A program made the translations under genes and the position numbers. This document shows positions 1 to 64,000 of a stretch of 64,000 nucleotides of DNA, in pieces. The notes beneath the pieces were generated by a model. It saw only the letters and a list, made by a program, of their open reading frames with translations, was not told the origin of the DNA and made no database searches. The DNA comes from Anaerolineae bacterium (lineage in GTDB: Bacteria > Chloroflexota > Anaerolineae > UBA4142 > SHND01): NCBI GenBank assembly GCA_021463195.1, contig JAJTXZ010000005.1:1-64000 (forward strand), written 5' to 3'. The stretch's first letter is position 1, and the number at the start of each line of letters is the position of its first letter.

Positions 1-180
1 ACAGCGCGCAAACGTATCGTCACGCGCTTGACCTCGCGCATGAATTCAATGATACGACAGCGACGCACGCGCGCCAACAAGATTTGATCGCGCTGACCAT
101 CGAACACGCGCAAACCTTGCGCGCGCAAGAAGCATGGGATGACAGCGCGCAAACGTATCGTCACGCGCTTGACCTCGCGC
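1..180 (+). repeat. 141-bp tandem duplication inside TPR gene
   Basis: Bases 1-39 are identical to 142-180 and in the same frame, giving a 47-codon period. Sequence between the matching blocks has diverged. This is a recently copied TPR unit at the edge of the window, and more copies may lie to the left. Confidence 0.8.
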
Positions 181-3100
181 GCGAGTTCGGCGATACAAAC
201 CACCAAGCCAAAGCGCATTATGCGCTAGGACAGCTCGCCGCCATACAAAATGACTGGCAAACCGCGCTAGACAACTATAATCAAAGCGTCACGTTATTGC
301 CTGAACCGCAAGACACGGGACGCGTCGCCGAAATTGGAGCCGAGATTGAGCGCATCACGCGCGCGCGCAAGACCGCGCAGCGCGACCATACACGCGCGCA
401 AGGCGAGGCGGCGCGTCAAAGCGAACAATGGCAGGACGCCGAAATCGCTTATCGCGATAGTCTGGCATTATCCCAAGAGTTGGACGACACAGCGGCACAA
501 GGCGAAATCCAAATCGCCCGCGCCCAAATCGCCGCCGCGCAAGCCGATTGGACACAAGCCACCGCGCTGTACGCCGACGCCCTCGCTTTGGTTGGCGACG
601 CCGACGCGCGGCATGCCGAACTCGTGCGTCAGAAAATGCAAGCATGGCAAGCCGCGGGCGATTCCGCCGCGCAGCAAGAGGATTGGGCGACAGCACGCGC
701 TAATTACGCTCAAGCGTTGAGCGACGCCAAGCAGCTGGGTGACGCGGCCGCAACAACAACGTATCTTGGAAACATGGGCGATGCCGCCGCCGCGCAAAAT
801 GCTTGGCAGAGCGCGCTCGGCTATTACGACGCCGCGCTGCAAACCGTTGATGCCCAGGCAGATACGGAACGTCATGAACTCGAATCACGGCAAGCCGCCG
901 TATGGCAGCGTCTCGGCGCCGCGGAAATGGACGCGCAGAACCTGCTCGCCACGCAAACCGCGTATGAAAAAGCAAGCGAATTGTACGCGCGGCTGGAACG
1001 CCCTTATGAACGCGCGGTTGCGCTGCACCAACTCGGATTAGCGCATAGCGCGCAAGCGAATTGGCACGCGGCGTTGGACGCGCAGCAAGCCGCGTATACG
1101 CTGGCGCGCGAGCTGGACGCGCCCATTCAGTCGGAAATTATCGAATCGCTCGGCGACGCGCATTTGCGACTAGAGAACTTTGAAGCCGCGCGCGTGGAAT
1201 ATTCACAAGCGTTGGCGCTCACTGACACGCCACCACACGCGCAGGCGCGCCTGCACGTCGCGCTCGGCGAGATTGGCGTGACGCAGCAACATTGGCAAGA
1301 TGCTATTTCGCATTTCACTGCCGCCACCGCGTTGTATCAAGCGCAAGCGGACACAGCCCAAGTCAATTTTAGCCAAGATAAAACCGCGACGTGTTATCTT
1401 GAGCTCGGCGATTTAAATTACGGCGAAGGCAACTGGCAAGCCGCGGATGCCGCATACGTCAGCGCGCTCGCATTGGACAAGCTCACCGGCCGCGCTGACC
1501 GCGCTGCGACAATATGGTATCGCCTCGCGCGCGCGGATGCCGCGCAAGAACAATACGCCGAAGCGTTGGAACATTACAACGCGGCGCTGGCGGCGTTGGA
1601 TGAAAATGAAATCCAACTGCGCGATCGCATTCTCGGACACCTTGCGTTTACGCTGCAGCAACAAGGCAAACAGACACTGGCGCAAGGAGATTTTCGCGGC
1701 GCGCAAACGTCATTGGAACGCGCGTTAAAAATGGCGCTCGCCTCGAATAACTTGGATCAAGCGGCGGATGTCTCGCTCGCGCTCGGACATGCGTTGGCGG
1801 CGCAAGAAAAATACGCGGAAGCGCAAGCGAGCTATCGCGGCGCGCTCGCGTTTGATGAGCGCGCTGGCAACGCGCTGCGCGCGCATGAAACCAATCAAGC
1901 TCTCGCGAATTGTCTGCTCGCCAACGCGCGCGCGGATTTAGACGACAACCAAAAAGAACGCGCGCAAAATTGGCTTGTCGAAGCGATGCCGTACGCGGAA
2001 CGTTCCAATAATCCGCTGCTGCGCGCCCAAATTTTGGAAACGTTGGGCGACATCGCGAGCGCGACGCAGCTCGGGCAAGCGGTGGAATATTACGCGCAAG
2101 CCGCGCGTCAATACGCGTCGCTTGAAGCGATGGATTTGTGGCGCGATGTTTCCGCGCGTCAAGCGAATATTCTCGATACGATGGCGCAACATCAAATCGC
2201 CCGCGAAATGTACGCCGACGCCGAAAATAGTTATCGCCGCGCGCTGCTGCTGCGTCAAGCGAGTCAAGCGTCAGACGCGCTCGGCGAAACCTATCTCGGG
2301 CTAGGGCGCGCTTTGGCGGCGCAGGAACAGTGGGCTGCGGCTGCCGACGCGTTCGACAACGCGCAAACGCATTGGCAGATAGAGCGCGCGCCGCGCGGCG
2401 AATTGTTTGCTTTGCACGCGCAAGTTTTGGAACATATCGGCGCGCAAGCGCTCGACGCGCGCAAATGGGATGACGCGCGCGCGGCATATCAACGCGCCGC
2501 CGAAATGCAAGACGCGTTGGAAGCGCGCGGCGCCGCAGGCAAAAATTGGCACAAGCTCGCGCAAATTGCCGTCGCGCAAGAAGCGTGGCACGACGCGGCG
2601 GATGCCAACACGCTGGCGCTCGCGCGCCTTGACGCAACGGACGCGCCCGAAACGCGGCGCCAAGTCTTGACACAGCAAGCGGAAATTCTCGGACATATCG
2701 GACAGCAGCAACAACACGCCGGTGAATTGGGACTGGCGGCGGAGACATATCGCAGCGCGCTCGACATCGCGCAAGAACAAGGCGACCTATCAACACTCGC
2801 CGAGTTGTACAAACATCTCGGTTCGCTCGCGGAGGCGCAAGCGGAATGGGACATTGCCGCAACCGAATATCATCACGCGCTCGATGTGGAACAAGAGATG
2901 GAAGAGCCGCGCGCGCAAGCGGATACATGGGCGCGTCTCGGCGACATGCACCGCGCGGCGGAGCAATTCGCGCAAGCCAGCGACGCGTACCAAGCCGCGC
3001 GCGATCTATATCGCGCGACAAATATTCCGCTCGCCGAAGGCAACATGCTGCATCGGCTCGGGTTAACGCGCGCCGATGCGGAAGATTGGGATGGCGCGTT

Positions 3101-5897
3101 GACTTGGTATGACCGCGCGTTGACTTGTTACAATAAACACGACGCGCGCGCGGCGAAAATTGAAATCTATCGCAGCATGGAATTGGCGGTGCGCCGCGCG
3201 AAACGTCATGCCGCGCAACTCGCTACGTTCGATGGCGATACCGCGATGGATGCCGGCGACATGCCGGGCGCGGAACAAGCCTATCGGCAGGCGCTCGCGT
3301 TGTATATTGAAGCGGACGAGCGCGTATTCCAAGCCCAAATGCAAAATCAACTGGGCGTCACCTTGGAAGCGCAGGGGCGCTATGACGACGCGCTGGAACA
3401 ATATCAAGCCGCGCGTTTAGGTTTTCAGGCGCAAGAAATTCCCGCCGCCGAAATCAGCGCGCTTGCCAACATTGGCGATGTAGAGCGCCAGCGCGCGCAT
3501 TGGCTCGAAGCCGAAACGGCGTACCGCCACGCGCTCGCTTTGAATCAAGAGCAAGACGACGCGGCGCGCGCCGCCGAGTTGTACACTTTGTTGGGGCAGG
3601 TGCGCCAAGCCCAAAACGATTGGGAAGGCGCGCTCGATTATTATCAAGAGGCGCGGGTGATGTTCGCGAGCGCGGACCAAGACACAACCGCCATCGAAGC
3701 GAATCTTGCTGCCGCGCGCCGCGGCGCGCGCGCGCAAGAACAAGACACGCTCGAGCAGGCGCTCGCGCTCGCGCGTGAAAATGATAATCGGGCTGACGAA
3801 GGCGAGCTGCTCAACGCGCTCGGCTTGATGGCGGCGGAAGACAAAGCATGGGACAAGGCGTTACGCTATTATCGTGATGCCGTCGAGGTGTTTGAACAAT
3901 TAGAGCGCGATGCCGTCCAAGATGCCGTTTGGCGCAGCGCGCAAGGCATCGTCATGAACAACATTGGCGACGCGTCGCGCGCGATGAGTGATTGGCGCCA
4001 AGCCGAGGCGGCGTACACGCGCGCGTTGGGATTTGCGCGCGAATTTCAGGACGCGGAGAGCGAAGCCATCTTGTTATCCAATCTGGGCTTGGGCGCGCAG
4101 CAGTTGCGCGAATATCCGCGCGCGCTGGATTTGAGCACGCAGGCATTGGACAAATACAACGCGTTGGGCAACGCGACCGCGCAACCCGAATTATTCGAGC
4201 GTATCGGCGCGCTGCAAATGCAGTTGGAGCAAACCGACGCCGCGGCGCAAACTTGGCAGCAAGCGTTGCGCGCGGCAAAAGAGGCGAACGACGCTGAACG
4301 CGCGGCGCGTTTGTTGACGCGTTTGGGTTCTTTGGCGGAAGGACGCGACGCGGACGCCGAAGCGTTGGCATATTACACGCGCGCGCTCCCGCTCACGCAA
4401 GAGCTCGGGCAGTCGCAGCAAGCGCAAGCTTTACAATTTCGGTTGGGGCAGCTTTATGCGCGGCGTGAAGAGTGGCAAGCCGCGCAAGACGCGTACGCGG
4501 AGGCATACGCGCTGGCGCTCGCCCAAGACGATGCCGTACAACAAGCTAACGCGGCGACGCAACTGGGCATCGTCGCGGCGCAGCGCGGCGATTGGCGCGC
4601 CGCGCTCGCCTATAACGAAACCGCGTTGACGTTGACGGACGCGTCTGCGCCTCCGCAAACGCGCGCTGAATTATATCAACGCGTTGGCGCGGCGCATCTA
4701 GCATTGGATGAAAATGCAGACGCCGAGCGCGCGTATCGGTCCGCGCTCGAAATCGCAGAGACCGCGCCGGACGCATCAGCGCTCAGCGCGTTGTGGTTGA
4801 AACTTGCCGAGCTGGCGCAACAGCAAGCGCATTGGCAAGACGCGGCGACATATTTTGCGCGCGCGCGGCAAACATTGCCAGCGGACACCACCGTCGCGGC
4901 GCACATCGAATTCGCGCTGCGGCAAGGCGACGCCGCGCTAAATATTCCTGACCGTGACATCGCGCAAACGTGTTATGACGAAGCGTTCGAACTCGCGCTG
5001 GCGCAAGATGACCGCGCGTGGCTGGGCAGTTGCTACGAACGTTTGGGGACACTGGCGCAATCGCGGCGTGAATGGGATGACGCGTTAGCGCAGCTGCAAG
5101 AAGCGATCGAGATTCAACGCGAAATCCACGCGCCGCTGGGCGAGGCGCGCATCTTGAACGATATTGCGCGCTTGAAATTGGAAATGCAAAACGCGCCCGA
5201 AGCCGAGCTCTTTGCGCAAGCCGCGCTCGCCATCGCGCAAGCATTCGGCAGCGCGACCGAAACTGCGCGCAGTTTGTACGCGCGCGCGTTGGCGGCAGCC
5301 GAGACGCAAGAGCTCGATTTGGCGGAACGCTTTTTGACGCAAGCGATTGCGGCAGACCCGAATAATGTCGCCGCGCAGTTGCAACTAGGCAATACGCTGC
5401 TCGCGTTGGGACGCGTTGGTGAAGCGAAATTACAAGCCGAAACAGGAATGGGACGCTCGGACGAATGGGAACTTGGCGCGCAGGCGCAGTTGACCATCGC
5501 CGCGTTAAACTCGGATGATACCCGCGCGTTCCGTCGAAGCTTGAAACAGACGCGCGCGCGAGCAAATGCGGACGTGGAGAATCGCCGCGTATCCGCCGAT
5601 TTTCTACGCGCAGTCAGGTTGATCATCGCGGCGTTGGAAGGTAACGCCGAAAACGCGCTCGGTGAGCTCGCGCAGATGCGCGAGGAACCCGGACTGCCGA
5701 CCACGCTGGATGCGGCGCAATTTGCGCGCACGGCTCTCTTGGCATTGGCTGCCAGCCCGCGCCGTTTCAGGGGCAAACCGGCATTGAATACATTCTTTGC
5801 GTCGCCCAAGCCGCGTACACGCAAGGGCGCGCGCCGCAAAGGCGCGGCTAACGGCGGCGCATCGGAATCGTCCGCTCACAATTCAGAAAGCGCATAA
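3..5897 (+). CDS. Giant tetratricopeptide-repeat protein (5' end outside window)
   Basis: The reading frame is open from the left edge to a TAA at 5897, so the start lies upstream and at least 1,964 residues are present. Almost the whole chain is degenerate TPR helices with recurring W-x2-A, Y-x2-AL and LG-x3-A patterns, about 40 residues apart, so some 40 or more units are likely. No catalytic, membrane or signal segment is visible. The last 70 or so residues are basic and rich in R, K, S and A, and probably disordered. TPR solenoids are protein-interaction scaffolds; the partner is unknown. Composition is very rich in Ala, Gln, Glu and Asp. Bases 1-39 recur exactly at 142-180, which indicates recent repeat duplication. 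The next gene begins 54 bases downstream. The TPR call is firm; the biological role cannot be inferred. Confidence 0.9.
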   Translation, partial: SAQTYRHALDLAHEFNDTTATHARQQDLIALTIEHAQTLRAQEAWDDSAQTYRHALDLAREFGDTNHQAKAHYALGQLAAIQNDWQTALDNYNQSVTLLPEPQDTGRVAEIGAEIERITRARKTAQRDHTRAQGEAARQSEQWQDAEIAYRDSLALSQELDDTAAQGEIQIARAQIAAAQADWTQATALYADALALVGDADARHAELVRQKMQAWQAAGDSAAQQEDWATARANYAQALSDAKQLGDAAATTTYLGNMGDAAAAQNAWQSALGYYDAALQTVDAQADTERHELESRQAAVWQRLGAAEMDAQNLLATQTAYEKASELYARLERPYERAVALHQLGLAHSAQANWHAALDAQQAAYTLARELDAPIQSEIIESLGDAHLRLENFEAARVEYSQALALTDTPPHAQARLHVALGEIGVTQQHWQDAISHFTAATALYQAQADTAQVNFSQDKTATCYLELGDLNYGEGNWQAADAAYVSALALDKLTGRADRAATIWYRLARADAAQEQYAEALEHYNAALAALDENEIQLRDRILGHLAFTLQQQGKQTLAQGDFRGAQTSLERALKMALASNNLDQAADVSLALGHALAAQEKYAEAQASYRGALAFDERAGNALRAHETNQALANCLLANARADLDDNQKERAQNWLVEAMPYAERSNNPLLRAQILETLGDIASATQLGQAVEYYAQAARQYASLEAMDLWRDVSARQANILDTMAQHQIAREMYADAENSYRRALLLRQASQASDALGETYLGLGRALAAQEQWAAAADAFDNAQTHWQIERAPRGELFALHAQVLEHIGAQALDARKWDDARAAYQRAAEMQDALEARGAAGKNWHKLAQIAVAQEAWHDAADANTLALARLDATDAPETRRQVLTQQAEILGHIGQQQQHAGELGLAAETYRSALDIAQEQGDLSTLAELYKHLGSLAEAQAEWDIAATEYHHALDVEQEMEEPRAQADTWARLGDMHRAAEQFAQASDAYQAARDLYRATNIPLAEGNMLHRLGLTRADAEDWDGALTWYDRALTCYNKHDARAAKIEIYRSMELAVRRAKRHAAQLATFDGDTAMDAGDMPGAEQAYRQALALYIEADERVFQAQMQNQLGVTLEAQGRYDDALEQYQAARLGFQAQEIPAAEISALANIGDVERQRAHWLEAETAYRHALALNQEQDDAARAAELYTLLGQVRQAQNDWEGALDYYQEARVMFASADQDTTAIEANLAAARRGARAQEQDTLEQALALARENDNRADEGELLNALGLMAAEDKAWDKALRYYRDAVEVFEQLERDAVQDAVWRSAQGIVMNNIGDASRAMSDWRQAEAAYTRALGFAREFQDAESEAILLSNLGLGAQQLREYPRALDLSTQALDKYNALGNATAQPELFERIGALQMQLEQTDAAAQTWQQALRAAKEANDAERAARLLTRLGSLAEGRDADAEALAYYTRALPLTQELGQSQQAQALQFRLGQLYARREEWQAAQDAYAEAYALALAQDDAVQQANAATQLGIVAAQRGDWRAALAYNETALTLTDASAPPQTRAELYQRVGAAHLALDENADAERAYRSALEIAETAPDASALSALWLKLAELAQQQAHWQDAATYFARARQTLPADTTVAAHIEFALRQGDAALNIPDRDIAQTCYDEAFELALAQDDRAWLGSCYERLGTLAQSRREWDDALAQLQEAIEIQREIHAPLGEARILNDIARLKLEMQNAPEAELFAQAALAIAQAFGSATETARSLYARALAAAETQELDLAERFLTQAIAADPNNVAAQLQLGNTLLALGRVGEAKLQAETGMGRSDEWELGAQAQLTIAALNSDDTRAFRRSLKQTRARANADVENRRVSADFLRAVRLIIAALEGNAENALGELAQMREEPGLPTTLDAAQFARTALLALAASPRRFRGKPALNTFFASPKPRTRKGARRKGAANGGASESSAHNSESA

Positions 5898-5951
5898 CAA
5901 TCTTAATCGCGCATTGCGACCGATTTGCGATGCGCGATTTTCTTTGGACGA

Positions 5952-6539
5952 ATGGACTCTAGACGCGCGATTTTTCTCGACCGCGATGGCGTTATCAACG
6001 TCAATCGTTCGCCCTATGTCATGGCATGGCAAGAATTTGTGTTTGAAACCGACGCCTTGACGGCGCTCGCGCAGCTGGCGCAAACTGATTTTCTCCTCGT
6101 CGTCGTTTCGAATCAATCCGGCATTGGACGCGGCCAAATGACGCGCGCGGCGGTGGAAGAAATTCACGCGCGGATGCGGCGCGCGATTGCCGACGCGGGC
6201 GGACGCCTCGACCGTATCTATTATTGCCCGCACGCGCCGACGGATGGCTGTGAATGTCGCAAACCCGCGCCGGGGATGTTGCTGCGCGGCAGCGCGGAAT
6301 TGAACATTGATTTGGCGCGCTCTTTTTTTGTCGGCGATTGGATTGACGATGTGCGCGCCGCGCGCCGCGCGGGTGTAACGCCGCTGCTCGTTCAAACAGG
6401 ACGCGGCGCGCACGCGCTCCAAGAAATTCAACACGCGCAGCTCGCCCCACCCGCGATTTTTGATAATCTGATGCGCGCCGCCGAATGGCTTTTGGGCCAA
6501 GCGCATTCTAGTCAGACAAACAAAAAGCGTGACAGTTGA
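5952..6539 (+). CDS. gmhB: D,D-heptose 1,7-bisphosphate phosphatase-like HAD hydrolase
   Basis: A 195-residue HAD-superfamily phosphatase of the histidinol-phosphatase/GmhB type. The N-terminal motif FLDRDGVIN gives nucleophile Asp10 and acid/base Asp12. SNQSG follows, then the zinc-loop signature CPHAPTDGCECRKP, then GDWIDD for magnesium. The zinc loop and short length fit GmhB, which removes the C7 phosphate of heptose bisphosphate for cell-surface or S-layer sugars. The related histidinol phosphatase activity cannot be excluded. I chose ATG 5952 because the family starts a few residues before the DxD motif; an upstream in-frame start at 5925 would add nine residues. The stop codon lies inside a terminator hairpin. 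No other heptose gene is nearby, so the pathway is inferred. Confidence 0.8.
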   Translation: MDSRRAIFLDRDGVINVNRSPYVMAWQEFVFETDALTALAQLAQTDFLLVVVSNQSGIGRGQMTRAAVEEIHARMRRAIADAGGRLDRIYYCPHAPTDGCECRKPAPGMLLRGSAELNIDLARSFFVGDWIDDVRAARRAGVTPLLVQTGRGAHALQEIQHAQLAPPAIFDNLMRAAEWLLGQAHSSQTNKKRDS

Positions 6540-6559
6540 ATTAACTGTCACGCTTTTTT
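6522..6559. terminator. Bidirectional intrinsic terminator
   Basis: A 16-bp stem (6522-6537 with 6543-6558), loop GAATT, flanked by A and T runs on both sides. It lies between the gmhB-like gene and the convergent response regulator and should stop transcription from both. Confidence 0.9.
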
Positions 6560-6611
6560 ATTTTGCTTGTAAATTCTCGCGGCGCCGCGCCAGACTAAAT
6601 CGTAAACCGGG

Positions 6612-7004
6612 CTATGCCACATTAGATTGCGCGCTAGCGTCTGCCTGATTCACGATTTTGGCGACCAATTCACGCAATGCGCGCACATTAAAAGGTTTGG
6701 GCAAGTAACCCGAGACGCCCAGTTCAGTCGCCGTTTTGCGAACCGCTTCTTCGCCGCGCGCGGAAACAATAATCACCGGAATCTGTCCGAGTTGGCGATC
6801 GCGCTGCAAGCGTTTAAAAAAATTTGGACCGCTCAAGCCGGGCAGAACCCAATCCAACACAATCAAATCAGGTTGCTCGTGGTCCAGTAAATTGTACGCG
6901 CCCTCGGCATCGGCCGCTTCAAGGCAAGTGTATTGCTCCGCCAGAGCCATCCGCGTTAATTGGCGCACCATCGGATCATCGTCCACAATCAACACTTTTT
7001 TCAT
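6612..7004 (-). CDS. Single-domain response regulator (CheY-like receiver)
   Basis: A 130-residue stand-alone receiver domain with no output domain. The acidic pocket (Asp8-Asp10), phospho-acceptor Asp51 in IVLDW, Ser81 in VSARG and Lys103 in PKPF are all present. It should be phosphorylated by a histidine kinase, but none is in the window. Proteins of this kind act by protein-protein contact, as CheY or Spo0F does. ATG at 7004 is preferred over the in-frame TTG at 7010, because a GGA-containing stretch lies about 8-10 bases before it. It is 15 bases downstream of the RluD gene on the same strand and ends before a shared terminator, so it is likely the last gene of the lspA-rluD unit. Confidence 0.9.
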   Translation of the reverse strand: MKKVLIVDDDPMVRQLTRMALAEQYTCLEAADAEGAYNLLDHEQPDLIVLDWVLPGLSGPNFFKRLQRDRQLGQIPVIIVSARGEEAVRKTATELGVSGYLPKPFNVRALRELVAKIVNQADASAQSNVA

Positions 7005-7019
7005 AGCCAATCCGAACTT

Positions 7020-7964
7020 TTACACCAGAAACTGTTCTGCGTCAAACCCAGCCTGTCGCAATGCGTTTTGTAAATCGGCCGGCGGCGCGACTTGAAAGGC
7101 GCACGCCTCGCCGGTGACAGGATGCGCGAACGCGATGCGCCACGCGTGCAAGAATTGACGCGTCAAACCCAAATCATTTTTGCGTTTGCCGTACACGGCA
7201 TCGGCGACCACCGGATGCTTGAGAAAGGCGAGATGCACGCGAATCTGATGCGTGCGCCCGGTCTCGGGTTCAATTTGCAAGAGCGAATATTTGGCGTTGC
7301 GCGCCAAGACGCGAAATATTGTGATGGCATCTCGCGCGCGGCCACAAGTCACAATCGCCATTTTCTTGCGGTCATGCGGGTCGCGTCCAAGCGGCGCATC
7401 AATTTTTCCTTCGGGCGTCCGCACGTCGCCGTGCGCCAGCGCGAGATACGTTTTATGCACACGCCGCGCGGCGAATTGCGCTTGCAGCGCGCGCAGCGCC
7501 GCGTCTGTTTTTGCGACGAGCATTATGCCGCTCGTATCACGGTCAAGGCGATGCGCGATCCCGGGACGTTCCGCATTGCCGGTCACCATTTCGGGCGCAT
7601 GTTCCAAAACCGCGTTTGCCAACGTTCCGCTGGGATGCCCAACGGCCGGATGCGCGACCATCCCGGCGGGCTTGTTGACAACGAGGAGCGCGTCGTCCTC
7701 ATATAAAAGATCAAGCGCGATGTCCTCCGCCGCGAGCGCGGTTTTTGTCGGCGGCGGGATATTTAGGACAATGCTTTCACCTGTCTTGACCGCATAATTC
7801 GGTTTGCGCGCAGCGCCGCCAACTTGGATATGGCCCGCGCCAATCAATGTTTGCACAAACGCGCGCGATAAATCACTGCGCTGCGCGCTGACGAATTTAT
7901 CGAGACGCGCGCCGTGCGCTTCGGCAGGGACAATTAACTCGGTTGGAAAATTCAACGGTTCCAT
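7020..7964 (-). CDS. rluD: 23S rRNA pseudouridine synthase, RluD/RluA family
   Basis: 314 residues. An N-terminal S4 RNA-binding domain (about 15-75) is followed by the RluA-type catalytic domain. The catalytic motif HRLDRDTSG places the nucleophilic Asp at 141. The conserved VVNKPAGMVAHP, KTYLALAHG and GRTHQIRVHL segments are intact. The family isomerises uridines to pseudouridine, and RluD acts on helix 69 of 23S rRNA. The exact target uridine is inferred from family resemblance only. It begins 10 bases after the lspA stop, so the two genes are very probably cotranscribed and translationally coupled. This lspA-rluD pairing is common in bacteria. Confidence 0.92.
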   Translation of the reverse strand: MEPLNFPTELIVPAEAHGARLDKFVSAQRSDLSRAFVQTLIGAGHIQVGGAARKPNYAVKTGESIVLNIPPPTKTALAAEDIALDLLYEDDALLVVNKPAGMVAHPAVGHPSGTLANAVLEHAPEMVTGNAERPGIAHRLDRDTSGIMLVAKTDAALRALQAQFAARRVHKTYLALAHGDVRTPEGKIDAPLGRDPHDRKKMAIVTCGRARDAITIFRVLARNAKYSLLQIEPETGRTHQIRVHLAFLKHPVVADAVYGKRKNDLGLTRQFLHAWRIAFAHPVTGEACAFQVAPPADLQNALRQAGFDAEQFLV

Positions 7965-7974
7965 CGAATTCGGT

Positions 7975-8604
7975 TTAACGCAAGAAATTGGCGGGAATCA
8001 ACACGCAGACAAAATAGGTCAGCGCCGCCAAAGCCAATAATACGCCGATAAACGCGGCGCCAAGTTTCCAAGAGAATTTGGATGCGGCGGCGCTATCGCC
8101 CGCCGCCGATGCGGTTTGCGACGCGTGCGATTCTTCGCGCAGCGACCACAAGAGCATCAGAACCACCGCCGTCGAAACAGCGGCATCCGCGACATTGAAA
8201 ATGGGAAAGGTTCCGACTTGGACAAAATCTACGACATAGCCCATGCGTAAACGGTCAAGCAGATTACCCACCGCGCCGCCGATAATCAACCCAATCGCCA
8301 GACTCAACAACCAACTCGGTTTGGTTTGAGAGCGATAGAACCAAATCACCGCCGCCAGAATAAGAAATGGCGCAAAGGTAAAGACGATGCTGAGCTGCGG
8401 AAAATAACCGCACGCGGTGCCGGTATTGTACGTCCCGACGATACGCAAAAAATCTAATGTCGGAATGGGATGCCAAGCATTACCCATGCCGATATTTTGC
8501 ACTACCAAATATTTGGTCAATTGGTCCAGCGCCAAAATAATAATGGCGACCACGCCGACCACTAACGCGCCGGGTTTTAATTTTAAACCCGCGCCCGATT
8601 GCAT
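7975..8604 (-). CDS. lspA: Lipoprotein signal peptidase (signal peptidase II)
   Basis: 209 residues, an inner-membrane aspartic protease that cuts the signal peptide from diacylglyceryl prolipoproteins. DQLTK, the NTG segment, GNLLDRLRMGYVVDFV and FNVADAA are all recognisable; catalytic aspartates are Asp126 and Asp140. Four core membrane helices fit the family. An extra C-terminal part follows, a Ser/Ala-rich linker plus one more hydrophobic helix (about 178-205), which ordinary LspA of about 160 residues lacks. The usual NGAAFS signature reads NTGTACGYF here. The ATG is preceded by a GGAA stretch. It leads the lspA-rluD-receiver unit, downstream of a terminator that isolates it from the dksA-like gene. 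Confidence 0.93.
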   Translation of the reverse strand: MQSGAGLKLKPGALVVGVVAIIILALDQLTKYLVVQNIGMGNAWHPIPTLDFLRIVGTYNTGTACGYFPQLSIVFTFAPFLILAAVIWFYRSQTKPSWLLSLAIGLIIGGAVGNLLDRLRMGYVVDFVQVGTFPIFNVADAAVSTAVVLMLLWSLREESHASQTASAAGDSAAASKFSWKLGAAFIGVLLALAALTYFVCVLIPANFLR

Positions 8605-8674
8605 TTGAGTTTCCAGAGCTGTCCTCGCCTTTGAATCAAGATACGATTATCTTAACCGAACCGCGTACGAATGC

Positions 8675-8699
8675 AAAACGGGCGACTTGGTCGCCCGTT
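8675..8699 (-). terminator. Intrinsic terminator after dksA-like gene
   Basis: A 10-bp stem (8677-8686 with 8690-8699) with a 3-base loop. On the minus strand it is followed by TTTTGC. It separates the dksA-like gene from lspA. Confidence 0.75.
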
Positions 8700-8788
8700 G
8701 TCATTTCGTCAGAATTAGCAGCGCGGATAGAGAATCCGCCGATGGCTCCCGCAAGCGGCAGCCCACGTTCAGTTATTTGGTTTAGATC

Positions 8789-9277
8789 TTATGCGGCAAG
8801 ACGCGCGCAGCCGAGACACGTTGTAGCATAAGGCAGGGCTTCCAAACGCTCGGGATGAATCGCTTGCCCGCAGCGTTCGCACAACCCATATACGCCTTGT
8901 TCGATGCGGCGCACCGCCGCTTCGATTTGCGCGAGGAGACGTTCGAGGTGTTTTTTGAGCGCCAGATTTTTGCTGACTTGTTCGATTTCGTTGCCGTCAT
9001 CGCCAATGTCATTGCCGGATGTGGAGCGGTCTTGCGCGCGACGCGCATGTTCCGCGATTTCGGTTTTCAGGCGCTGCATTTCCACAAGCAACTTTTGAAG
9101 TACCGCTTGCGCATTTTCCGCCATCAACGCGGCGGTCGCGTGCATTTGCTGCATCGGCGCCGCTTGCGCGACATGTTCCAGCGTTTGTTTGGTCTTGTGA
9201 GAGACCACGCGCACTTGACGGCGCACTCCGAGTCGAGAGCTACGGCGTCCCTGCCGAGTTTCTTTCGTACTGTGCAT
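8789..9277 (-). CDS. DksA/TraR-type C4 zinc-finger protein
   Basis: 162 residues. The C-terminal finger has Cys133, Cys136, Cys154 and Cys157 (C-x2-C-x17-C-x2-C). It is preceded by a helical, probably coiled-coil segment (about 50-125) as in DksA/TraR/YteA proteins. Family members bind RNA polymerase through the secondary channel or act as stress or sporulation factors. The acidic DxxDA tip of true DksA is not obvious here, so ppGpp-dependent control is uncertain. The start is clear: AAGGAGGT precedes ATG 9277. The frame extends further upstream without a comparable ribosome site. Transcription likely starts near 9423, leaving a long leader of about 145 bases that contains a motif shared with the glmS leader region. 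Confidence 0.85.
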   Translation of the reverse strand: MHSTKETRQGRRSSRLGVRRQVRVVSHKTKQTLEHVAQAAPMQQMHATAALMAENAQAVLQKLLVEMQRLKTEIAEHARRAQDRSTSGNDIGDDGNEIEQVSKNLALKKHLERLLAQIEAAVRRIEQGVYGLCERCGQAIHPERLEALPYATTCLGCARLAA

Positions 9278-9317
9278 CGTACCTCCTTCAATCGCATCAC
9301 TCATCGCAGACGGGGCA

Positions 9318-9357
9318 AACGGTGGAGCGAATCTCCACTCCAACGGAGACATCCGAA
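9318..9357 (-). promoter_or_regulatory. Leader motif shared with glmS upstream region
   Basis: Within the dksA-like leader, a small hairpin CGGA-TGTC-TCCG is followed by TTGG, a GTGGAG/CTCCAC stem and TTTGCCCC. The same ordered blocks, without the GTGGAG stem, recur at about 34803-34838. Only two copies were seen, so function is unknown. Confidence 0.35.
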
Positions 9358-9429
9358 TGAGGAATTGATTGTAAGACGATGTGGCGCGCCAGATCGTTCC
9401 CATGCGAGAACCGTTCTGACACAACACCC

Positions 9430-9458
9430 ATTTTACACCAAAACATCTGTTCTATCAA
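9430..9458 (-). promoter_or_regulatory. Promoter of dksA-like gene
   Basis: On the minus strand, TTGATA (9453-9458), a 17-base spacer and TAAAAT (9430-9435). This predicts a start near 9423 and an untranslated leader of about 145 bases. Confidence 0.6.
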
Positions 9459-9531
9459 GCGGAACAAACTTTCGGATGTGTAATTTATCACGAACACAAG
9501 TCCTATTGACAACGCGGTAAAATGGCGCGCT

Positions 9532-10773
9532 CTATGTCGCGAAAGCCCACTCGCCCGCGCGCATCACTGGCTCGCGCGTATCGTCGGCGCCAATGCCATC
9601 CACATTGATTTGGTCCGAGCCCACCATAAAATCGAGATGCACCAATGAATCATTCGCGCCGTGCGCCGTCAATTCCTGGTCCGACATTTCAACGCCGCCT
9701 TGCAGACATTGGGCATAACACGAGCCGAGCGCCAAATGACTCGCCGCATTTTCATCAAACAGCGGATTGTAAAAGAACAGACCCAGTTTCGAGACGGGGC
9801 TGCTATGCGGCACCAACGCCACTTCGCCCAAGCGCGCCGCGCCGTCATCCGTCATGAGCAATTTTTCTAAAACGTCGCGATGTTGGTTCGCGCGGATTTG
9901 CACCACCCGACCGCCTTGAAAAGTCAGGACAAATTTTTCAATGACATTGCCGCGCACGGACAGCGGTTTAGAACTCGTGACAACGCCATCCACGCGTTCG
10001 CGATGCGGCAACGTAAAAATTTCTTCCGTTGGCGCATTGGCGACAAAAGTAATGCCGCCCGGCGTCGTATCGGTCACGCCAACCCACACATGTCCTTGCG
10101 GCAAACCGACGGTCAAATCCGTTTCGCCGCCATAGAAATGCAGCGCCGTATATTGCTTTTGATTCAAAATCGCGCGCCGCGCGCCCAAGTCTGCGGCGTG
10201 CGCGCGCCATGCGGCCACCGGATCCGGCTCATCCACGCGACACACGTAAAAAATCGCGTCCCATAAACGCGCGACGGCGTCTTGCTCTGACAGCGCGGGA
10301 AAGACGCGCTTGGCCCATGCCGGCACGGGCATGCCAATGCCTAACCAGTTGACTTGATTGCGGCGCACGGCATCCTGCACCGGTTTATTTTTTTCCGCCG
10401 CCACTTTTTGCGCGCGCGAAACAAATTCCAAGTCCAGCCCGCGCAACACATCGGGGTCTTGCGCGGTGATGGATAACAACGCGTCGCCGCGTTCCAAAGC
10501 GCGCTGCGCCAAGAGCGCAAACTCTTCCGGATATTCTTTCCACGAATCGCGCGGCGCGAATTCAAACCGAATGCGCGCGGCTTCGGAATCATTCCACAAA
10601 AATTGCACGAACGGCGAGCCGTTCAGATAAGCGTATTTAGAAATCACGCGCGCCAGCGGCGCGGCTTCTAACGGCGCGACGAGCGCCAGCCGTTGACCGC
10701 GCTGCACATTCAGCCACGCTTTGACGGCAAGTTCAGCATAACGTTCAAATCGAGTTTGAAAATCAGTTGGCAT
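9532..10773 (-). CDS. M29-family aminopeptidase
   Basis: 413 residues matching the thermophilic aminopeptidase T/AmpS/PepS family of two-metal exopeptidases, which release N-terminal residues from peptides in the cytoplasm. Typical family blocks are visible: the NEEIFT-like segment APTEEIFTLPHRERVDG, GEVALVPHSSPVS, LFDENAASHLALG with metal-binding Glu and His, and NDSLVHLDFMVGS near the C-terminus. Length is normal for the family (about 370-415). ATG 10773 is used. GAGGAG lies about 11 bases upstream, directly before an in-frame GTG that is too close to it to serve. The gene follows ileS across a very stable hairpin and may share its transcript. Confidence 0.9.
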   Translation of the reverse strand: MPTDFQTRFERYAELAVKAWLNVQRGQRLALVAPLEAAPLARVISKYAYLNGSPFVQFLWNDSEAARIRFEFAPRDSWKEYPEEFALLAQRALERGDALLSITAQDPDVLRGLDLEFVSRAQKVAAEKNKPVQDAVRRNQVNWLGIGMPVPAWAKRVFPALSEQDAVARLWDAIFYVCRVDEPDPVAAWRAHAADLGARRAILNQKQYTALHFYGGETDLTVGLPQGHVWVGVTDTTPGGITFVANAPTEEIFTLPHRERVDGVVTSSKPLSVRGNVIEKFVLTFQGGRVVQIRANQHRDVLEKLLMTDDGAARLGEVALVPHSSPVSKLGLFFYNPLFDENAASHLALGSCYAQCLQGGVEMSDQELTAHGANDSLVHLDFMVGSDQINVDGIGADDTREPVMRAGEWAFAT

Positions 10774-10798
10774 AATCGCATGCACTCCTCACATGCGC

Positions 10799-10847
10799 GT
10801 AGGATTATGGAATCCACGCGCGTCACGCGCGGTTTCCATAATCCTAC
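10799..10847. repeat. Strong inverted repeat between ileS and M29 peptidase
   Basis: 14-bp perfect arms (10799-10812 with 10834-10847) surround an inner CGCGCG-TCA-CGCGCG stem. No U-run follows on either strand, so it is not a standard terminator. An RNA processing or stability structure is possible. Confidence 0.7.
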
Positions 10848-10890
10848 TCTACACAAGCGCTGCCTCGCGCTATGATTTCAAGCAGCCGCC

Positions 10891-13800
10891 TCATACGCGC
10901 TTGATCGCGATTTTTAGCGGCGCGTCTTCAATTTGGATAGCGTTCACGACAAAAGCGGCGTCGCCCGCGCCCGCGCGCAAATCCGTCGTCAACGTTTCGC
11001 GCTGGATATATTCGCCAAACACGTTCAGCATCGTTTGTAGTTTCGCGCTGTCCGTTTCGTAACGCGTCATGATGCGGTCTTGAATGTCAAAGCCCGCGTC
11101 TTTACGCATCGTTTGCACGGCGCGCACAAATTCACGCGCGAGACCTTCTTGCACAAGTTCGGGCGTGAGCGCGGTGTCAATCGCGACCGTGATGCCTTCG
11201 TCGCTCGCGACGGCTAGACCTTCCGCCGCTTGGGTTTGCACGAGTAGTTCGTTGGGCGCAATGTCGAATGTTTCGCCTTCCACCTCAAGCGATACATTTT
11301 CACCCGCGCCGACGCGCCGCGCGATTTCCGACGCATTCTGCGCGTTCAGCGCCAGGCGCAGCGCGGGAAATTTTTTGCCGAATTTGGGTCCGAGCAATTT
11401 GTTATCCGGCAAAATTTTATATTTGACGATATCGCCTTCTTGCTGCGTCAGCACGAGCTCTTGCACGTTCAATTCGTCCTTGACGATTTCGACCAGTTCG
11501 TCGCTCAATGCCGTTTGATGCAAGCCCACAAACGCGAGCGCGCGGGCGAGCGGCTGACGCACTTTCAGATTGGAATTGCCGCGCGCGGACAAACCAAGGG
11601 ACGCGATGGTGCGCGCAAGTTTCATTTGCGAAAGTAACGCTTTGTTTTGGGTTGACGCGTCCGCTTGCGGATAATACGTCATGTGAACGGACTCGAACGC
11701 GTTGGCGTGCGCGTTGCGTACCAAGTTTTGGTACATGACTTCGGTGACGAATGGCGTAATCGGCGCGATGAGCCGTCCGAGTTTGACGAGAACGTGATAG
11801 AGCGTCGCATACGCAGAATTTTTGTCGGCGTCGAGTTGCCCGCGCCAAAAGCGGCGGCGCGAACGCCGCACGTACCAATTCGACAAATCGTCGAGAAACG
11901 CTTCCACCGCGTCGGTTGCCGTGAGCGAATCGGATTGTTCTAACGCCTCTGTCACAGCTGCCACGATTTGATTCAAGCGCGCGAGAATCCATTGGTCGAG
12001 AACATTTTCCGATTGGGGCGTCGCGCCTTCGGGAAACTTGGGATCGAAATTGTCTTGCGACGGTTGCCAATCGTCGAGCAGCGCATAGGAAACGAAAAAG
12101 TTGTACACATTCCACAAGGGAATGAGAAAACGTCTTCGCACTTTGTCCGCGCGATGATAGCCGAACAAGAGATTCGCTTCGGGGCGATGATTGGCGTAGA
12201 GCCAACGCATCACGTCAACGCCCATGATGTCGGCGGCTTGATTGAATTCAATCATGTTGCCCGAACTTTTGTGCATGGGCTTGCCGTCTTCGGCGAGCAA
12301 GGTCGCGTAGCCAAAATTCTCCAAGAACGGCGGCGAGTTATCAATCACTGTCGCCATTGCGAGCAATGAATAGAACCAGTTGCGAAATTGTCCGGGAAAC
12401 GATTCGCTAATCCAATCGGCGGGATACCATTTGCGCCAGTATTCGCGGTTGGCGCGATATTGCAGCGTGCTGAAAGGAACGATGCCCGCGTCGAGCCACG
12501 GATTGCCCACTTCGTCCACGCGCGTCATTTTGCCGCCGCACGCGTCGCATTTCAATTTCACCGCGTCAATGTACGGACGATGCGGCGTGTGCCCTTGAAA
12601 TGTTTCCCAACCTTCCACCGCGAGGTCCTTTAATTCTTTTTCATCACCCACCACTTTATAGGCGTGACAATCATCGCACAGCCAGATTGGCAGCGCGAGA
12701 CCGTAATAGCGTTTTTTGGAAATCATCCAATCGTGCATGTTCTTGAGCCAATCGAGTTCGCGGTCGAGTCCGAATGATGGAATCCATTTGATTTGTTCCG
12801 TTACCTCCATCATTTTGCCGCGCAGCTCTTCCATGCTGATAAACCATTCGTCCACGAGACGATAGACGAGCGGCGTTTTGCAGCGCCAACAAATCGGGTA
12901 ACGATGCGGATACGCTTCGACGCGATACAATAAATTTTTCGCGCGCAAATTTTCTAAAATCGCGTCGGCGACGGAATCCTGCACAACACCATTTGGGAAA
13001 TCGGTGAACGGCAGCGTTGTCACTTGTTTACCGCTCAACCAATCGAAACCATCAACGAAAACGCCTTCATCGTCCAACGGCGCGACGAGCGGCAAATGCA
13101 GTTGTCTGCCCAACTTGTAATCTTCTGCGCCGCAACCGGGCGCAATATGCACAATGCCTGTGCCTTCGGCTTCGCTCACCTCATCCCAAAGAATGACGCG
13201 GTGCGCGTCCTTGGCAGAAACATTTACATCTCGCACAAGTTCGCGCAGTTCGGTGTTGCCGCCGATTTCGTTTTCCGCAGGCAATTCATCAAAGGGTCCG
13301 TCATACGTCCACCCTTCCATCTCCGCGCCCTTGAACTCGCGCACCACCTCATATTTTCCTTGAAGCATGTGCGTCGTGCCTTTGCTCAAGAAAAATGTTT
13401 CGTCGCCTTGTTTCACTTGAACATACGTGAGTTCGGGACCAACTGCCGCCGCGACGTTGCTTGTCAATGTCCACGGCGTCGTTGTCCAAACGAGCAATGA
13501 TTCTTTGTCGCGTCCGCGTAACGGAAATTTCAACGTGACACCTTGATGCGAGAGTTCCGCGTAACCGTCGGTGACGATTTCGTGTTGGCTGATGCCGGTC
13601 GCGCAGCGCGGGCACCACGGCATCACATCCGCGCCGCGATAGAGCCAATCGTTCTCCCAACATTTTTTGAGGAACGTCCAAATCATGTAATTGTTTTCGT
13701 TCGAGAACGTGAAATAGCTGCCGCCGAGTTCGGGCAAGCCAAGTCGTCCGACGATTTGTTCAACAGTATCGGTGACGGGTCCCTCGGGTCCTTGAACCGT

Positions 13801-14298
13801 AATCACCTCTTGCGAATTTGTCACGAGTTTGTCTGCGAGCGCGTTCAACTCGCCCGAATCGTTCCAGTCCATCCAATAACCAAGCCGAATGGATTGGTCA
13901 GTCTGGACACCCGCGTAGCGCAGCACGCGCTCTTTGCACTTGCTCACAAATTCCGCGAGCCCGAATGCTTCGATGTCTTTTTTGGATTTGAAACCGAGCG
14001 CTTTTTCAACTTCGACCTCAACCCAAAGTCCCTGACAATCAAAGCCGTTTTGATAGCGCAATTCGCGCCCGCGCATCGTCCAAAAGCGGCTGTACAAATC
14101 TTTGTACGAGCGTCCCCAGCCGTGATGCGCGCCCATCGGATTGTTCGCGGTGATGGGTCCGTCAATAAACGACCATTTTTCTTCGCCCTTGTGTAACGTA
14201 CGCGTTTGTTCAAACGCTTGCGACTCGCGCCAAAATTCGAGAATCGCGCGCTCTTGCGCGGAAAAATCTACTTGGGCTTTGACTTCTTGAAAAGGCAT
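10891..14298 (-). CDS. ileS: Isoleucyl-tRNA synthetase
   Basis: 1,135 residues, a class I synthetase that charges tRNA-Ile in the cytoplasm. The HIGH-equivalent is MGAHHG in the segment GPITANNPMGAHHGWGR. The KMSKS-equivalent is MHKSSGN within GKPMHKSSGNMI. The long CP1 editing insert (about residues 200-440) and C-terminal anticodon-binding domain with an extended tail match the IleRS2-like subclass, which tends to resist mupirocin; resistance itself is inference. The start is supported by GAGGTGAC just upstream. It lies 35 bases after the Nudix gene on the same strand, so the two are probably cotranscribed. No T-box leader precedes it, unlike the AlaX gene nearby. Confidence 0.95.
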   Translation of the reverse strand: MPFQEVKAQVDFSAQERAILEFWRESQAFEQTRTLHKGEEKWSFIDGPITANNPMGAHHGWGRSYKDLYSRFWTMRGRELRYQNGFDCQGLWVEVEVEKALGFKSKKDIEAFGLAEFVSKCKERVLRYAGVQTDQSIRLGYWMDWNDSGELNALADKLVTNSQEVITVQGPEGPVTDTVEQIVGRLGLPELGGSYFTFSNENNYMIWTFLKKCWENDWLYRGADVMPWCPRCATGISQHEIVTDGYAELSHQGVTLKFPLRGRDKESLLVWTTTPWTLTSNVAAAVGPELTYVQVKQGDETFFLSKGTTHMLQGKYEVVREFKGAEMEGWTYDGPFDELPAENEIGGNTELRELVRDVNVSAKDAHRVILWDEVSEAEGTGIVHIAPGCGAEDYKLGRQLHLPLVAPLDDEGVFVDGFDWLSGKQVTTLPFTDFPNGVVQDSVADAILENLRAKNLLYRVEAYPHRYPICWRCKTPLVYRLVDEWFISMEELRGKMMEVTEQIKWIPSFGLDRELDWLKNMHDWMISKKRYYGLALPIWLCDDCHAYKVVGDEKELKDLAVEGWETFQGHTPHRPYIDAVKLKCDACGGKMTRVDEVGNPWLDAGIVPFSTLQYRANREYWRKWYPADWISESFPGQFRNWFYSLLAMATVIDNSPPFLENFGYATLLAEDGKPMHKSSGNMIEFNQAADIMGVDVMRWLYANHRPEANLLFGYHRADKVRRRFLIPLWNVYNFFVSYALLDDWQPSQDNFDPKFPEGATPQSENVLDQWILARLNQIVAAVTEALEQSDSLTATDAVEAFLDDLSNWYVRRSRRRFWRGQLDADKNSAYATLYHVLVKLGRLIAPITPFVTEVMYQNLVRNAHANAFESVHMTYYPQADASTQNKALLSQMKLARTIASLGLSARGNSNLKVRQPLARALAFVGLHQTALSDELVEIVKDELNVQELVLTQQEGDIVKYKILPDNKLLGPKFGKKFPALRLALNAQNASEIARRVGAGENVSLEVEGETFDIAPNELLVQTQAAEGLAVASDEGITVAIDTALTPELVQEGLAREFVRAVQTMRKDAGFDIQDRIMTRYETDSAKLQTMLNVFGEYIQRETLTTDLRAGAGDAAFVVNAIQIEDAPLKIAIKRV

Positions 14299-14333
14299 AT
14301 GTCACCTCGACGTTGCAGCTTGCGAATTGTCTT

Positions 14334-14831
14334 TTAGATGTCGCTCGATTTTTTCAGATCTTGCATCACGCGCAGTTGATGCTCAAAGGCAAACTCGTTT
14401 GGCAAATCATCCAGCGCGCGCCATTCCAACGCGGCGACATCATCCATCGCGCGCAATGCGCCGCCAATCGCTTCGGCAAGATAATACATGATTACCATTG
14501 GCGCGCCGTCCGCGCCATACGAATCCATATAGATTCCCAATAAACCTGTCAAACGAACCGTCAAGCCCGTTTCTTCTAAAAGTTCGCGGCGCGCGCCATC
14601 CTCCGGATGTTCCCCCGCTTCGAGAAAGCCGCCCGGAACATCCCAAAATCCTTGGCGCGGTTCGACCGCGCGCCGCGCGAGCAGCACGCGTCCGTTTTGC
14701 ATGACCAGCGCGCACGCGCACGGTTTAGAATTGTGATAATGCCAAGTGTGACAACGCGCGCAGCGCTGCGGCGCAAACGCGACGCCCTGCTCCAGTCGCG
14801 CGCCGCAATCGGCGCAAAAAAAATATTGCAT
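14334..14831 (-). CDS. Nudix hydrolase with N-terminal zinc ribbon
   Basis: 165 residues. Cys6, Cys9, Cys24 and Cys27 form a zinc ribbon like that of NADH pyrophosphatase (NudC). The Nudix box G-x5-E-x7-RELLEETGL follows, so a magnesium-dependent pyrophosphatase acting on a nucleoside diphosphate derivative is likely. The substrate is unknown. The NudC-specific SQPWPFPxS motif is not seen. ATG 14831 is chosen; an in-frame TTG at 14855 would add eight residues without a better ribosome site. It is the upstream partner of ileS. Divergent from the diguanylate cyclase gene, with about 110 bases between them. Confidence 0.85.
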   Translation of the reverse strand: MQYFFCADCGARLEQGVAFAPQRCARCHTWHYHNSKPCACALVMQNGRVLLARRAVEPRQGFWDVPGGFLEAGEHPEDGARRELLEETGLTVRLTGLLGIYMDSYGADGAPMVIMYYLAEAIGGALRAMDDVAALEWRALDDLPNEFAFEHQLRVMQDLKKSSDI

Positions 14832-14944
14832 TTTTGTATCGCTCAAATCGTTCAAATTGGTTTATAATCTATTCATCAAGCATGTTCGATGCTTTGTCTA
14901 AATATTCTAGCTTGTAGGCGCGATAATTTTTTGGAGCAAGCGCA

Positions 14945-16027
14945 ATGCTAAAACGCCAATCTAGCTCGTTTGTCGAGAGCATGGTCTCTTGGTTTCAACT
15001 TACCAACTCGGTCCCACGACCCAAACGCCACATTTTTATCGCGATGATGTCGTTGGGCGCGGGATTTTTATTTCTCAACCTTGTTTTTGCCGCGACATTC
15101 GCAATGGACCGCGTAGACTTTGCCCTCAACGCGGTCATGCTGCTAACGCTTGTCACAGCCGCCATTCTCTTGTGGCGTCATGTTCAGCATCAAGAACTCT
15201 TGTTACTGTGCTTGTATCTCTTTGCCGCGCTGTATATCGTCGCCTTGATGACCAATTACACTCTCCGCATGTTGCCGCAGCGTCAAGAGCCAAGTCTGCT
15301 AGAGTGCGTGGCGCCATGGATGCTCTGGCTCGTCGTTTTGGATGTTGGATGCTTTTTCACGTTTCGCGCGCTGACCGCTTTACGCCTAGCTCTCATTATG
15401 GCGGGCATCGCTGTTTTTGGCGCATTCAGTATCGTATGGCACAGTCTCCCCATCGAAATGTCTGCCGCGCACGATATTTTAGCGCTGAGTTTAGCGAACG
15501 GGCTGGTTGTGCTATTTGTTTATCAAATGGCGCGCGCGCAAGAACACAGTTCGCAGACCGATTTCTTGACCGGCTTGCCCAATCGTATGCGCGGTTATAG
15601 CATATTATCCGCCGAATTAGAACGCGCCGAACGTTATCAAAAAATCTTTAGCGTCATCCTTTTCGATTTGGACAATTTCAAGCAGGTCAATGACCGTTTT
15701 GGGCATCCCGCCGGCGACGCAATCTTGCGCGACTTTACAAATTTTACGCAGCAACATATTCGCCGTTCCGACCTGTTCGCGCGTTGGGGCGGCGAAGAAT
15801 TTATTCTCATCATGCCCGAAAGCGATTTAGCCTCGGGCCGTCTAAAAGCCGATTATTTGCGCCAACAAATCAAAAATCGCGCGTTTCATCAAGGCATCCG
15901 CATCACATCAAGTTTTGGCGTAACCGCGTATTATCCGCGTGACACAACCCAGTCACTCTTGGAACGCGCCGATGCCGCGCTCTATCGCGCCAAAGCCAAC
16001 GGACGAAATTGTGTCGAGGTGGAATGA
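14945..16027 (+). CDS. Membrane-bound diguanylate cyclase (GGDEF)
   Basis: 360 residues. The N-terminal half holds about six hydrophobic helices (roughly residues 30-195) with no recognised sensor family. The C-terminal GGDEF domain has the active-site signature GGEEF near residue 281, an accepted active variant. Five residues before it is RRSD, matching the RxxD product-inhibition site. It should make cyclic di-GMP from two GTP at the membrane, with feedback inhibition. The start is backed by GGAGC eight bases before ATG. A TATAAT at 14863-14868 could be its -10 box, although no convincing -35 was seen. No phosphodiesterase or PilZ gene is in the window. Confidence 0.92.
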   Translation: MLKRQSSSFVESMVSWFQLTNSVPRPKRHIFIAMMSLGAGFLFLNLVFAATFAMDRVDFALNAVMLLTLVTAAILLWRHVQHQELLLLCLYLFAALYIVALMTNYTLRMLPQRQEPSLLECVAPWMLWLVVLDVGCFFTFRALTALRLALIMAGIAVFGAFSIVWHSLPIEMSAAHDILALSLANGLVVLFVYQMARAQEHSSQTDFLTGLPNRMRGYSILSAELERAERYQKIFSVILFDLDNFKQVNDRFGHPAGDAILRDFTNFTQQHIRRSDLFARWGGEEFILIMPESDLASGRLKADYLRQQIKNRAFHQGIRITSSFGVTAYYPRDTTQSLLERADAALYRAKANGRNCVEVE

Positions 16028-16029
16028 GA

Positions 16030-16130
16030 AAGTGGAGATTGGAGATTGAAGATTGGGGATTGAAAATATTCAGTCTGAATTTCTCGTCTCACTTCTCCCG
16101 TCTCTAGTCTCCAATCTCTATCCTCAACCG
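16030..16130. repeat. Degenerate purine/pyrimidine heptamer repeats
   Basis: The gap after the diguanylate cyclase gene holds several GGAGATT-like heptamers. Complementary CTCCAATCTC blocks at about 16107-16121 make a loose inverted repeat. The second half overlaps the end of the alaX gene. Confidence 0.45.
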
Positions 16131-16814
16131 CTTGTTAATTTTCCCTTTGCTCTCGTGTCCCACCACACGAATCGTCCCCACTTCACGCGTGTTCGCCACA
16201 TGCGTTCCGCCATCCGCTTGCAAATCCAAGCCAACAATCTCCACCACGCGCACTTGTTCGATGCCTGCCGGCAATAAATTTATTTTCGTCCGAATCAAAT
16301 CGGGAATTTCAAACGCTTTGGCGCGCGGCAAAATTTTCACGCGCACATCGCGCGCGGCGGCGACTTCGGCATTGATGCGCTCTTCAACCTCGTGCGCGAA
16401 TTCAGCGCTCATGCGGTCAAACTCAAAATCCATGCGCGCCGCCAACGGCTCCATATCGCCGCCCGTCACCGACGCGCCATAATCGCGAAAGATGACGCCG
16501 CACAAAATATGCAGCGCCGTATGCGTACGCATCAACTTGTAACGGCGGACCCAATCCACCGCGCCGCGCAACGTGTCGCCCGCTTCCAACCCCGCGCTGT
16601 CGAGTTGATGCCACACTTGGTCGCCTTGCTTTTTGGAATCCAGCACGCGGAACGTCACGCCATTCCCCATCAGAATTCCAAAATCGCTCGGCTGTCCGCC
16701 GCTGCGCGCATACAACGCGGTGCGGTCCAACGCGACGCGTTCCGCGTCAACCGCAGCGACGGTCGCATCAAATTCTCGCAAATACGCGTCAGAATGATAA
16801 AGCAGCTCGGTCAT
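16104..16814 (-). CDS. alaX: Free-standing alanyl-tRNA editing protein (AlaX)
   Basis: 236 residues, homologous to the AlaRS editing domain plus its preceding beta-barrel (AlaX-M type). Such proteins hydrolyse mischarged Ser- or Gly-tRNA-Ala in trans. His98 and His102 form the HxxxH zinc motif. The second metal motif reads DGGTH, with Asp201 where AlaRS has Cys, and His205. ATG 16814 has AAGGA nine bases upstream. The gene is preceded by a complete T-box leader with its own promoter and terminator, so synthesis should rise when a cognate tRNA is uncharged. That is unusual for an editing enzyme, since T-boxes normally precede synthetases, biosynthesis or transport genes. Confidence 0.9.
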   Translation of the reverse strand: MTELLYHSDAYLREFDATVAAVDAERVALDRTALYARSGGQPSDFGILMGNGVTFRVLDSKKQGDQVWHQLDSAGLEAGDTLRGAVDWVRRYKLMRTHTALHILCGVIFRDYGASVTGGDMEPLAARMDFEFDRMSAEFAHEVEERINAEVAAARDVRVKILPRAKAFEIPDLIRTKINLLPAGIEQVRVVEIVGLDLQADGGTHVANTREVGTIRVVGHESKGKINKRLRIEIGD

Positions 16815-16833
16815 GGTAGAACGTCCTTGAAAC

Positions 16834-17138
16834 AAAAACCTCTCGCCCGAAATCGGGACGAGAGGTCATTCAGAAAAAACTTGCGAATTCTCCCGCGGTA
16901 CCACCCGCGTTGATGATGTTACAAAACATCACCCACTTTATCGGATACAAACATATCCGCGTTCCGTTAACGGGGAACGATGCCGTTTCAACCTACTTGC
17001 GCGTGTGCGCTTTCAATGAAAAGCTCGGGAAGGATTTTCGGCGCTCCTCTGTTGCGCGGCTTGCACCGATTGACGCCCTGGCGTCACCGCGCTCGCTAAA
17101 ACAATCCAGAACGCTTACTCGTTTCCGTCATCGCCAAT
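16834..17138 (-). promoter_or_regulatory. T-box riboswitch leader of alaX
   Basis: The minus strand holds the T-box signature GGGTGGTACCGCG at 16894-16906. It is followed by the terminator CCTCTCG...CGAGAGG-TTTTTG (16834-16865). Upstream, Stem I hallmarks are present: GATGACGG...CGAGTA near the base, AGCGAGC and GGTGCAAGCC in the distal part. The specifier codon could not be fixed. Hand-folding puts the specifier loop around GCGCCGAAAATCC (about 17044-17032), and no Ala codon sits in an obvious position there. Confidence 0.9.
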
Positions 17139-17144
17139 TTCACA

Positions 17145-17173
17145 AGTATATGTAGCACATGAACGCATGTCAA
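17145..17173 (-). promoter_or_regulatory. Promoter of T-box/alaX transcript
   Basis: On the minus strand, TTGACA (17168-17173), exactly 17 bases and TATACT (17145-17150). The start should be near 17138, which matches the beginning of the T-box leader. The 170 bases further upstream, to the aat stop, contain a perfect 20-bp palindrome at 17280-17299 and nothing coding. Confidence 0.8.
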
Positions 17174-17346
17174 ATCGCGCGCACGCAAGGAGTGTAGTTC
17201 ACATTGGGGGTCAGTTTGTAGGCGAATCCAATTCGCGCCAACAAATACACGAAACGCTCCTGCGGACGTTCCCGCGATTGCGCCTGCGCGCGCAGGCGCC
17301 AAAAGCCGTGCCTATGTATTCGGCAATGGCGCGATGGGACACTCGC

Positions 17347-18036
17347 TTATTCACTACGCGACAATACATTCCAGCTCGTTTGCGTTTGGACCGCGCGCTC
17401 TAGCCGATTCAAATACTCCAAACGAGAAATTTCATGCGCGCCCAATGAGGCGGTGTGCGGCGTCAAGATTTGAATATCGAGCAGTTGAAAATTATTCGCG
17501 CGTAACGTTTCTACCAAAACGAACAGCGCGACTTTGGACGCGTCTGTTGCGGTGTGAAACATTGACTCGGCGGAAAAAAGACCATTGACCGCCACGCCAA
17601 AAATTCCGCCGACTAGTTTTTCATTCAACCAACATTCAACGCTGTGCGCGTGTCCCAATTCATGCAATCCCGCGAACGCGCGCCGAAACGGGCGCGAAAT
17701 CCAAACCCCATCGCCCGCATGACGCGGCTGCGCGCAGCCGGCAACCACCGCGCTAAAAGCACAGTCAATTTTTATTTCAAAAGGACGCGTTTTGATTTTG
17801 CGCGCGAGCCGTTTTGATATACGCAGTTTATCGAGCGGAATAATCGCGCGCGGATCGGGCGACCACCACGTTACGGGATTCGCCGACCACGCGAACAAAC
17901 CTTTGCGGTAACCTGTCAACATCAATGTCGGAGAGAGTTCCGAACCGATTGCAACGGGTTCGTCCGTTGGGCCAAAACGCGGGTTTGGAAGTTCGTCGCC
18001 GACTTCGAGAATCGTGATACCGCGATGATAACGCAT
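17347..18036 (-). CDS. aat: Leucyl/phenylalanyl-tRNA--protein transferase
   Basis: 229 residues. The enzyme adds Leu or Phe from tRNA to proteins with N-terminal Lys or Arg, marking them for ClpS/ClpAP. Family blocks are clear: YRKGLFAWSA, WWSPDPRAIIP, ELGHAHSVECW, LVGGIFGVAVNGLFSAESMF, SKVAL and TPHTASLGA. ATG 18036 is chosen because family homology begins there. The open frame runs another 29 codons upstream, but through a miniature mobile element (18052-18146). Because that element lies 16 bases before the ATG, the original promoter or ribosome site of aat has probably been displaced. No good Shine-Dalgarno is visible. Confidence 0.9.
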   Translation of the reverse strand: MRYHRGITILEVGDELPNPRFGPTDEPVAIGSELSPTLMLTGYRKGLFAWSANPVTWWSPDPRAIIPLDKLRISKRLARKIKTRPFEIKIDCAFSAVVAGCAQPRHAGDGVWISRPFRRAFAGLHELGHAHSVECWLNEKLVGGIFGVAVNGLFSAESMFHTATDASKVALFVLVETLRANNFQLLDIQILTPHTASLGAHEISRLEYLNRLERAVQTQTSWNVLSRSE

Positions 18037-18051
18037 GTCTGTATTTTGCAC

Positions 18052-18146
18052 TAGAGCGAATTCCACTTTGATTGGCGGGCAAACCTTTCGGGTTTCCGAA
18101 AACTCGAAAGGTCTTTTGCCCACATACGAATTAGGAATCCGCTTTA
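18052..18146. mobile_element. Miniature inverted-repeat element, copy 1 (95 bp)
   Basis: Ends are TAGAGCGAATTCC and, inverted, GGAATCCGCTTTA. The centre is a hairpin ACCTTTCGGG...CCGAAAGGT. Three more copies lie at 34941, 51195 and 58697. The TAA stop of the neighbouring dehydrogenase (18144-18146) lies in the right terminus. Confidence 0.85.
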
Positions 18147-19142
18147 ACGCGCGCTGACAACAGGCAAATCCACCATCGTCAACAAGCCCGGTTTTGCCTC
18201 GACCACGCGCCGCGCCGCATTGCCCACAACCGCCGCGGTGGAAATATCGCCGTGAATGCCTTTGACCAATGAATGTAAATTCGGCGTGCCTTCAATCCAA
18301 GCTTCGTCATACGCTTCGGGCGCGTCCACCGCCATCTCCAATTCCAAAATCACCTTGTCATTGCCCGCATACAAGCCGCGTCCGAATTGTCGCACGCCCG
18401 TCACAAAATGCGGTTTGACTGTCACATGGTCGGTCACAATGCGCCGCGTGGCGACAATGGGTTCTATCGTCTCTATGATTTCATCCAGCTGCCAACCTAG
18501 ACCGCGCGCGACCAAGCCAACCGATTCCGCCAAACCCACGTGACGAATTTCGCGTTTCGCCGCCGCGGCGTTGAACGCTTCGACCGTCATGCCCGCGCCG
18601 ATTTTTTGTTGCAACTGCCGCCGTCGCTTCGACGCATCCACAACGCGTTTGACGCGCACGCGCGTCACCGTTTGACACACCGCCGTTAGCGCGACGGGCA
18701 GCGTATCCATCGCGTAACCGGGATTGATGCCCGTGCCGACGACGGTGACGCGATATTGCTTTGCCAGCTTGTTCAATTCATCCGCATCACGCGGATTTTG
18801 GACCCACGGGTTTGATAATTCTTCGCAAGTCGAAACGATATTTTTGCCCGCCTTGATAATTTGCGCCAACTGCGGTTTCACTTGCGTCAAATACGAACCT
18901 GTCGCGTGCAGCGTCAATTCCGCATCTCGCGCCAGCACGCGTCCGGGCTTGTCTGAAATTTTAACGCCAATTTTCTCTGGCAGTCCAATCACCTCGCCCA
19001 CATCTTTGCCAACTTTGTTGGGGTCAAGATCAACCGCGCCGACAAAAACATAGGTCTCGGGCCGCAGCGCCAAGACCCGCGCGCACGCCGCGCCAATCGG
19101 ACCCAACCCATATAAAATCACGCGAATTTTTTTCGCAGCCAT
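18144..19142 (-). CDS. DapB-like NAD(P)-dependent dehydrogenase
   Basis: 332 residues. It has an N-terminal Rossmann fold (VILYGLGPIGAACARVL) of the dihydrodipicolinate-reductase type, and the segment GTGINPGYAMDTLPV. That segment is typical of the 2,4-diaminopentanoate dehydrogenase-like group rather than true DapB of about 250 residues. The substrate is therefore an amino-acid derivative, but its identity is unproven, and no ornithine-fermentation genes are adjacent. ATG 19142 has AGGGAG nine bases upstream; the frame continues upstream as noise. The last codon is a TAA supplied by the terminus of a miniature element, so the C-terminus may have been altered by that insertion. Confidence 0.75.
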   Translation of the reverse strand: MAAKKIRVILYGLGPIGAACARVLALRPETYVFVGAVDLDPNKVGKDVGEVIGLPEKIGVKISDKPGRVLARDAELTLHATGSYLTQVKPQLAQIIKAGKNIVSTCEELSNPWVQNPRDADELNKLAKQYRVTVVGTGINPGYAMDTLPVALTAVCQTVTRVRVKRVVDASKRRRQLQQKIGAGMTVEAFNAAAAKREIRHVGLAESVGLVARGLGWQLDEIIETIEPIVATRRIVTDHVTVKPHFVTGVRQFGRGLYAGNDKVILELEMAVDAPEAYDEAWIEGTPNLHSLVKGIHGDISTAAVVGNAARRVVEAKPGLLTMVDLPVVSAR

Positions 19143-19188
19143 CTTTTTTGCTCCCTGAATTTTAGCGTGGAATGAGCGCGCGCGGCAC

Positions 19189-19220
19189 AAAAAACGAGTC
19201 GTCCCAAGACAACGACTCGT
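19189..19220 (-). terminator. Intrinsic terminator after MBL hydrolase
   Basis: A 9-bp stem (19194-19202 with 19212-19220) followed on the minus strand by TTTTTT. It ends the MBL-fold gene transcript just before the DapB-like gene. Confidence 0.85.
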
Positions 19221-19252
19221 CAAGTTTACACAGCGCCGACGCGAACAAGCTT

Positions 19253-20095
19253 TTAATTGCGCGGCTTGGCGGTTAACGTTTGATAAATCCGCTGCACATT
19301 GTCCTTGTGCAATTTACGCACGACGCCATCGAGCAAAATCGGCGTGCCGCCGCACGATTCCAGCGTAATATCCGCCAATTTTTCTTTGCTCGTGCGCGTG
19401 GCGACTTTGGCTTTGACGCGATCGTAAATGCAATTTAGATACGCGATTTGCGCGTCAATCGATTCGTCAATCTCGCCCTTGAGCAAAACATCGCCATGCC
19501 CCTGCACGATATTTTCGACATTCATCTCTTTGATTTGATTTAGCGTATTGATGAGAACTTCGCGGTCGCCCCAATAAATGTGCGGCAACGCCATCACCGC
19601 GTCGCCCGCGTACAAAATCTTTTCGCCTTCGATGTAAATGCCGACGCCATCCAACGTGTGGCCCGGCAGCGGCATCAAGCGCAGCACGCGGTCGCCGAGA
19701 TGAAACGTCATTTTGTCCGGAAACGTCAGATTCGGCAGCCGCAGCGTGACCTCCGCCAATTCAGGCGTGGACTGTTTCGCCTCATTCAAATTCTTTTCGC
19801 CTGACTTGCGTAAAATTTCGCGGCAGCGTTCGCTCGAAATAATATCGGCTTCGGTGAAAAGATAATTGCCGTATACGTGGTCGGCATGATAGTGCGTATT
19901 GATAACATAGCGAATGCCGCGCTTGCTCTTGGCCACCTCGCGCAAAAAATCAATCATTTCGCGCGTCTCGCGCGGGAACGGCAAGGTGTCAATCACAATC
20001 GTGCCTTCATCGGTCACAATCGCGCCCGCCGTGACTTGGGCATACATTTCGCTCTGGAAAATATAAATATCGTCGGTGACGCGTTCTTTACGCAT
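19253..20095 (-). CDS. Metallo-beta-lactamase-fold hydrolase
   Basis: 280 residues. The metal motif THYHADH (His68, His70, Asp72, His73) and later histidines in LPGHTLDG and GHGD complete a binuclear zinc site. No signal peptide is seen, so it acts in the cytoplasm. The overall pattern resembles the SoxH/quinoprotein-relay or generic hydrolase branch. I cannot name a substrate. AGGATC lies six bases before ATG 20095. An inverted repeat CGCTCAC...GTGAGCG (20118-20140) lies just upstream and could be an operator; TTGACA-like boxes are found between 20180 and 20200 on this strand. It has its own terminator. Confidence 0.8.
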   Translation of the reverse strand: MRKERVTDDIYIFQSEMYAQVTAGAIVTDEGTIVIDTLPFPRETREMIDFLREVAKSKRGIRYVINTHYHADHVYGNYLFTEADIISSERCREILRKSGEKNLNEAKQSTPELAEVTLRLPNLTFPDKMTFHLGDRVLRLMPLPGHTLDGVGIYIEGEKILYAGDAVMALPHIYWGDREVLINTLNQIKEMNVENIVQGHGDVLLKGEIDESIDAQIAYLNCIYDRVKAKVATRTSKEKLADITLESCGGTPILLDGVVRKLHKDNVQRIYQTLTAKPRN

Positions 20096-20204
20096 TTCGG
20101 ATCCTGTTTACATTGTTCGCTCACATAATGCGCGTGAGCGCAAGAACGTTAAATTGATAACAAAAGCTTAACATAGCGCAGTCAAGTTTGTCAAGGGCAT
20201 TTTT

Positions 20205-20231
20205 TTGCGCGCGCGGCAGCCACAGTATAAT
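20205..20231 (+). promoter_or_regulatory. Promoter of SET-domain gene
   Basis: TATAAT at 20226-20231, with TTGCGC at 20205-20210 (15-base spacer) or TTTTGC two bases earlier (17-base spacer). The start would be near 20238, about 20 bases before the ATG. Confidence 0.45.
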
Positions 20232-20258
20232 AGGCGTATCGCGTTTACGGAGCTTGAC

Positions 20259-20801
20259 ATGACCGATTCTATTTCCAAATATTCGTGGTTGTCTCCCAAA
20301 TGCGTCGCGCGCCGTTTGGCGAATGGTCAGCGCGGCATCTTTGCGGTCACGCCCATCGCGGCGGGCGAAATCCTTTCTGTTTGGGGCGGCGAAATCATGA
20401 CGCGCGCCCAAGTCGCGGAGATGCCCGAACAAGCTCAACATTACGCCACCCAAGTCGCAGAAGATTTTTATCTCGGCGGCATCAGCGCGGACGATGCCGA
20501 TTATTTCAATCACTCGTGCGCGCCCAACGCGGGCATGCAAGGTCAAATCATTCTCGTGGCGATGCGCGACATTGCGCCGAACGAACAAGTCTGTTTCGAT
20601 TACGCCATGACCGACGGCAGCGCGTATGATGAATTCGAATGTGAATGCGGCGCGCCGCATTGTCGCAAACGCGTAACAGGCGACGATTGGCAAATTCCCG
20701 AATTGTGGGAAAAATATCGCGGTTATTTCATGCCCTATCTGCAAAAACGCATTGACGCGCGGCGCGCCGCCGCACGCGCGCAAAAAAATCCGCCTCGCTA
20801 A
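20259..20801 (+). CDS. SET-domain protein (putative lysine methyltransferase)
   Basis: 180 residues. The SET core is visible: GIFAVTPIAAGE at the start, DYFNHSCAPNAGM with the catalytic pseudoknot NHSC, FDYAM, and a post-SET cysteine cluster CECGAPHCRKR. SET enzymes transfer methyl groups from SAM to protein lysines. The bacterial substrate is unknown. CGGAG lies eight bases before ATG 20259, with a fair promoter upstream. The stop codon sits in the loop of a strong terminator, so the gene is monocistronic. A second, shorter SET protein is encoded at 38008-38352. Confidence 0.88.
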   Translation: MTDSISKYSWLSPKCVARRLANGQRGIFAVTPIAAGEILSVWGGEIMTRAQVAEMPEQAQHYATQVAEDFYLGGISADDADYFNHSCAPNAGMQGQIILVAMRDIAPNEQVCFDYAMTDGSAYDEFECECGAPHCRKRVTGDDWQIPELWEKYRGYFMPYLQKRIDARRAAARAQKNPPR

Positions 20802-20819
20802 AAGGCGGATTTTTATTTT
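20782..20819. terminator. Bidirectional intrinsic terminator
   Basis: An 8-bp GC-rich stem (20788-20795 with 20803-20810) between an A-run and a T-run. It ends the SET gene on the plus strand and could end the 6S RNA precursor on the minus strand. Confidence 0.85.
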
Positions 20820-20824
20820 CGAAA

Positions 20825-21002
20825 ACGCCCCACTGCGCCGTGTGCGATTAGGTTGTGAACCCGCTTAAGCAGGTGTGGGTAACCTAGACCCTTCCAAAGT
20901 TGCGCCGCTCGAAAGCGACTCAAGCATTGTCAGCGGAAACCGGCTCCCGTATGAAACGTGTTGGCTCAAACTCCACACTCACATCACGTACACCGCAGGG
21001 CT
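20825..21002 (-). ncRNA. ssrS: Probable 6S RNA
   Basis: About 178 bases that fold as a long rod. Its ends pair (GCCCTGC with GCAG/GGGC, then GTACGTGAT with ATCGCACAC). Inside, TGAGCC followed by TTTCATAC matches an E. coli 6S segment, and GGTTAC...CCTGC follows in the 3' half. The length fits 6S. A near-consensus promoter places the start exactly at the closing stem, and a terminator lies about 10 bases beyond the end. 6S binds housekeeping RNA polymerase in stationary phase. An Rfam covariance search is needed for proof. Confidence 0.6.
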
Positions 21003-21008
21003 GCCAAA

Positions 21009-21036
21009 ATGTTAGCACATTCTATTTTCGTGTCAA
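21009..21036 (-). promoter_or_regulatory. Promoter of probable 6S RNA
   Basis: On the minus strand, TTGACA (21031-21036), a 16-base spacer and TAACAT (21009-21014). It lies in the metA 3' gap and points into the structured RNA, predicting a start near 21002. Confidence 0.65.
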
Positions 21037-21098
21037 GCGACGCGCCTCGGCGAAATGCGCGCCAAATTTTGCAAGCGCGGCTCGCTTGCGCGCTGACG

Positions 21099-22046
21099 CT
21101 ACACGCCGAACGGCGCAAACATTTTTTTCACTGGAATATCTTCGACATCGTACGGCGTCTCTTGATACACGTGATAGTTCAACCAATTTGTGTACAACAA
21201 ATTCGCGTGACCTCGCCAACGCACTTGCGGCGGCTGCGTCGGATCATCGTGCGGATAATAATTCATCGGCACCTGAATCGGCAGCCCTTTGGATATATCG
21301 CGGTCATATTCCGCTTTCAATGTCAACGGGTCATATTCCGAATGTCCGGTGATATAAATATTTCGTTCATCGGCGGACGCGACCATATACACGCCCGCGG
21401 CTTGAGATACCGCGAGCAATTTCAAATCCGCGACCCGCGCGACATCGTCCGCGCGAATTTCGGTATGCCGCGAATGCGGCGCGAGAAATTCATCGTCAAA
21501 ACCGCGCAAAATTTTTTCGCCGCGACTCAACACTTGATGCGGAAACACGCCAAACATTTTGCGGTCCAATGGATATTTTGGAATCCCATAGCGGTGATAC
21601 AACCCGGCTTGCGCGCCCCAACAAATATGAAAGGTCGAAAATACATTCGTCTCGGCCCAATCCATAATAGCTTGCAGCTCGCGCCAATAATCCACTTGCT
21701 CAAAAGGAATTTGCTCCACTGGCGCGCCCGTAATCACCAAACCGTCAAATTTGCGGTCGCGCACTTGGTCGAACGTCTGATAATGCGCGAGCAAATGTTC
21801 CTGCGATGTATTTTTCGACGCATGCGAATCGGTTCGCAGCAGCGTAATTTCCACTTGCAGCGGCGAATTGCCGAGCAAGCGCAGCAACTGCGTTTCAGTC
21901 GCGATTTTAGTCGGCATCAAATTCAAAATCGCCACTTGCAGCGCGCGAATATCTTGTTGCAGCGCGCGGTCTTCGCCCATGACAAAAATCCCCTCGCTTT
22001 CGAGGATTTTGCGCGCCGGCAATGTTTCAGGAATTTTAACTGGCAT
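21099..22046 (-). CDS. metA: Homoserine O-acyltransferase MetA (predicted acetyl-specific)
   Basis: 315 residues, cytoplasmic, first committed step of methionine synthesis. Catalytic Cys142 (HICWGAQAG), His235 and Glu237 (ITGHSEYD) sit at canonical positions. Residue 111 is Glu (GAPVE). Gly at this position goes with succinyl-CoA and Glu with acetyl-CoA in characterised MetA enzymes, so the product should be O-acetylhomoserine. That fits the adjacent MetY. ATG 22046 is where family homology starts; the frame extends 54 codons upstream without homology. No good ribosome site is seen. It lies 134 bases downstream of metY on the same strand, with a GC-rich hairpin between the two genes. Confidence 0.94.
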
Positions 22047-22180
22047 AACCAAAAGTGACGCAAGGCGCGTGACGTTTGGGGCGTTACGCGCCGCGCGTAA
22101 AAGAGCTTGTAGTTGGGCGCGCCAGCGACATTGCCGCGCGCCCAATTTCATCAAACCGCAACATACATTCTCTGCGTTGA

Positions 22181-23509
<1,329 letters not shown>

Positions 23510-23536
23510 TCAACGGAATATTGCGGTACAAAACAA

Positions 23537-23662
23537 AACGGCTAACTACCCACCGCGCGTCTTTGATCGCGGGAGTGACAGGCAACACGAAAACGTGCAA
23601 CGACCAAGTCGTTCCATCGGATTCGCGGGGTACTGTTTGCTGCCTGCCGGTAGTTAGCCGTT
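23537..23662 (-). ncRNA. Candidate structured RNA in the metY leader
   Basis: A perfect 14-bp closing helix (23537-23550 with 23649-23662) encloses a 6-bp helix (23579-23584 with 23641-23646) and two small hairpins (CACG-AAAA-CGTG at 23586-23597, AACGAC-CAA-GTCGTT at 23599-23613, written on the plus strand). On the minus strand the closing helix runs into TTTTGTTTTG. The 9-mer CGGAATATT flanks it at 23514 and 23680. The rest of the 23462-23909 gap shows nothing coding, only a weak minus-strand TTGACG/CATTAT pair near 23810-23840. Confidence 0.5.
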
Positions 23663-23909
23663 ATTCGCTCGCTGTCGAGCGGAATATTTTTTTAACGCAA
23701 GGCGCGGCGCAACCTACAGTCCCCGCCCGTTACAGATGCATGAAAAACGCATAATCAAGCTGCCATTCGTTCGCGTGACGGTAACGCGCGATTTGTGTTT
23801 CGATATTCAAATAATGATTCAAACATCAAAAGCGTCAAACCGCCGCGTGCGTCACGCGTCTTGAATCAAATGTAAATTGTTGCGGATTGTAATGAATCCG
23901 CGCCGCTTG

Positions 23910-25691
23910 TCAAATCTTGGACTGCGCTGGCGGCGGCGCGATTTGCAAATGCAAAAGGCGCAGTTGGTCCGCGTCCACCTCGCTCGGCGCGTGCATCATC
24001 AAATCTTGCGCTTGCTGATTTTTCGGAAACGCGATCACATCGCGAATATTGTCCTCGCCGCAGAGAATCGCCACAAAGCGGTCAATCCCCGGCGCCATTC
24101 CGCCATGCGGCGGCGCGCCAAATTCAAACGCTTCGAGCATGTGACCAAAACGCGCCTGCTGCCGCGCCGCGTCAATTTTCAATAGCGAAAAAATCTTGGC
24201 TTGCAATTCGCGGCTGTGAATGCGGATACTGCCGCTCGCCAATTCATAACCGTTGCACACCATATCGTAACTATTGGCGCGCACCGCGCCCGGATCGCTA
24301 TCAAGCAACGGCATATCCGACGGTTTGGGCGAAGTAAAGGGATGATGCGCGGCGTCCCAACGCTTTTCATCCGCGTTCCACTCAAACATCGGAAAATCAA
24401 TCACCCACGCGAACGCGAGCGCGTTCACGTCCGCGAGTTTTAGGCGCGCCCCCATCTCTTTGCGCAGCGCGCCCAACGCTTCCGCGACAACTCGAGCCGA
24501 GTCCGCGACAAACAAAAGCAAATCGCCCGTCTGCCCGTCAAGACGTTCGATATACGCCTGCTGCTCTGACGCGGGCATGTGTTTACTTGCCGAAGAATGC
24601 GCGCCATCCGCTTTAAGCGCAATCGTAACCGCGCCTTTCGCGCCCTTGCTTTTTACCAAATCAATCAACGCATCCAGTTCGCGGCGCGAATATTCGGCGC
24701 AGCTTGGAATGCGAATGCCTTTGACCTGTCCGCCTGCAGCTAGCGCGTTTTTGAACACCGCGAATTGCGATTGCGCGGCAAGGTCGCTCACATCGGTCAA
24801 CCGCATGCCAAAACGCAAATCGGGTTTGTCGCTCCCGTAATGCGCCATCGCTTCGTCAAAAGTCAACCGCGGCCACGGCGTTTCCATTTTGCGTTCGGGC
24901 GCGAGCGCATGAATCAAATCGGTGAACAACGCTTCGACCAAATTTAAAACGTCTTCCTGTTCCACAAACGCCATTTCCAAATCGAGCTGCGTAAATTCGG
25001 GTTGACGGTCGGCGCGCAAATCTTCATCGCGCATACAACGCGCGATTTGAAAATAACGTTCATAGCCCGCGACCATCAGCAGCTGCTTGAACTGCTGCGG
25101 CGATTGCGGCAGCGCGTAAAATTTGCCCGGCTGCATTCGGCTCGGCACCAGATAATCGCGCGCGCCTTCCGGCGTGCTGGCTGTAATCATCGGCGTCTCG
25201 ATTTCAATAAAACCGCGCGCGTCCAACCAATCGCGCATAAATTTGATGACTCGATGACGCAGCGCCAAATTTTGCTGTAACCGTTCGCGACGCAAATCGA
25301 GATAGCGATACGTCAAGCGCAGCGTTTCGTCCACGTCTTCATTTTTGTTGATTACGAACGGCGGCGTCTTGGCGGCATTCAAAATTCGCGCCTCCGTCAC
25401 ATATACTTCGATTTCGCCCGTTGCGAGATTGGGATTCTCTTGACCCGCCGGACGTTTTTCGACTTGGCCCGTCACCTGCAAAACATATTCGTTCCGCGCC
25501 TCGCTGCCCACGCGATGCGCGTCGGGCGCAGTTTGAGGGTTAAACACAATTTGCGTCAAACCAAAGCGGTCGCGTAAATCAATAAAAATCAAACCGCCAT
25601 GGTCGCGGCGGCGATGCACCCAGCCCGCGAGCGTCACCGTTTTACCCGCATCCAGCGCGGTCAATTCTCCGCATGTTTTTGTTTTATACAT
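23910..25691 (-). CDS. aspS: Aspartyl-tRNA synthetase (bacterial type)
   Basis: 593 residues, a class II synthetase. An N-terminal OB anticodon-binding domain ([22 protein letters not shown]) is followed by the catalytic core with motif 2 ([21 protein letters not shown]), split by the bacterial GAD insertion (about 290-410). Motif 3, [27 protein letters not shown], is near the end. Whether it also charges tRNA-Asn cannot be told from sequence alone. ATG 25691 is the family start; an in-frame extension upstream overlaps the protease gene and shows no homology. It lies 59 bases after the site-2 protease gene on the same strand. Confidence 0.96.
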
Positions 25692-25750
25692 AATCGCCTG
25701 TGTACAAGAGTATGAAACCGAATTATAAGCGGATTGGTATCCGTCACAAA

Positions 25751-26461
25751 TTAGCGCAGCTGCAAACACATGTCCGGCGTGCCAAAACCGACCAGCACGC
25801 GCCACGCGCCGCAAATCGGTCTGGTCAAAAGCATGGACAAAATCTGCCCGTTGTTGAAATAAATATCCAGCAACACCAAACCCATGACGCCAAGCGCCGC
25901 AATCAATTCGTAGCGCGCGTACACCCAATACCATTTATCGGGCAAAAAAATCTGCCATAAACGCGAACCATCCAACGGCGCGAGCGGTATCAGATTAAAA
26001 AACATCAGCGCTAAATTGAGAATGATGAACGTCTCGAGAAAATAGCCGGGCGAAAAATAAAGATTTTGTCCGGCGAAACTAAAGACCCTTTGCGGATTAA
26101 AGGTGAACCAATGCGTTCGCAACAATAGCGCCCCCAGCGCGGCGAGAAACAAATTGGAAAGCGGTCCCGCAATCGCGACGAGCGCCATGCCGATTTTGGC
26201 GTTCGGGCGTAATTTCGTCGCGTCAATTTGCACCGGCTTGCCCCACCCAACGCCCACAAACAACATCATCAACGAACCCATCGGATCGAGGTGACGCAAT
26301 GGATTGAGCGAAACGCGCCCCATCTTTTGCGGCGTATCATCGCCCAATTTCAATGCCGTCCACGCGTGACTCGCCTCGTGAAAGGTCAATGAAAACACCA
26401 ACACGCTCAACAGATAAATGACCACATCTACAAGCGGCACGCCCTGTAACCGAAATAACAT
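25751..26461 (-). CDS. Site-2 protease family membrane metalloprotease (M50)
   Basis: 236 residues. Zinc motif HEASH (His28, Glu29, His32) lies in the first membrane helix, and LAPLDGSR (Asp164) supplies the third ligand. About five hydrophobic segments are visible. It has no PDZ or CBS domain and matches the short Rip/YwhC-like branch of intramembrane proteases, whose substrates are mostly unknown. AAGGGAT lies four bases before ATG 26461. The gene sits between the ABC ATPase and aspS on the same strand, spaced 79 and 59 bases, so it may be part of one transcript. Confidence 0.9.
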
Positions 26462-26540
26462 CTTTATCCCTTCGTGGTTCCGATATCTTGGCCAACGGTT
26501 TTCAAACTTGCTTGAAAACCTAAAATTAAAAAAGCGAAAA

Positions 26541-27218
26541 TTATTCGCCGACGATTTCGCCATCGCGCATCAAAATTATACGGTGCGCCGCGCGCGCCAA
26601 ATTGGCTTCGTGCGTAATCAACAAAATCGTCTTGCCCGCGTCCGCCAATTCGCGCAACAGCGCGATAATACTTGCCGCGTTCGCCGTATCCAAATTGCCG
26701 GTCGGTTCATCCGCCAACAAAATCGGCGGGTCATTGACTAACGCGCGCGCCAGCGCCACGCGCTGCTGTTCGCCGCCCGAAAGTTCCGAAGGCAGCTGCT
26801 CCATGCGCGCGCCCAAGCCAACACGTTCCAACATCGCTTGCGCGCGCGGACGCCGCCCGCGCGCCGCATCGCCGCGCAGTTCCATCGGCAGCGTCACATT
26901 TTCCAGCGCCGTCAGCGTCGGCAAAAGTTGAAAAAATTGAAAGACGATGCCGATATGATTGCGCCGCCATTTCGCCAACGCGTTTTCGCTCAACGTATCA
27001 ATCCGCGCGCCGTCCACCCACATCTGCCCGCTCGTCGGCTTGTCAATCCCGCCGACCAGATTCAACAGCGTTGATTTGCCGCTGCCGCTCGGACCGACCA
27101 CCGCCACAAATTCGCCGCGCCTGATTTGCGCCGAAACCGCGCGCAACGCGTACAACATGCGCGCCCCAATCGTGTACACACGCGTCACATTTTGCGCGTC
27201 AATCATCACATCCGTCAT
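26541..27218 (-). CDS. ABC transporter ATPase, LolD/MacB type
   Basis: 225 residues. Walker A GPSGSGKST (42-50), Q-loop VFQFFQLLPTLTALENV, signature LSGGEQQRVALARAL, Walker B ILLADEPTGNLD and the switch His are intact. The EPTGNLD and length are typical of the LolD/FtsE/MacB branch that drives mechanotransmission or lipoprotein handling rather than import. No cognate FtsX/MacB-like permease is adjacent, so the partner must be elsewhere. AAGGTGAT lies upstream of ATG 27218. It is divergent from scpA; the two starts are only 52 bases apart and the scpA promoter lies in that gap. Confidence 0.9.
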   Translation of the reverse strand: MTDVMIDAQNVTRVYTIGARMLYALRAVSAQIRRGEFVAVVGPSGSGKSTLLNLVGGIDKPTSGQMWVDGARIDTLSENALAKWRRNHIGIVFQFFQLLPTLTALENVTLPMELRGDAARGRRPRAQAMLERVGLGARMEQLPSELSGGEQQRVALARALVNDPPILLADEPTGNLDTANAASIIALLRELADAGKTILLITHEANLARAAHRIILMRDGEIVGE

Positions 27219-27231
27219 TTACGCCATCACC

Positions 27232-27260
27232 TTGTCATTCCGCTGCATCGCCAATATAAT
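27232..27260 (+). promoter_or_regulatory. Promoter of scpA
   Basis: TTGTCA (27232-27237), a 17-base spacer and TATAAT (27255-27260). The start should be near 27267, four bases before the ATG, so the mRNA would be essentially leaderless. Confidence 0.75.
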
Positions 27261-27270
27261 CGCGCCTCAT

Positions 27271-28038
27271 ATGGAAGATTATTCCATTCGCCTGCCCGAA
27301 TTCGAAGGGCCCCTCGATTTGCTTTTGCAAATGATCGAACGCGCCGAGCTCGACATTACGCGCGTATCGCTCGCGCAGGTCGCTGACCAATATCTCGAAT
27401 TCGTCAGCAAACCCGGCTTGATTGAATTGTCCGCGCTCGCCGATTATCTCGTGCTGGCGGCGCGACTCATTCTCATCAAATCACGCTCGCTCTTGCCGCG
27501 CGTCGAACAAGAACCGGAAACCGAAATCGAAGATTCGGCGGAAGCGTTAGCGCGCCAGCTGCGCGAATACAAAATGTTCAAACAGATTGCGACGCAGCTG
27601 CGCGCGCGCGAACAACAAAACGTGCATGTCTATCCGCGACGCGCGCCCACGCCCAAACCCACTGTCACGCATCCGACCAAAATCGCGGGACTGACTTACA
27701 AAACCTTGTTCAACGCGCTCAAACGCGGTCTCAAAGACAATCCAACCCTGCCAACCGGCGCCATCATCGAGCCGTTAAAAATCTCGATTCATCATCGCAT
27801 CGCGCGTATCCGCGAACTGACGACGCGACAAACGCGCGTGCCGTTTACCGAGCTTTTGGCGGAAGCGACCTCGCGCGTCGAAATCATTGTCACATTCCTG
27901 GCGATTCTGGAATCGCTCAAACGCAAGTTGATTTTTGTGGCGCAAGACGATCTATTTGGCGAAATTTATCTCTTGCCGCGCGACGAAACAAACGCGAACG
28001 TCCCAACGCTGCAAGAACTCGAAGACGATTTCGCCTAA
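27271..28038 (+). CDS. scpA: Segregation and condensation protein A
   Basis: 255 residues, the kleisin that joins Smc heads and binds ScpB in the bacterial condensin. The N-terminal YSIRLPEFEGPLDLLLQMIER and the LSALADYLVLAARLILIKSRSLLP helix are diagnostic. A C-terminal winged helix carries the RVEIIVTFLAILESLKRK segment. ATG 27271 has no Shine-Dalgarno, but a strong promoter ends ten bases upstream, so a leaderless message is likely. The scpB gene is not adjacent; it lies 10 kb away on the other strand. The stop overlaps the stop of the convergent glycosyltransferase gene by a few bases. Confidence 0.93.
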   Translation: MEDYSIRLPEFEGPLDLLLQMIERAELDITRVSLAQVADQYLEFVSKPGLIELSALADYLVLAARLILIKSRSLLPRVEQEPETEIEDSAEALARQLREYKMFKQIATQLRAREQQNVHVYPRRAPTPKPTVTHPTKIAGLTYKTLFNALKRGLKDNPTLPTGAIIEPLKISIHHRIARIRELTTRQTRVPFTELLAEATSRVEIIVTFLAILESLKRKLIFVAQDDLFGEIYLLPRDETNANVPTLQELEDDFA

Positions 28039-29201
28039 ACCGCATACGCGCGCTCCGCGCGCTCCGCCAAGAGCTCCCACGCGTAGACGCGCGCCATTCG
28101 TTCCGCCGCGTTTTGACCCAAGCGCGCGCGCTGTGCGGTATCCCGCAAAACCGCGCTCAACTGTTCCGCAAACGCGTCCGCCATATTCGGCGTGACCAAA
28201 ATTCCGGAAACATCGTTCTCAATATATTCGCGCGCTTGACCCACCGCTTCGCTGACAACCGGCACGCCCGCCGCGAGCAAATCAATCAGTTTCACCGGGC
28301 ATTTGCAGCGATTGATGAGCGTATCGTCAAACGGATACAATGCCGCGTCCGCCGCCGCGAACAACGCGCGCAGCTGCGACGACTCGACCCAACCCGCATC
28401 CACCACGCGTTCGCGCCAACCGCGCGCCGCCGCCATTTCCAAAAATTGTTTTTCTTCGCCAAACAACCCTTTGCCGACGAGCAGCAATTTCGCGTCGGAC
28501 CATTCCGTAAACACGCGCGTCAACACCGTTACGACGCGCGTCAAATCGTATTCAAAAAAACGCGTGTACAACAACACCACGCGCGCGTCTTGCAAATCGT
28601 ACTGCGCGCGCGCGGCCGCGCGCGTCAAGGCGCTTGGCGGCAGCGGATTCACGCCATTTGGCAGATACACCACGCGCGCGCGCGGCACGCCCAAACTCCA
28701 CACGAGCGTTTCCAACGCGCGGCTCGCCACCGTCACCGCGTCCGCGTGCTTCAAGCCCCACTGCTCTTGCCACGCGAAAAATTTTTTCTGCGCCCACGTA
28801 TAATTCTCGCGGTCATTCCAACCGCCCGCGCCTTCCCAATCGTCCGTATCCAACACAATCCGCGCGCGGCGCGCGTCCCCGCGGCGCATTTGCCACAATA
28901 GCCATTGCGTCAGCCCCGCGTACGCTTTCGGTTTAAATACGTGCGTCACCTCAGGTTGAAACGCGCGCACGCGCGCCAGCAAGCGCAGTGGAATGAACGC
29001 GCGCGGCGCGACCGCGACATTTTCTATATGCACGCCCGCGTCAACGTAAACGCGCCCCGCGTCCGACGCGTGCGACCACGGCGGCAAAAACAGCGCGACG
29101 GTATGCCCGCGCGCGACGAGCGCTTTTGCCAATGGCAGCGCGCGCGCCGCCATCGTGCCTTTGGGGCGTAAACCGAACGGACCGACAAACGCGATTCGCA
29201 T
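28035..29201 (-). CDS. Glycosyltransferase, family 4-like
   Basis: 388 residues with a GT-B fold. The N-terminal part begins MRIAFVGPFGLRPKGTMAARALPLAKAL and has VASRALETLVWSLG and VVYLPNGVNP. The C-terminal part has LLVGKGLFGEE, AGWVESSQLRALFAAADAALYPF and an acidic EYIENDVSGILV region typical of GT4. It should transfer a nucleotide-activated sugar to a glycan or lipid at the cytoplasmic membrane face. The substrate is unknown. ATG 29201 directly follows a TATAAT box by seven bases, so the message is probably leaderless; no ribosome site is present. Its 3' end overlaps scpA convergently by four bases. Confidence 0.85.
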   Translation of the reverse strand: MRIAFVGPFGLRPKGTMAARALPLAKALVARGHTVALFLPPWSHASDAGRVYVDAGVHIENVAVAPRAFIPLRLLARVRAFQPEVTHVFKPKAYAGLTQWLLWQMRRGDARRARIVLDTDDWEGAGGWNDRENYTWAQKKFFAWQEQWGLKHADAVTVASRALETLVWSLGVPRARVVYLPNGVNPLPPSALTRAAARAQYDLQDARVVLLYTRFFEYDLTRVVTVLTRVFTEWSDAKLLLVGKGLFGEEKQFLEMAAARGWRERVVDAGWVESSQLRALFAAADAALYPFDDTLINRCKCPVKLIDLLAAGVPVVSEAVGQAREYIENDVSGILVTPNMADAFAEQLSAVLRDTAQRARLGQNAAERMARVYAWELLAERAERAYAV

Positions 29202-29208
29202 TACATGG

Positions 29209-29214
29209 ATTATA
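29209..29214 (-). promoter_or_regulatory. -10 box of glycosyltransferase gene
   Basis: TATAAT on the minus strand, seven bases before the ATG at 29201. No convincing -35 box was found. The geometry predicts transcription starting at or next to the start codon. Confidence 0.5.
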
Positions 29215-29256
29215 GCATGCGCGTCTCGCGCGTCTGGTTTGGGCTGCCCCACCTTG

Positions 29257-29290
29257 AAAAAATCCGTGACGCTGCCGTCACGGATTTTTT
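29257..29290. terminator. Bidirectional intrinsic terminator
   Basis: A 15-bp stem (29257-29271 with 29276-29290) and a 4-base loop, with A and T runs inside the arms. It ends the copper cassette transcript before the glycosyltransferase promoter. Confidence 0.9.
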
Positions 29291-29299
29291 CGATTATTT

Positions 29300-29506
29300 T
29301 TACATGTGACCCTGCGGACCGTCGCGCAGCCACTTTTCAGGGTCTTTTTCAAATGACCGCCGACAGCCATTGCCGCAGAAATAATACTTGGTCCCGTTAT
29401 ACTCGTACGTAATCGCGTCGGCGCCTTCTTCGACCGTCATACCGCACACCGGGTCAATGTGTTCGCCCGGCGCAAGTTCCGCGTTGGGTTGAGTTGAAGA
29501 TTGCAT
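29300..29506 (-). CDS. YHS-domain metal-binding protein
   Basis: 68 residues holding one YHS domain: DPVCGMTVEEGADA, then EYNGTKYYFCGNGCRRSFEKDPEKWL. The Cys residues are those used by YHS proteins to bind heavy metals. It is soluble and cytoplasmic. GGGAGGA precedes ATG 29506 closely. It is the third gene of csoR-copA-YHS, 64 bases after copA. In many genomes this domain is fused to the N-terminus of copper ATPases, so a copper-delivery or buffering role for CopA is a reasonable inference. A bidirectional terminator follows. Confidence 0.9.
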   Translation of the reverse strand: MQSSTQPNAELAPGEHIDPVCGMTVEEGADAITYEYNGTKYYFCGNGCRRSFEKDPEKWLRDGPQGHM

Positions 29507-29570
29507 CTTTCCTCCCGAAAAAGTTTTGGCAGCAACGAGTTCATTCGTTTTCAGCGCGAATGAACTTGCG

Positions 29571-32096
29571 CTACACCTGTTTGGCTTGAAAATTTCGCAA
29601 ACGCAAACTATTTGTCACCACAAAAATACTCGAAAACGCCATTGCCGCCGCCGCAATCACCGGGCTCAATAAAATCCCAAAGGTCGGATACAACAACCCG
29701 GCGGCAATCGGAATACCCAATACATTATACGCGAACGCCCAAAAATAATTACCGTAAATCGTGCGAATGGTCGCGCGCGCAAGTTGAATCGCGGTCAAAA
29801 TGCCGCGCAAATCGCCGCGCATGAGCGTCACATCCGCCGCTTCCATCGCCACATCCGTGCCAGTGCCTAACGCGATGCCCACATCCGCCGCCGCCAGCGC
29901 GGGCGCGTCGTTAATGCCATCGCCGACCATCGCGACGCGTTTGCCCTGCGTTTGCAGCTCGCGCACCTTTTGCTCTTTGTGTTCGGGCAGCACATCGGCA
30001 AAATAATTCGTCATGCCGATTTGTTTCGCGATGGCGCTCGCCGTGCGTTGATTGTCGCCCGTGAGCATATACACGTCAATTTTCATTTTTTCTAGCGTTT
30101 GCACCGCGTCATGCGCTTCCGGTTTTAATGTGTCCGCGACCGCGATGATACCCGCCGCCGCCCCATCCACCGCCACAAACATCGGCGTCTTGCCCTCATC
30201 CGCGAGTTTGCGCGCGAGTTTGTCCAACGTCGCCGTGCTGATTTTTTCGTCCACCATCAATTTGCTATTGCCGATAATCACATCACGACTATCCACACGC
30301 GCGCGAATGCCGTGCCCCGCCAACGCTTTGAAATCCACCGCCGGCGGAATCAACAAACCGCGCGCGTTCGTATATTCCACAATCGCCTGCCCCAACGGAT
30401 GCTCGCTAAATTTTTCAGCGGATGCCGTAAGCTTGAGCAATTCATCCTGCGACAAACGCGGCGCTTGCGGCGCGCCTGCGGCTTCGGTCAGAGTCGCGCC
30501 GGCAAAGCGCAGCGCGGGCGCAAGAATCACATCCGTCACCGTCGGTTTGCCCTGCGTCAGCGTCCCCGTCTTGTCCAAGATAATGGCATTGATTTTATCC
30601 GCCAATTCCAACGCTTCGCCGCTGCGAATCAACACGCCCAATTCGGCGCCCTTGCCCGTGCTAACCATAATCGCGGTCGGCGTCGCCAAACCCAACGCGC
30701 AGGGACACGCGATAATCAACACCGCGATCGCGTTGCTCAACGCAATCGTAAACGCGGCGGGCGATGGATTCAACAGCCACCAGAGAATAAACGTCGCCGC
30801 CGCAATCACTAAAACGACCGGCACAAAAATCGCCGAGATTTGATCCGCCAATTTCTGAATCGGCGCTTTGCTCGTCTGCGCCTCTTCAACCAATTTGACG
30901 ATTTGCGCGAGCGCGGTTTCCTTGCCCACCTTGCGCGCCTCGAACGTGAACGCGCCGGTTTTATTCATCGTGCCGCCCAACACTTTATCGCCAACGTGTT
31001 TTTCGACGGGAATGCTTTCGCCGGTCAACATAGATTCGTCCACGCTCGATGTGCCGCTCAGCGCGACGCCATCCACCGGCACACGTTCGCCTGGTCGCAC
31101 AAGCAGCACATCGCCGACGCGCACCTGATCCACCGCGATTTCGCTTTCAGCGCCGTCGCGCACTACGCGCGCGGTCTTGGGCGCGAGGTTCATCAGTTGT
31201 TTAATCGCCGCGCTCGTTTTGCCTTTGGCGCGCGCTTCCAAGAACTTGCCGACCTTGATGAGCGTAATGATGACGGCGGCGGTTTCAAAATAAACGTGAT
31301 CGCCCAAATAAAAATTAAATTGGCTCGCGACCAAAATCGCCACGCTGTACCAGAACGCCGCGCTCGTGCCGAGCGAAATTAGCACATCCATATTCGGCGC
31401 GCGATGTTGAATCGCTTTGAGCGCGCCGCGATGATAGTTGCGTCCGACATAAAAATAAACGGGCGCCGCCAGCAACAGCATCGCCCAATCAGCATATTGA
31501 TTTTCAAACAGCCACGGCAAAATATCGTGCCGCATCAAAACGCCGTGCAGCAAATCGCGCGACATGGCAAACACAAATAACGGAATCGTAAACGCCAGTC
31601 CGATAATCAAATCGCGCTGTTCGCTCGCCAATTCACGCTGACGCGCCAATGCCTCACGGTCCACCAACTCGAGCGCTTGCGCGCCCTGCCCGGTTGACGC
31701 GAGCTGCGCGCCCGCGCCTTCCAACGCGGCGCGCAGCGCGCTAATCGTCACCGCGCCCGGAACGATTTCGACATTCGCTTTTTCAGGCGTAACCAGCGCT
31801 TTTAAAACGCCCGGCACATTTTGCAACGCTGTTTGCGCCGCCTCTGGCTGCGGCGCTTGGCTCAACGGTAATTCCAACTTGTCGGTGATAACATCGTAAC
31901 CGGCATCCTGCACATGCCACACCATATCCGGAACGTTGGTCATGTTCGGGTCATACTGCACCGTCGCGCGTTCCGTCGCCAGATTCACCACCGCTTTAGA
32001 GACGCCGTTCGTATCCTGCAAGCCATGCTCCACATGCGCGACACAGCTCGCGCACGTCATGCCTTTGATCGGTAAAACAATTTGTAGAGTAGCCAT
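29571..32096 (-). CDS. copA: Copper-exporting P1B-type ATPase
   Basis: 841 residues, inner membrane, exports Cu(I) at the cost of ATP. The first N-terminal metal-binding domain has GMTCASC (Cys15, Cys18). A second HMA-like domain (about 87-140) has lost its CxxC and is degenerate. The membrane metal site is CPC in [12 protein letters not shown]. The phosphorylated Asp lies in DKTGTLTQG, the SEHPLG nucleotide motif and [10 protein letters not shown] follow. The CPC and C-terminal motifs assign it to the Cu(I) subgroup. It lies 72 bases downstream of csoR, so the metal-sensing repressor controls it directly. Confidence 0.96.
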
Positions 32097-32168
32097 TTCG
32101 CGTGTTCACACCGCGCGCATCGCAAAAATCAATCCGCGAACCATTTGCGACAAACGCGGCGCAATCTG

Positions 32169-32447
32169 CTATTTCTTGCGCGCCGTTTGAAATACATCCA
32201 TCAATTCGCCAATCACGCGTTCGCGTTCGGCGGACTTGTTGGAACGAATCGCCGTCGTCACGCAGTGATTCAAATGCTGTTCCAAAATTAACGCGTTCAA
32301 CTTTTCCAACGCCTTTTCAATCGCCTGCGTTTGTTTGATAATCTCAATACAATACGCGTCCTCCTCCAACATACGCGTCACCGCGCCCATATGCCCCTGA
32401 ATTGAGCGCGCGCGATTCACCAATCGTTTCTTTTCGTCGGCTGCCAT
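32169..32447 (-). CDS. csoR: CsoR-family copper-sensing repressor
   Basis: 92 residues, all helical. The Cu(I) ligands Cys33, His58 and Cys62 have the same spacing as in Mycobacterium CsoR. Such tetramers bind operator DNA without copper and leave it when Cu(I) binds. CAGGAG lies eight bases before ATG 32447. It heads the csoR-copA-YHS unit. A near-consensus promoter and a G/C-tract operator lie immediately upstream, so autoregulation is strongly suggested. The related RcnR and FrmR subgroups have different ligand patterns. Confidence 0.94.
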   Translation of the reverse strand: MAADEKKRLVNRARSIQGHMGAVTRMLEEDAYCIEIIKQTQAIEKALEKLNALILEQHLNHCVTTAIRSNKSAERERVIGELMDVFQTARKK

Positions 32448-32490
32448 TATTATTGCTCCTGCGCGTTAGAGACCGCGAGCCCGCTTTCCT

Positions 32491-32516
32491 TACCCCACCC
32501 CATATGGGGGGGGATA
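32491..32516 (-). promoter_or_regulatory. CsoR operator
   Basis: A pseudo-palindrome reading TACCCCACCCC-AT-ATGGGG followed by GGGGATA, the G-tract/C-tract pattern bound by CsoR proteins. It starts about nine bases downstream of the predicted transcription start, where bound repressor would block polymerase. Confidence 0.85.
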
Positions 32517-32531
32517 TACACAACAAGCGCA

Positions 32532-32559
32532 ATTATAGCCAAAATTCACAAGATGTCAA
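32532..32559 (-). promoter_or_regulatory. Promoter of csoR-copA-YHS
   Basis: On the minus strand, TTGACA (32554-32559), a 16-base spacer and TATAAT (32532-32537), a perfect match to both consensus boxes. Transcription should begin near 32525. Confidence 0.85.
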
Positions 32560-32575
32560 GCAAAAGATGTCTGTT

Positions 32576-32611
32576 CAGACCCCAAGGGTTTTCGAAAACC
32601 CTTGGGGTCTG
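32576..32611. repeat. Perfect 36-bp palindrome
   Basis: The arms read CAGACCCCAAGGGTTTTC and its exact complement with no loop. It lies between the csoR promoter and the glmS terminator. The core GGGTTTTCGAAAACCC resembles the centre of the miniature elements, but the flanks do not match them. Confidence 0.75.
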
Positions 32612-32666
32612 AAAGTCCGCTGCATTTTCGAGATGTGGGTAATCACCAGAAGAATATAAAGCGCGA

Positions 32667-32706
32667 ATAAAAAAACGCGCGTCGGCGGACGCGCCGCCGA
32701 CGCGCG
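32667..32706 (-). terminator. Intrinsic terminator of glmS
   Basis: A 12-bp GC-rich stem (32677-32688 with 32694-32705), followed on the minus strand by TTTTTTTATT. It lies 18 bases beyond the glmS stop. Confidence 0.9.
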
Positions 32707-32723
32707 CGATAGACAGACGCGCG

Positions 32724-34583
32724 TCACTCGACCGTTACGCTTTTCGCCAAATTACGCGGCTGGTCCACATCGCAGCCGCGCGCGACGGCGACATGATACG
32801 CCAAGAGCTGCAGCGATGGCATCGTCACCAGCGGCGCAAAATATTCGGGCGCGCGCGGAATGTAAATCACGTGATCGGCGTGCTGCGCGATTTGCTCATC
32901 GCCAGCTGTCGCCAGCGCAATCACGGGCGCGCGCCGCGCGCGCACTTCTTGCATATTGCTGATTACTTTGTCCAACGTCGCGCTCGCCGTCGCAATCGCA
33001 ATCACCGGAATCTCTGGATCGAGCATCGCAATCGGTCCGTGTTTGAGCTCGCCCGCCGCGTACGCCTCCGCATGCAAATAACTCACCTCTTTGAGTTTCA
33101 AGGCGCCTTCCAACGCGGCGACATAACCGTAGCCGCGCCCAAAGAAAAAAGCGGAACGATACCGCGTCAAAAGCTGCGCCAACTGCCGCGCCTGAAAATC
33201 AACGCCAAGCGTTGCCTGCATTAAATCGGGCAAACGCAGCAGATTGGCGCGAATCTCCGCTCCAACGTCATCCGGCATTCGGCCGCGTCGCATTGCCACT
33301 TTGAGCGCGACAAGCTCTAGCAGCGCGACTTGGGCGGTAAAAGTTTTCGACGCGACGACGCCGATTTCGGGTCCGACATTGAGATACAAGGACGCGTCCG
33401 CGCCGCGCGTAATCGAACTGCCGACAACATTGGTGAGCGCAAGCGTCTGCGCGCCCGCTTGTTTGCCGAGTCGAAAACTCGCAAGCGTATCCGCCGTTTC
33501 GCCCGATTGCGTGATCAAAATCAACAGCGTATTTTCATCCACTAACGGCGCCGCGTAACGATATTCGGACGCGATTTCACAATGGACCGGCAGACGCGCC
33601 CATTGCGCGAACGCGAGTTTGCCTGCGAGACCGGCATGATACGACGTGCCGCACGCGACAATGTGCACGCGTTCGACGCGCGTCAAATCCAACGCCTCAA
33701 GTTCAGGCAAAATAATATCGCGCGCGACGACGCGTCCACGCAACGCGTTCGCCAGCGCGCCCGGCTGCTCGTTGATTTCTTTGATAAAGAAATGCGGATA
33801 GCCGCCCTTTTCCGCCGCCGCCACATTCCACGTCACCTCAAAGGGTTCGCGCGCCACCGCTTGACCATCCAACGTATAAATTCGCGCCGCGTCATGCGTC
33901 AGCGCGACAATCTCGCCATCTTCGATGATCAAAACGCGCCGCGTATGTTCCAACAGCGCAGGAATATCCGACGCGAACAGATTTTCATTTTCGCCGACGC
34001 CAACCACGAGCGGCGAAAAATGACGCGCGCCGATAATCAGATCGGGCACGCGCGCATCCATGATCACGAACGCGTATGCGCCGCGCACGCGCCGCAAAGC
34101 GGCGCGCGCCGCGTCAAGCAAGCTGGCGGCGGCGCGCGCCGCATTGTCCGCCGCTTGAAAACGCGCGTCGAATTCTTCTTCCACCAAATGCGCGAGAACT
34201 TCGGTATCCGTTTCAGATTGAAACAGATGTCCGCGCGTTCGCAATTCCGCGCGCAGCTCTGCGTAATTTTCGATAATGCCGTTATGGATGACGGCGACGC
34301 GCCCGCTTTCATCCGTATGCGGATGCGCGTTCAGATGATTGGGCGCGCCGTGCGTTGCCCACCGCGTATGCCCCATGCCCAACGTGCCGCGCGGCGCGCG
34401 CCCATTCAGTTGATTTTTTAGATTCGCGAGTTTGCCTTCGCTTTTGCAAACGACGATGTTGCCCTCGTCCGTTCGCACCGCGATACCTGCGGAATCGTAC
34501 CCGCGATATTCCAGCCGTTTCAAACCGTCGAGCAGCGTCGCGCTGACTTGTTTGTACCCGACATAACCGACAATGCCGCACAT
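32724..34583 (-). CDS. glmS: Glucosamine--fructose-6-phosphate aminotransferase
   Basis: 619 residues. MCGIVGYVG gives the Cys2 nucleophile of the N-terminal glutaminase domain. LEYRGYDSAGIA, GMGHTRWATHG and HNGIIENY follow. Two SIS domains (about 290-610) bind the sugar, with CGTSYHA, SQSGET-like ITQSGETADT and the C-terminal NLAKSVTVE. It makes glucosamine-6-phosphate for peptidoglycan and other amino sugars. GAGGAG precedes ATG 34583. A glmS ribozyme is not recognisable upstream. The leader region contains a short motif shared with the dksA-like leader. Confidence 0.96.
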   Translation of the reverse strand: MCGIVGYVGYKQVSATLLDGLKRLEYRGYDSAGIAVRTDEGNIVVCKSEGKLANLKNQLNGRAPRGTLGMGHTRWATHGAPNHLNAHPHTDESGRVAVIHNGIIENYAELRAELRTRGHLFQSETDTEVLAHLVEEEFDARFQAADNAARAAASLLDAARAALRRVRGAYAFVIMDARVPDLIIGARHFSPLVVGVGENENLFASDIPALLEHTRRVLIIEDGEIVALTHDAARIYTLDGQAVAREPFEVTWNVAAAEKGGYPHFFIKEINEQPGALANALRGRVVARDIILPELEALDLTRVERVHIVACGTSYHAGLAGKLAFAQWARLPVHCEIASEYRYAAPLVDENTLLILITQSGETADTLASFRLGKQAGAQTLALTNVVGSSITRGADASLYLNVGPEIGVVASKTFTAQVALLELVALKVAMRRGRMPDDVGAEIRANLLRLPDLMQATLGVDFQARQLAQLLTRYRSAFFFGRGYGYVAALEGALKLKEVSYLHAEAYAAGELKHGPIAMLDPEIPVIAIATASATLDKVISNMQEVRARRAPVIALATAGDEQIAQHADHVIYIPRAPEYFAPLVTMPSLQLLAYHVAVARGCDVDQPRNLAKSVTVE

Positions 34584-34940
34584 GTTTTTTTCTCCTCAAG
34601 GCAATGGACGCGCGCCGCCAAAGCGCAAATCGCGCATTGGGCCAACAGTTGTCGCTGCGCGTCAAATGCGTAACGCCACCGTCCGCGCGTTCGACGCGCG
34701 CCGATGAAATTGAATAATTAGTTTGGGATTTGATGCCGCCCTTTTTGTCGCGGCGGTCACCCGCCGTTTTTGTGGACCGCATCACAAGAGGAGAAAATAG
34801 ATGGGCAAATGTTTGATTCACCCAACGGAGGCATCCGCTGAACTTTCGATGTTTCCGTCCCACTAGCATCATAACTTTTGAAATTGCGAAAACGTCTGCG
34901 TAAAAAAGGCGGTTCAGGCAATTTCATGTCGTTTGAGCAT
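34584..34940. other. Non-coding region upstream of glmS
   Basis: No clear gene. On the plus strand there is a terminator-like hairpin CGGCGG-TCAC-CCGCCG-TTTTTG (34750-34770) and a 21-codon frame (34801-34866) with a perfect AGAGGAG seven bases upstream. On the minus strand, about 34803-34838 carries the leader motif shared with the dksA-like gene. No firm glmS promoter was found. Any of these could be chance. Confidence 0.4.
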
Positions 34941-35035
34941 TAGAGCGAATTCCACTTTGATTAGTGGGCAGACCTTTCGGGTTTCCGAAAACCCGAAAGG
35001 TCTTTTGCCCACATACGAATTAGGAATCCGCTTTA
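34941..35035. mobile_element. Miniature inverted-repeat element, copy 2 (95 bp)
   Basis: Nearly identical to copy 1 (18052-18146), same subtype with CTTTTGCCC. Ends TAGAGCGAATTCC and GGAATCCGCTTTA. It lies between plsC and glmS in the non-coding gap. Confidence 0.9.
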
Positions 35036-35157
35036 GGACGGTTAGCGCTTGCCGCGCGGCAAGGAACCTCCACCTCGTCAAGAAAATTACAGCTTGGACT
35101 GGCGCCGCGATAAATCGCGCGCAGACTTGCTTTGCGCCAAGCTCTTTTTTTCTTCAT
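35020..35157 (-). CDS. Possible small basic peptide after plsC
   Basis: A 45-codon frame starting ATG 35157, with CGGAG about 11 bases upstream. It starts with a basic stretch (MKKKRAWRKASLRAIYRG). An in-frame GTG begins directly after the plsC stop. The frame ends at a TAA inside miniature element copy 2. I recognise no family. It may be a chance frame or a gene trimmed by the element. On the opposite strand, 35091-35151 looks like a terminator (bulged stem plus TTTTTTT). Confidence 0.25.
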   Translation of the reverse strand: MKKKRAWRKASLRAIYRGASPSCNFLDEVEVPCRAASANRPKADS

Positions 35158-35178
35158 GCGCTCATTTTCTCCGTTCAC

Positions 35179-35919
35179 TCAGCTTGGCATAGCCATCGCC
35201 TCCTTGTCCGCCCTTGAAGTTTGCGCGGCAAAATCGTACGGCGTCAAATAACGCGGCGTGAATTTTTCAATCGCGCTGTATATACCGCGATATTCCGCCG
35301 GCAGCATTTTCGCCAGCGAAAACATAAGGTCGTCGGTGATGCCGCGAATCTCTTGGCGCGTAGGTTTGCGTCCGGCTGTTTTCGCCAACATCGGCGCGCC
35401 AATCCGCGCCTGCACACGCGTGCGCTTGAAATTTTTCCAGTTGTGGTCAAACTCGTCACGTCCGCCCCACAACGCAATCGGCAGGATCGGGACTTGGGCG
35501 CGCGTCGCAATCAACGCGACGCCTTCGTGCGCGGGCTGCAAGCCGCCATGGCGCGCGCGCGTGCCTTCGGGCGCCATCAACACCACATGCCCCGCGCGCA
35601 AAAGTTTGAACGCATGTTTGAACGCATTCATATCGGCTTGGCCGCGTCGCACGGGAAACGAGCCGTACCAATTAAACGCCCAACGCCAGCGACCTTCAAA
35701 CACTTCGGCTTTTGCCATCGGAAAAATATCGGGGCGCAAAAGCGCGGCGGGAATCACCGGGTCCAAAAAATGCGTGTGGTTGATGATTATAATCAGGGGC
35801 CCACGCGTCGGCATATTTTCGCGGCCCTGCATGTCAAGATCGAGCAGCACGCTGTACGCCGCGCGCAATAAAAAATTGCCAAGACGATGAAACGGCGGGA
35901 TATTAATTTCGCTCGACAT
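35179..35919 (-). CDS. plsC: 1-acyl-sn-glycerol-3-phosphate acyltransferase
   Basis: 246 residues. The acyltransferase signature NHTHFLDP (His-x4-Asp) and the later PEGTR motif are intact. SFPVRRG lies between them. It should acylate lysophosphatidic acid to phosphatidic acid at the membrane. One hydrophobic N-terminal region is visible. It starts three bases after the cmk stop, a very common cmk-plsC pair, and is the last well-supported gene of the long cdaA-to-plsC transcription unit. PlsX is encoded elsewhere in the window (48781). No PlsY was seen. Confidence 0.92.
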   Translation of the reverse strand: MSSEINIPPFHRLGNFLLRAAYSVLLDLDMQGRENMPTRGPLIIIINHTHFLDPVIPAALLRPDIFPMAKAEVFEGRWRWAFNWYGSFPVRRGQADMNAFKHAFKLLRAGHVVLMAPEGTRARHGGLQPAHEGVALIATRAQVPILPIALWGGRDEFDHNWKNFKRTRVQARIGAPMLAKTAGRKPTRQEIRGITDDLMFSLAKMLPAEYRGIYSAIEKFTPRYLTPYDFAAQTSRADKEAMAMPS

Positions 35920-35922
35920 GCG

Positions 35923-36618
35923 TCATTCCATTCCGCAGCGCGCGCGAATAATTTCGAGCGCGCGCGTCACCGTCTCTGCCAACGTCAACGCGCTGTTATC
36001 CAAATAAATCGCATCCGCCGCCGCGCGCAGCGGCGCGACACTGCGCGAAGAATCAATGGCATCGCGCTGCAAAATCTCGTCGCGCATTTGCTCCCAAGTC
36101 ACTTGCTGCCCGCGCGCCAAGCGGTCCGCCATGCGCCGCCGCGCGCGCGCCTCCACCGATGCGGTCAAAAAAATCTTGCAGTCCGCATTCGGCAGCACGA
36201 CCGTGCCAATATCGCGCCCCGCCATGATAATGCAGCCGCGCTCGGCAATGCGCTGCTGCTGCGCGGTCATGGCGCGCCGCACCCCCGCGTACGCCGAAAC
36301 CACTGACACATTGCGGTCCACTTCGGGACGATGCAGCTGCGCCGAAACATCGTGTCCATCCACCGTCACGCTGAAAGAATGCGTCACGCCATCCGCCGGC
36401 GGCAGCACATTGATCCGCATTCCTTCCGCGAGCTGCGTTATCGCCGCTTCATCCTGAATCGGAATAGCGCGCGCGAGCGCTTGATTCGTCACCGCGCGAT
36501 ACATCAAGCCCGTATCCAAATAAAAATAATTCAACCGCGCGGCGAGTTGTTCCGCCAACGCGCTCTTGCCCGATGCGGCAGGTCCATCAATGGCAATGGC
36601 GCGAGAAAGAAAAGACAT
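35923..36618 (-). CDS. cmk: Cytidylate kinase
   Basis: 231 residues, phosphorylates CMP and dCMP. P-loop GPAASGKS (12-19), DTGLMYRAVT, GRDIGTVVLPNADCKIFLTAS and the DSSRSVAPL lid are typical of bacterial Cmk. The length matches the long bacterial form with the NMP-binding insert. It forms a tight pair with plsC, three bases apart. A likely terminator lies between it and rluB upstream, so a secondary promoter for cmk-plsC is possible, although none was identified. Confidence 0.95.
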   Translation of the reverse strand: MSFLSRAIAIDGPAASGKSALAEQLAARLNYFYLDTGLMYRAVTNQALARAIPIQDEAAITQLAEGMRINVLPPADGVTHSFSVTVDGHDVSAQLHRPEVDRNVSVVSAYAGVRRAMTAQQQRIAERGCIIMAGRDIGTVVLPNADCKIFLTASVEARARRRMADRLARGQQVTWEQMRDEILQRDAIDSSRSVAPLRAAADAIYLDNSALTLAETVTRALEIIRARCGME

Positions 36619-36681
36619 TTTTGATTTCAGCTTGCAGATTACAACTGCGAATTATGAACTCGACTTGCGCGCATGCGCTAG

Positions 36682-36702
36682 AAAAATAGCGCGCTAACGC
36701 GC
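36682..36702 (-). terminator. Possible terminator after rluB
   Basis: A 5-bp GCGCG stem (36689-36693 with 36698-36702) with a 4-base loop. On the minus strand it is followed by TATTTTTC. Short stem, so moderate confidence. Confidence 0.45.
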
Positions 36703-36718
36703 AGCGTTTTGCTTTGCC

Positions 36719-37525
36719 CTACGGCGGCGTAACGCGCGCTTTAAAGTTAGCTTTCGATTTTTGAACTCTAGGTTTTGGATTGCGCGGTTTGCGCTTTTGC
36801 GCTTGCTTTTGCAACTGCGCGATTTCGTCACGCGTCGCCTTGCGATAAGCGCCCGCCGCGAGTTTTCCGAGCAGCAGCGGTCCGATGCGGACGCGAATCA
36901 AGCGCGTGACCGGATGCCCCAACGCCGCGCACATGTGACGAAGCTGACGTTTTTTGCCTTCGTGCAGCACAATGCGCAGCCATGTCTGGTCGCGCCCCGC
37001 TTCGCCAAATTGCTGACGACGCCCCGCGCGCGCGACGGCATCCGCGCGCAGCCATTCGCCTTCATACGGAATGCCGCGCGTCAAACGCGCTAACGTTTTA
37101 TCTTCGGGCGCGCCCATAACGAGGACCAAGTATTCTTTTTCATGTTCATAGCGCGGATGCGTCAACCGATTCGCCAGTTCGCCGTCATTCGTCAAGAATA
37201 ACAAACCCTCGCTATTCAGGTCAAGCCGCCCCGCCGCAAACAACCGCAGGTCGCCGGGAATAAGGTCCAGCGCGGTTTTATAGTTTGCGGTATCGTCGCG
37301 GTCCGAAAGATAACCTTTGGGTTTGTGCAACAAAAAATACGCTTTGGTTTCGATGACGATGGGGCGTTGGTCCACCAAAATTTTGTCGGTCTCTGGGTCC
37401 ACTTGCGCGCCGAGTTGAGTGACCACCCGCCCGTTCACGCGCACGCGTCCCGCCGAAATCATTTCTTCGGCATGACGCCGCGAAGCCACGCCCGCCTGCG
37501 CGAGAACCTTTTGCAATCGTTCCAT
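36719..37525 (-). CDS. rluB: Pseudouridine synthase, RsuA/RluB family
   Basis: 268 residues. An N-terminal S4 domain (ERLQKVLAQAGVASRRHAEEMI) precedes the catalytic domain, with catalytic Asp in GRLDLNSEGLLFLTNDGELANRLTHP. RluB/RsuA enzymes modify rRNA uridines; RluB acts on 23S U2605 in E. coli. The basic, proline-rich C-terminal tail (about 235-268) is extra. It starts four bases after the ybaK stop, so coupling is likely. The scpB-rluB-cmk order is widely conserved in bacteria. Confidence 0.92.
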   Translation of the reverse strand: MERLQKVLAQAGVASRRHAEEMISAGRVRVNGRVVTQLGAQVDPETDKILVDQRPIVIETKAYFLLHKPKGYLSDRDDTANYKTALDLIPGDLRLFAAGRLDLNSEGLLFLTNDGELANRLTHPRYEHEKEYLVLVMGAPEDKTLARLTRGIPYEGEWLRADAVARAGRRQQFGEAGRDQTWLRIVLHEGKKRQLRHMCAALGHPVTRLIRVRIGPLLLGKLAAGAYRKATRDEIAQLQKQAQKRKPRNPKPRVQKSKANFKARVTPP

Positions 37526-37529
37526 TGTT

Positions 37530-38015
37530 TTATACTCGTTCCGTCAAATTCACCACGTGCGCGTTACTGGCGCGGACCAGATTTTCGGGCGTGATTAAAA
37601 TCTCGTTGCCCCACACGCCCGTGCCGACGCCCAAGATTGGCTCTTGCAGTAACGTCGCGTCAAGAAACACGCGAAAACTTTCGGGCTGCCAACCGAATGG
37701 CGGAATTGAACCAATGACATAGCCCGTCGTCTCGAGAACTATTTCCGGTTTAGCGAGTTGAATGTTGCGCGAGCCAACCGCTTTTTTTAAATTGCCTGAC
37801 ACAATATTTTGGTCGCCGCCCACCATCACCAAAAGTTTTTCGCCCTTATCCGTTTCAAAAATTAGCGTCTTGATCATCTGCCGTTCGCGATATCCCAACG
37901 CGCGCGCGACATTCGCCGCGCCCTTTTCAGTTGTCGGCGCGAACGTCGCTTTTTCGTACGGAATCTTGCGTTCGTCGAGAAACGCGTGCGAGGGCAGCTG
38001 CGCCATTTCACTCAT
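37530..38015 (-). CDS. ybaK: YbaK/EbsC-type aminoacyl-tRNA deacylase
   Basis: 161 residues, the YbaK/ProX fold that removes mischarged amino acids from tRNA in trans. The conserved Lys lies in MIKTLIFETD. GSIPPFGWQ supplies the G-x-P loop, and GGDQNIVSGNLKKAVGSRNIQLA is typical. Which tRNA it edits (Cys-, Ala- or Ser-tRNA-Pro, others) cannot be told. Its ATG overlaps the SET gene stop region by eight bases, which indicates translational coupling. With AlaX it is the second free-standing editing enzyme in this window. Confidence 0.9.
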   Translation of the reverse strand: MSEMAQLPSHAFLDERKIPYEKATFAPTTEKGAANVARALGYRERQMIKTLIFETDKGEKLLVMVGGDQNIVSGNLKKAVGSRNIQLAKPEIVLETTGYVIGSIPPFGWQPESFRVFLDATLLQEPILGVGTGVWGNEILITPENLVRASNAHVVNLTERV

Positions 38016-38352
38016 CCAATGCTGTTTTCACGCGCACACGGCCGACGCAATTTTCCGCGCCGCATAAACATTCAAAATCCCATGGCGCCGCGGGCAGCGG
38101 ATGCGCGAGATAATCAAACGTGATTTCTTCGTGCGGCGCAATCGCGCGCGTCGCAATCAACATCCCGTCTTGAAACGTCGCGTTCGGGTCGCATGAATGA
38201 TTCGTCACATGCATCGGCATCAGCGGCTGCGACCAATAATCGAATGGATAAATAGCTTGGCCGCGCGCGTACGCGCGGCTAGCGAACAAACTCGCCGCTT
38301 TGGCGTTGGACTGCGTGACCAGATAAAAATTTTTAGGATCGAATAAAGTCAT
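38008..38352 (-). CDS. Small SET-domain protein
   Basis: 114 residues. The SET signature NHSCDPNATFQDG, FDYLAHPLP and the cysteine cluster ECLCGAENC are recognisable. The N-terminal SET-N portion is short, so the fold may be minimal. Family enzymes methylate protein lysines using SAM. ATG 38352 has TAGGA ten bases upstream; in-frame starts up to 38385 would overlap scpB. It sits between scpB and ybaK in the long operon. It shares the domain but little else with the SET protein at 20259. Confidence 0.82.
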   Translation of the reverse strand: MTLFDPKNFYLVTQSNAKAASLFASRAYARGQAIYPFDYWSQPLMPMHVTNHSCDPNATFQDGMLIATRAIAPHEEITFDYLAHPLPAAPWDFECLCGAENCVGRVRVKTALDE

Positions 38353-38363
38353 CGAAAAATTTC

Positions 38364-39119
38364 CTACCATACCGTGTCGAACCAAGCGTTTGTAATCGAA
38401 TCGGGTTCAGCGTCCTCTAGCGCGCGGGCATGCGCTTTTTCCGACGCAGCCGCGTTTGAAATTTCCGCGCGCCTTGCGTCCGCATTTTCCACGCGCGGCG
38501 CCGCGTCCGATTCATTCGGCGCGTCATTGTCCGCGCCGTTTTCAATTTGCTCCATGCGCGGCGGCAACGCGGGCATCATATTTTCAGGCAGCGGCGGCAG
38601 TTGTTCCAAACTCGTCAGCCCGAAATACTGCAAAAAATCAAACGTCGTGCCATACAAGGTTGGATGTCCCACCGTTTCCAATTCGCCGACGGCTTCGACC
38701 AGACCGCGCGCGAGCAGCGTATGCACGACGCCATCGCAATTCACGCCGCGCAGCGCTTCGATTTGCGGACGCGTTATCGGCTGACGATACGCGATAATCG
38801 CGAGCGTTTCGAGCGCGGCGGCGGACAAGCGCGGCGCGGTGTCCAAGCCAAGATATTTTTGCACCTGCTCGGACACTTCGGGCGCGCTGACAAATTGCAC
38901 GCGTTCGCGCATTTTTTGCAGCCGAATGCCGCGCGTCGCGTATTCGCCTTCCAATTCCGCGACCACAAAATCAATCGTCGTCACGTCTTGCGCCAATGCT
39001 TGCGCGAGCGTTTCAAACGAGACCGGTCCGTCGGAAACCAGAATGAACGCTTCGATTAGGGTTTTCAATTCGGGCGCGCCATTTGGCTCTACTCTTTGCG
39101 TTTGTTCAATCATCCACAT
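38364..39119 (-). CDS. scpB: Segregation and condensation protein B
   Basis: 251 residues. Two winged-helix domains are seen: LKTLIEAFILVSDGPVSFETLAQAL, and LETLAIIAYRQPITRPQIEALRGVNCDGVVHTLLARGLVEAVGE, which is the diagnostic block. GHPTLYGTTFDFLQYFGL follows. The last 75 or so residues are acidic, low-complexity and probably disordered, which is longer than usual. ScpB dimers bind ScpA in the Smc complex. It is 34 bases from the AmaP-like gene and 11 from the SET gene. Its partner scpA is separately transcribed at 27271. Confidence 0.94.
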   Translation of the reverse strand: MWMIEQTQRVEPNGAPELKTLIEAFILVSDGPVSFETLAQALAQDVTTIDFVVAELEGEYATRGIRLQKMRERVQFVSAPEVSEQVQKYLGLDTAPRLSAAALETLAIIAYRQPITRPQIEALRGVNCDGVVHTLLARGLVEAVGELETVGHPTLYGTTFDFLQYFGLTSLEQLPPLPENMMPALPPRMEQIENGADNDAPNESDAAPRVENADARRAEISNAAASEKAHARALEDAEPDSITNAWFDTVW

Positions 39120-39153
39120 ACCGTCATTCTATTTTGCGTCGCCAACCGCGCGT

Positions 39154-39783
39154 TTATTTCGCGGCGTCTTTATTCGCCTCTTCTTGTTTGTCCGCAATCA
39201 AGCGCGGCAAATCTATGGTGGGCAAATTAGACGCGCCTTTTTTCGGCGGCTTCATTTGGTCAAGCTTGATTTGCACCTTGCCGACGCGCAACCCCAATCC
39301 GCCTTCCAATACGGCGCGCGTCACGTCCATCACTTGATCGGTTTTTTGTTTGACCGACACATCCGAAGTCGTGGACATTTCCACCATCACATCCACCGCG
39401 TCATTTTTGCCTTTAGCCACTTTCGGATCCACATTAATCACCCCGGGCAGCGGGTCCAACGCGTAGCGCAACTGAGTCGTAATCGCTTCCGCGCTCATCA
39501 GCACATCCGCGCCTTGAATGGATTTTAAACGCATGCGAACTTTGTCGCTCGGCATCAATTCAGCGTACAACAACAGCGCCGAAACAATCGCGACCAACAA
39601 CGCCAACCCCAGGCAAAACAACAGTGGAAAAATTTGGGTCGGGTCTACCAACGCCGTCAAGGTGCGCTGCGCCGCCGCCACGACGCTGTCGCGCGCAAAC
39701 AACATCGCCAAAAATCCCGCGCACGCGGAAACCAACGCGGCGAGCAGCAGCAACACCACAATCATTCGATTGATAAAATTCAC
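39154..39783 (-). CDS. AmaP-like membrane anchor protein
   Basis: 209 residues. Two membrane helices (about 5-28 and 52-74) are followed by a cytoplasmic domain resembling alkaline-shock proteins (Asp23/AmaP; SMSAEAITTQLRYALDPLPGV-like stretch and VRVGKVQIKLDQM). AmaP anchors Asp23 to the membrane in Firmicutes cell-envelope stress. A separate Asp23 gene was not seen. The C-terminal tail is charged. It lies in the cdaA operon, 34 bases before scpB. The assignment is by overall architecture, so moderately sure. Confidence 0.65.
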   Translation of the reverse strand: MNFINRMIVVLLLLAALVSACAGFLAMLFARDSVVAAAQRTLTALVDPTQIFPLLFCLGLALLVAIVSALLLYAELMPSDKVRMRLKSIQGADVLMSAEAITTQLRYALDPLPGVINVDPKVAKGKNDAVDVMVEMSTTSDVSVKQKTDQVMDVTRAVLEGGLGLRVGKVQIKLDQMKPPKKGASNLPTIDLPRLIADKQEEANKDAAK

Positions 39784-39840
39784 CGCAACGCCTCCTTGGC
39801 AAATGAATTGACGCGAGTATTATCTCGCAACGCGGAAATG

Positions 39841-42651
39841 TCAAACGCGCGTCCGCGCCGAGTTTACGCGCAACCGCCACAAAACCGCGCTCAATAACGC
39901 GATGCCCATCAACGCGACGCCGATGCCCGTCAGCGCCAGCCCAAGATAAAACGCGCGCGGACGATATAAAAACTCGACGCGATGCGCGCCCGCATCCAAT
40001 AACGTCGCGCGAAATATCACATCCGCGCGCGTCAGCGGCGCAGGCGCGCCATCCACCAACACAACCCAACCCGGGTCCCACGCATCGGTCAAAATCAAAT
40101 ATCCTTCCGAGTCTAGCCGCGTCTCGACCACCACGCGCTCTGGTTCGTACGTCACAATGCGCGCGCTTTCGTTAAACCCTTGCCCCACATCCGTATACAA
40201 TTCGGGTCCATCCGACACATAAATTTCGGCGTTGGGATGCGCGGACCGCAGTTGTCGAAACGCTTCCACATCGTCAACTTGTTTCACATTATGCGTAATA
40301 AACGCGCGCGGCGACGCGTCCGGATTTTCAAACACCGCCACGTCTTCGCTGCGATAGACCAACGTATGCCGCGCTTTGCCCACTAACGGCGCCAAATCAA
40401 TCCGCGCGTCGCCGTGCCATAGCGCCAGCCCTTGAATATGCAGCAAGCCCGCGTCAAGCTTGGGAATAATTTGCAAAGACACAATCGGCGTCGCTAAACT
40501 CGAAAATAAAATTCGCGCGCGATACGTATGCCCGACATGTTCTTGAATTGGAAAAGCGGAGCGCGCGGGAAATGACGACGCGATTTCCGGACGCGCGTGT
40601 TTAATCACGCGCGCCACATCGCTGCGGTCGTACGCCCATTCCGCCGTATCGCGCCCCGCGAGCAGCGGCTGCCGATATTCTACGCCCTGCTCATCGCGCA
40701 AAATAATCTCTGCCACCACCGCGTCATCCGACAGCTCTGCCGCTTGCGCCAACGACGATTCAATTTCAATGCCCGTCGCGTCCACCGGCGAAAATCGCAG
40801 CGGCGCGGTAATCGCGTCGGGCAAAAATGGATTGAATACATCCGCCGCTTCTGTTTTGGCGTCAACGGGCAGCAGCTGCGGAATCAAATAATAGCGCACG
40901 CTCAACTTGTTCAACATCACCGGCGACAACTGCGCGAGAAACTCGAGTGTGTTGCGCGGCGCAAGCGGCGTATAACCGTGCGCGGCTTGGACCGCATGCG
41001 CGGCGTTCAAATTCGGATACAAGCTTGAATTCATCACCGCGATCCACGGCAAAATCCATTCGCTCGTCAACACACGCGCGCCGCCGCTTAAATCCAGCTG
41101 CGCCATCACGCGCGGACGCGGAAAAATTTCGGCGCGCGGCGCGATCTGATTAAACGTCTGCGCGTACACCGCGCTGAACGCCAACACATCCAACAGCGTC
41201 AAACCCAACGCGCAAACCGTAAATAAACTCTGGCTCAACCGCGCGGCGCGTAGCGCCAACAGCAACGCCAGTCCGCCAAAAATCACCGGCAGCAAATTCC
41301 ACGCGCTGAGCCACGCGTCCACGCTCAAAGCATTCGTCAGCGCCAGAATCAAACCCGCCGCCGCGCCAAAAAATAATCCCGCGCCAAGCGCCGCGCGCGA
41401 ACTTTTCGTTTCGGCGGTTTTCGCGCGCAGCGCGTCCAAACCGATGCCCGCGAGCATCGCGACGCTGAACGCGAACGGAAATAAAAAACGCGCCGGCACG
41501 CGAAACAAATTAAAGAACGGCAGCGCGCGCAGCGCGGGATACAATGGCGTGTTGCCGCCAAACGCCAGCAGCAGCGCGCCCAACGCGGTCAAAAGCCAAA
41601 ACCACGTTTTCCATTCGCGTTTTAGCAGCGCCGCCGCGCCCGCAAACAACAGCGGCGCAATGCCCACATACGCAATCACTTCGACCGAAGTATTCGGATA
41701 CGGATTGCCGCGCAAAAACGGCGCGCCGAGCAGAGCCAAATAGAGCGGATGATACGAGAACGTCGTAAAAAAATCCGCCGCCACGCCGCCCGCGCGCGCC
41801 GATTGCTGCGCGAATTCAAAGGTCGGCAATAGTTGCGCGGCAGCAATGAGCGTCCCGATTCCCAACGCGACGAATGGCGCGACGAACAAACCCAAGCGTC
41901 GCGCCATTGCCTTGACATCTCGAGCGACGCGCGCAAACTCTGTTTCGGTTCCGCCCTCCACGAACGGCAGCGCCAACGCATACACGCTAAACATCAGCGC
42001 GTTAATCAGCGCGAATTGCGGATGCCCGCCGAACCATTGCAGCGCAAACGCCAGCGTCAGCAACGTCCACGTCAAAGGACGATGCCATGCCGCGCGCCAC
42101 AATTCAAACAACCATAACAACCATGGCAGCCAGGCGGCGACATTCAACACATTCGGATGCGTAATGCGCGCCGAACCGAATCCGCCGAGCATCAACACGC
42201 ATGCCACCAGCAGCGCGCCCGCAATCGAAATATCACGCACGCGCGCAAACAAAAATGCGCCTGCGCCAAGCCACGCGAGATGCAACAAAATGTCGTAATT
42301 TAGAGCGAGGTCAACGGGCAGCGCGCGAAAGAGCGCGAGATGCGGCGGATACAACGCGCCGCTTTGCATTTCAGCCAAAAGAGGAATACCGGCGAGGATT
42401 TCGGGCTGCCATAGCGGTAAACGTCCTGCCGCCAACGCGTCCGCGTACAAAACGCGCATCGGATAAAAAAAGCGCGCAATGTCGCCAAAAAAAAACATCC
42501 CTTGCCCGAGCGCGGCGCGCCAATACACCACAAACGGCAGCAGCGCCACCAGCGTCAAACCAATCCAATTCCAGCGCCGCAAACTGATCGCGCTTGCGGC
42601 TGTCGCGCGCGTCAAATCGCGCGGTTCGTCCAAAGTTTGTGGCGCGCGCAA
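39841..42651 (-). CDS. YfhO-family membrane protein
   Basis: 936 residues. About a dozen hydrophobic helices occupy residues 30-500. The hallmark FFGDIARFFYPMR near residue 55 and PLWQPEILAGIPLLAEMQSGALYPP are typical of YfhO, a GT-C-like fold protein linked in Firmicutes to glycosylation of lipoteichoic acid. A soluble region follows (about 510-890) before a last helix pair; it ends with DAWDPGWVVLVDG. The start is TTG 42651, one base after the cdaR stop, with AGGAG 11 bases upstream inside cdaR. The biochemical activity here is unproven; lipid-linked sugar transfer is the likely theme. Confidence 0.88.
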   Translation of the reverse strand: MRAPQTLDEPRDLTRATAASAISLRRWNWIGLTLVALLPFVVYWRAALGQGMFFFGDIARFFYPMRVLYADALAAGRLPLWQPEILAGIPLLAEMQSGALYPPHLALFRALPVDLALNYDILLHLAWLGAGAFLFARVRDISIAGALLVACVLMLGGFGSARITHPNVLNVAAWLPWLLWLFELWRAAWHRPLTWTLLTLAFALQWFGGHPQFALINALMFSVYALALPFVEGGTETEFARVARDVKAMARRLGLFVAPFVALGIGTLIAAAQLLPTFEFAQQSARAGGVAADFFTTFSYHPLYLALLGAPFLRGNPYPNTSVEVIAYVGIAPLLFAGAAALLKREWKTWFWLLTALGALLLAFGGNTPLYPALRALPFFNLFRVPARFLFPFAFSVAMLAGIGLDALRAKTAETKSSRAALGAGLFFGAAAGLILALTNALSVDAWLSAWNLLPVIFGGLALLLALRAARLSQSLFTVCALGLTLLDVLAFSAVYAQTFNQIAPRAEIFPRPRVMAQLDLSGGARVLTSEWILPWIAVMNSSLYPNLNAAHAVQAAHGYTPLAPRNTLEFLAQLSPVMLNKLSVRYYLIPQLLPVDAKTEAADVFNPFLPDAITAPLRFSPVDATGIEIESSLAQAAELSDDAVVAEIILRDEQGVEYRQPLLAGRDTAEWAYDRSDVARVIKHARPEIASSFPARSAFPIQEHVGHTYRARILFSSLATPIVSLQIIPKLDAGLLHIQGLALWHGDARIDLAPLVGKARHTLVYRSEDVAVFENPDASPRAFITHNVKQVDDVEAFRQLRSAHPNAEIYVSDGPELYTDVGQGFNESARIVTYEPERVVVETRLDSEGYLILTDAWDPGWVVLVDGAPAPLTRADVIFRATLLDAGAHRVEFLYRPRAFYLGLALTGIGVALMGIALLSAVLWRLRVNSARTRV

Positions 42652-42652
42652 T

Positions 42653-43864
42653 TCAGGGAATTTCTCCTAACACCGTAACTTCAGCGGTCGCGGGGACAAT
42701 GCTCTCGACGGTGATTTTATCCGGCACATTCACCGCGCGCAATTCGGCTTGATATGTCCCGCTCGCGCAGCGCGGCGCATCCAGCACAATTTGCACATCA
42801 TCATTTTTCAACGTCTGCAAAATCGGCAATGGCCCCGACAAGATCACCTCGACGGTATCCGGGGAAATTTTCGAAGGCAATGTGCATGTATCCGAAACGG
42901 AAACCCGCCGTCGCACTGTCTTGCCGCTTAAAACTGGCTCAACCGCCACGCGCAGCATCACATCCGCCGCGTTCAAGACGGAAACCCCTTCCGGCAATTT
43001 TAAACGCACGCGCTTGACGACATTTTCTTTGGCGCCCGCAACATCCAGCGCTTCTGTTTCCACAAAACCGCCGAGTTGATTCAACGCGTTCGGCGCGCCC
43101 ACCAAAGTCACAGTGCCAGGATCTACGCTAATATCGCTCACCCAATAGCCCGACGCCACATTGCCGACGATTAGCGCTTTGACCGCCGCGTCTTTATAAC
43201 CCACGCGTTGTTCAATCGGAATATTGACCCGCACCGTCGAAGGCGTAATCGTCAATCCCTGAATCTGATTGCCCTGCGCATCATGCAGCACAACGTTCGC
43301 TTCGCGCTCCACCGCAGTCTTGGCGCCGCGCAGCGCGACCTCGACCGTCGCGTCATTCACCCGTTCCACTTTATTTTGCGGACCACTCACGACCACCGTC
43401 GGCGGTTTAATTTCCGGCGTTTTGGTTTCATACCCCAACGGCGGTTCGTCCAATACGCGCACGCGCACCAAAAGCGGCGTCTGTCGAATTTTTTCTAACG
43501 TCACTTGCAGCGTCGGCGGGTCAAGTCCGATAATTCGCACGCGCGGATCCGCGCTCGTCGCCACCAAATTGACTTGACGCGCGCCCGGTTCTAAACCGCC
43601 CAAGTCCGCCTTGACCGAAAAATTCGCGTTGTTCAAATTTTGCCAAATATCTTCTTGCGTTCGAATGCGCACCCGCGCGGCGAGACGCGATGGATCAAGA
43701 ACCGTCATATCCGCGGCGAGATTTTCGTACGTGATCGCGATTGGATCAGGAAACAAACCTTCGCGCGTCGGATTCTGTTCATTGGTGGCGACGACCCAAA
43801 CGACCAACGCGAAAATCAACGCAATGAGCGCCGAAGAGACATTCGAAAGAAACGACCGCAGCAT
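42653..43864 (-). CDS. cdaR: YbbR-domain protein (CdaR-like regulator)
   Basis: 403 residues. One N-terminal membrane helix (about 8-27) is followed by an extracytoplasmic chain of YbbR repeats, roughly four, each with a PxxVxVxGP-like strand (PPTVVVSGPQNKV, PGTVTLVGAPNAL, PDTVEVILSGPLP). CdaR binds and tunes the diadenylate cyclase CdaA. The ATG overlaps the cdaA stop (TAATG), so translation is coupled. The order cdaA-cdaR is the standard one, but glmM, usually third, is replaced here by a YfhO protein. Confidence 0.92.
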   Translation of the reverse strand: MLRSFLSNVSSALIALIFALVVWVVATNEQNPTREGLFPDPIAITYENLAADMTVLDPSRLAARVRIRTQEDIWQNLNNANFSVKADLGGLEPGARQVNLVATSADPRVRIIGLDPPTLQVTLEKIRQTPLLVRVRVLDEPPLGYETKTPEIKPPTVVVSGPQNKVERVNDATVEVALRGAKTAVEREANVVLHDAQGNQIQGLTITPSTVRVNIPIEQRVGYKDAAVKALIVGNVASGYWVSDISVDPGTVTLVGAPNALNQLGGFVETEALDVAGAKENVVKRVRLKLPEGVSVLNAADVMLRVAVEPVLSGKTVRRRVSVSDTCTLPSKISPDTVEVILSGPLPILQTLKNDDVQIVLDAPRCASGTYQAELRAVNVPDKITVESIVPATAEVTVLGEIP

Positions 43865-44712
43865 TAATTCTTTTGCGCCAGCTTGTCCGAGTGCGTTGCT
43901 CCCAAAATGGGAGCAAGAAAACGACGCATCGGACTATTGGGATTGCGCCCCGTATACAAGATAGTGAGCGTGCGATTCAATGGACCCTCATCCAAATTGC
44001 GAAGCAGCCGCCCATTCTGCGCGACCGAAATGGCGCCGGTTTCTTCCGACACCACTAGCGCAATCGCGTCCGTGCTTTCGGTCACGCCCAACGCCGCGCG
44101 ATGACGCGTGCCCAAATCGCGGTCCACATCAGGATTTTCCGACAACGGCAACATACAGCTCGCCGCCAAAATTCGCTCATCGCGCACAATCACCGCGCCA
44201 TCATGCAGATTTGTATGTTTGTTAAAAATATTGAGCATCAAATCCACCGACACTTCGGCGTCCAAGCGCACCCCCGTATCCACATACTCTTGCAAACCGG
44301 TGCGCCCTTCAAGAATAATCAAGGCGCCATATTCTTGACGCGATAACGCGCCCGCGGCGCGCGTGAGCGTCGCCAAAAATTTGGTGGTCGCGTCCGTCGT
44401 ACGCAGACCGAGCAGCGAATGCGGACGCCCCAAACGTTCAAAGGCGCGCCGCAACTCGGGTTGAAAAATAACGGGAATGGCGACGAGCAGCGCGGGAATT
44501 GAATTACGCACGAGCCAATTAAACGCGGTGAGATTCAGAAACGTGCTAGCCAGCACCGCGATAAACGCGACCAATAGAATGCCGCGCAGCAAAATCACCG
44601 CGCGCGTGCCGCGCACCAAATAAAACAATCCGAGAAAAACGAGTGTGACCAACCCAATATCCACCACACTCGATATATCTCGCAGACGCACCAGCAAATC
44701 TTGGTCACTCAT
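43864..44712 (-). CDS. cdaA: Membrane diadenylate cyclase
   Basis: 282 residues. Three N-terminal membrane helices (about 15-80) are followed by the DAC domain with both catalytic motifs, DGA (171-173) and GTRHRAALG (RHR 203-205). It condenses two ATP to cyclic di-AMP, which controls potassium, osmotic balance and cell-wall state. ATG 44712 lies 11 bases after a TACAAT box, so the message is nearly leaderless. It leads a cluster running without strong interruption to rluB and probably to plsC. No c-di-AMP phosphodiesterase was found in the window. Confidence 0.95.
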   Translation of the reverse strand: MSDQDLLVRLRDISSVVDIGLVTLVFLGLFYLVRGTRAVILLRGILLVAFIAVLASTFLNLTAFNWLVRNSIPALLVAIPVIFQPELRRAFERLGRPHSLLGLRTTDATTKFLATLTRAAGALSRQEYGALIILEGRTGLQEYVDTGVRLDAEVSVDLMLNIFNKHTNLHDGAVIVRDERILAASCMLPLSENPDVDRDLGTRHRAALGVTESTDAIALVVSEETGAISVAQNGRLLRNLDEGPLNRTLTILYTGRNPNSPMRRFLAPILGATHSDKLAQKN

Positions 44713-44723
44713 AGCGCGCCCGC

Positions 44724-44753
44724 ATTGTATCGCAACATCCACATTTCATCCAA
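44724..44753 (-). promoter_or_regulatory. Promoter of the cdaA operon
   Basis: On the minus strand, TTGGAT (44748-44753), an 18-base spacer and TACAAT (44724-44729). The predicted start is about 4-5 bases before the cdaA ATG. Confidence 0.5.
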
Positions 44754-44848
44754 CCACATCGCGGCGCGCGCCAGTCCGTCGCGTTGATTGTCATTTCAAA
44801 CGCGCGCAAGAAATTTCATCCGCCCCCAGCGCAGCGCGCACGCGCCCC

Positions 44849-44881
44849 AAAAAAAATGTCACGCAGCATCGCGTGACATTT
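44849..44881 (-). terminator. Intrinsic terminator of the TPR gene
   Basis: An 11-bp stem (44854-44864 with 44871-44881) and 6-base loop, followed on the minus strand by a T-run. It lies six bases beyond the TPR gene stop. Confidence 0.88.
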
Positions 44882-44887
44882 GACGGC

Positions 44888-47077
44888 TCATTCTGGCTGC
44901 GGCTCGCGCAGTTCCAACAATAATTTACGATACTCTGCCACTTGCGGCGGATTCAATGCGATAATGTCCTGCACCACCGTTATCGCTTCCGCGGACCGTC
45001 CGCCATTCAAGAGACGGTCACCCAAATCGTCCAAGATTTGAAGCGCTTGATCGTTTTGGCCCTGCTGCGTATAAAAACGCGCGAGCTCGCGATGCAGCAT
45101 CACATTATCTGGAAATGATTCCGCAAGCGAAACTAACGTCGCTTGCACATTTTCTGGCGTGTTGCGATGGCGCGCCAACAACTCATTCAAGGCGCGTTCG
45201 CCTTCCGCGTTTTCGCCGCGCCGCAAATACAAATCTACCAAATAATAGCGTGTTTCATCATCTTCCGGGTCCGCCCGATAGAGTTCGTCAAACAAGCTGC
45301 GCGCCTTGTCATATTCGCGCAATTTGAGATGAGTTAATGCCAACTGTCGTTTCAAAGGCACAACAGCTTGATTCGACATTCCGGCGCGCGCGGCGATCGT
45401 GAGACCTTCATTATACTTGTCCGCCGCTTTTTGATAATGCCCTTCCGCCGCCAGCCCCATGCCCACGCTTTCATATTCGTCCAACGCTTCGGTCAACTGT
45501 CCGTTTTGCACCAGCACATTGATTAACTTGGCGCGTCGCGTCACGTCATTGCCGCCGAGATTCAACGCCTGCCGATAAAACGCGATCGCTTTCGGCAAAT
45601 CACGGCGCACCGCGGCGGTTTCCGCCAAAACATCGTATTTAACCAACGCGTCTGCAATCCGTCCCGCCGCCACCGTAATTTCGGCAATCTGCACATGCGC
45701 GGGCAAATAGTTCGGCGCCAACTCGAGCGTTTGATACGCCAAATCGCTCGCGGCATAAATTTTCTGTTCCTTGAGCAAATCCGCGCTGGCGCGCAAAAGT
45801 TCAATCACCCGTTCCGATTCCGGCGTCTCGAACACTTCTTGCATCGAAAGCGGCGTCCCGGTCACCGCCGCCAATTCGATATGCGCGCGCACTTCGCGCA
45901 CCTTGTCTTCCCAACCTTTGTTGTTGAGAAAATCCAACAGAATCAGACTGAAACGCTGCGCGCTCGCTTCGTCGCCTTTGGCGCGATATCCTTCCGCGAG
46001 CGATTCATACAAACGAATCACCTGGTCGGCTTGCGCGCGATTCACCGTGCTCAGGTCAACAATCTTCATCGCCTGAATGTAATTATCGAGCGCGCCATCC
46101 ACATTGCCCTGCGCGCGATACGATTGTCCGAGCGCGAAACGCGACGCCACCGCCAGCTGCGGCACGCGCGCGGTTTCTTGCAATAACGGAATCGCCTCTG
46201 GATGGCGCAGCATATTTTGGTACAAAATCGCCAGATTGAATTGCACTTCGGGGCGCGTTAAACCGGCCGCCAACAGTTGTTCGTACGCTTGAATCGCTTC
46301 CTGCGCTTGGCCCTTTTCTTGCGCGTTAATCGCGCGCGCCAACAGCGCGTCGGTATCCGCGCCCTGCCCCGCATTATCCGCGCGCCGCCACGGCGTCTTG
46401 TCATCCAGAACCGAAGCCGCCAAACGCGACAGGTTGCTGCGGCGCGCGATTTCGACGGGATTGGCGGCGGAAGACGACGCGTCCGCGCCGCGCCCCGTAA
46501 TCTCATTCAACAAAAATTTCGCCTGCGTATTTTCGGGTTCTAGCGCCAGCGCGCGTTCCACATATTGCTGCGCGTGCAAAAATTCGCCGCTGCGCTGCGC
46601 GAGTTTTGCCAACGCGAACCATTCGCGCGCGGCAGGCACATTGTGCCCCGCTTCGGCAAACGCCGCCGCCAATTTGGTGTGCGGCTCAGAGCGGTCCGGT
46701 TCCAGCGCGCTGGCTTTGCGCCAGGCTTCCACCGCTTTGTTCATTTGCTTTTGCGCGTGATAGCTCTCGGCGATTTGATTATAGACTTCTGCGGCTTGAC
46801 TGCGCTGATTCAACCGTTCGAGCAAAACGGCGACATGCGCGAGCGGCGCCGGGTCGCCCGGCTGCATTTTCACCAGCGTTTTATATTCGACGAGCGCCTG
46901 CTCGAATTTATTGGACTCTTGAAGCGCTAACGCCAAACCGCTGCGCGCGGAAAAATCATCGGGAAATTCGCCGAGCGCGCGACGATATTCTTTGATCGCG
47001 GTTTCCCAACGTTGGTCCCACGCGGCGTTGGACGCCTTTTTTAACGCATCTTGAAATACCGATTTATTGGCAGACAT
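44888..47077 (-). CDS. Tetratricopeptide-repeat protein
   Basis: 729 residues. TPR units are regular through most of the chain (for example AIKEYRRALGEFPDD, ALVEYKTLVKMQPGD, AVEAWRKASALEPDR, ALDEYESVGMGLAAEG). A less regular, low-complexity stretch lies near 195-235. No signal peptide, membrane helix or enzyme domain is seen, so it is a cytoplasmic scaffold. It is a separate, more canonical TPR type than the giant protein at the left edge. It has its own terminator. A GATAAT box near 47140 on the minus strand may be its promoter. Function unknown. Confidence 0.88.
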   Translation of the reverse strand: MSANKSVFQDALKKASNAAWDQRWETAIKEYRRALGEFPDDFSARSGLALALQESNKFEQALVEYKTLVKMQPGDPAPLAHVAVLLERLNQRSQAAEVYNQIAESYHAQKQMNKAVEAWRKASALEPDRSEPHTKLAAAFAEAGHNVPAAREWFALAKLAQRSGEFLHAQQYVERALALEPENTQAKFLLNEITGRGADASSSAANPVEIARRSNLSRLAASVLDDKTPWRRADNAGQGADTDALLARAINAQEKGQAQEAIQAYEQLLAAGLTRPEVQFNLAILYQNMLRHPEAIPLLQETARVPQLAVASRFALGQSYRAQGNVDGALDNYIQAMKIVDLSTVNRAQADQVIRLYESLAEGYRAKGDEASAQRFSLILLDFLNNKGWEDKVREVRAHIELAAVTGTPLSMQEVFETPESERVIELLRASADLLKEQKIYAASDLAYQTLELAPNYLPAHVQIAEITVAAGRIADALVKYDVLAETAAVRRDLPKAIAFYRQALNLGGNDVTRRAKLINVLVQNGQLTEALDEYESVGMGLAAEGHYQKAADKYNEGLTIAARAGMSNQAVVPLKRQLALTHLKLREYDKARSLFDELYRADPEDDETRYYLVDLYLRRGENAEGERALNELLARHRNTPENVQATLVSLAESFPDNVMLHRELARFYTQQGQNDQALQILDDLGDRLLNGGRSAEAITVVQDIIALNPPQVAEYRKLLLELREPQPE

Positions 47078-47190
47078 GGCAGCTTTTCATGTTCTAGCGC
47101 CGCGGCGCTAAAACAACACATGCAAATCAGATTATCATACTCGAAACAATTCATCAAGACGGAAATTTGGGCTATTGAAACACACGCGCC

Positions 47191-47724
47191 CTAAATGGGC
47201 AGAATACGTCCGCGAATTCCGCGATTATTGATTTCGAGCAAACCAACGGTGGCTTCATCGCGATACGGATTAATCGAACCCGGATTGAATAAATACACGC
47301 CGTCATGCACTTTGGCGTACGGAACGTGCGTATGGCCAAATACAATCGCATCCACATTTGTAAAACGGCCAAGGATATAATTGATATATTCGGGCGAATA
47401 CGGATCGCGCCGCAAAAGCCGATTCAAGCGATTGTTAAGGTCGGCGCGACCTTCGCGATTGCCGTGAACCAGTCCAATGCGCAGCCCGCCAAATTCCAGA
47501 ACTTGGGATTCCTGCAAATACGCTTTCACCTCCGGCGAATCATCTTCGCCGTACACCGCAAAGGTGAGCGAGACCGATTCTTGCAGTTGCTGCAACACTT
47601 CAATCGAAGTGATATCGCCCGCGTGCAAAACAATCTCGACTGACGAAAAAATCTCCATCACGCGCGCGGGCAAGGAACGGCGCAAATCGGGAATATGTGA
47701 ATCAGAGATGACGCCAATTTTCAT
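47191..47724 (-). CDS. YfcE/MJ0936-type metallophosphoesterase
   Basis: 177 residues with the calcineurin-like order: SDSH, HAGD, YGEDD in place of GNCD, HG (GLVHGNR) and FGHTHVPY. It is a small two-metal phosphodiesterase of the cytoplasm, related to YfcE. The natural substrate is unknown for most members. The third motif differs (GEDD), which may affect activity. It starts 24 bases after the upstream membrane protein stop on the same strand, so they probably form one transcript. Confidence 0.88.
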   Translation of the reverse strand: MKIGVISDSHIPDLRRSLPARVMEIFSSVEIVLHAGDITSIEVLQQLQESVSLTFAVYGEDDSPEVKAYLQESQVLEFGGLRIGLVHGNREGRADLNNRLNRLLRRDPYSPEYINYILGRFTNVDAIVFGHTHVPYAKVHDGVYLFNPGSINPYRDEATVGLLEINNRGIRGRILPI

Positions 47725-47748
47725 ACACGACCATCACCATGAATAAAC

Positions 47749-48639
47749 TCAATGAGGGATGCCCAACGCCGCCGCCACCATCGCGGCGAGCACGAACCAC
47801 TGCGCGCGCGTTAGATACGCGCGCGCGTCCGCGCGTCCGCCGCGCAAAAGCGTTTGCCACAATAACTGCGCGCCCAAGAGCAGCGCCATAACCGTCGCAT
47901 GAATGATTGCGCCGCGCCCTAGCAAAAACATCACCACCAGCGCTTGCGCGACATTGGCGATGGCTAAACCCAAACGCGGGCGCGTCGGCGCCGAGAGCAA
48001 CCCGCGATACGCCGCCGCGAACAACACCGCCAAGATGGCCGAATCCAACGGCGGCAGCGTCAACGAAATCGCGGCATCCCCAATCAACCACGCCATCGCG
48101 ATTTCGGCGAACGCGCGCGCCCAACGACCTGCGCCCTGTTCGCCCAATTCACTTTCCAGCGGCGCCAACAGCAGCGCGCCCAACGTCAACAAAAACGCGC
48201 TCGAACCCAACACTAGCGCGACCGATAATGCAATCAGCGCGGTCGCGAATAGCGCCGTGATAGATTGACCCACTTGCGGCGCAATCGCTTCGCGCCAGAA
48301 CTTGGCGCGCGATGAAAGCCACTGCGAAAAACGCGCGGCGGGCGAACCAAGCCGCGCATACGGCACGAGCATCCACGCGCGCGTCGGCGTAGCTTGCCAA
48401 CCTTGCATCGGGCGCCGCCAATCGGTGTTCACCCAAGCCGCGCGCCACGCGCCCAATAGCGGGTCCGTCAACAAAATCGCGATTGCCACGCGCAGCAGCG
48501 TTTCACCCGACACCATGACGCCGCCCGCCGCCAGCGCGCCGCAAATCGTCGCCGCAATCGGACCCAGCCATGTCAACGTGCGCGCCGAATACAAATCCAA
48601 CGCGATGCGTCGTCCAACCGGCGGACGCAGCGGAGGCAT
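47749..48639 (-). CDS. Polytopic membrane protein of unknown function
   Basis: 296 residues with about six to seven hydrophobic helices, spread over residues 25-70, 125-165, 175-235 and 240-295. The loop after the second helix is rich in Arg and Trp (NTDWRRPMQGWQATPTRAW). I recognise no family motif, catalytic residues or signal peptide. ATG 48639 is preferred; the open frame upstream is not hydrophobic. It precedes the phosphoesterase gene by 24 bases. Divergent from plsX, with about 140 bases between the two starts. Confidence 0.7.
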   Translation of the reverse strand: MPPLRPPVGRRIALDLYSARTLTWLGPIAATICGALAAGGVMVSGETLLRVAIAILLTDPLLGAWRAAWVNTDWRRPMQGWQATPTRAWMLVPYARLGSPAARFSQWLSSRAKFWREAIAPQVGQSITALFATALIALSVALVLGSSAFLLTLGALLLAPLESELGEQGAGRWARAFAEIAMAWLIGDAAISLTLPPLDSAILAVLFAAAYRGLLSAPTRPRLGLAIANVAQALVVMFLLGRGAIIHATVMALLLGAQLLWQTLLRGGRADARAYLTRAQWFVLAAMVAAALGIPH

Positions 48640-48738
48640 CTTCACGCCCGCGAGTGTAACATGAGAGAGAATTTTAAGCAACGTCCTTTTTTGTATCAAC
48701 CGAATATTCTCGCAAAATGAAACCAACGCAAACTACTT

Positions 48739-48766
48739 TTGCGGATTCCACAAGTTCAAGTACAAT
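48739..48766 (+). promoter_or_regulatory. Promoter of plsX-fabF
   Basis: TTGCGG (48739-48744), a 16-base spacer and TACAAT (48761-48766). The start would be near 48773, leaving a leader of about eight bases with no ribosome site. Confidence 0.5.
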
Positions 48767-48780
48767 AGCGCGCGCTGTCT

Positions 48781-49785
48781 ATGAAAATCATCGTGGACGC
48801 GATGGGAAGCGATCAACGTCCCACGCCGGATACGCAGGGCGCGGTGGACGCGGCGAACGAGTACGGCATAGAGATTACGCTCGTCGGCGATGAAACGCGT
48901 GTGCGCGCCGCTTTGAGTCGTTTGAGCCAAGTTCCGCCTTCGGTCAGCGTGCTTCACGCGGCGCAGGAAATCGAAATGCGCGAGCATCCCGCGTTGGCAG
49001 TCAAAGAAAAAAAAGATTCTTCGATTGTCGTCGGCATCGAGCAGTTAAAGCGCGGCAATGCCGACGCGTTTGTCTCGATGGGCAATACCGGCGCGACGCT
49101 TGCCGCGTCCGTTTTATATTTACAACGTCTTAAAGGCGTGCATCGTCCCGCGCTCGGCGCGTTATTTCCGACACCGCAGGGCCCCAGTTTATTGATTGAC
49201 GTTGGCGCGAATACCGATTGCAAACCGGAATGGCTGGAACAATTCGCCATCATGGGTGACGCGTACATGCGCGCGACGCTTGGGCTGGAGCAGCCGCGCG
49301 TGGCTCTTTTGGCGAACGGCGAAGAAGACACCAAAGGCAATCAAACGGTCCAAGCCGCGCACGCTTTGCTGCGCGAACGCGCGCGCGCGACCAAACTAAA
49401 TTTTATCGGCAATGTCGAAGGCAAGGATATTGCCGCGCATCTCGCGGATGTGATTGTGGCGGATGGTTTTGCCGGCAACATCGCGCTCAAAACCGCCGAG
49501 GGCGTTTCCAAAATGCTAAATGATTTGATACGCCGCGAAATCAAACGCAACCCTTTGACGATGGCGGGCGGCGCGTTAGCCATGCCCGCGTTTAATAAAG
49601 TGAAAAAAATTTTGGACTATACCGAATACGGAGGCGCGCCCTTGTTGGGCGTAAACGGCGTGGTCATTATCGGACATGGGCGCTCTAATGCGGTTGCCGT
49701 GAAAAACGCGATTCGCGTCGCCAAACGTTCGGTTGAAAGCAATATCCTCGAAATCATTCGTCGCGGAGTCGCTCCGAGTGCTTAG
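48781..49785 (+). CDS. plsX: Phosphate acyltransferase PlsX
   Basis: 334 residues. It transfers acyl groups from ACP to phosphate to make acyl-phosphate for phospholipid synthesis. MKIIVDAMGSDQRPTPDTQGAVDAA, SMGNTGATLAAS, LIDVGANTDCKPEWLEQFA, VADGFAGNIALKTAEG and GGAPLLGVNGVVIIGHGRSNAVAVKNAI are family blocks. It is peripheral to the membrane. It lies directly before fabF, so the acyl chain source and user are coupled. No fapR or acpP gene is adjacent. The start lacks a Shine-Dalgarno and lies close to its promoter. Confidence 0.96.
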   Translation: MKIIVDAMGSDQRPTPDTQGAVDAANEYGIEITLVGDETRVRAALSRLSQVPPSVSVLHAAQEIEMREHPALAVKEKKDSSIVVGIEQLKRGNADAFVSMGNTGATLAASVLYLQRLKGVHRPALGALFPTPQGPSLLIDVGANTDCKPEWLEQFAIMGDAYMRATLGLEQPRVALLANGEEDTKGNQTVQAAHALLRERARATKLNFIGNVEGKDIAAHLADVIVADGFAGNIALKTAEGVSKMLNDLIRREIKRNPLTMAGGALAMPAFNKVKKILDYTEYGGAPLLGVNGVVIIGHGRSNAVAVKNAIRVAKRSVESNILEIIRRGVAPSA

Positions 49786-49816
49786 AATCCTGCCCGCATC
49801 CACACTTGAACCTGCC

Positions 49817-51136
49817 ATGTTGGACCAGCTCTTTGAAGAACGGTACATCCCGGAACCGCTCGCGCAAATGGCGCGCGCCACGCGACAACGCAAGCCGCGC
49901 GTTGTCATCACTGGCATCGGCGTCTTGTCACCTAACGGGAACACGGTCCAAGAGTTTTGGGATAATACGCTGGCGGGCAAAAGCGGCCTAGCGCCAATCA
50001 CGCGCTTTGACGTATCGGCATATCCCGCGCGTGTCGGCGGCGAAGTAAAAAATTTCGAGCCGCGCGATTTCATGGATGCCAAAGAAGCGCGGCGCATGGC
50101 GCGCTGTTCGCAATTCGCGATTGCGTGCGCGCGGATGGCGGCGCACGACGCGCGTTTAGAATTGCCGGTGGCGCAGCGCGAACGCGTCGGCGTATTGATT
50201 GGCACGGCAGTGGGCGGAATTGACGCGACCGAAGAAGGCATGCGGACAATGCTCAGCAAAGGTTGGCAGCGCGTTTCCCCTTTTGCCATCGGCGCGGCGA
50301 TGCCGAATGCGCCCGCGTTTCATATCAGCATGCTCACCGGCGCGCTCGGTTATTTGGGCACCATCACGGCGGCGTGCGCGTCCGGCACGCAAACGATTGG
50401 CGAAGGCGCGGAAATTATTCGGCGCGGTTGGGCGGATGTGATGTTCGTCGGCGGCGCCGAAGCCGGCTTGTTTCCGATTGGCTTGGCGGCATTCTCGCAA
50501 ATGCGCGCGCTTTCGACCCATTACAATGACACACCCGCCACCGCCTCGCGTCCATTCGACGCTACGCGCGATGGTTTTGTCATGGGCGAGGGCTGCGCGA
50601 TTTTGACCCTCGAATCGCTTGACCATGCGATTGCGCGCGATGCGCCAATCTATGCCCAAGTCTTGGGCAGTTCGGTGGCGAGCGATGGTTTTGATGTCGT
50701 ATCGCCAGACCCGAGCGGCGAGGGCGAGGTGCGCGTGATGCAATTAGCTCTTGCCGACGCGGGCATCCGCGCCGACGAAATTGATTACATCAGCGCGCAC
50801 GCGACCTCGACCGTTGTTGGCGATAATATCGAAGTCAAAGCCATCAAAAAATTATTTGGCGCACGCGCGCCCCAGATTCCGATTAGCGCGCACAAGTCAA
50901 TGGTCGGACACACGCTCGGCGCGGGCGGCGCGCTCGAAGCGGTCGCGGCGGTGTTGAGTTTGCGTGACCAGAAAATCCATCCGACAATCAATTTGCGCCA
51001 ACCCGACGCCGAGTGCGCCACTTTGGATTTAGTTTCGGAAGGCGCGCGCGCCGCGCGCGTCGAAACTATCTTGTCCAATTCATTTGGCTTGGGCGGACAA
51101 AACGCCTGTCTCGTATTACGCAAATTCGACCTGTGA
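49817..51136 (+). CDS. fabF: 3-oxoacyl-ACP synthase II
   Basis: 439 residues from ATG 49817. The Cys-His-His triad is Cys187 (TITAACASG), His328 (ISAHATST) and His365 (HKSMVGHTLGAG). The second motif reads AHATST rather than the common AHGTST. It elongates fatty acids by condensing malonyl-ACP with acyl-ACP. Homology starts only near residue 28 (RVVITGIGVLSPNG), so the N-terminus is uncertain. Alternatives are GTG 49778, which overlaps the plsX end and has GCGGAG ten bases upstream, and ATG 49868. The close link with plsX supports joint expression. Confidence 0.93.
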   Translation: MLDQLFEERYIPEPLAQMARATRQRKPRVVITGIGVLSPNGNTVQEFWDNTLAGKSGLAPITRFDVSAYPARVGGEVKNFEPRDFMDAKEARRMARCSQFAIACARMAAHDARLELPVAQRERVGVLIGTAVGGIDATEEGMRTMLSKGWQRVSPFAIGAAMPNAPAFHISMLTGALGYLGTITAACASGTQTIGEGAEIIRRGWADVMFVGGAEAGLFPIGLAAFSQMRALSTHYNDTPATASRPFDATRDGFVMGEGCAILTLESLDHAIARDAPIYAQVLGSSVASDGFDVVSPDPSGEGEVRVMQLALADAGIRADEIDYISAHATSTVVGDNIEVKAIKKLFGARAPQIPISAHKSMVGHTLGAGGALEAVAAVLSLRDQKIHPTINLRQPDAECATLDLVSEGARAARVETILSNSFGLGGQNACLVLRKFDL

Positions 51137-51194
51137 AAACTCGCGCGTAACTTGCATTACGCATGTGAAAATATGACGCTTGCGCGCGGCGCGT

Positions 51195-51288
51195 TAGCGC
51201 CGATTCCACTTTGATTTGTGGGTAGACCTTTCGGGTTTCCGAAAACCCGAAAGGTCTTGCCCCACAAACGAATCAGGAATTCGCTCTA
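51195..51288. mobile_element. Miniature inverted-repeat element, copy 3 (94 bp)
   Basis: Second subtype (GTCTTGCCCCACAAACGAATC). The left end is TAGCGCCGATTCC and the right end GGAATTCGCTCTA. It lies between fabF and the NERD-like gene, 40 bases before the ATG of the latter. Confidence 0.9.
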
Positions 51289-51328
51289 GGTTATAACTTT
51301 GGCGCCGCGCAAGCTCCCATCTCTTCCA

Positions 51329-52114
51329 ATGGCACAAATCGTCACCAACAAAGCGCTCGTGGAACGCAATGCGCGCACGGGCAAAATTCTCACCACCGCG
51401 TCATTAATTGTGATTCTGGCGCCTTTGGCAATCACGTTCCCCATTTTATTTTCCGGCGGGACCGAATTGCCTGCGAACAGTCTGCTGTTAATGTACGGCG
51501 CGTTGTTGGTGGGCTTGGTTCTTTCCAACGTTGGCGGTTATTTCATGAACCGCTGGGGTTTTAAATATTACGAACAGTTGGAAAAAGCGCTCAAAGGCAC
51601 GGACAAAAAATATCGTTTGTATAATTACGCGCTGCCGGTATCCAATGCGCTGCTGACGCCGTATGGCGTCACCATTCTGCTGTTGAAAAATTTGGACGGG
51701 CGCGTGTCGGTGAATCAAAATGGCTGGCGATCGAATTTTGATATTTTGCGCCTGCTGCGCTGGTTCAGCGCCGAACAGTTGGGCAACCCGACGCAAATGT
51801 TACAAGCGCAACAAGAAAAAATGGCGGCGTTTTTGCATGACCGTCTTGGGGCATCTTTTAATCCGCCGATTGACGGTTTTATCGTGTTTACCAATCCGAA
51901 AGCCGAGATTCAAGTCACAAATGTCGAAGCGCCCATTGTATTTTTGCCCGAAAGTCCCGACGCGCTCAAGAATGCGTTAAAAAAACCCAAAGGCGCGCCG
52001 CAGCTCTCGCCGCAAGATTATAATGCGCTGTATGAATTGTTTGAAGAAGAAGCCAAAGCGCGTCACATTGAAGCCGAGCGCGGCTTGGTCATCGCAGGGC
52101 GAAAAATTTTCTAG
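51329..52114 (+). CDS. Membrane protein with NERD-like domain
   Basis: 261 residues. Two membrane helices (about 25-75) are followed by a cytoplasmic region with YNYALPVSNALLTPYGVTILLLKNLDGRVSVNQNGW, which resembles the nuclease-related (NERD) domain. The catalytic-like acidic residues expected for an endonuclease fold are not obvious, so activity is doubtful. A charged C-terminus (LYELFEEEAKARHIEAERG) follows. ATG 51329 lacks a ribosome site; an in-frame TTG lies at 51299. A miniature element sits just upstream and may have replaced its promoter. Confidence 0.6.
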   Translation: MAQIVTNKALVERNARTGKILTTASLIVILAPLAITFPILFSGGTELPANSLLLMYGALLVGLVLSNVGGYFMNRWGFKYYEQLEKALKGTDKKYRLYNYALPVSNALLTPYGVTILLLKNLDGRVSVNQNGWRSNFDILRLLRWFSAEQLGNPTQMLQAQQEKMAAFLHDRLGASFNPPIDGFIVFTNPKAEIQVTNVEAPIVFLPESPDALKNALKKPKGAPQLSPQDYNALYELFEEEAKARHIEAERGLVIAGRKIF

Positions 52115-52193
52115 CGTCCGAATGCGGTTCAACCAGCTGCCATCCACCAAGCGCGCGCCGCGCACGCGCGCAGACCCATAAATCAAGCTACCC

Positions 52194-54362
52194 ATGCCAT
52201 TCTCTCTTTCCGATTACAAACGACCGCCGCACGATAATGGACGCGGCATTGTAGGATATCCCGCCGCCAACTGGCGCGGCGACCCGTACGGTATTGACGC
52301 GTGGATTGTCGAGCTGCAACAGCTCGGCATCAAATGGCTGCGCGTGATGGACGATAACGGCGATTCGCTGACCTTGTGCGGCAAATTGCTCAACGCGGGC
52401 ATCTTTCCGATTGCGCGTATTTTGCGCCGCGATTTGCCGCCGAATGATACGCCTGAACCCAATCCCGGACACATTTCCGCGCGCGAAGAATTGACCATCC
52501 GCAAATTGATTGATCTCGGCGTGTTGTATTTCGAAACCAATAACGAGCCCGATAATCCGTCAGAATGGAAACAGCGCGCCATCCCAAGCGCCGGCAACGA
52601 CGCGCGCAAGCACGAAGAGACGGCGAAATTGGTCGCGCTGAATTGGTTGTTTGACGCGCGCTTTATCATCGAAGCGGGCGGTTATCCGGGTTTGCCCGCC
52701 GTGAGCAGCGGCAGCGGCATGGATTTGATCGGCGCGCTCGCGTCGTTGGGACGGCAGGACATTTTGCTCGATGGCGGTTGGATTGCGCTGCACAATTTCG
52801 GACACAATCGTCCGCTAAATTTTCCCAATGATCGCGTAAATCAAAATGGCGCGCCTTTGACAACTCAAGAGTACGATTTCGGCGCGCTGACGCAATGGGT
52901 GTGGTGGGACACTGTATTGCAGCGCGCGCATACGTTAGACGAAATCAACGCGCTGCGCGCCGCGCGCAAAAACGCGGGCCAAGTTATCGCGCACGACCAT
53001 GCCGCGTTTCGCGAATATGAATATTTTGACGCGCTCGCGAAAAAACATTTGGGTCGTTCGATTCCAATTCTTGCAACCGAAGGCGGCTATCAGGTCGGAC
53101 GCCGCACTGACGCCCGTTATCCGCGCATTACGCCGGCGCTGCACGCGGATTTGACTGTCGCGATGTTTGAATTTATGCAGCGCGACGCGCCCGATTATTT
53201 TTTCGTCGCGTGTCCATGGCTCTTGACCGGTCCGCAAAAAACTTTGGCGAGCGCGTGGTACAGCGATTTTTGGGACCATGCCATCCGTTCCGGCGGACCG
53301 CGCAATGGCGAAATTCCGCCGATAGCGGCGCCCGATTATCGCGTCGGCGAACGCTTGCCCGTCGTCGCGGCAGTCAAAGCTATGCCGAGTCAATCGCGCG
53401 TTGGACCACGCGTTGCCACATTGCAACCTGCCGCTGTCGTAACCGCGCCGCCCGCGTCGCCCGCGCCGCCACCGCCGCCGCCGCCAAGCGAAGAGAGTAT
53501 TTATCTCGTGCAGCATGGCGATACGCTCGGTTCGTTGGCGAAAAAATTTGACGTGAATGTTCACGTCTTGGCGAATGTGAACGCGTTGGACGAAAACGCG
53601 CGCATTATTGCGGGACAACGATTGGTCATTCCACCGCCACCCGAAGTGAGCGCGCCTATGGCGCCCGAGAGCCAAGTCATCGCGCCGCCACCCACGCCAA
53701 TTCCCGAATGGTTCAATCCGCCGCAACAACCTACTGCGCTGCCGCCTGTTTATACACCGCCACCGCAAACGCCCGCGCAGCCGGCGTATGTGCCGCCACC
53801 GCAAACACCCGCGCAACCGGCGTATGCGCCGCCACCGCAAACACCCGCGCAACCGGCGTATGCGCCGCCACCGCAAACGTCCGCGCCGATGCCGCAAATA
53901 GCCGCCGCTGTCCCGACGCGCCCAAGCGCGCCGCCGCCGCCACGCGCGCCCATGGTCGCTTCGCCACTTGACCCGCGTCTCGGCGCGCTGAATGTGCGCG
54001 TCGAATACGCAAACGTCAAATCGGGCGAAAGTTATTGGAAATTGTTGCGCGCGGAATATCAGGACACGCTCAAAGCGAGCGGCAATCATCACATGCTGTA
54101 CAACTTGTTCGATGACAAAGGCGGGCCGGTTCTGGTGCAGCGCGTGTTTCAAGGCTTCGCGGACATTCAAGCCGATTCCTTTACCGACGCGTTCGGACGC
54201 GCCAAAATTCCGATGTGGGAAACCTACAATCCCGACAACGGCGAAAGCGGGCCCTATTCGGCATGGGTGGCGAATCTCCCTTCGGATAAAGTGATTGGGC
54301 TCGGTATGCCAAACGGCTTGTCGGTCAATTTTGTTTTGACGTGGCAAAAGTCGATCAAGTAG
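52194..54362 (+). CDS. Glycosidase-like protein with LysM and proline-rich repeats
   Basis: 722 residues. Residues 1-385 look like a TIM-barrel glycoside hydrolase (IKWLRVMDDNGDS, FETNNEPDNPSEW with an acidic pair, ILATEGGYQVG with a second Glu). One LysM domain spans about 440-483 (YLVQHGDTLGSLAKKFDVNVHVLANVN). Then three full 12-residue repeats PPPQTPAQPAYA and a fourth partial one, then an unrecognised C-terminal domain (about 590-722, SYWKLLRAEYQDTL). LysM suggests binding to peptidoglycan or chitin, yet no signal peptide is visible at the N-terminus. Activity and location are therefore unknown. Encoded between the NERD-like and DUF2723 genes. Confidence 0.75.
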   Translation: MPFSLSDYKRPPHDNGRGIVGYPAANWRGDPYGIDAWIVELQQLGIKWLRVMDDNGDSLTLCGKLLNAGIFPIARILRRDLPPNDTPEPNPGHISAREELTIRKLIDLGVLYFETNNEPDNPSEWKQRAIPSAGNDARKHEETAKLVALNWLFDARFIIEAGGYPGLPAVSSGSGMDLIGALASLGRQDILLDGGWIALHNFGHNRPLNFPNDRVNQNGAPLTTQEYDFGALTQWVWWDTVLQRAHTLDEINALRAARKNAGQVIAHDHAAFREYEYFDALAKKHLGRSIPILATEGGYQVGRRTDARYPRITPALHADLTVAMFEFMQRDAPDYFFVACPWLLTGPQKTLASAWYSDFWDHAIRSGGPRNGEIPPIAAPDYRVGERLPVVAAVKAMPSQSRVGPRVATLQPAAVVTAPPASPAPPPPPPPSEESIYLVQHGDTLGSLAKKFDVNVHVLANVNALDENARIIAGQRLVIPPPPEVSAPMAPESQVIAPPPTPIPEWFNPPQQPTALPPVYTPPPQTPAQPAYVPPPQTPAQPAYAPPPQTPAQPAYAPPPQTSAPMPQIAAAVPTRPSAPPPPRAPMVASPLDPRLGALNVRVEYANVKSGESYWKLLRAEYQDTLKASGNHHMLYNLFDDKGGPVLVQRVFQGFADIQADSFTDAFGRAKIPMWETYNPDNGESGPYSAWVANLPSDKVIGLGMPNGLSVNFVLTWQKSIK
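53757..53864 (+). repeat. 36-bp in-frame tandem repeat (3 full copies)
   Basis: Copies start at 53757, 53793 and 53829 and a partial fourth at 53865. Copies two and three are identical. Each encodes PPPQTPAQPAY plus Val or Ala. Copy number is likely to vary between strains. Confidence 0.9.
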
Positions 54363-54427
54363 GCAGCAGACAGTAAGCAGAAAGCAATCAGCATTCGCCA
54401 TACTAGCGACTGCCGCGTGCTTGCTGC

Positions 54428-56209
54428 TTGTGTCTAAATCCCTCGCATTTGAAACTCGTCCATCGCCTCGCGCCATTCTTTATTTTCCTCGCGACTTTTG
54501 CGCTCTATTATTCGACTCTGGCGCCCGGAATGCTGCGCGGTGACAGCGGCGAATTTCAATGGGCAATGGCGGCGCTGAACGTGGCGCACGCGACGGGCTA
54601 TCCGCTTTTTACGCTCATTGGTTACGCGTGGCATTTGCTGCCGTTAGACCTGAACGCCGCGCGACAGTTGAATTTGCTAACGCCATTTTTTGGCGCGCTC
54701 GCTGTCACAGTGGTATTTGTGTTTGCGCGCGCGGTCACGGCGCGAACAATCGCGGCGGCGTTCGCGGCTCTTTTCTTGGCGCTGACGCCGGTCTTGTGGT
54801 TCAACGCCAGCATCCTCGAAGTATATCCGCTGCACGCGTTTTTGCTCGCGCTGACATGGTATCTGTTATGGCGCTGGGCGCGCGCGCCGCAAACGTCTGG
54901 CGCGTTATATCTCGCGTTTTTTGTTTTGGGTCTCGCGCTCGCGCATCATCGCTTGACGCTGCTCACGCTGCCCGCCCTGCTTTATTTTTTGCTCGCCACC
55001 GACCGCCGCTTTTTTTTCAAATTTTCGCGGCTCGCAGTTTGCGCGTTGCTCGTCCTCCCCGGTTTGCTCTTGTATCTGTACGTGCCGCTGCGTTTGCTGC
55101 CCGAAGGATTCTCCCCCGCTTTTATTTTCTATGACATCATTCTCGGTCGCGAATACGCGAGTTCGCTGCTGCGCGAAATCAATCCGCTGCCCGTGCTGGT
55201 CGAAATCCCATGGCGCAATTTTCATGTCGGACTCGCGCTCGCGTTGGTTGGCGCCATCGCATTATTTCGGCGCGCGAAACATTTGAACGTCGCGTTGTGG
55301 CTGATTTATCTCACGAACGTCGTATTCGCGTTGATGTACAGCGTGCCGGATATTGAAGTCTTTCTCATCTCCAGTTTTGTCGTCGTCGCGTTATGGCTGG
55401 GCGCGGGCGCGGCGTTTTTAATAGATTGGCTCGCGGCGCGCGTCAAACCGCAACATGCGCCGCGTTTGCGGATTATTTACACCGCGTTATGGCTCGTCGC
55501 TGCGCTATTCGGCGCGCTGCGTTGGAATGAAATCAACGCGGCGGTCGCGGCGGAAGCGGGGCCCGAAGCGCGCGCGCGCGCGTTAGCGACAATGAATTTG
55601 CCCGCCGCGTCCTTTTTGGAATTGGATTGGGAAACCGCCACCGCGCTGCGCTTTTTGCAAGCCACCGAAAATTTGCGTCCCGATTTAGAGCCGCGCTTGA
55701 TTGAATTGCAACAACGCGATGAATATTGGCGCGCGCTGCAAAATGTGGACGCGGGACGCGCGGTGTTTATCGAGCGCGGCGTGAATTGGACGCGCGCGCC
55801 CGTCGGTTACGCGCTAAAAGTTTTGGATAATGATTTGGCGCAAATCACGCGCGCGCCGACGGAAATGACGCGCCAGCGCGCGCAAGTGAGCGACCGCATA
55901 GAGCTAGTCGGTTATCAAAATTCGCCCGACGCGTTCATTTTATATTGGCGCGTAAAAAAAGCGTTGGACAAAGATTTGGCGACGTACGTGCATTACCTCG
56001 ACGCGCAAGGCGACAAAATCGCGCAAGATGACCGCGCGGCATGTTGTCAAGCCGTATATGGGTACCGCACGCGCGAATGGGAACCCGGCAAACTTTACGC
56101 GGATGTATTCAAACCTGCGCCGCCCAATGCCACGCGCTTTTTGGTCGGCATGTACGAAAATATCAATGACGACATCGAACCGTATGGCGACCCGCTTGAA
56201 ATCAAATAA
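54428..56209 (+). CDS. DUF2723-family membrane protein (GT-C-like)
   Basis: 593 residues. About ten hydrophobic helices fill residues 12-360. LAPGMLRGDSGEFQWAMAALNVAHATGYPLFTLIGYAW contains the first-loop acidic motif of GT-C fold proteins and the DUF2723 hallmark GDSGEF...GxAHxTGYPL. The C-terminal third (about 380-593) is soluble. Such proteins are thought to use polyprenyl-linked sugars, or to act on envelope glycans. No acceptor is known. The start is uncertain: TTG 54428 is used, with TTG 54449 as an alternative, and no clear ribosome site. Stands between the glycosidase-like gene and an anchored protein. Confidence 0.85.
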   Translation: MCLNPSHLKLVHRLAPFFIFLATFALYYSTLAPGMLRGDSGEFQWAMAALNVAHATGYPLFTLIGYAWHLLPLDLNAARQLNLLTPFFGALAVTVVFVFARAVTARTIAAAFAALFLALTPVLWFNASILEVYPLHAFLLALTWYLLWRWARAPQTSGALYLAFFVLGLALAHHRLTLLTLPALLYFLLATDRRFFFKFSRLAVCALLVLPGLLLYLYVPLRLLPEGFSPAFIFYDIILGREYASSLLREINPLPVLVEIPWRNFHVGLALALVGAIALFRRAKHLNVALWLIYLTNVVFALMYSVPDIEVFLISSFVVVALWLGAGAAFLIDWLAARVKPQHAPRLRIIYTALWLVAALFGALRWNEINAAVAAEAGPEARARALATMNLPAASFLELDWETATALRFLQATENLRPDLEPRLIELQQRDEYWRALQNVDAGRAVFIERGVNWTRAPVGYALKVLDNDLAQITRAPTEMTRQRAQVSDRIELVGYQNSPDAFILYWRVKKALDKDLATYVHYLDAQGDKIAQDDRAACCQAVYGYRTREWEPGKLYADVFKPAPPNATRFLVGMYENINDDIEPYGDPLEIK

Positions 56210-56342
56210 TCAAATGACGCGCATTTGGATTGACTCTGGTTTGATGCTACAATCGGCGGCGCTCCGCAAAAAATATGCCACTTGATTTCCATCGCGCCTT
56301 TGCGCGCAACATCGCCCAAAATTTTCGATAAAGGATGTTTGA

Positions 56343-57500
56343 ATGACAGAAACGCGTTTTACCTGGCGCTGGCTATTGGTCATTGCGCTGGTTGGCATTG
56401 GCATGGGGCTAACGCTCGGTTTGCTGGCTGGCTGGCTAGTCTTTCCCAATATCGGCGGATCCAATGTTTCCGGACTTTCCGTCACCGCGCAAAGCGATTA
56501 TATTGTGCTGGTCGCCAACACGTACGCTTACGACCAAGATTTGACGCGCGCAAAACAGCGGCTGAATCTTTTGCATGACCAAGATATAACAACTCGCCTC
56601 GAACGTTTGGCAAAATCGCTCGCCGCGCGCAAAGACGCTTCGGCAGCTAACGTCGCCGACCTCGCGGTCGCGCTCGGCTCGGAAGACAGTTCGCTCCAAG
56701 TCATGGCGGCGAACGTCGGCGGCGATACGACGGACGACCCCGCCAATGTCGAACCGACAAAAATCGCGCGCAGCGATGCTGACGCCCAAGGCATAGAGCC
56801 AACGCCAACCGAACAAGCCGCCGTTGAACCGACGGTCAAACCGACCAAACAACGCAAGAATAAAGCGACCGCGACGCCGGCAGAACCTCAAGCGACCGCG
56901 GCGCCGGAAGAACCGACCGCGCCGCCTGCGACCAAAGCGCCCAAATCGACCGCTGAGCCAACCGCCACACCCGCGCCCGTCGCCGCGCCGGTCACAACGG
57001 AATTCACGCCGCCTTATCCTGCCGGCTGGTGGAACGCCATCAAGTTTATTCCGGCGCAAGTGAGTCCGGGACAGCAATACTTTCATTTAAAATACGCGCG
57101 CTATTGCGATTGGGCGCCAAACGATAATTACGAAACGTGCCCGGGCTTTCCCGCCGGCGGCATGGGCCATTCGATTTATATTATGGTTGTGGATGAGAAC
57201 GGCAACTGTATCACTACGGATGTCAACGATATTCTCAATGACGGATCGAAACATCCATTGACGCCCGACATGCTCAAGAAAATCGAGTTTCCGTGGAATC
57301 CGTACGGCTATGCCTGCGACAAGGATTACGAAAAAGAAATGTACGGCGAAGGCAATGATATTTCCGTGCCGGGGCTGCCGAGCGATACGATTACGCAGCT
57401 GCAGCTCTGCGCCACCAATCCGCCCGCCGGACTCAATCCGCCACCATGCGGCCGCGCGCACGTCCGCTACTTTTTAATTTTTCAACGCACGACGCGCTGA
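56343..57500 (+). CDS. Membrane-anchored protein with low-complexity linker
   Basis: 385 residues. One N-terminal membrane helix (about 10-34) is followed by a short helical domain (50-120), a Thr/Pro/Ala/Glu-rich linker (about 135-225), and a C-terminal domain of about 160 residues. That domain has six or so cysteines and many aromatic and Pro/Gly residues (YARYCDWAPNDNYETCPGFPAGGMGHSIYIMVVDENGNC). It probably faces outward, with disulfides. I do not recognise the domain. AAAGGA lies seven bases before ATG 56343. A strong terminator follows the stop directly. Confidence 0.75.
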   Translation: MTETRFTWRWLLVIALVGIGMGLTLGLLAGWLVFPNIGGSNVSGLSVTAQSDYIVLVANTYAYDQDLTRAKQRLNLLHDQDITTRLERLAKSLAARKDASAANVADLAVALGSEDSSLQVMAANVGGDTTDDPANVEPTKIARSDADAQGIEPTPTEQAAVEPTVKPTKQRKNKATATPAEPQATAAPEEPTAPPATKAPKSTAEPTATPAPVAAPVTTEFTPPYPAGWWNAIKFIPAQVSPGQQYFHLKYARYCDWAPNDNYETCPGFPAGGMGHSIYIMVVDENGNCITTDVNDILNDGSKHPLTPDMLKKIEFPWNPYGYACDKDYEKEMYGEGNDISVPGLPSDTITQLQLCATNPPAGLNPPPCGRAHVRYFLIFQRTTR

Positions 57501-57501
57501 C

Positions 57502-57542
57502 AAAAAAACCTCAACGGGTTTGGAACCCGTTGAGGTTTTTTT
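57502..57542. terminator. Bidirectional intrinsic terminator
   Basis: A 14-bp stem (57507-57520 with 57524-57537), loop TGG, A and T runs on both sides. It serves the anchored-protein gene and the convergent flavoprotein gene. Confidence 0.92.
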
Positions 57543-57547
57543 GTTTT

Positions 57548-58660
57548 TTACGCGCGGCGCAAACACAACAAGCTCAGTTGCAGCATACGCCAGCCGCCGC
57601 GATAAAACCATTCGCCATGATTGTCATAAATATAATGCGCGATGAATTTTTTGAAACGCAAACGTCGCCCCAACGCGGAACGCGCGATTTTTTCCGTATA
57701 GTCCGCGAACGAAAAATCATTTTTCGCGAACGCGTCCGCCACATAATCCGCCGCGCGCATTCCAAAATCCAACGCGTGCGAAATGCCTTCGCCGAGCCAA
57801 GGTTCCGTGCCCGCCGCGTCGCCCGCCAAAATCACGCGCGGCGCGGAATATTTTTCGCGCGAATCAAACCAGCGTTCAGGATGCCCTTCCAGTCTCCAGT
57901 CTTGCAGTTCCAATCCTCTGGCTTTTAATTCCGCGCGCAATACATCTCTCAATTCCGCGCGCGGACGTTCGGGGCGCACGCGCGAATCATACAGGCCGCG
58001 ATTCATCACCGGCGCGCCATTGCGCCAAGCTGGAAAATCCCAATAATAACCCTGCACGCCGCGCGCCAGCGGTGAAAAATCAAATACAGCGGTATGATTT
58101 CCAAATTCCGCCGCGCGCGTTTTCTCGGCGCGCGGCGTCAAAATTTCCATCAAACGCGAAACGCGGTTTGAGCGCAAACCCATTTTTTGCCGCACCACGC
58201 TGTTCGCGCCGTCCGCGCCAATCACCACGCGCGCGCGATATTCTCCCGCGTCAGTTTGCAACACCACGCCCGCGTCGTCGCGCGCGATTTCGCGCACTCC
58301 CGCGCCCTCTTGCGCTTGAATGCCGCGCGCGCGCGCGGCGCGCAAAAGCGTCGCGTCAAATTCATCGCGCTGCACGACGCGAAACAAATCGCGCCAGCGC
58401 AGCGTCGCCTCCAAATTAGCATACACGAGCCGCAGCTGGTGAATCGGGTGCGCCGGCACATTTAGCGTCACATTCAACTCGCGCAACAAAGCCCACGCGT
58501 GGCGCGTCACCCCGCCTCCGCATAATTTTTTACGCGGAAACCGCGCCTTGTCTAGCAATAGCGCGCGCGCTGCCAACTGCGGGGCGCGCTGCGCCAAACG
58601 CAGCGCGGCGGCAGAACCCGCGGGGCCCGCGCCGACAATCACAATATCATACTCGTTCAT
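57548..58660 (-). CDS. Geranylgeranyl reductase family FAD oxidoreductase
   Basis: 370 residues. The FAD-binding start VIVGAGPAGSAAALRLA (6-22) and the GDAAGTEPWLGEGISHALDFG motif near 290 are characteristic. KLCGGGVTRHAW and a loop IGADGANSVVR complete the pattern. Members reduce isoprenoid double bonds, as in menaquinone side chains, archaeal-type or other lipids. The substrate is unknown here. ATG 58660 is the family start; 17 more codons are open upstream. A miniature element lies between it and the EamA gene. Ends just before a bidirectional terminator. Confidence 0.85.
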   Translation of the reverse strand: MNEYDIVIVGAGPAGSAAALRLAQRAPQLAARALLLDKARFPRKKLCGGGVTRHAWALLRELNVTLNVPAHPIHQLRLVYANLEATLRWRDLFRVVQRDEFDATLLRAARARGIQAQEGAGVREIARDDAGVVLQTDAGEYRARVVIGADGANSVVRQKMGLRSNRVSRLMEILTPRAEKTRAAEFGNHTAVFDFSPLARGVQGYYWDFPAWRNGAPVMNRGLYDSRVRPERPRAELRDVLRAELKARGLELQDWRLEGHPERWFDSREKYSAPRVILAGDAAGTEPWLGEGISHALDFGMRAADYVADAFAKNDFSFADYTEKIARSALGRRLRFKKFIAHYIYDNHGEWFYRGGWRMLQLSLLCLRRA

Positions 58661-58696
58661 ACAGCTATGCTGTCGCCCATAACGCCGAACTTGCGC

Positions 58697-58790
58697 TAGA
58701 GCCGATTCCACTTTGATTTGCGGGTAGATCTTTCGGGTTTCCGAAAACCCGAAAGGTCTTGCCCCACAAACGAATCAGGAATTCGCGCTA
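58697..58790. mobile_element. Miniature inverted-repeat element, copy 4 (94 bp)
   Basis: Nearly identical to copy 3. Left end TAGAGCCGATTCC, right end GGAATTCGCGCTA. The EamA gene stop codon TAG (58788-58790, minus strand) is contributed by the right terminus. Confidence 0.9.
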
Positions 58791-59690
58791 GACCTCTTCC
58801 GCCGTCACGATCGGCGCCGCGTCGGGCGCGCGTTTGCGCGTAACCAAACCGACGCCCGCCACAATCAAAATCAAACCTGCCACCGTCGTCCAATCCAGTG
58901 TCTCGTTCAATACCAACGCGCCCAGAAACACCGCAATCACCGGACTAATATAGGTGACTAACGAAGTGCGCGTCGCGCCCACTTGCTCGATAAGCCAATA
59001 ATATAACAAGTACGCCAACGCCGTGCCGACCACCGCGAGAATCAAGAGCGAGATAAGCGAAGCCGTCGTCGGCTGAAGCGTCCATGGTTGGTCGAGTAAC
59101 AGACTCGCGGGAATGAGAATCGCCGATGCCGTAAGCATTTGACCCAATGCCACCGTCGCATGCGGAAAACCCTTGAGATGTTTGCGCGCCTGAATGGAAG
59201 CGAACGCGTAACTGATGGCGGCTAACACAATCGCCAACCCCCCGACCAAATTGAATGTCGCGCCTTGCTGCACATCGGGCAGAAAAAGAATCACGACGCC
59301 GAAAAAACCCAACGCAATACCAGCCGATTTTAGCGGCGTCAATTTTTCATCGTGCGTCAACCAATGCGCGAGCAAAACCGTGAAAATGGGCATTGCGCCG
59401 ACCAAAATCGCGGCGAGACCGCTCGACACACGCGTTTCGCCCCAAGTAATGAGCGTGTACGGCACCACGCTATTGAGCAAACCCATTACCCATAACCAAC
59501 GCCACACCGGCGCGCGCCACGGCGGCAATTTTTCGCGGCGCAGCTGCGCAATCACAACCAAAGTGAGCGCCGCCAAACCCGCGCGCCCCATCACGAACGT
59601 AATCGGCGGAATGGATTCTCCGCCGATTTTGATAAATAAATACGACGCGCCCCAGATGGCGCCGAGCAAGATGAGATTGAAATAAGCCAT
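58788..59690 (-). CDS. EamA/DMT-family transporter
   Basis: 300 residues with about ten membrane helices in two EamA repeats, with a typical start (LILLGAIWGASYLFIKIGGESIPPITFVMGRAGLAAL) and the conserved TWGETRVSSGLAAILVGAMPIFTVLLA. Such carriers move small metabolites or amino acids out of the cell; substrate unknown. The C-terminal tail (TRKRAPDAAPIVTAEEV) ends in a stop supplied by miniature element copy 4. ATG 59690 follows a TAAAAT box by six bases and lacks a ribosome site, so a leaderless message is likely. Confidence 0.9.
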   Translation of the reverse strand: MAYFNLILLGAIWGASYLFIKIGGESIPPITFVMGRAGLAALTLVVIAQLRREKLPPWRAPVWRWLWVMGLLNSVVPYTLITWGETRVSSGLAAILVGAMPIFTVLLAHWLTHDEKLTPLKSAGIALGFFGVVILFLPDVQQGATFNLVGGLAIVLAAISYAFASIQARKHLKGFPHATVALGQMLTASAILIPASLLLDQPWTLQPTTASLISLLILAVVGTALAYLLYYWLIEQVGATRTSLVTYISPVIAVFLGALVLNETLDWTTVAGLILIVAGVGLVTRKRAPDAAPIVTAEEV

Positions 59691-59696
59691 GTTGAA

Positions 59697-59725
59697 ATTT
59701 TACCGTCCGCAAAAATTTTTTTTAA
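59697..59725 (-). promoter_or_regulatory. Promoter of EamA gene
   Basis: On the minus strand, TTAAAA (59720-59725), a 17-base spacer and TAAAAT (59697-59702), six bases before the ATG. A leaderless message is predicted. Confidence 0.45.
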
Positions 59726-59733
59726 CCTTGCGG

Positions 59734-60522
59734 TCACGAGCTCGCGCTGGCATATGAGCGCACCGCAAAACGCCACAGCCGATTTGTCAACGCCAGTAAC
59801 GCTAACGCCAACACAATCCCAATCAATAATTCGGTCGGCTCCAAAAGACCCATCAACGCCGCGGCGGGAAACGTCGTAATGAACGCCACCGGAATCACGA
59901 ACGTCAATAACGCGCGCAGCAAACCGCTATACACCGAAATCGGAAATCGTCCTGTTTCGTAAAAGGCGTAAAACAATTCCGCGAAATTATCAATCTTGAC
60001 GAACCAAAACGACATGGTCATCATCGCCAACCAAATGCAGTAAATCAAAATTAACGCGACAAGCAACAATAACCCGAACGCCAGTAACTGTCCCCCGGTT
60101 GGCGTCAGACCCATCGCGCGCAGCGCATACGCAATCAACGCCGCGCCCGCCAAAATATCCACCAATCGCCACATTGTGAGCGAATGGAAACTCGCGTAAA
60201 ATTGCGAATCCACCGGTTTGACCAACACAAAATCAAAAGTGCCGTTACGCACATGCTCGATCATCTGCGTAATATTCGGGCGAAAAAACGCTTCCATGAC
60301 GCCCGTGAACAAGGTGTACAAACCCAATACTACCAACACCTGTTCAAATGTCCATCCGCCCACCGTATCGCGATGCGCGAAAAATATCGTCGCGCTAATT
60401 ACGCCCCAAAATAACCAAAAGACGCTCATAAACGCGTTCGTCAAAAAATTGACTCGATATTCCAATTCGCGCAGAATTGAAAACCGCCAGAAAATGCCAA
60501 GTAGTTTCAAATATTTTCGCAT
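59734..60522 (-). CDS. ABC-2 type permease subunit
   Basis: 262 residues with six membrane helices, matching the ABC-2 family group of paired permeases (FWRFSILRELEYRVNFLTNAFMSVFWLFWGVI; PNITQMIEHVRNGTFDFVLVKPVDSQFYAS). It forms a heteromeric exporter with the permease at 60564 and the ATPase at 61376. The order ATPase-permease-permease is complete here, with a 41-base gap between the two permeases. The cargo is unknown; drug or lipid export are typical guesses for this branch. Confidence 0.9.
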   Translation of the reverse strand: MRKYLKLLGIFWRFSILRELEYRVNFLTNAFMSVFWLFWGVISATIFFAHRDTVGGWTFEQVLVVLGLYTLFTGVMEAFFRPNITQMIEHVRNGTFDFVLVKPVDSQFYASFHSLTMWRLVDILAGAALIAYALRAMGLTPTGGQLLAFGLLLLVALILIYCIWLAMMTMSFWFVKIDNFAELFYAFYETGRFPISVYSGLLRALLTFVIPVAFITTFPAAALMGLLEPTELLIGIVLALALLALTNRLWRFAVRSYASASS

Positions 60523-60563
60523 GTTGTTCGAACACCCGCGCTTTCATTTTGCGCGGTGAACCA

Positions 60564-61379
60564 TCAAGCGCCGAACGCGCCAAAACGCCGCATCCCGCGC
60601 GCCCAGAGCAACCGATACGCGCCCATCAGCGCGATGCCCCATACCATCGTCGCAGCCAAGCCGCTCAAAATTTCCGCTGTGTCCAGGCGTCCCATCATAA
60701 TTTCAATCGGAAACGACATCATCAAACGAAACGGCAAATAAAACGCAATCGTTTTCAAAGGTTCTGGCAAAAGCTCCAATGGCGCAATGCCGCCGCCAAG
60801 CAAAAGATAGAGCATCCAAAAAATATCTATCAACACCAACGCTTGCGAAAACCAAAAGGTGAACAAGCCCAAAATAAATTGCGCCAGATAACGCAGCATC
60901 CACGCGCCCGCAAGCGCAATACTAAAGAAAAATAAATTCGCCGCGGTGGGCGCGATTTGAATCGTCGGAATCAGCCAAGCCACGCCAATCACCAACGGCG
61001 TGAACAAAATGCCGCGAATCACTTTGTCCGCGAGATTGAACGAGATGTATTCATGAATCGGCGCAATCGGATGCAGCAACTTGATATTCAAATCGCCGTG
61101 CCGAATATCGTAATCCAATTCCCACGCGACCCAGACCGCAGTCATCTGTCGCACATAAAAACTCAACAGATAATAGCCGACAAAATCGCCGGCGCTAAAC
61201 GAGCCGACGGGCCCTTCCGCCGCCAACGACAACCACACTGCCAACATCACCAGCGGAAACGACGCCGATAAAATCCAAATCGCCATCGCCATGCGATATT
61301 CTAACTGCGCGGCGATACCGCGACGCGTCAAGACGACATATTTGATAAAAAATTTTCGCATAAGTTCGCGCGCGCTCAA
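60564..61379 (-). CDS. ABC-2 type permease subunit
   Basis: 271 residues with six membrane helices. FSAGDFVGYYLLSFYVRQMTAVWVAWELDYDIRHGDLNIKLLHPIAPIHEY is the counterpart of the block in the other permease, and the two are distant paralogues. The ATG overlaps the ATPase stop (ATGA), so translation is coupled. Together with the ATPase it should make an export pump in the cytoplasmic membrane. Confidence 0.9.
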   Translation of the reverse strand: MSARELMRKFFIKYVVLTRRGIAAQLEYRMAMAIWILSASFPLVMLAVWLSLAAEGPVGSFSAGDFVGYYLLSFYVRQMTAVWVAWELDYDIRHGDLNIKLLHPIAPIHEYISFNLADKVIRGILFTPLVIGVAWLIPTIQIAPTAANLFFFSIALAGAWMLRYLAQFILGLFTFWFSQALVLIDIFWMLYLLLGGGIAPLELLPEPLKTIAFYLPFRLMMSFPIEIMMGRLDTAEILSGLAATMVWGIALMGAYRLLWARGMRRFGAFGA

Positions 61380-62395
61380 TCGTCCGCATGCGCCGCTGTC
61401 GCGTTGTGTGTCAGCGCCGCTTGTTCGAACACGCGCGCGATGACATCTTCAATCGGCGGATCTTGAATCGTCACATCCACAATCGGCAGCTCTGCCAAAA
61501 TGCGCGCAGTTATTTCGGAAGTCTTGCTGCGCGGCACCAACAATTCAACCGACTGTTCTTGAATTTTCATCACCTTGCCATAGCTGTCGAGACGCGAACC
61601 CTCCACATTCGTCGCCAACTCCACCCGCACCAACTTGTGCGGCGCAATGCGCGCGGCCAACTCGTCGAGCGAACCGTCATACATCAACTTGCCATGATCA
61701 ATCACAATCACGCGCTTGCACAGCGCCGTCACATCCGCCATATAATGGCTCGTCAAAATAATCGTCGCGCGATAACGCCGATTGTATTCCGCAATGAACT
61801 GTCGAATTTTTGTCTGCATCGTCACATCCAAACCAATCGTCGGTTCATCCAAAAATAAAACTTGCGGACGATGCAATAGCGCGGCGGCAAGTTCGCATTT
61901 CATGCGTTCGCCGAGTGAAAGTTTGCGGACCTGTTTTTTCAGCAGCGGCGCAAGGTCAAGCAATTCCGTCAATTCATCCAACGTTCGCTTGTATTGTTCG
62001 TCTGAAATTTCATAAATCGCTTGATTCACCAAAAACGTTTCCAACGCCGGCAAATCCCAATTCAGCTGTTGCTTTTGCCCCATCACCAATGTCATTTGAC
62101 GCAAATATTCGGGTTTGCGTTCGTTCGGTGTGAACCCCAACACACGCGCGCTGCCGCCCGTCGGATACAATAATCCCGACAACATTTTCAGCGTCGTCGT
62201 CTTGCCCGCGCCGTTCGGTCCGAGAAAGCCCACAATTTCGCCCGTGTCAATCGCGAACGAAATATCGTCCACCGCTTTTACATCGCGATATTCGCGGCGA
62301 AAGAATGATTTCAAAGAGCCCGAAATGCCCGGCTCTTTTTGATGCACGGGATAATATTTCTTGAGATGCGTTACGGTAAGAGGCATTACGCTCAT
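61376..62395 (-). CDS. ABC transporter ATPase (exporter type)
   Basis: 339 residues. Walker A GPNGAGKTT, signature LSLGERMKCELAAALLHRP, Walker B VLFLDEPTIGLDV and switch His in LTSHYMADV are intact. The LSLGERMK signature and the C-terminal 80-residue extension are typical of the ATPases paired with this permease type. ATG 62395 is used; GTG 62407 and ATG 62386 are alternatives. It is the first gene of the exporter unit and lies after a 53-bp hairpin. Confidence 0.93.
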   Translation of the reverse strand: MSVMPLTVTHLKKYYPVHQKEPGISGSLKSFFRREYRDVKAVDDISFAIDTGEIVGFLGPNGAGKTTTLKMLSGLLYPTGGSARVLGFTPNERKPEYLRQMTLVMGQKQQLNWDLPALETFLVNQAIYEISDEQYKRTLDELTELLDLAPLLKKQVRKLSLGERMKCELAAALLHRPQVLFLDEPTIGLDVTMQTKIRQFIAEYNRRYRATIILTSHYMADVTALCKRVIVIDHGKLMYDGSLDELAARIAPHKLVRVELATNVEGSRLDSYGKVMKIQEQSVELLVPRSKTSEITARILAELPIVDVTIQDPPIEDVIARVFEQAALTHNATAAHADD

Positions 62396-62487
62396 CGCGC
62401 GTTTCACTTTCAGCTTGCGCGCGAATTCGGCGCCAACAGCGCGCGCCGCGCGCGTTTCGTATCAAAAAATTTTTTTATCCGCTCGGC

Positions 62488-62540
62488 GCGAAAATGTATG
62501 GGCGCGTCCCATACCGCGTGACGCGCCCATACATTTTCGC
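62488..62540. repeat. 53-bp perfect inverted repeat
   Basis: 21-bp perfect arms (62488-62508 with 62520-62540) around an 11-base loop. No T-run follows, so it is not a standard terminator. It lies between the dipeptidase and the ABC ATPase genes. Confidence 0.85.
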
Positions 62541-62596
62541 TCATTCCGCGCGACGGCGTCATTATCAAAAAAAATAATTTCGGACTAACGCCGCCG

Positions 62597-63646
62597 CTAT
62601 GTCGGCAGCGCGCGGTCTAAAACGCGCAGCCAGTTGCCGCCCATGATGCCGCGAATATCGGCATCCGCAAAACCCGCGTCCGCCAGCGCGCCGCCAAATT
62701 TCTGCAAATCGGACACGGTATCAATCTCGCGCGGCGTCGCTTCCATGCCAAATCCGCCATCAAAATCCGTGCCGATGCCGCAGTGACGCGTGTTCCCCGC
62801 GAGGTCGCAAATATATTTCATGTGTTCAATGACCGTCGCAAATGAAACGGCTTGTTTATCCGCGCCGTTTTGACGCCATTGATGCCGCAAAAATTGATTG
62901 TAAAAAACCGCGCCGATGACCCCATCGCGTTTGACCAACGCGCGGATCATCTCATCGCTCAGTTGACGATCCGTCGGCACAAACTTGCGCACGTTGGAAT
63001 GACTCGCCACCACCGTGCCATCAAAGAGCTCTAACGCCTGCCAGAAACTTTCTTCCGCCATGTGCGAAATATCGAGAATCATCTTGGCGCGCGACATTTC
63101 GCGCATCAGCTGTTTACCCAGATTCGTCAGCGGTCCGGGTTTACCGGTGCCGCCGCTGTAACGCGTTTGACTCCATGCCGGGCCGACCAACCGCACGCCG
63201 CCCTCGCGCCATTTGTCAATATCCTGCGGTTTCACAATCGGGTCCGCGCCTTCCATCAAAATCACCAAACCAACCTGCGGTTTAGGCGATTCGATTACGC
63301 GTTTCAAATCCGCCCGATTCGTAATCAACGAAACGCGCGGGTCCGACGCCAGCAGCGCATAAAACGCCAACTGTTCTTGAGCGAGCGTTTGCGCCTGTTC
63401 AGCCGTTTGATAAGTTTTATTCGCGGGATTCGGATTGGTGTGCGGCGAAACATAAATGGTGGCAAAGACAATACGCACATTGCCCGCCAAAAAATCAGGC
63501 AGCCCGACGGTGGCAATCCCATCCACTCCTTTGGGCGGTTCCTGCGCGCGCGTTTCCACGACCGCGCGTCGCGGGTCGCGTCCTAAAACCAGCGCGTTAA
63601 AAGCCAAATCTTCATGCGCGTCTACAATAAAGTACGGTGCGGTCAC
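62597..63646 (-). CDS. Membrane dipeptidase family (M19) protein
   Basis: 349 residues. Zinc-site motifs of the M19 amidohydrolase fold are seen: DAHED near the start, MEGADPI with the bridging Glu, DISHM, SHSNVRKF and GTDFDGGFG. It splits dipeptides, including ones with D-residues in related enzymes. No signal peptide is visible, so it is cytoplasmic. The start is GTG 63646, with AAAGGAG four bases upstream. The promoter has consensus boxes and a palindromic operator in its spacer, facing a SufR-like regulator gene, so regulated expression is likely. Confidence 0.9.
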   Translation of the reverse strand: MTAPYFIVDAHEDLAFNALVLGRDPRRAVVETRAQEPPKGVDGIATVGLPDFLAGNVRIVFATIYVSPHTNPNPANKTYQTAEQAQTLAQEQLAFYALLASDPRVSLITNRADLKRVIESPKPQVGLVILMEGADPIVKPQDIDKWREGGVRLVGPAWSQTRYSGGTGKPGPLTNLGKQLMREMSRAKMILDISHMAEESFWQALELFDGTVVASHSNVRKFVPTDRQLSDEMIRALVKRDGVIGAVFYNQFLRHQWRQNGADKQAVSFATVIEHMKYICDLAGNTRHCGIGTDFDGGFGMEATPREIDTVSDLQKFGGALADAGFADADIRGIMGGNWLRVLDRALPT

Positions 63647-63666
63647 GGGGCTCCTTTGTCCGTGTC

Positions 63667-63695
63667 ACAATAGCACAGCGCGTGCTATTTGTCAA
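63667..63695 (-). promoter_or_regulatory. Promoter of M19 dipeptidase gene
   Basis: On the minus strand, TTGACA (63690-63695), a 17-base spacer and TATTGT (63667-63672). The start should be near 63660. Confidence 0.75.
63669..63689. promoter_or_regulatory. Palindromic operator candidate
   Basis: AATAGCAC and GTGCTATT arms (63669-63676 and 63682-63689) around five bases. It fills the spacer of the dipeptidase promoter and overlaps its -10 box, so a bound repressor would block polymerase. Confidence 0.6.
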
Positions 63696-63725
63696 CATTT
63701 TTGTTTATAAATACAGTCTAGATAA

Positions 63726-63754
63726 TTTACGCCGAAATTGAAACGATGTATACT
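63726..63754 (+). promoter_or_regulatory. Promoter of SufR-like gene
   Basis: TTTACG (63726-63731), a 17-base spacer and TATACT (63749-63754), seven bases before the ATG at 63762. A leaderless message is predicted. Confidence 0.5.
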
Positions 63755-63761
63755 AGCGCGG

Positions 63762-64000
63762 ATGAATAATCTATCCACCCGCCGTCAAATCTTGATGCTG
63801 CTGCGCACGCAAGGCGCCCAAACCGCGCAACAGCTCGCCGCGCAGCTGCAGATAACCTCTATGGGCATTCGGCGTCATTTAACTTTGCTAGAGCGCGATG
63901 AATTGGTGTTCGTCCACGCCGAACGGCGCGCGGTAGGACGCCCCGCCTATCTGTACGCCTTGACCGATCAGGGGCGCGAAACCTTTCCTAAAAATTATGA
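63762..64000 (+). CDS. SufR/ArsR-like winged-helix regulator (3' end outside window)
   Basis: The first 79 residues of a gene cut by the window edge. It has a winged helix-turn-helix (TRRQILMLLRTQGAQTAQQLAAQLQITSMGIRRHLTLLERDELV) and then the GRPAYLYALTDQGRETFPKNY segment. That combination is typical of SufR-like and related regulators, whose C-terminal half binds an iron-sulfur cluster through cysteines not visible here. The ATG lies seven bases after a TATACT box, so the message is probably leaderless. It is divergent from the M19 dipeptidase gene, whose promoter holds a palindrome this protein might bind. SufR identity is a family-level guess. Confidence 0.75.
   Translation, partial: MNNLSTRRQILMLLRTQGAQTAQQLAAQLQITSMGIRRHLTLLERDELVFVHAERRAVGRPAYLYALTDQGRETFPKNY

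Follow-up and report, generated by a model that had tools for sequence, protein, structure and literature searches.

It has been reported by Wels et al. (2008; PMC2494555, available text) that an ile tRNA ligase T-box occurs in Chloroflexi. The substrates of the AlaX family are given as Ser/Gly-tRNA-Ala in the available text of PMC11295145, where AlaXp-M and AlaXp-L are stated to recognise the G3:U70 pair. Noncontiguous operons, in which operon genes flank a gene of the opposite strand, are described for S. aureus with menE-menC-MW1733-ytkD-MW1731 (PMC7154746, available text). The locus presented here lies in an Anaerolineae bacterium, in the window, by which the whole analysed stretch of 64,000 nucleotides is meant, and it touches on all three systems. 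With ileS T-box leaders it shares the leader architecture, an isoleucine specifier and an ileS gene downstream, whereas it differs from them by an alaX gene placed in first position ahead of ileS and, within the genus, by a GGDEF gene lying in antisense between the two. As in the S. aureus case, operon genes flank an opposite-strand gene; a co-transcribed operon of this kind would here have a T-box at its head. Judged from its sequence, the leader is very probably a tRNA-Ile-sensing, transcription-terminating T-box belonging to the ileS of the class, in an operon that begins with alaX. The regulatory kind, an ileS T-box, is thus already known, while alaX as a T-box target was not found in the literature searched, although TBDB (PMC7778990, available text) may list such cases. 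The available text of PMC7337962 has no bearing on an alaX gene preceded by a T-box, both alaX and ileS are missing from the main text of a regulon survey that includes Chloroflexi genomes (PMC3766115), and alaX–ileS linkage is absent from the available texts of PMC4861432 and PMC11295145.

The near-consensus promoter, Stem I, antiterminator T-box and terminator described in the first-pass annotation are all present on the minus strand within 17173-16837 (Table 1), and its statement that the leader precedes a free-standing AlaX-type gene is borne out by position, as AAGGA at 16828-16824 and then the alaX ATG at 16814 follow downstream of the terminator. The covariance check with RF00230 that had been proposed was run, and the leader was matched over the full model (1-219) with an E of 8e-21 and its specifier was read as AUC; the match is far beyond chance. 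The Rfam gathering score for RF00230 is 93, and a default Rfam scan reports no T-box in the window because the score lies 0.5 bit under it. The gathering score is passed by homologous leaders (L126 with 107.8, L185 with 106.4 and L105 with 106.3 bits) and, among members of the genus, by L191 and L192 (96.8 and 94.0 bits).

Table 1. Features of the T-box–alaX–ileS locus, in positions of the window
Feature	Position	Strand	Basis and details
Promoter TTGACA-N17-TATACT, sigma70-type	17145..17173	-	consensus scan, 11/12 matches
RF00230 T-box leader, from Stem I through the antiterminator	16851..17140	-	covariance match, 92.5 bits
Specifier AUC (Ile), loop GAA-A-AUC-C	17033..17035	-	Rfam alignment and helix-based reader
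T-box sequence GGGUGGUACCGCG	16894..16906	-	Rfam alignment; bulge UGGU at 16903-16900
Intrinsic terminator, overlapping the 3' arm of the antiterminator	16837..16867	-	scan and fold
alaX, AlaX-M-like aminoacyl-tRNA editing protein, 236 aa	16104..16814	-	NF040865, PF07973 tRNA_SAD
GGDEF (diguanylate cyclase) gene, antisense, between alaX and Nudix-ileS	14945..16027	+	PF00990, E 5e-42
Nudix hydrolase gene, likely start ATG 14831	14334..14855	-	PF00293
ileS, isoleucyl-tRNA synthetase	10891..14298	-	TIGR00392, 688.8 bits, over cut-off

The promoter is the sole site at the 11/12 threshold within 14200-17500, yet the number of promoter-like sites at that threshold (one real site vs a mean of 2.2 in shuffles) is not above chance. 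A similar TTGACA / TATACT pair was seen by eye in the relatives L008, L009, L010 and L019. The terminator consists of 12 pairs followed by TTTGTTT, with a fold of about -22.7 kcal/mol, and is kept across the genus alignment of six sequences; terminator-like sites in the region number 3 vs 6.0 in shuffles. Since the scan numbers do not exceed those of the shuffles, both elements draw their support from position, fit and conservation. The 5' arm of the terminator contains CUCGUCCCG, a segment that is needed by the antiterminator as well, and through it the two structures are predicted to be mutually exclusive.

The first annotation had remarked that the specifier was not obviously an alanine codon and had left the sensed tRNA open. 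In the RF00230 alignment the specifier loop is followed at once by its closing helix UUCC and the codon is AUC, isoleucine, which is invariant in the genus alignment; the sensed tRNA is therefore taken to be tRNA-Ile. A helix-based reader, which locates the specifier by means of its closing helix and is blind to the codon, returned ATC in 70 of the 75 leaders of relatives with a standard motif. The other five (L113, L121, L122, L144 and L187, four of them misread and one without output) have ATC according to Rfam alignments or the sequence itself, L187 having been read through its duplicate record L044. When five further leaders found by Rfam are included, ATC stands in the specifier context in 80/80 leaders of relatives, counted with a pattern that is itself anchored on ATC. 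On a first set of loci the reader misread L054 (ATC by eye) and gave no output for L044, which was read by other means; the 24 T-box loci of this set overlap with the class sample and were not added to the counts.

The UGGU bulge is found in 73/75 of the loci with the standard motif and would be complementary to a tRNA ending in ACCA, and the tRNA-Ile(GAU) of the class relative G027 fits it with its discriminator A. This pairing was checked on G027 as a single relative, the own alaX of which (L084) is without a T-box. The 42 tRNA matches obtained for the window's assembly include neither tRNA-Ile(GAU) nor tRNA-Ala(TGC); as the two genes lie side by side in G027, an rRNA operon is likely missing from that assembly. 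Typed patterns for tRNA-Ile, applied to sets of 8 and 13 genomes, matched nothing and were evidently too strict, because G027, one of the 13, has the gene. When isoleucine is short, uncharged tRNA-Ile(GAU) would make two contacts with the leader, its anticodon pairing with AUC and its free 3' end with UGGU in the bulge; the antiterminator would then form and RNA polymerase would continue into alaX, whereas charged tRNA-Ile would be unable to pair so and the terminator would form.

It might be assumed instead that tRNA-Ala is the ligand of the T-box, by which AlaX would be coupled to alanine starvation or to a failure of AlaRS. Such a reading would agree with Ser/Gly-tRNA-Ala as the substrates of the AlaX family (PMC11295145, available text), and the UGGU bulge also fits any tRNA with discriminator A, but AUC is no alanine codon, it is kept in every one of the 80 leaders of relatives, and the T-box goes with ileS, as the comparison of loci given below indicates. 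An alanine-sensing T-box was rejected on the specifier and is regarded as extremely improbable.

RF00230 has seven matches in the window's genome at E up to 10, the window leader included. The six further ones lie upstream of pheS, trpE, leuS, an aspartokinase gene, valS and serS (L001, L003-L007) on contigs C2, C98, C79, C59 and C80 of this genome (G000), the one before serS (L007) being weak with 33.8 bits. Applied to these leaders, the reader returned the codon to be expected in five of the seven (TGG for trpE, CTC for leuS, ACC for aspartokinase, GTC for valS and ATC for alaX), misread the pheS leader (UUC by eye) and returned no output for the serS leader. The aspartokinase leader combines its ACC specifier with a UGGA bulge, and valS is located about 0.8 kb downstream of the GTC T-box.

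The AlaX protein was searched in 199 genomes of the class and matches were obtained in 116, some of them AlaRS-like. For the comparison 112 loci were used, comprising 110 from 109 class genomes (G113 twice) and two from a family search, the window itself not being counted; six AlaRS-like matches with long frames, scoring about 110-118 bits at 36-41% identity, a fragment from G108 and a second copy in G091 were left out, and L103 was excluded as containing ileS only. An ileS gene lies downstream of alaX on the same strand in 84/112 loci, with a median gap of 689 bases, and a T-box lies at most 1300 bases upstream of alaX in 80/112, of which 70 have ileS downstream on the same strand and 10 are on contigs that end before ileS. 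A T-box precedes alaX in 70 of the 79 ileS-linked loci with enough upstream DNA, in contrast to 0 of the 10 assessable loci that extend 4 kb or more beyond alaX without an ileS in that span (Fisher p 2e-8, a test that ignores kinship among loci). Rfam scans of the ten unlinked loci agree, one T-box (L081) being located more than 5 kb downstream of alaX. The contig ends before ileS could be assessed in the ten T-box loci mentioned and in seven loci without a T-box, and upstream DNA is too short in five loci of the linked group and in one of the unlinked group.

In G084 (L176) alaX has no T-box in front of it, and a T-box with the specifier AUC sits between alaX and ileS. From this arrangement together with the counts it follows that the switch goes with ileS, and a T-box beside an editing gene is explained because the ileS operon carries alaX in front. 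The link of quality control to starvation through a T-box of the editing enzyme, as first suggested, has to be modified accordingly: the T-box belongs with the synthetase gene, and a connection between quality control and isoleucine starvation may be a consequence of the arrangement, not its evident reason. L176 is one of nine linked loci that have no T-box upstream of alaX; in the eight others (L095, L096, L098, L099, L140, L149, L165 and L177) no T-box was found anywhere in the fetched stretch, and five of these have alaX–ileS gaps of 2.5-3.9 kb. A candidate second T-box before ileS in L132 was discarded, as the motif match falls within an ORF of 755 aa that separates alaX from ileS there, and Rfam gave it no support.

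Outside the genus, in L107, L108 and L114, a Nudix gene stands directly behind alaX on the operon strand. The ancestral operon was therefore probably T-box–alaX–(Nudix)–ileS, beginning with alaX, and the GGDEF gene would have come later; in this ancestral operon alaX would have been co-transcribed with ileS. The relevance of the comparison is that, throughout a sample of the class, a trans-editing gene is placed within an operon headed by a tRNA-Ile T-box.

The AlaX protein is alike to AlaX-M (NF040865; AlaXp-M structure 2E1B) over residues 2-234 and in HxxxH, which it has as HTALH, but it differs in its score of 280.1 bits, below the curated cut-off of 300 and hence AlaX-M-like, in the position of its gene behind a T-box, and in ADGGTH replacing ACGGTH, with Asp for the Cys of CxxxH. 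Asp occupies this position in 170 of the 183 sequences examined, some records counted twice, and so is a feature of the group and not a sign of decay. HxxxH and CxxxH are presumably the zinc-site motifs of AlaX-M. By analogy with its family, the protein would hydrolyse Ser/Gly-tRNA-Ala.

A functional reason for the placement would exist if AlaX acted on mischarged tRNA-Ile, as starvation would then raise IleRS together with its trans-editor. The frequency of the alaX–ileS linkage is in keeping with this, as is its occurrence with either of the two divergent groups of ileS (queries ile1 and ile2). However, the window IleRS keeps its own TTTPWTL and HIAPGCGAEDY, which we take to be the editing-domain motifs of IleRS, and no ileS is present within 4 kb of alaX in the 10 assessable loci and in one with little upstream DNA. 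Moreover, G3:U70, the pair recognised by AlaXp-M and -L (PMC11295145, available text), is seen by eye in the tRNA-Ala(TGC) of G027, whereas its tRNA-Ile(GAU) has G3:C70, which speaks against tRNA-Ile as an AlaX substrate. Editing of tRNA-Ile by AlaX is consequently held to be improbable, and the preferred explanation is still that alaX accompanies ileS under an isoleucine T-box. An exchange of IleRS types between lineages was also considered and dropped, both IleRS groups having their best matches in structures 8c8w and 1ile.

The family search yielded six genomes, all of one genus, and an opposite-strand GGDEF gene stands behind alaX in 6/6 (in G200 with 350 aligned residues and no stop by tblastn). 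In five of the six ileS follows downstream on the same contig, and in G155 the contig ends after Nudix and ileS is on another one. Because the GGDEF gene separates alaX from Nudix-ileS, alaX is the sole gene certain to lie directly behind the switch, and co-transcription of alaX with ileS is uncertain in this genus. The T-box before alaX is the sole RF00230 match on the window contig; Rfam scans of the five other genus loci gave a single T-box per locus, in front of alaX every time, and no T-box close to ileS; the ileS stretch of G155, with about 130 bases before the contig end, had none either.

The chances appear balanced that ileS has left the regulon, Nudix-ileS being transcribed from a promoter of its own beside the GGDEF gene and the T-box now controlling alaX alone. 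An opposite-strand gene normally terminates an operon, here one is found in all six genomes, and in the divergent gap ATTATA forms the longest run of invariant columns. On the GGDEF strand, however, this conserved block is TATAAT throughout the six genomes, none of which has a terminator-like site after alaX on the operon strand, and the best promoter-like site on the ileS strand is at chance in 5/6 (p 0.47-0.93; L192 has p 0.017). The promoter scan of the gap has little power, because the best site on the GGDEF strand is not above chance in any genome either (p 0.08-0.69).

Rather doubtful, in turn, is a noncontiguous operon in which the T-box transcript runs antisense through the GGDEF gene into Nudix-ileS, so that starvation would also oppose GGDEF expression. 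It is suggested by the sole T-box found in the genus being that before alaX, by the lack of an operon-strand terminator-like site between alaX and GGDEF in all six, by the closeness of the GGDEF ORF to the end of the alaX match (22 nt in L102 and 35 nt in L191, stop codons included), by the unclear ileS-strand promoter in 5/6, and by the precedent of S. aureus (PMC7154746, available text). Nevertheless, an antisense RNA of more than 1 kb would have to escape Rho, and consensus scans overlook unusual promoters and terminators, the promoter of GGDEF likewise not having been found. We lean towards an unrecognised ileS promoter in preference to read-through across GGDEF. That one Ile T-box raises both IleRS and the editing enzyme in this genus, by way of an alaX/antisense-GGDEF/Nudix-ileS transcript opposing the c-di-GMP synthase, seems unlikely. 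The finding is mostly accounted for by known biology, and the interest that remains is the antisense interruption in the genus, which offers a test case of whether a T-box still reaches its synthetase when an opposite-strand gene splits the operon.

Some minor observations concern the surroundings of these genes. In G200 (L192:3594-3746, operon orientation) Nudix aligns over 51 residues with ileS at once after it, as if truncated; the Nudix alignment in L101 covers 56 residues, and in L191 no Nudix match was found. RF01766 cspA thermoregulator matches lie near alaX in L085, L086 and L087, which are of one family and in which no T-box was found. Small opposite-strand ORFs are present between alaX and ileS in two order-level relatives (L104:2357-2698 and L105:2560-3036, operon orientation) and look toxin-like by eye (MazF/PemK-like, PIN-like). 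Just upstream of the window's T-box lies aat, for leucyl/phenylalanyl-tRNA protein transferase (PF03588, 17347-18036, minus strand), so that two tRNA-related genes flank the T-box, and in each of the other five loci of the genus aat matches likewise precede alaX.
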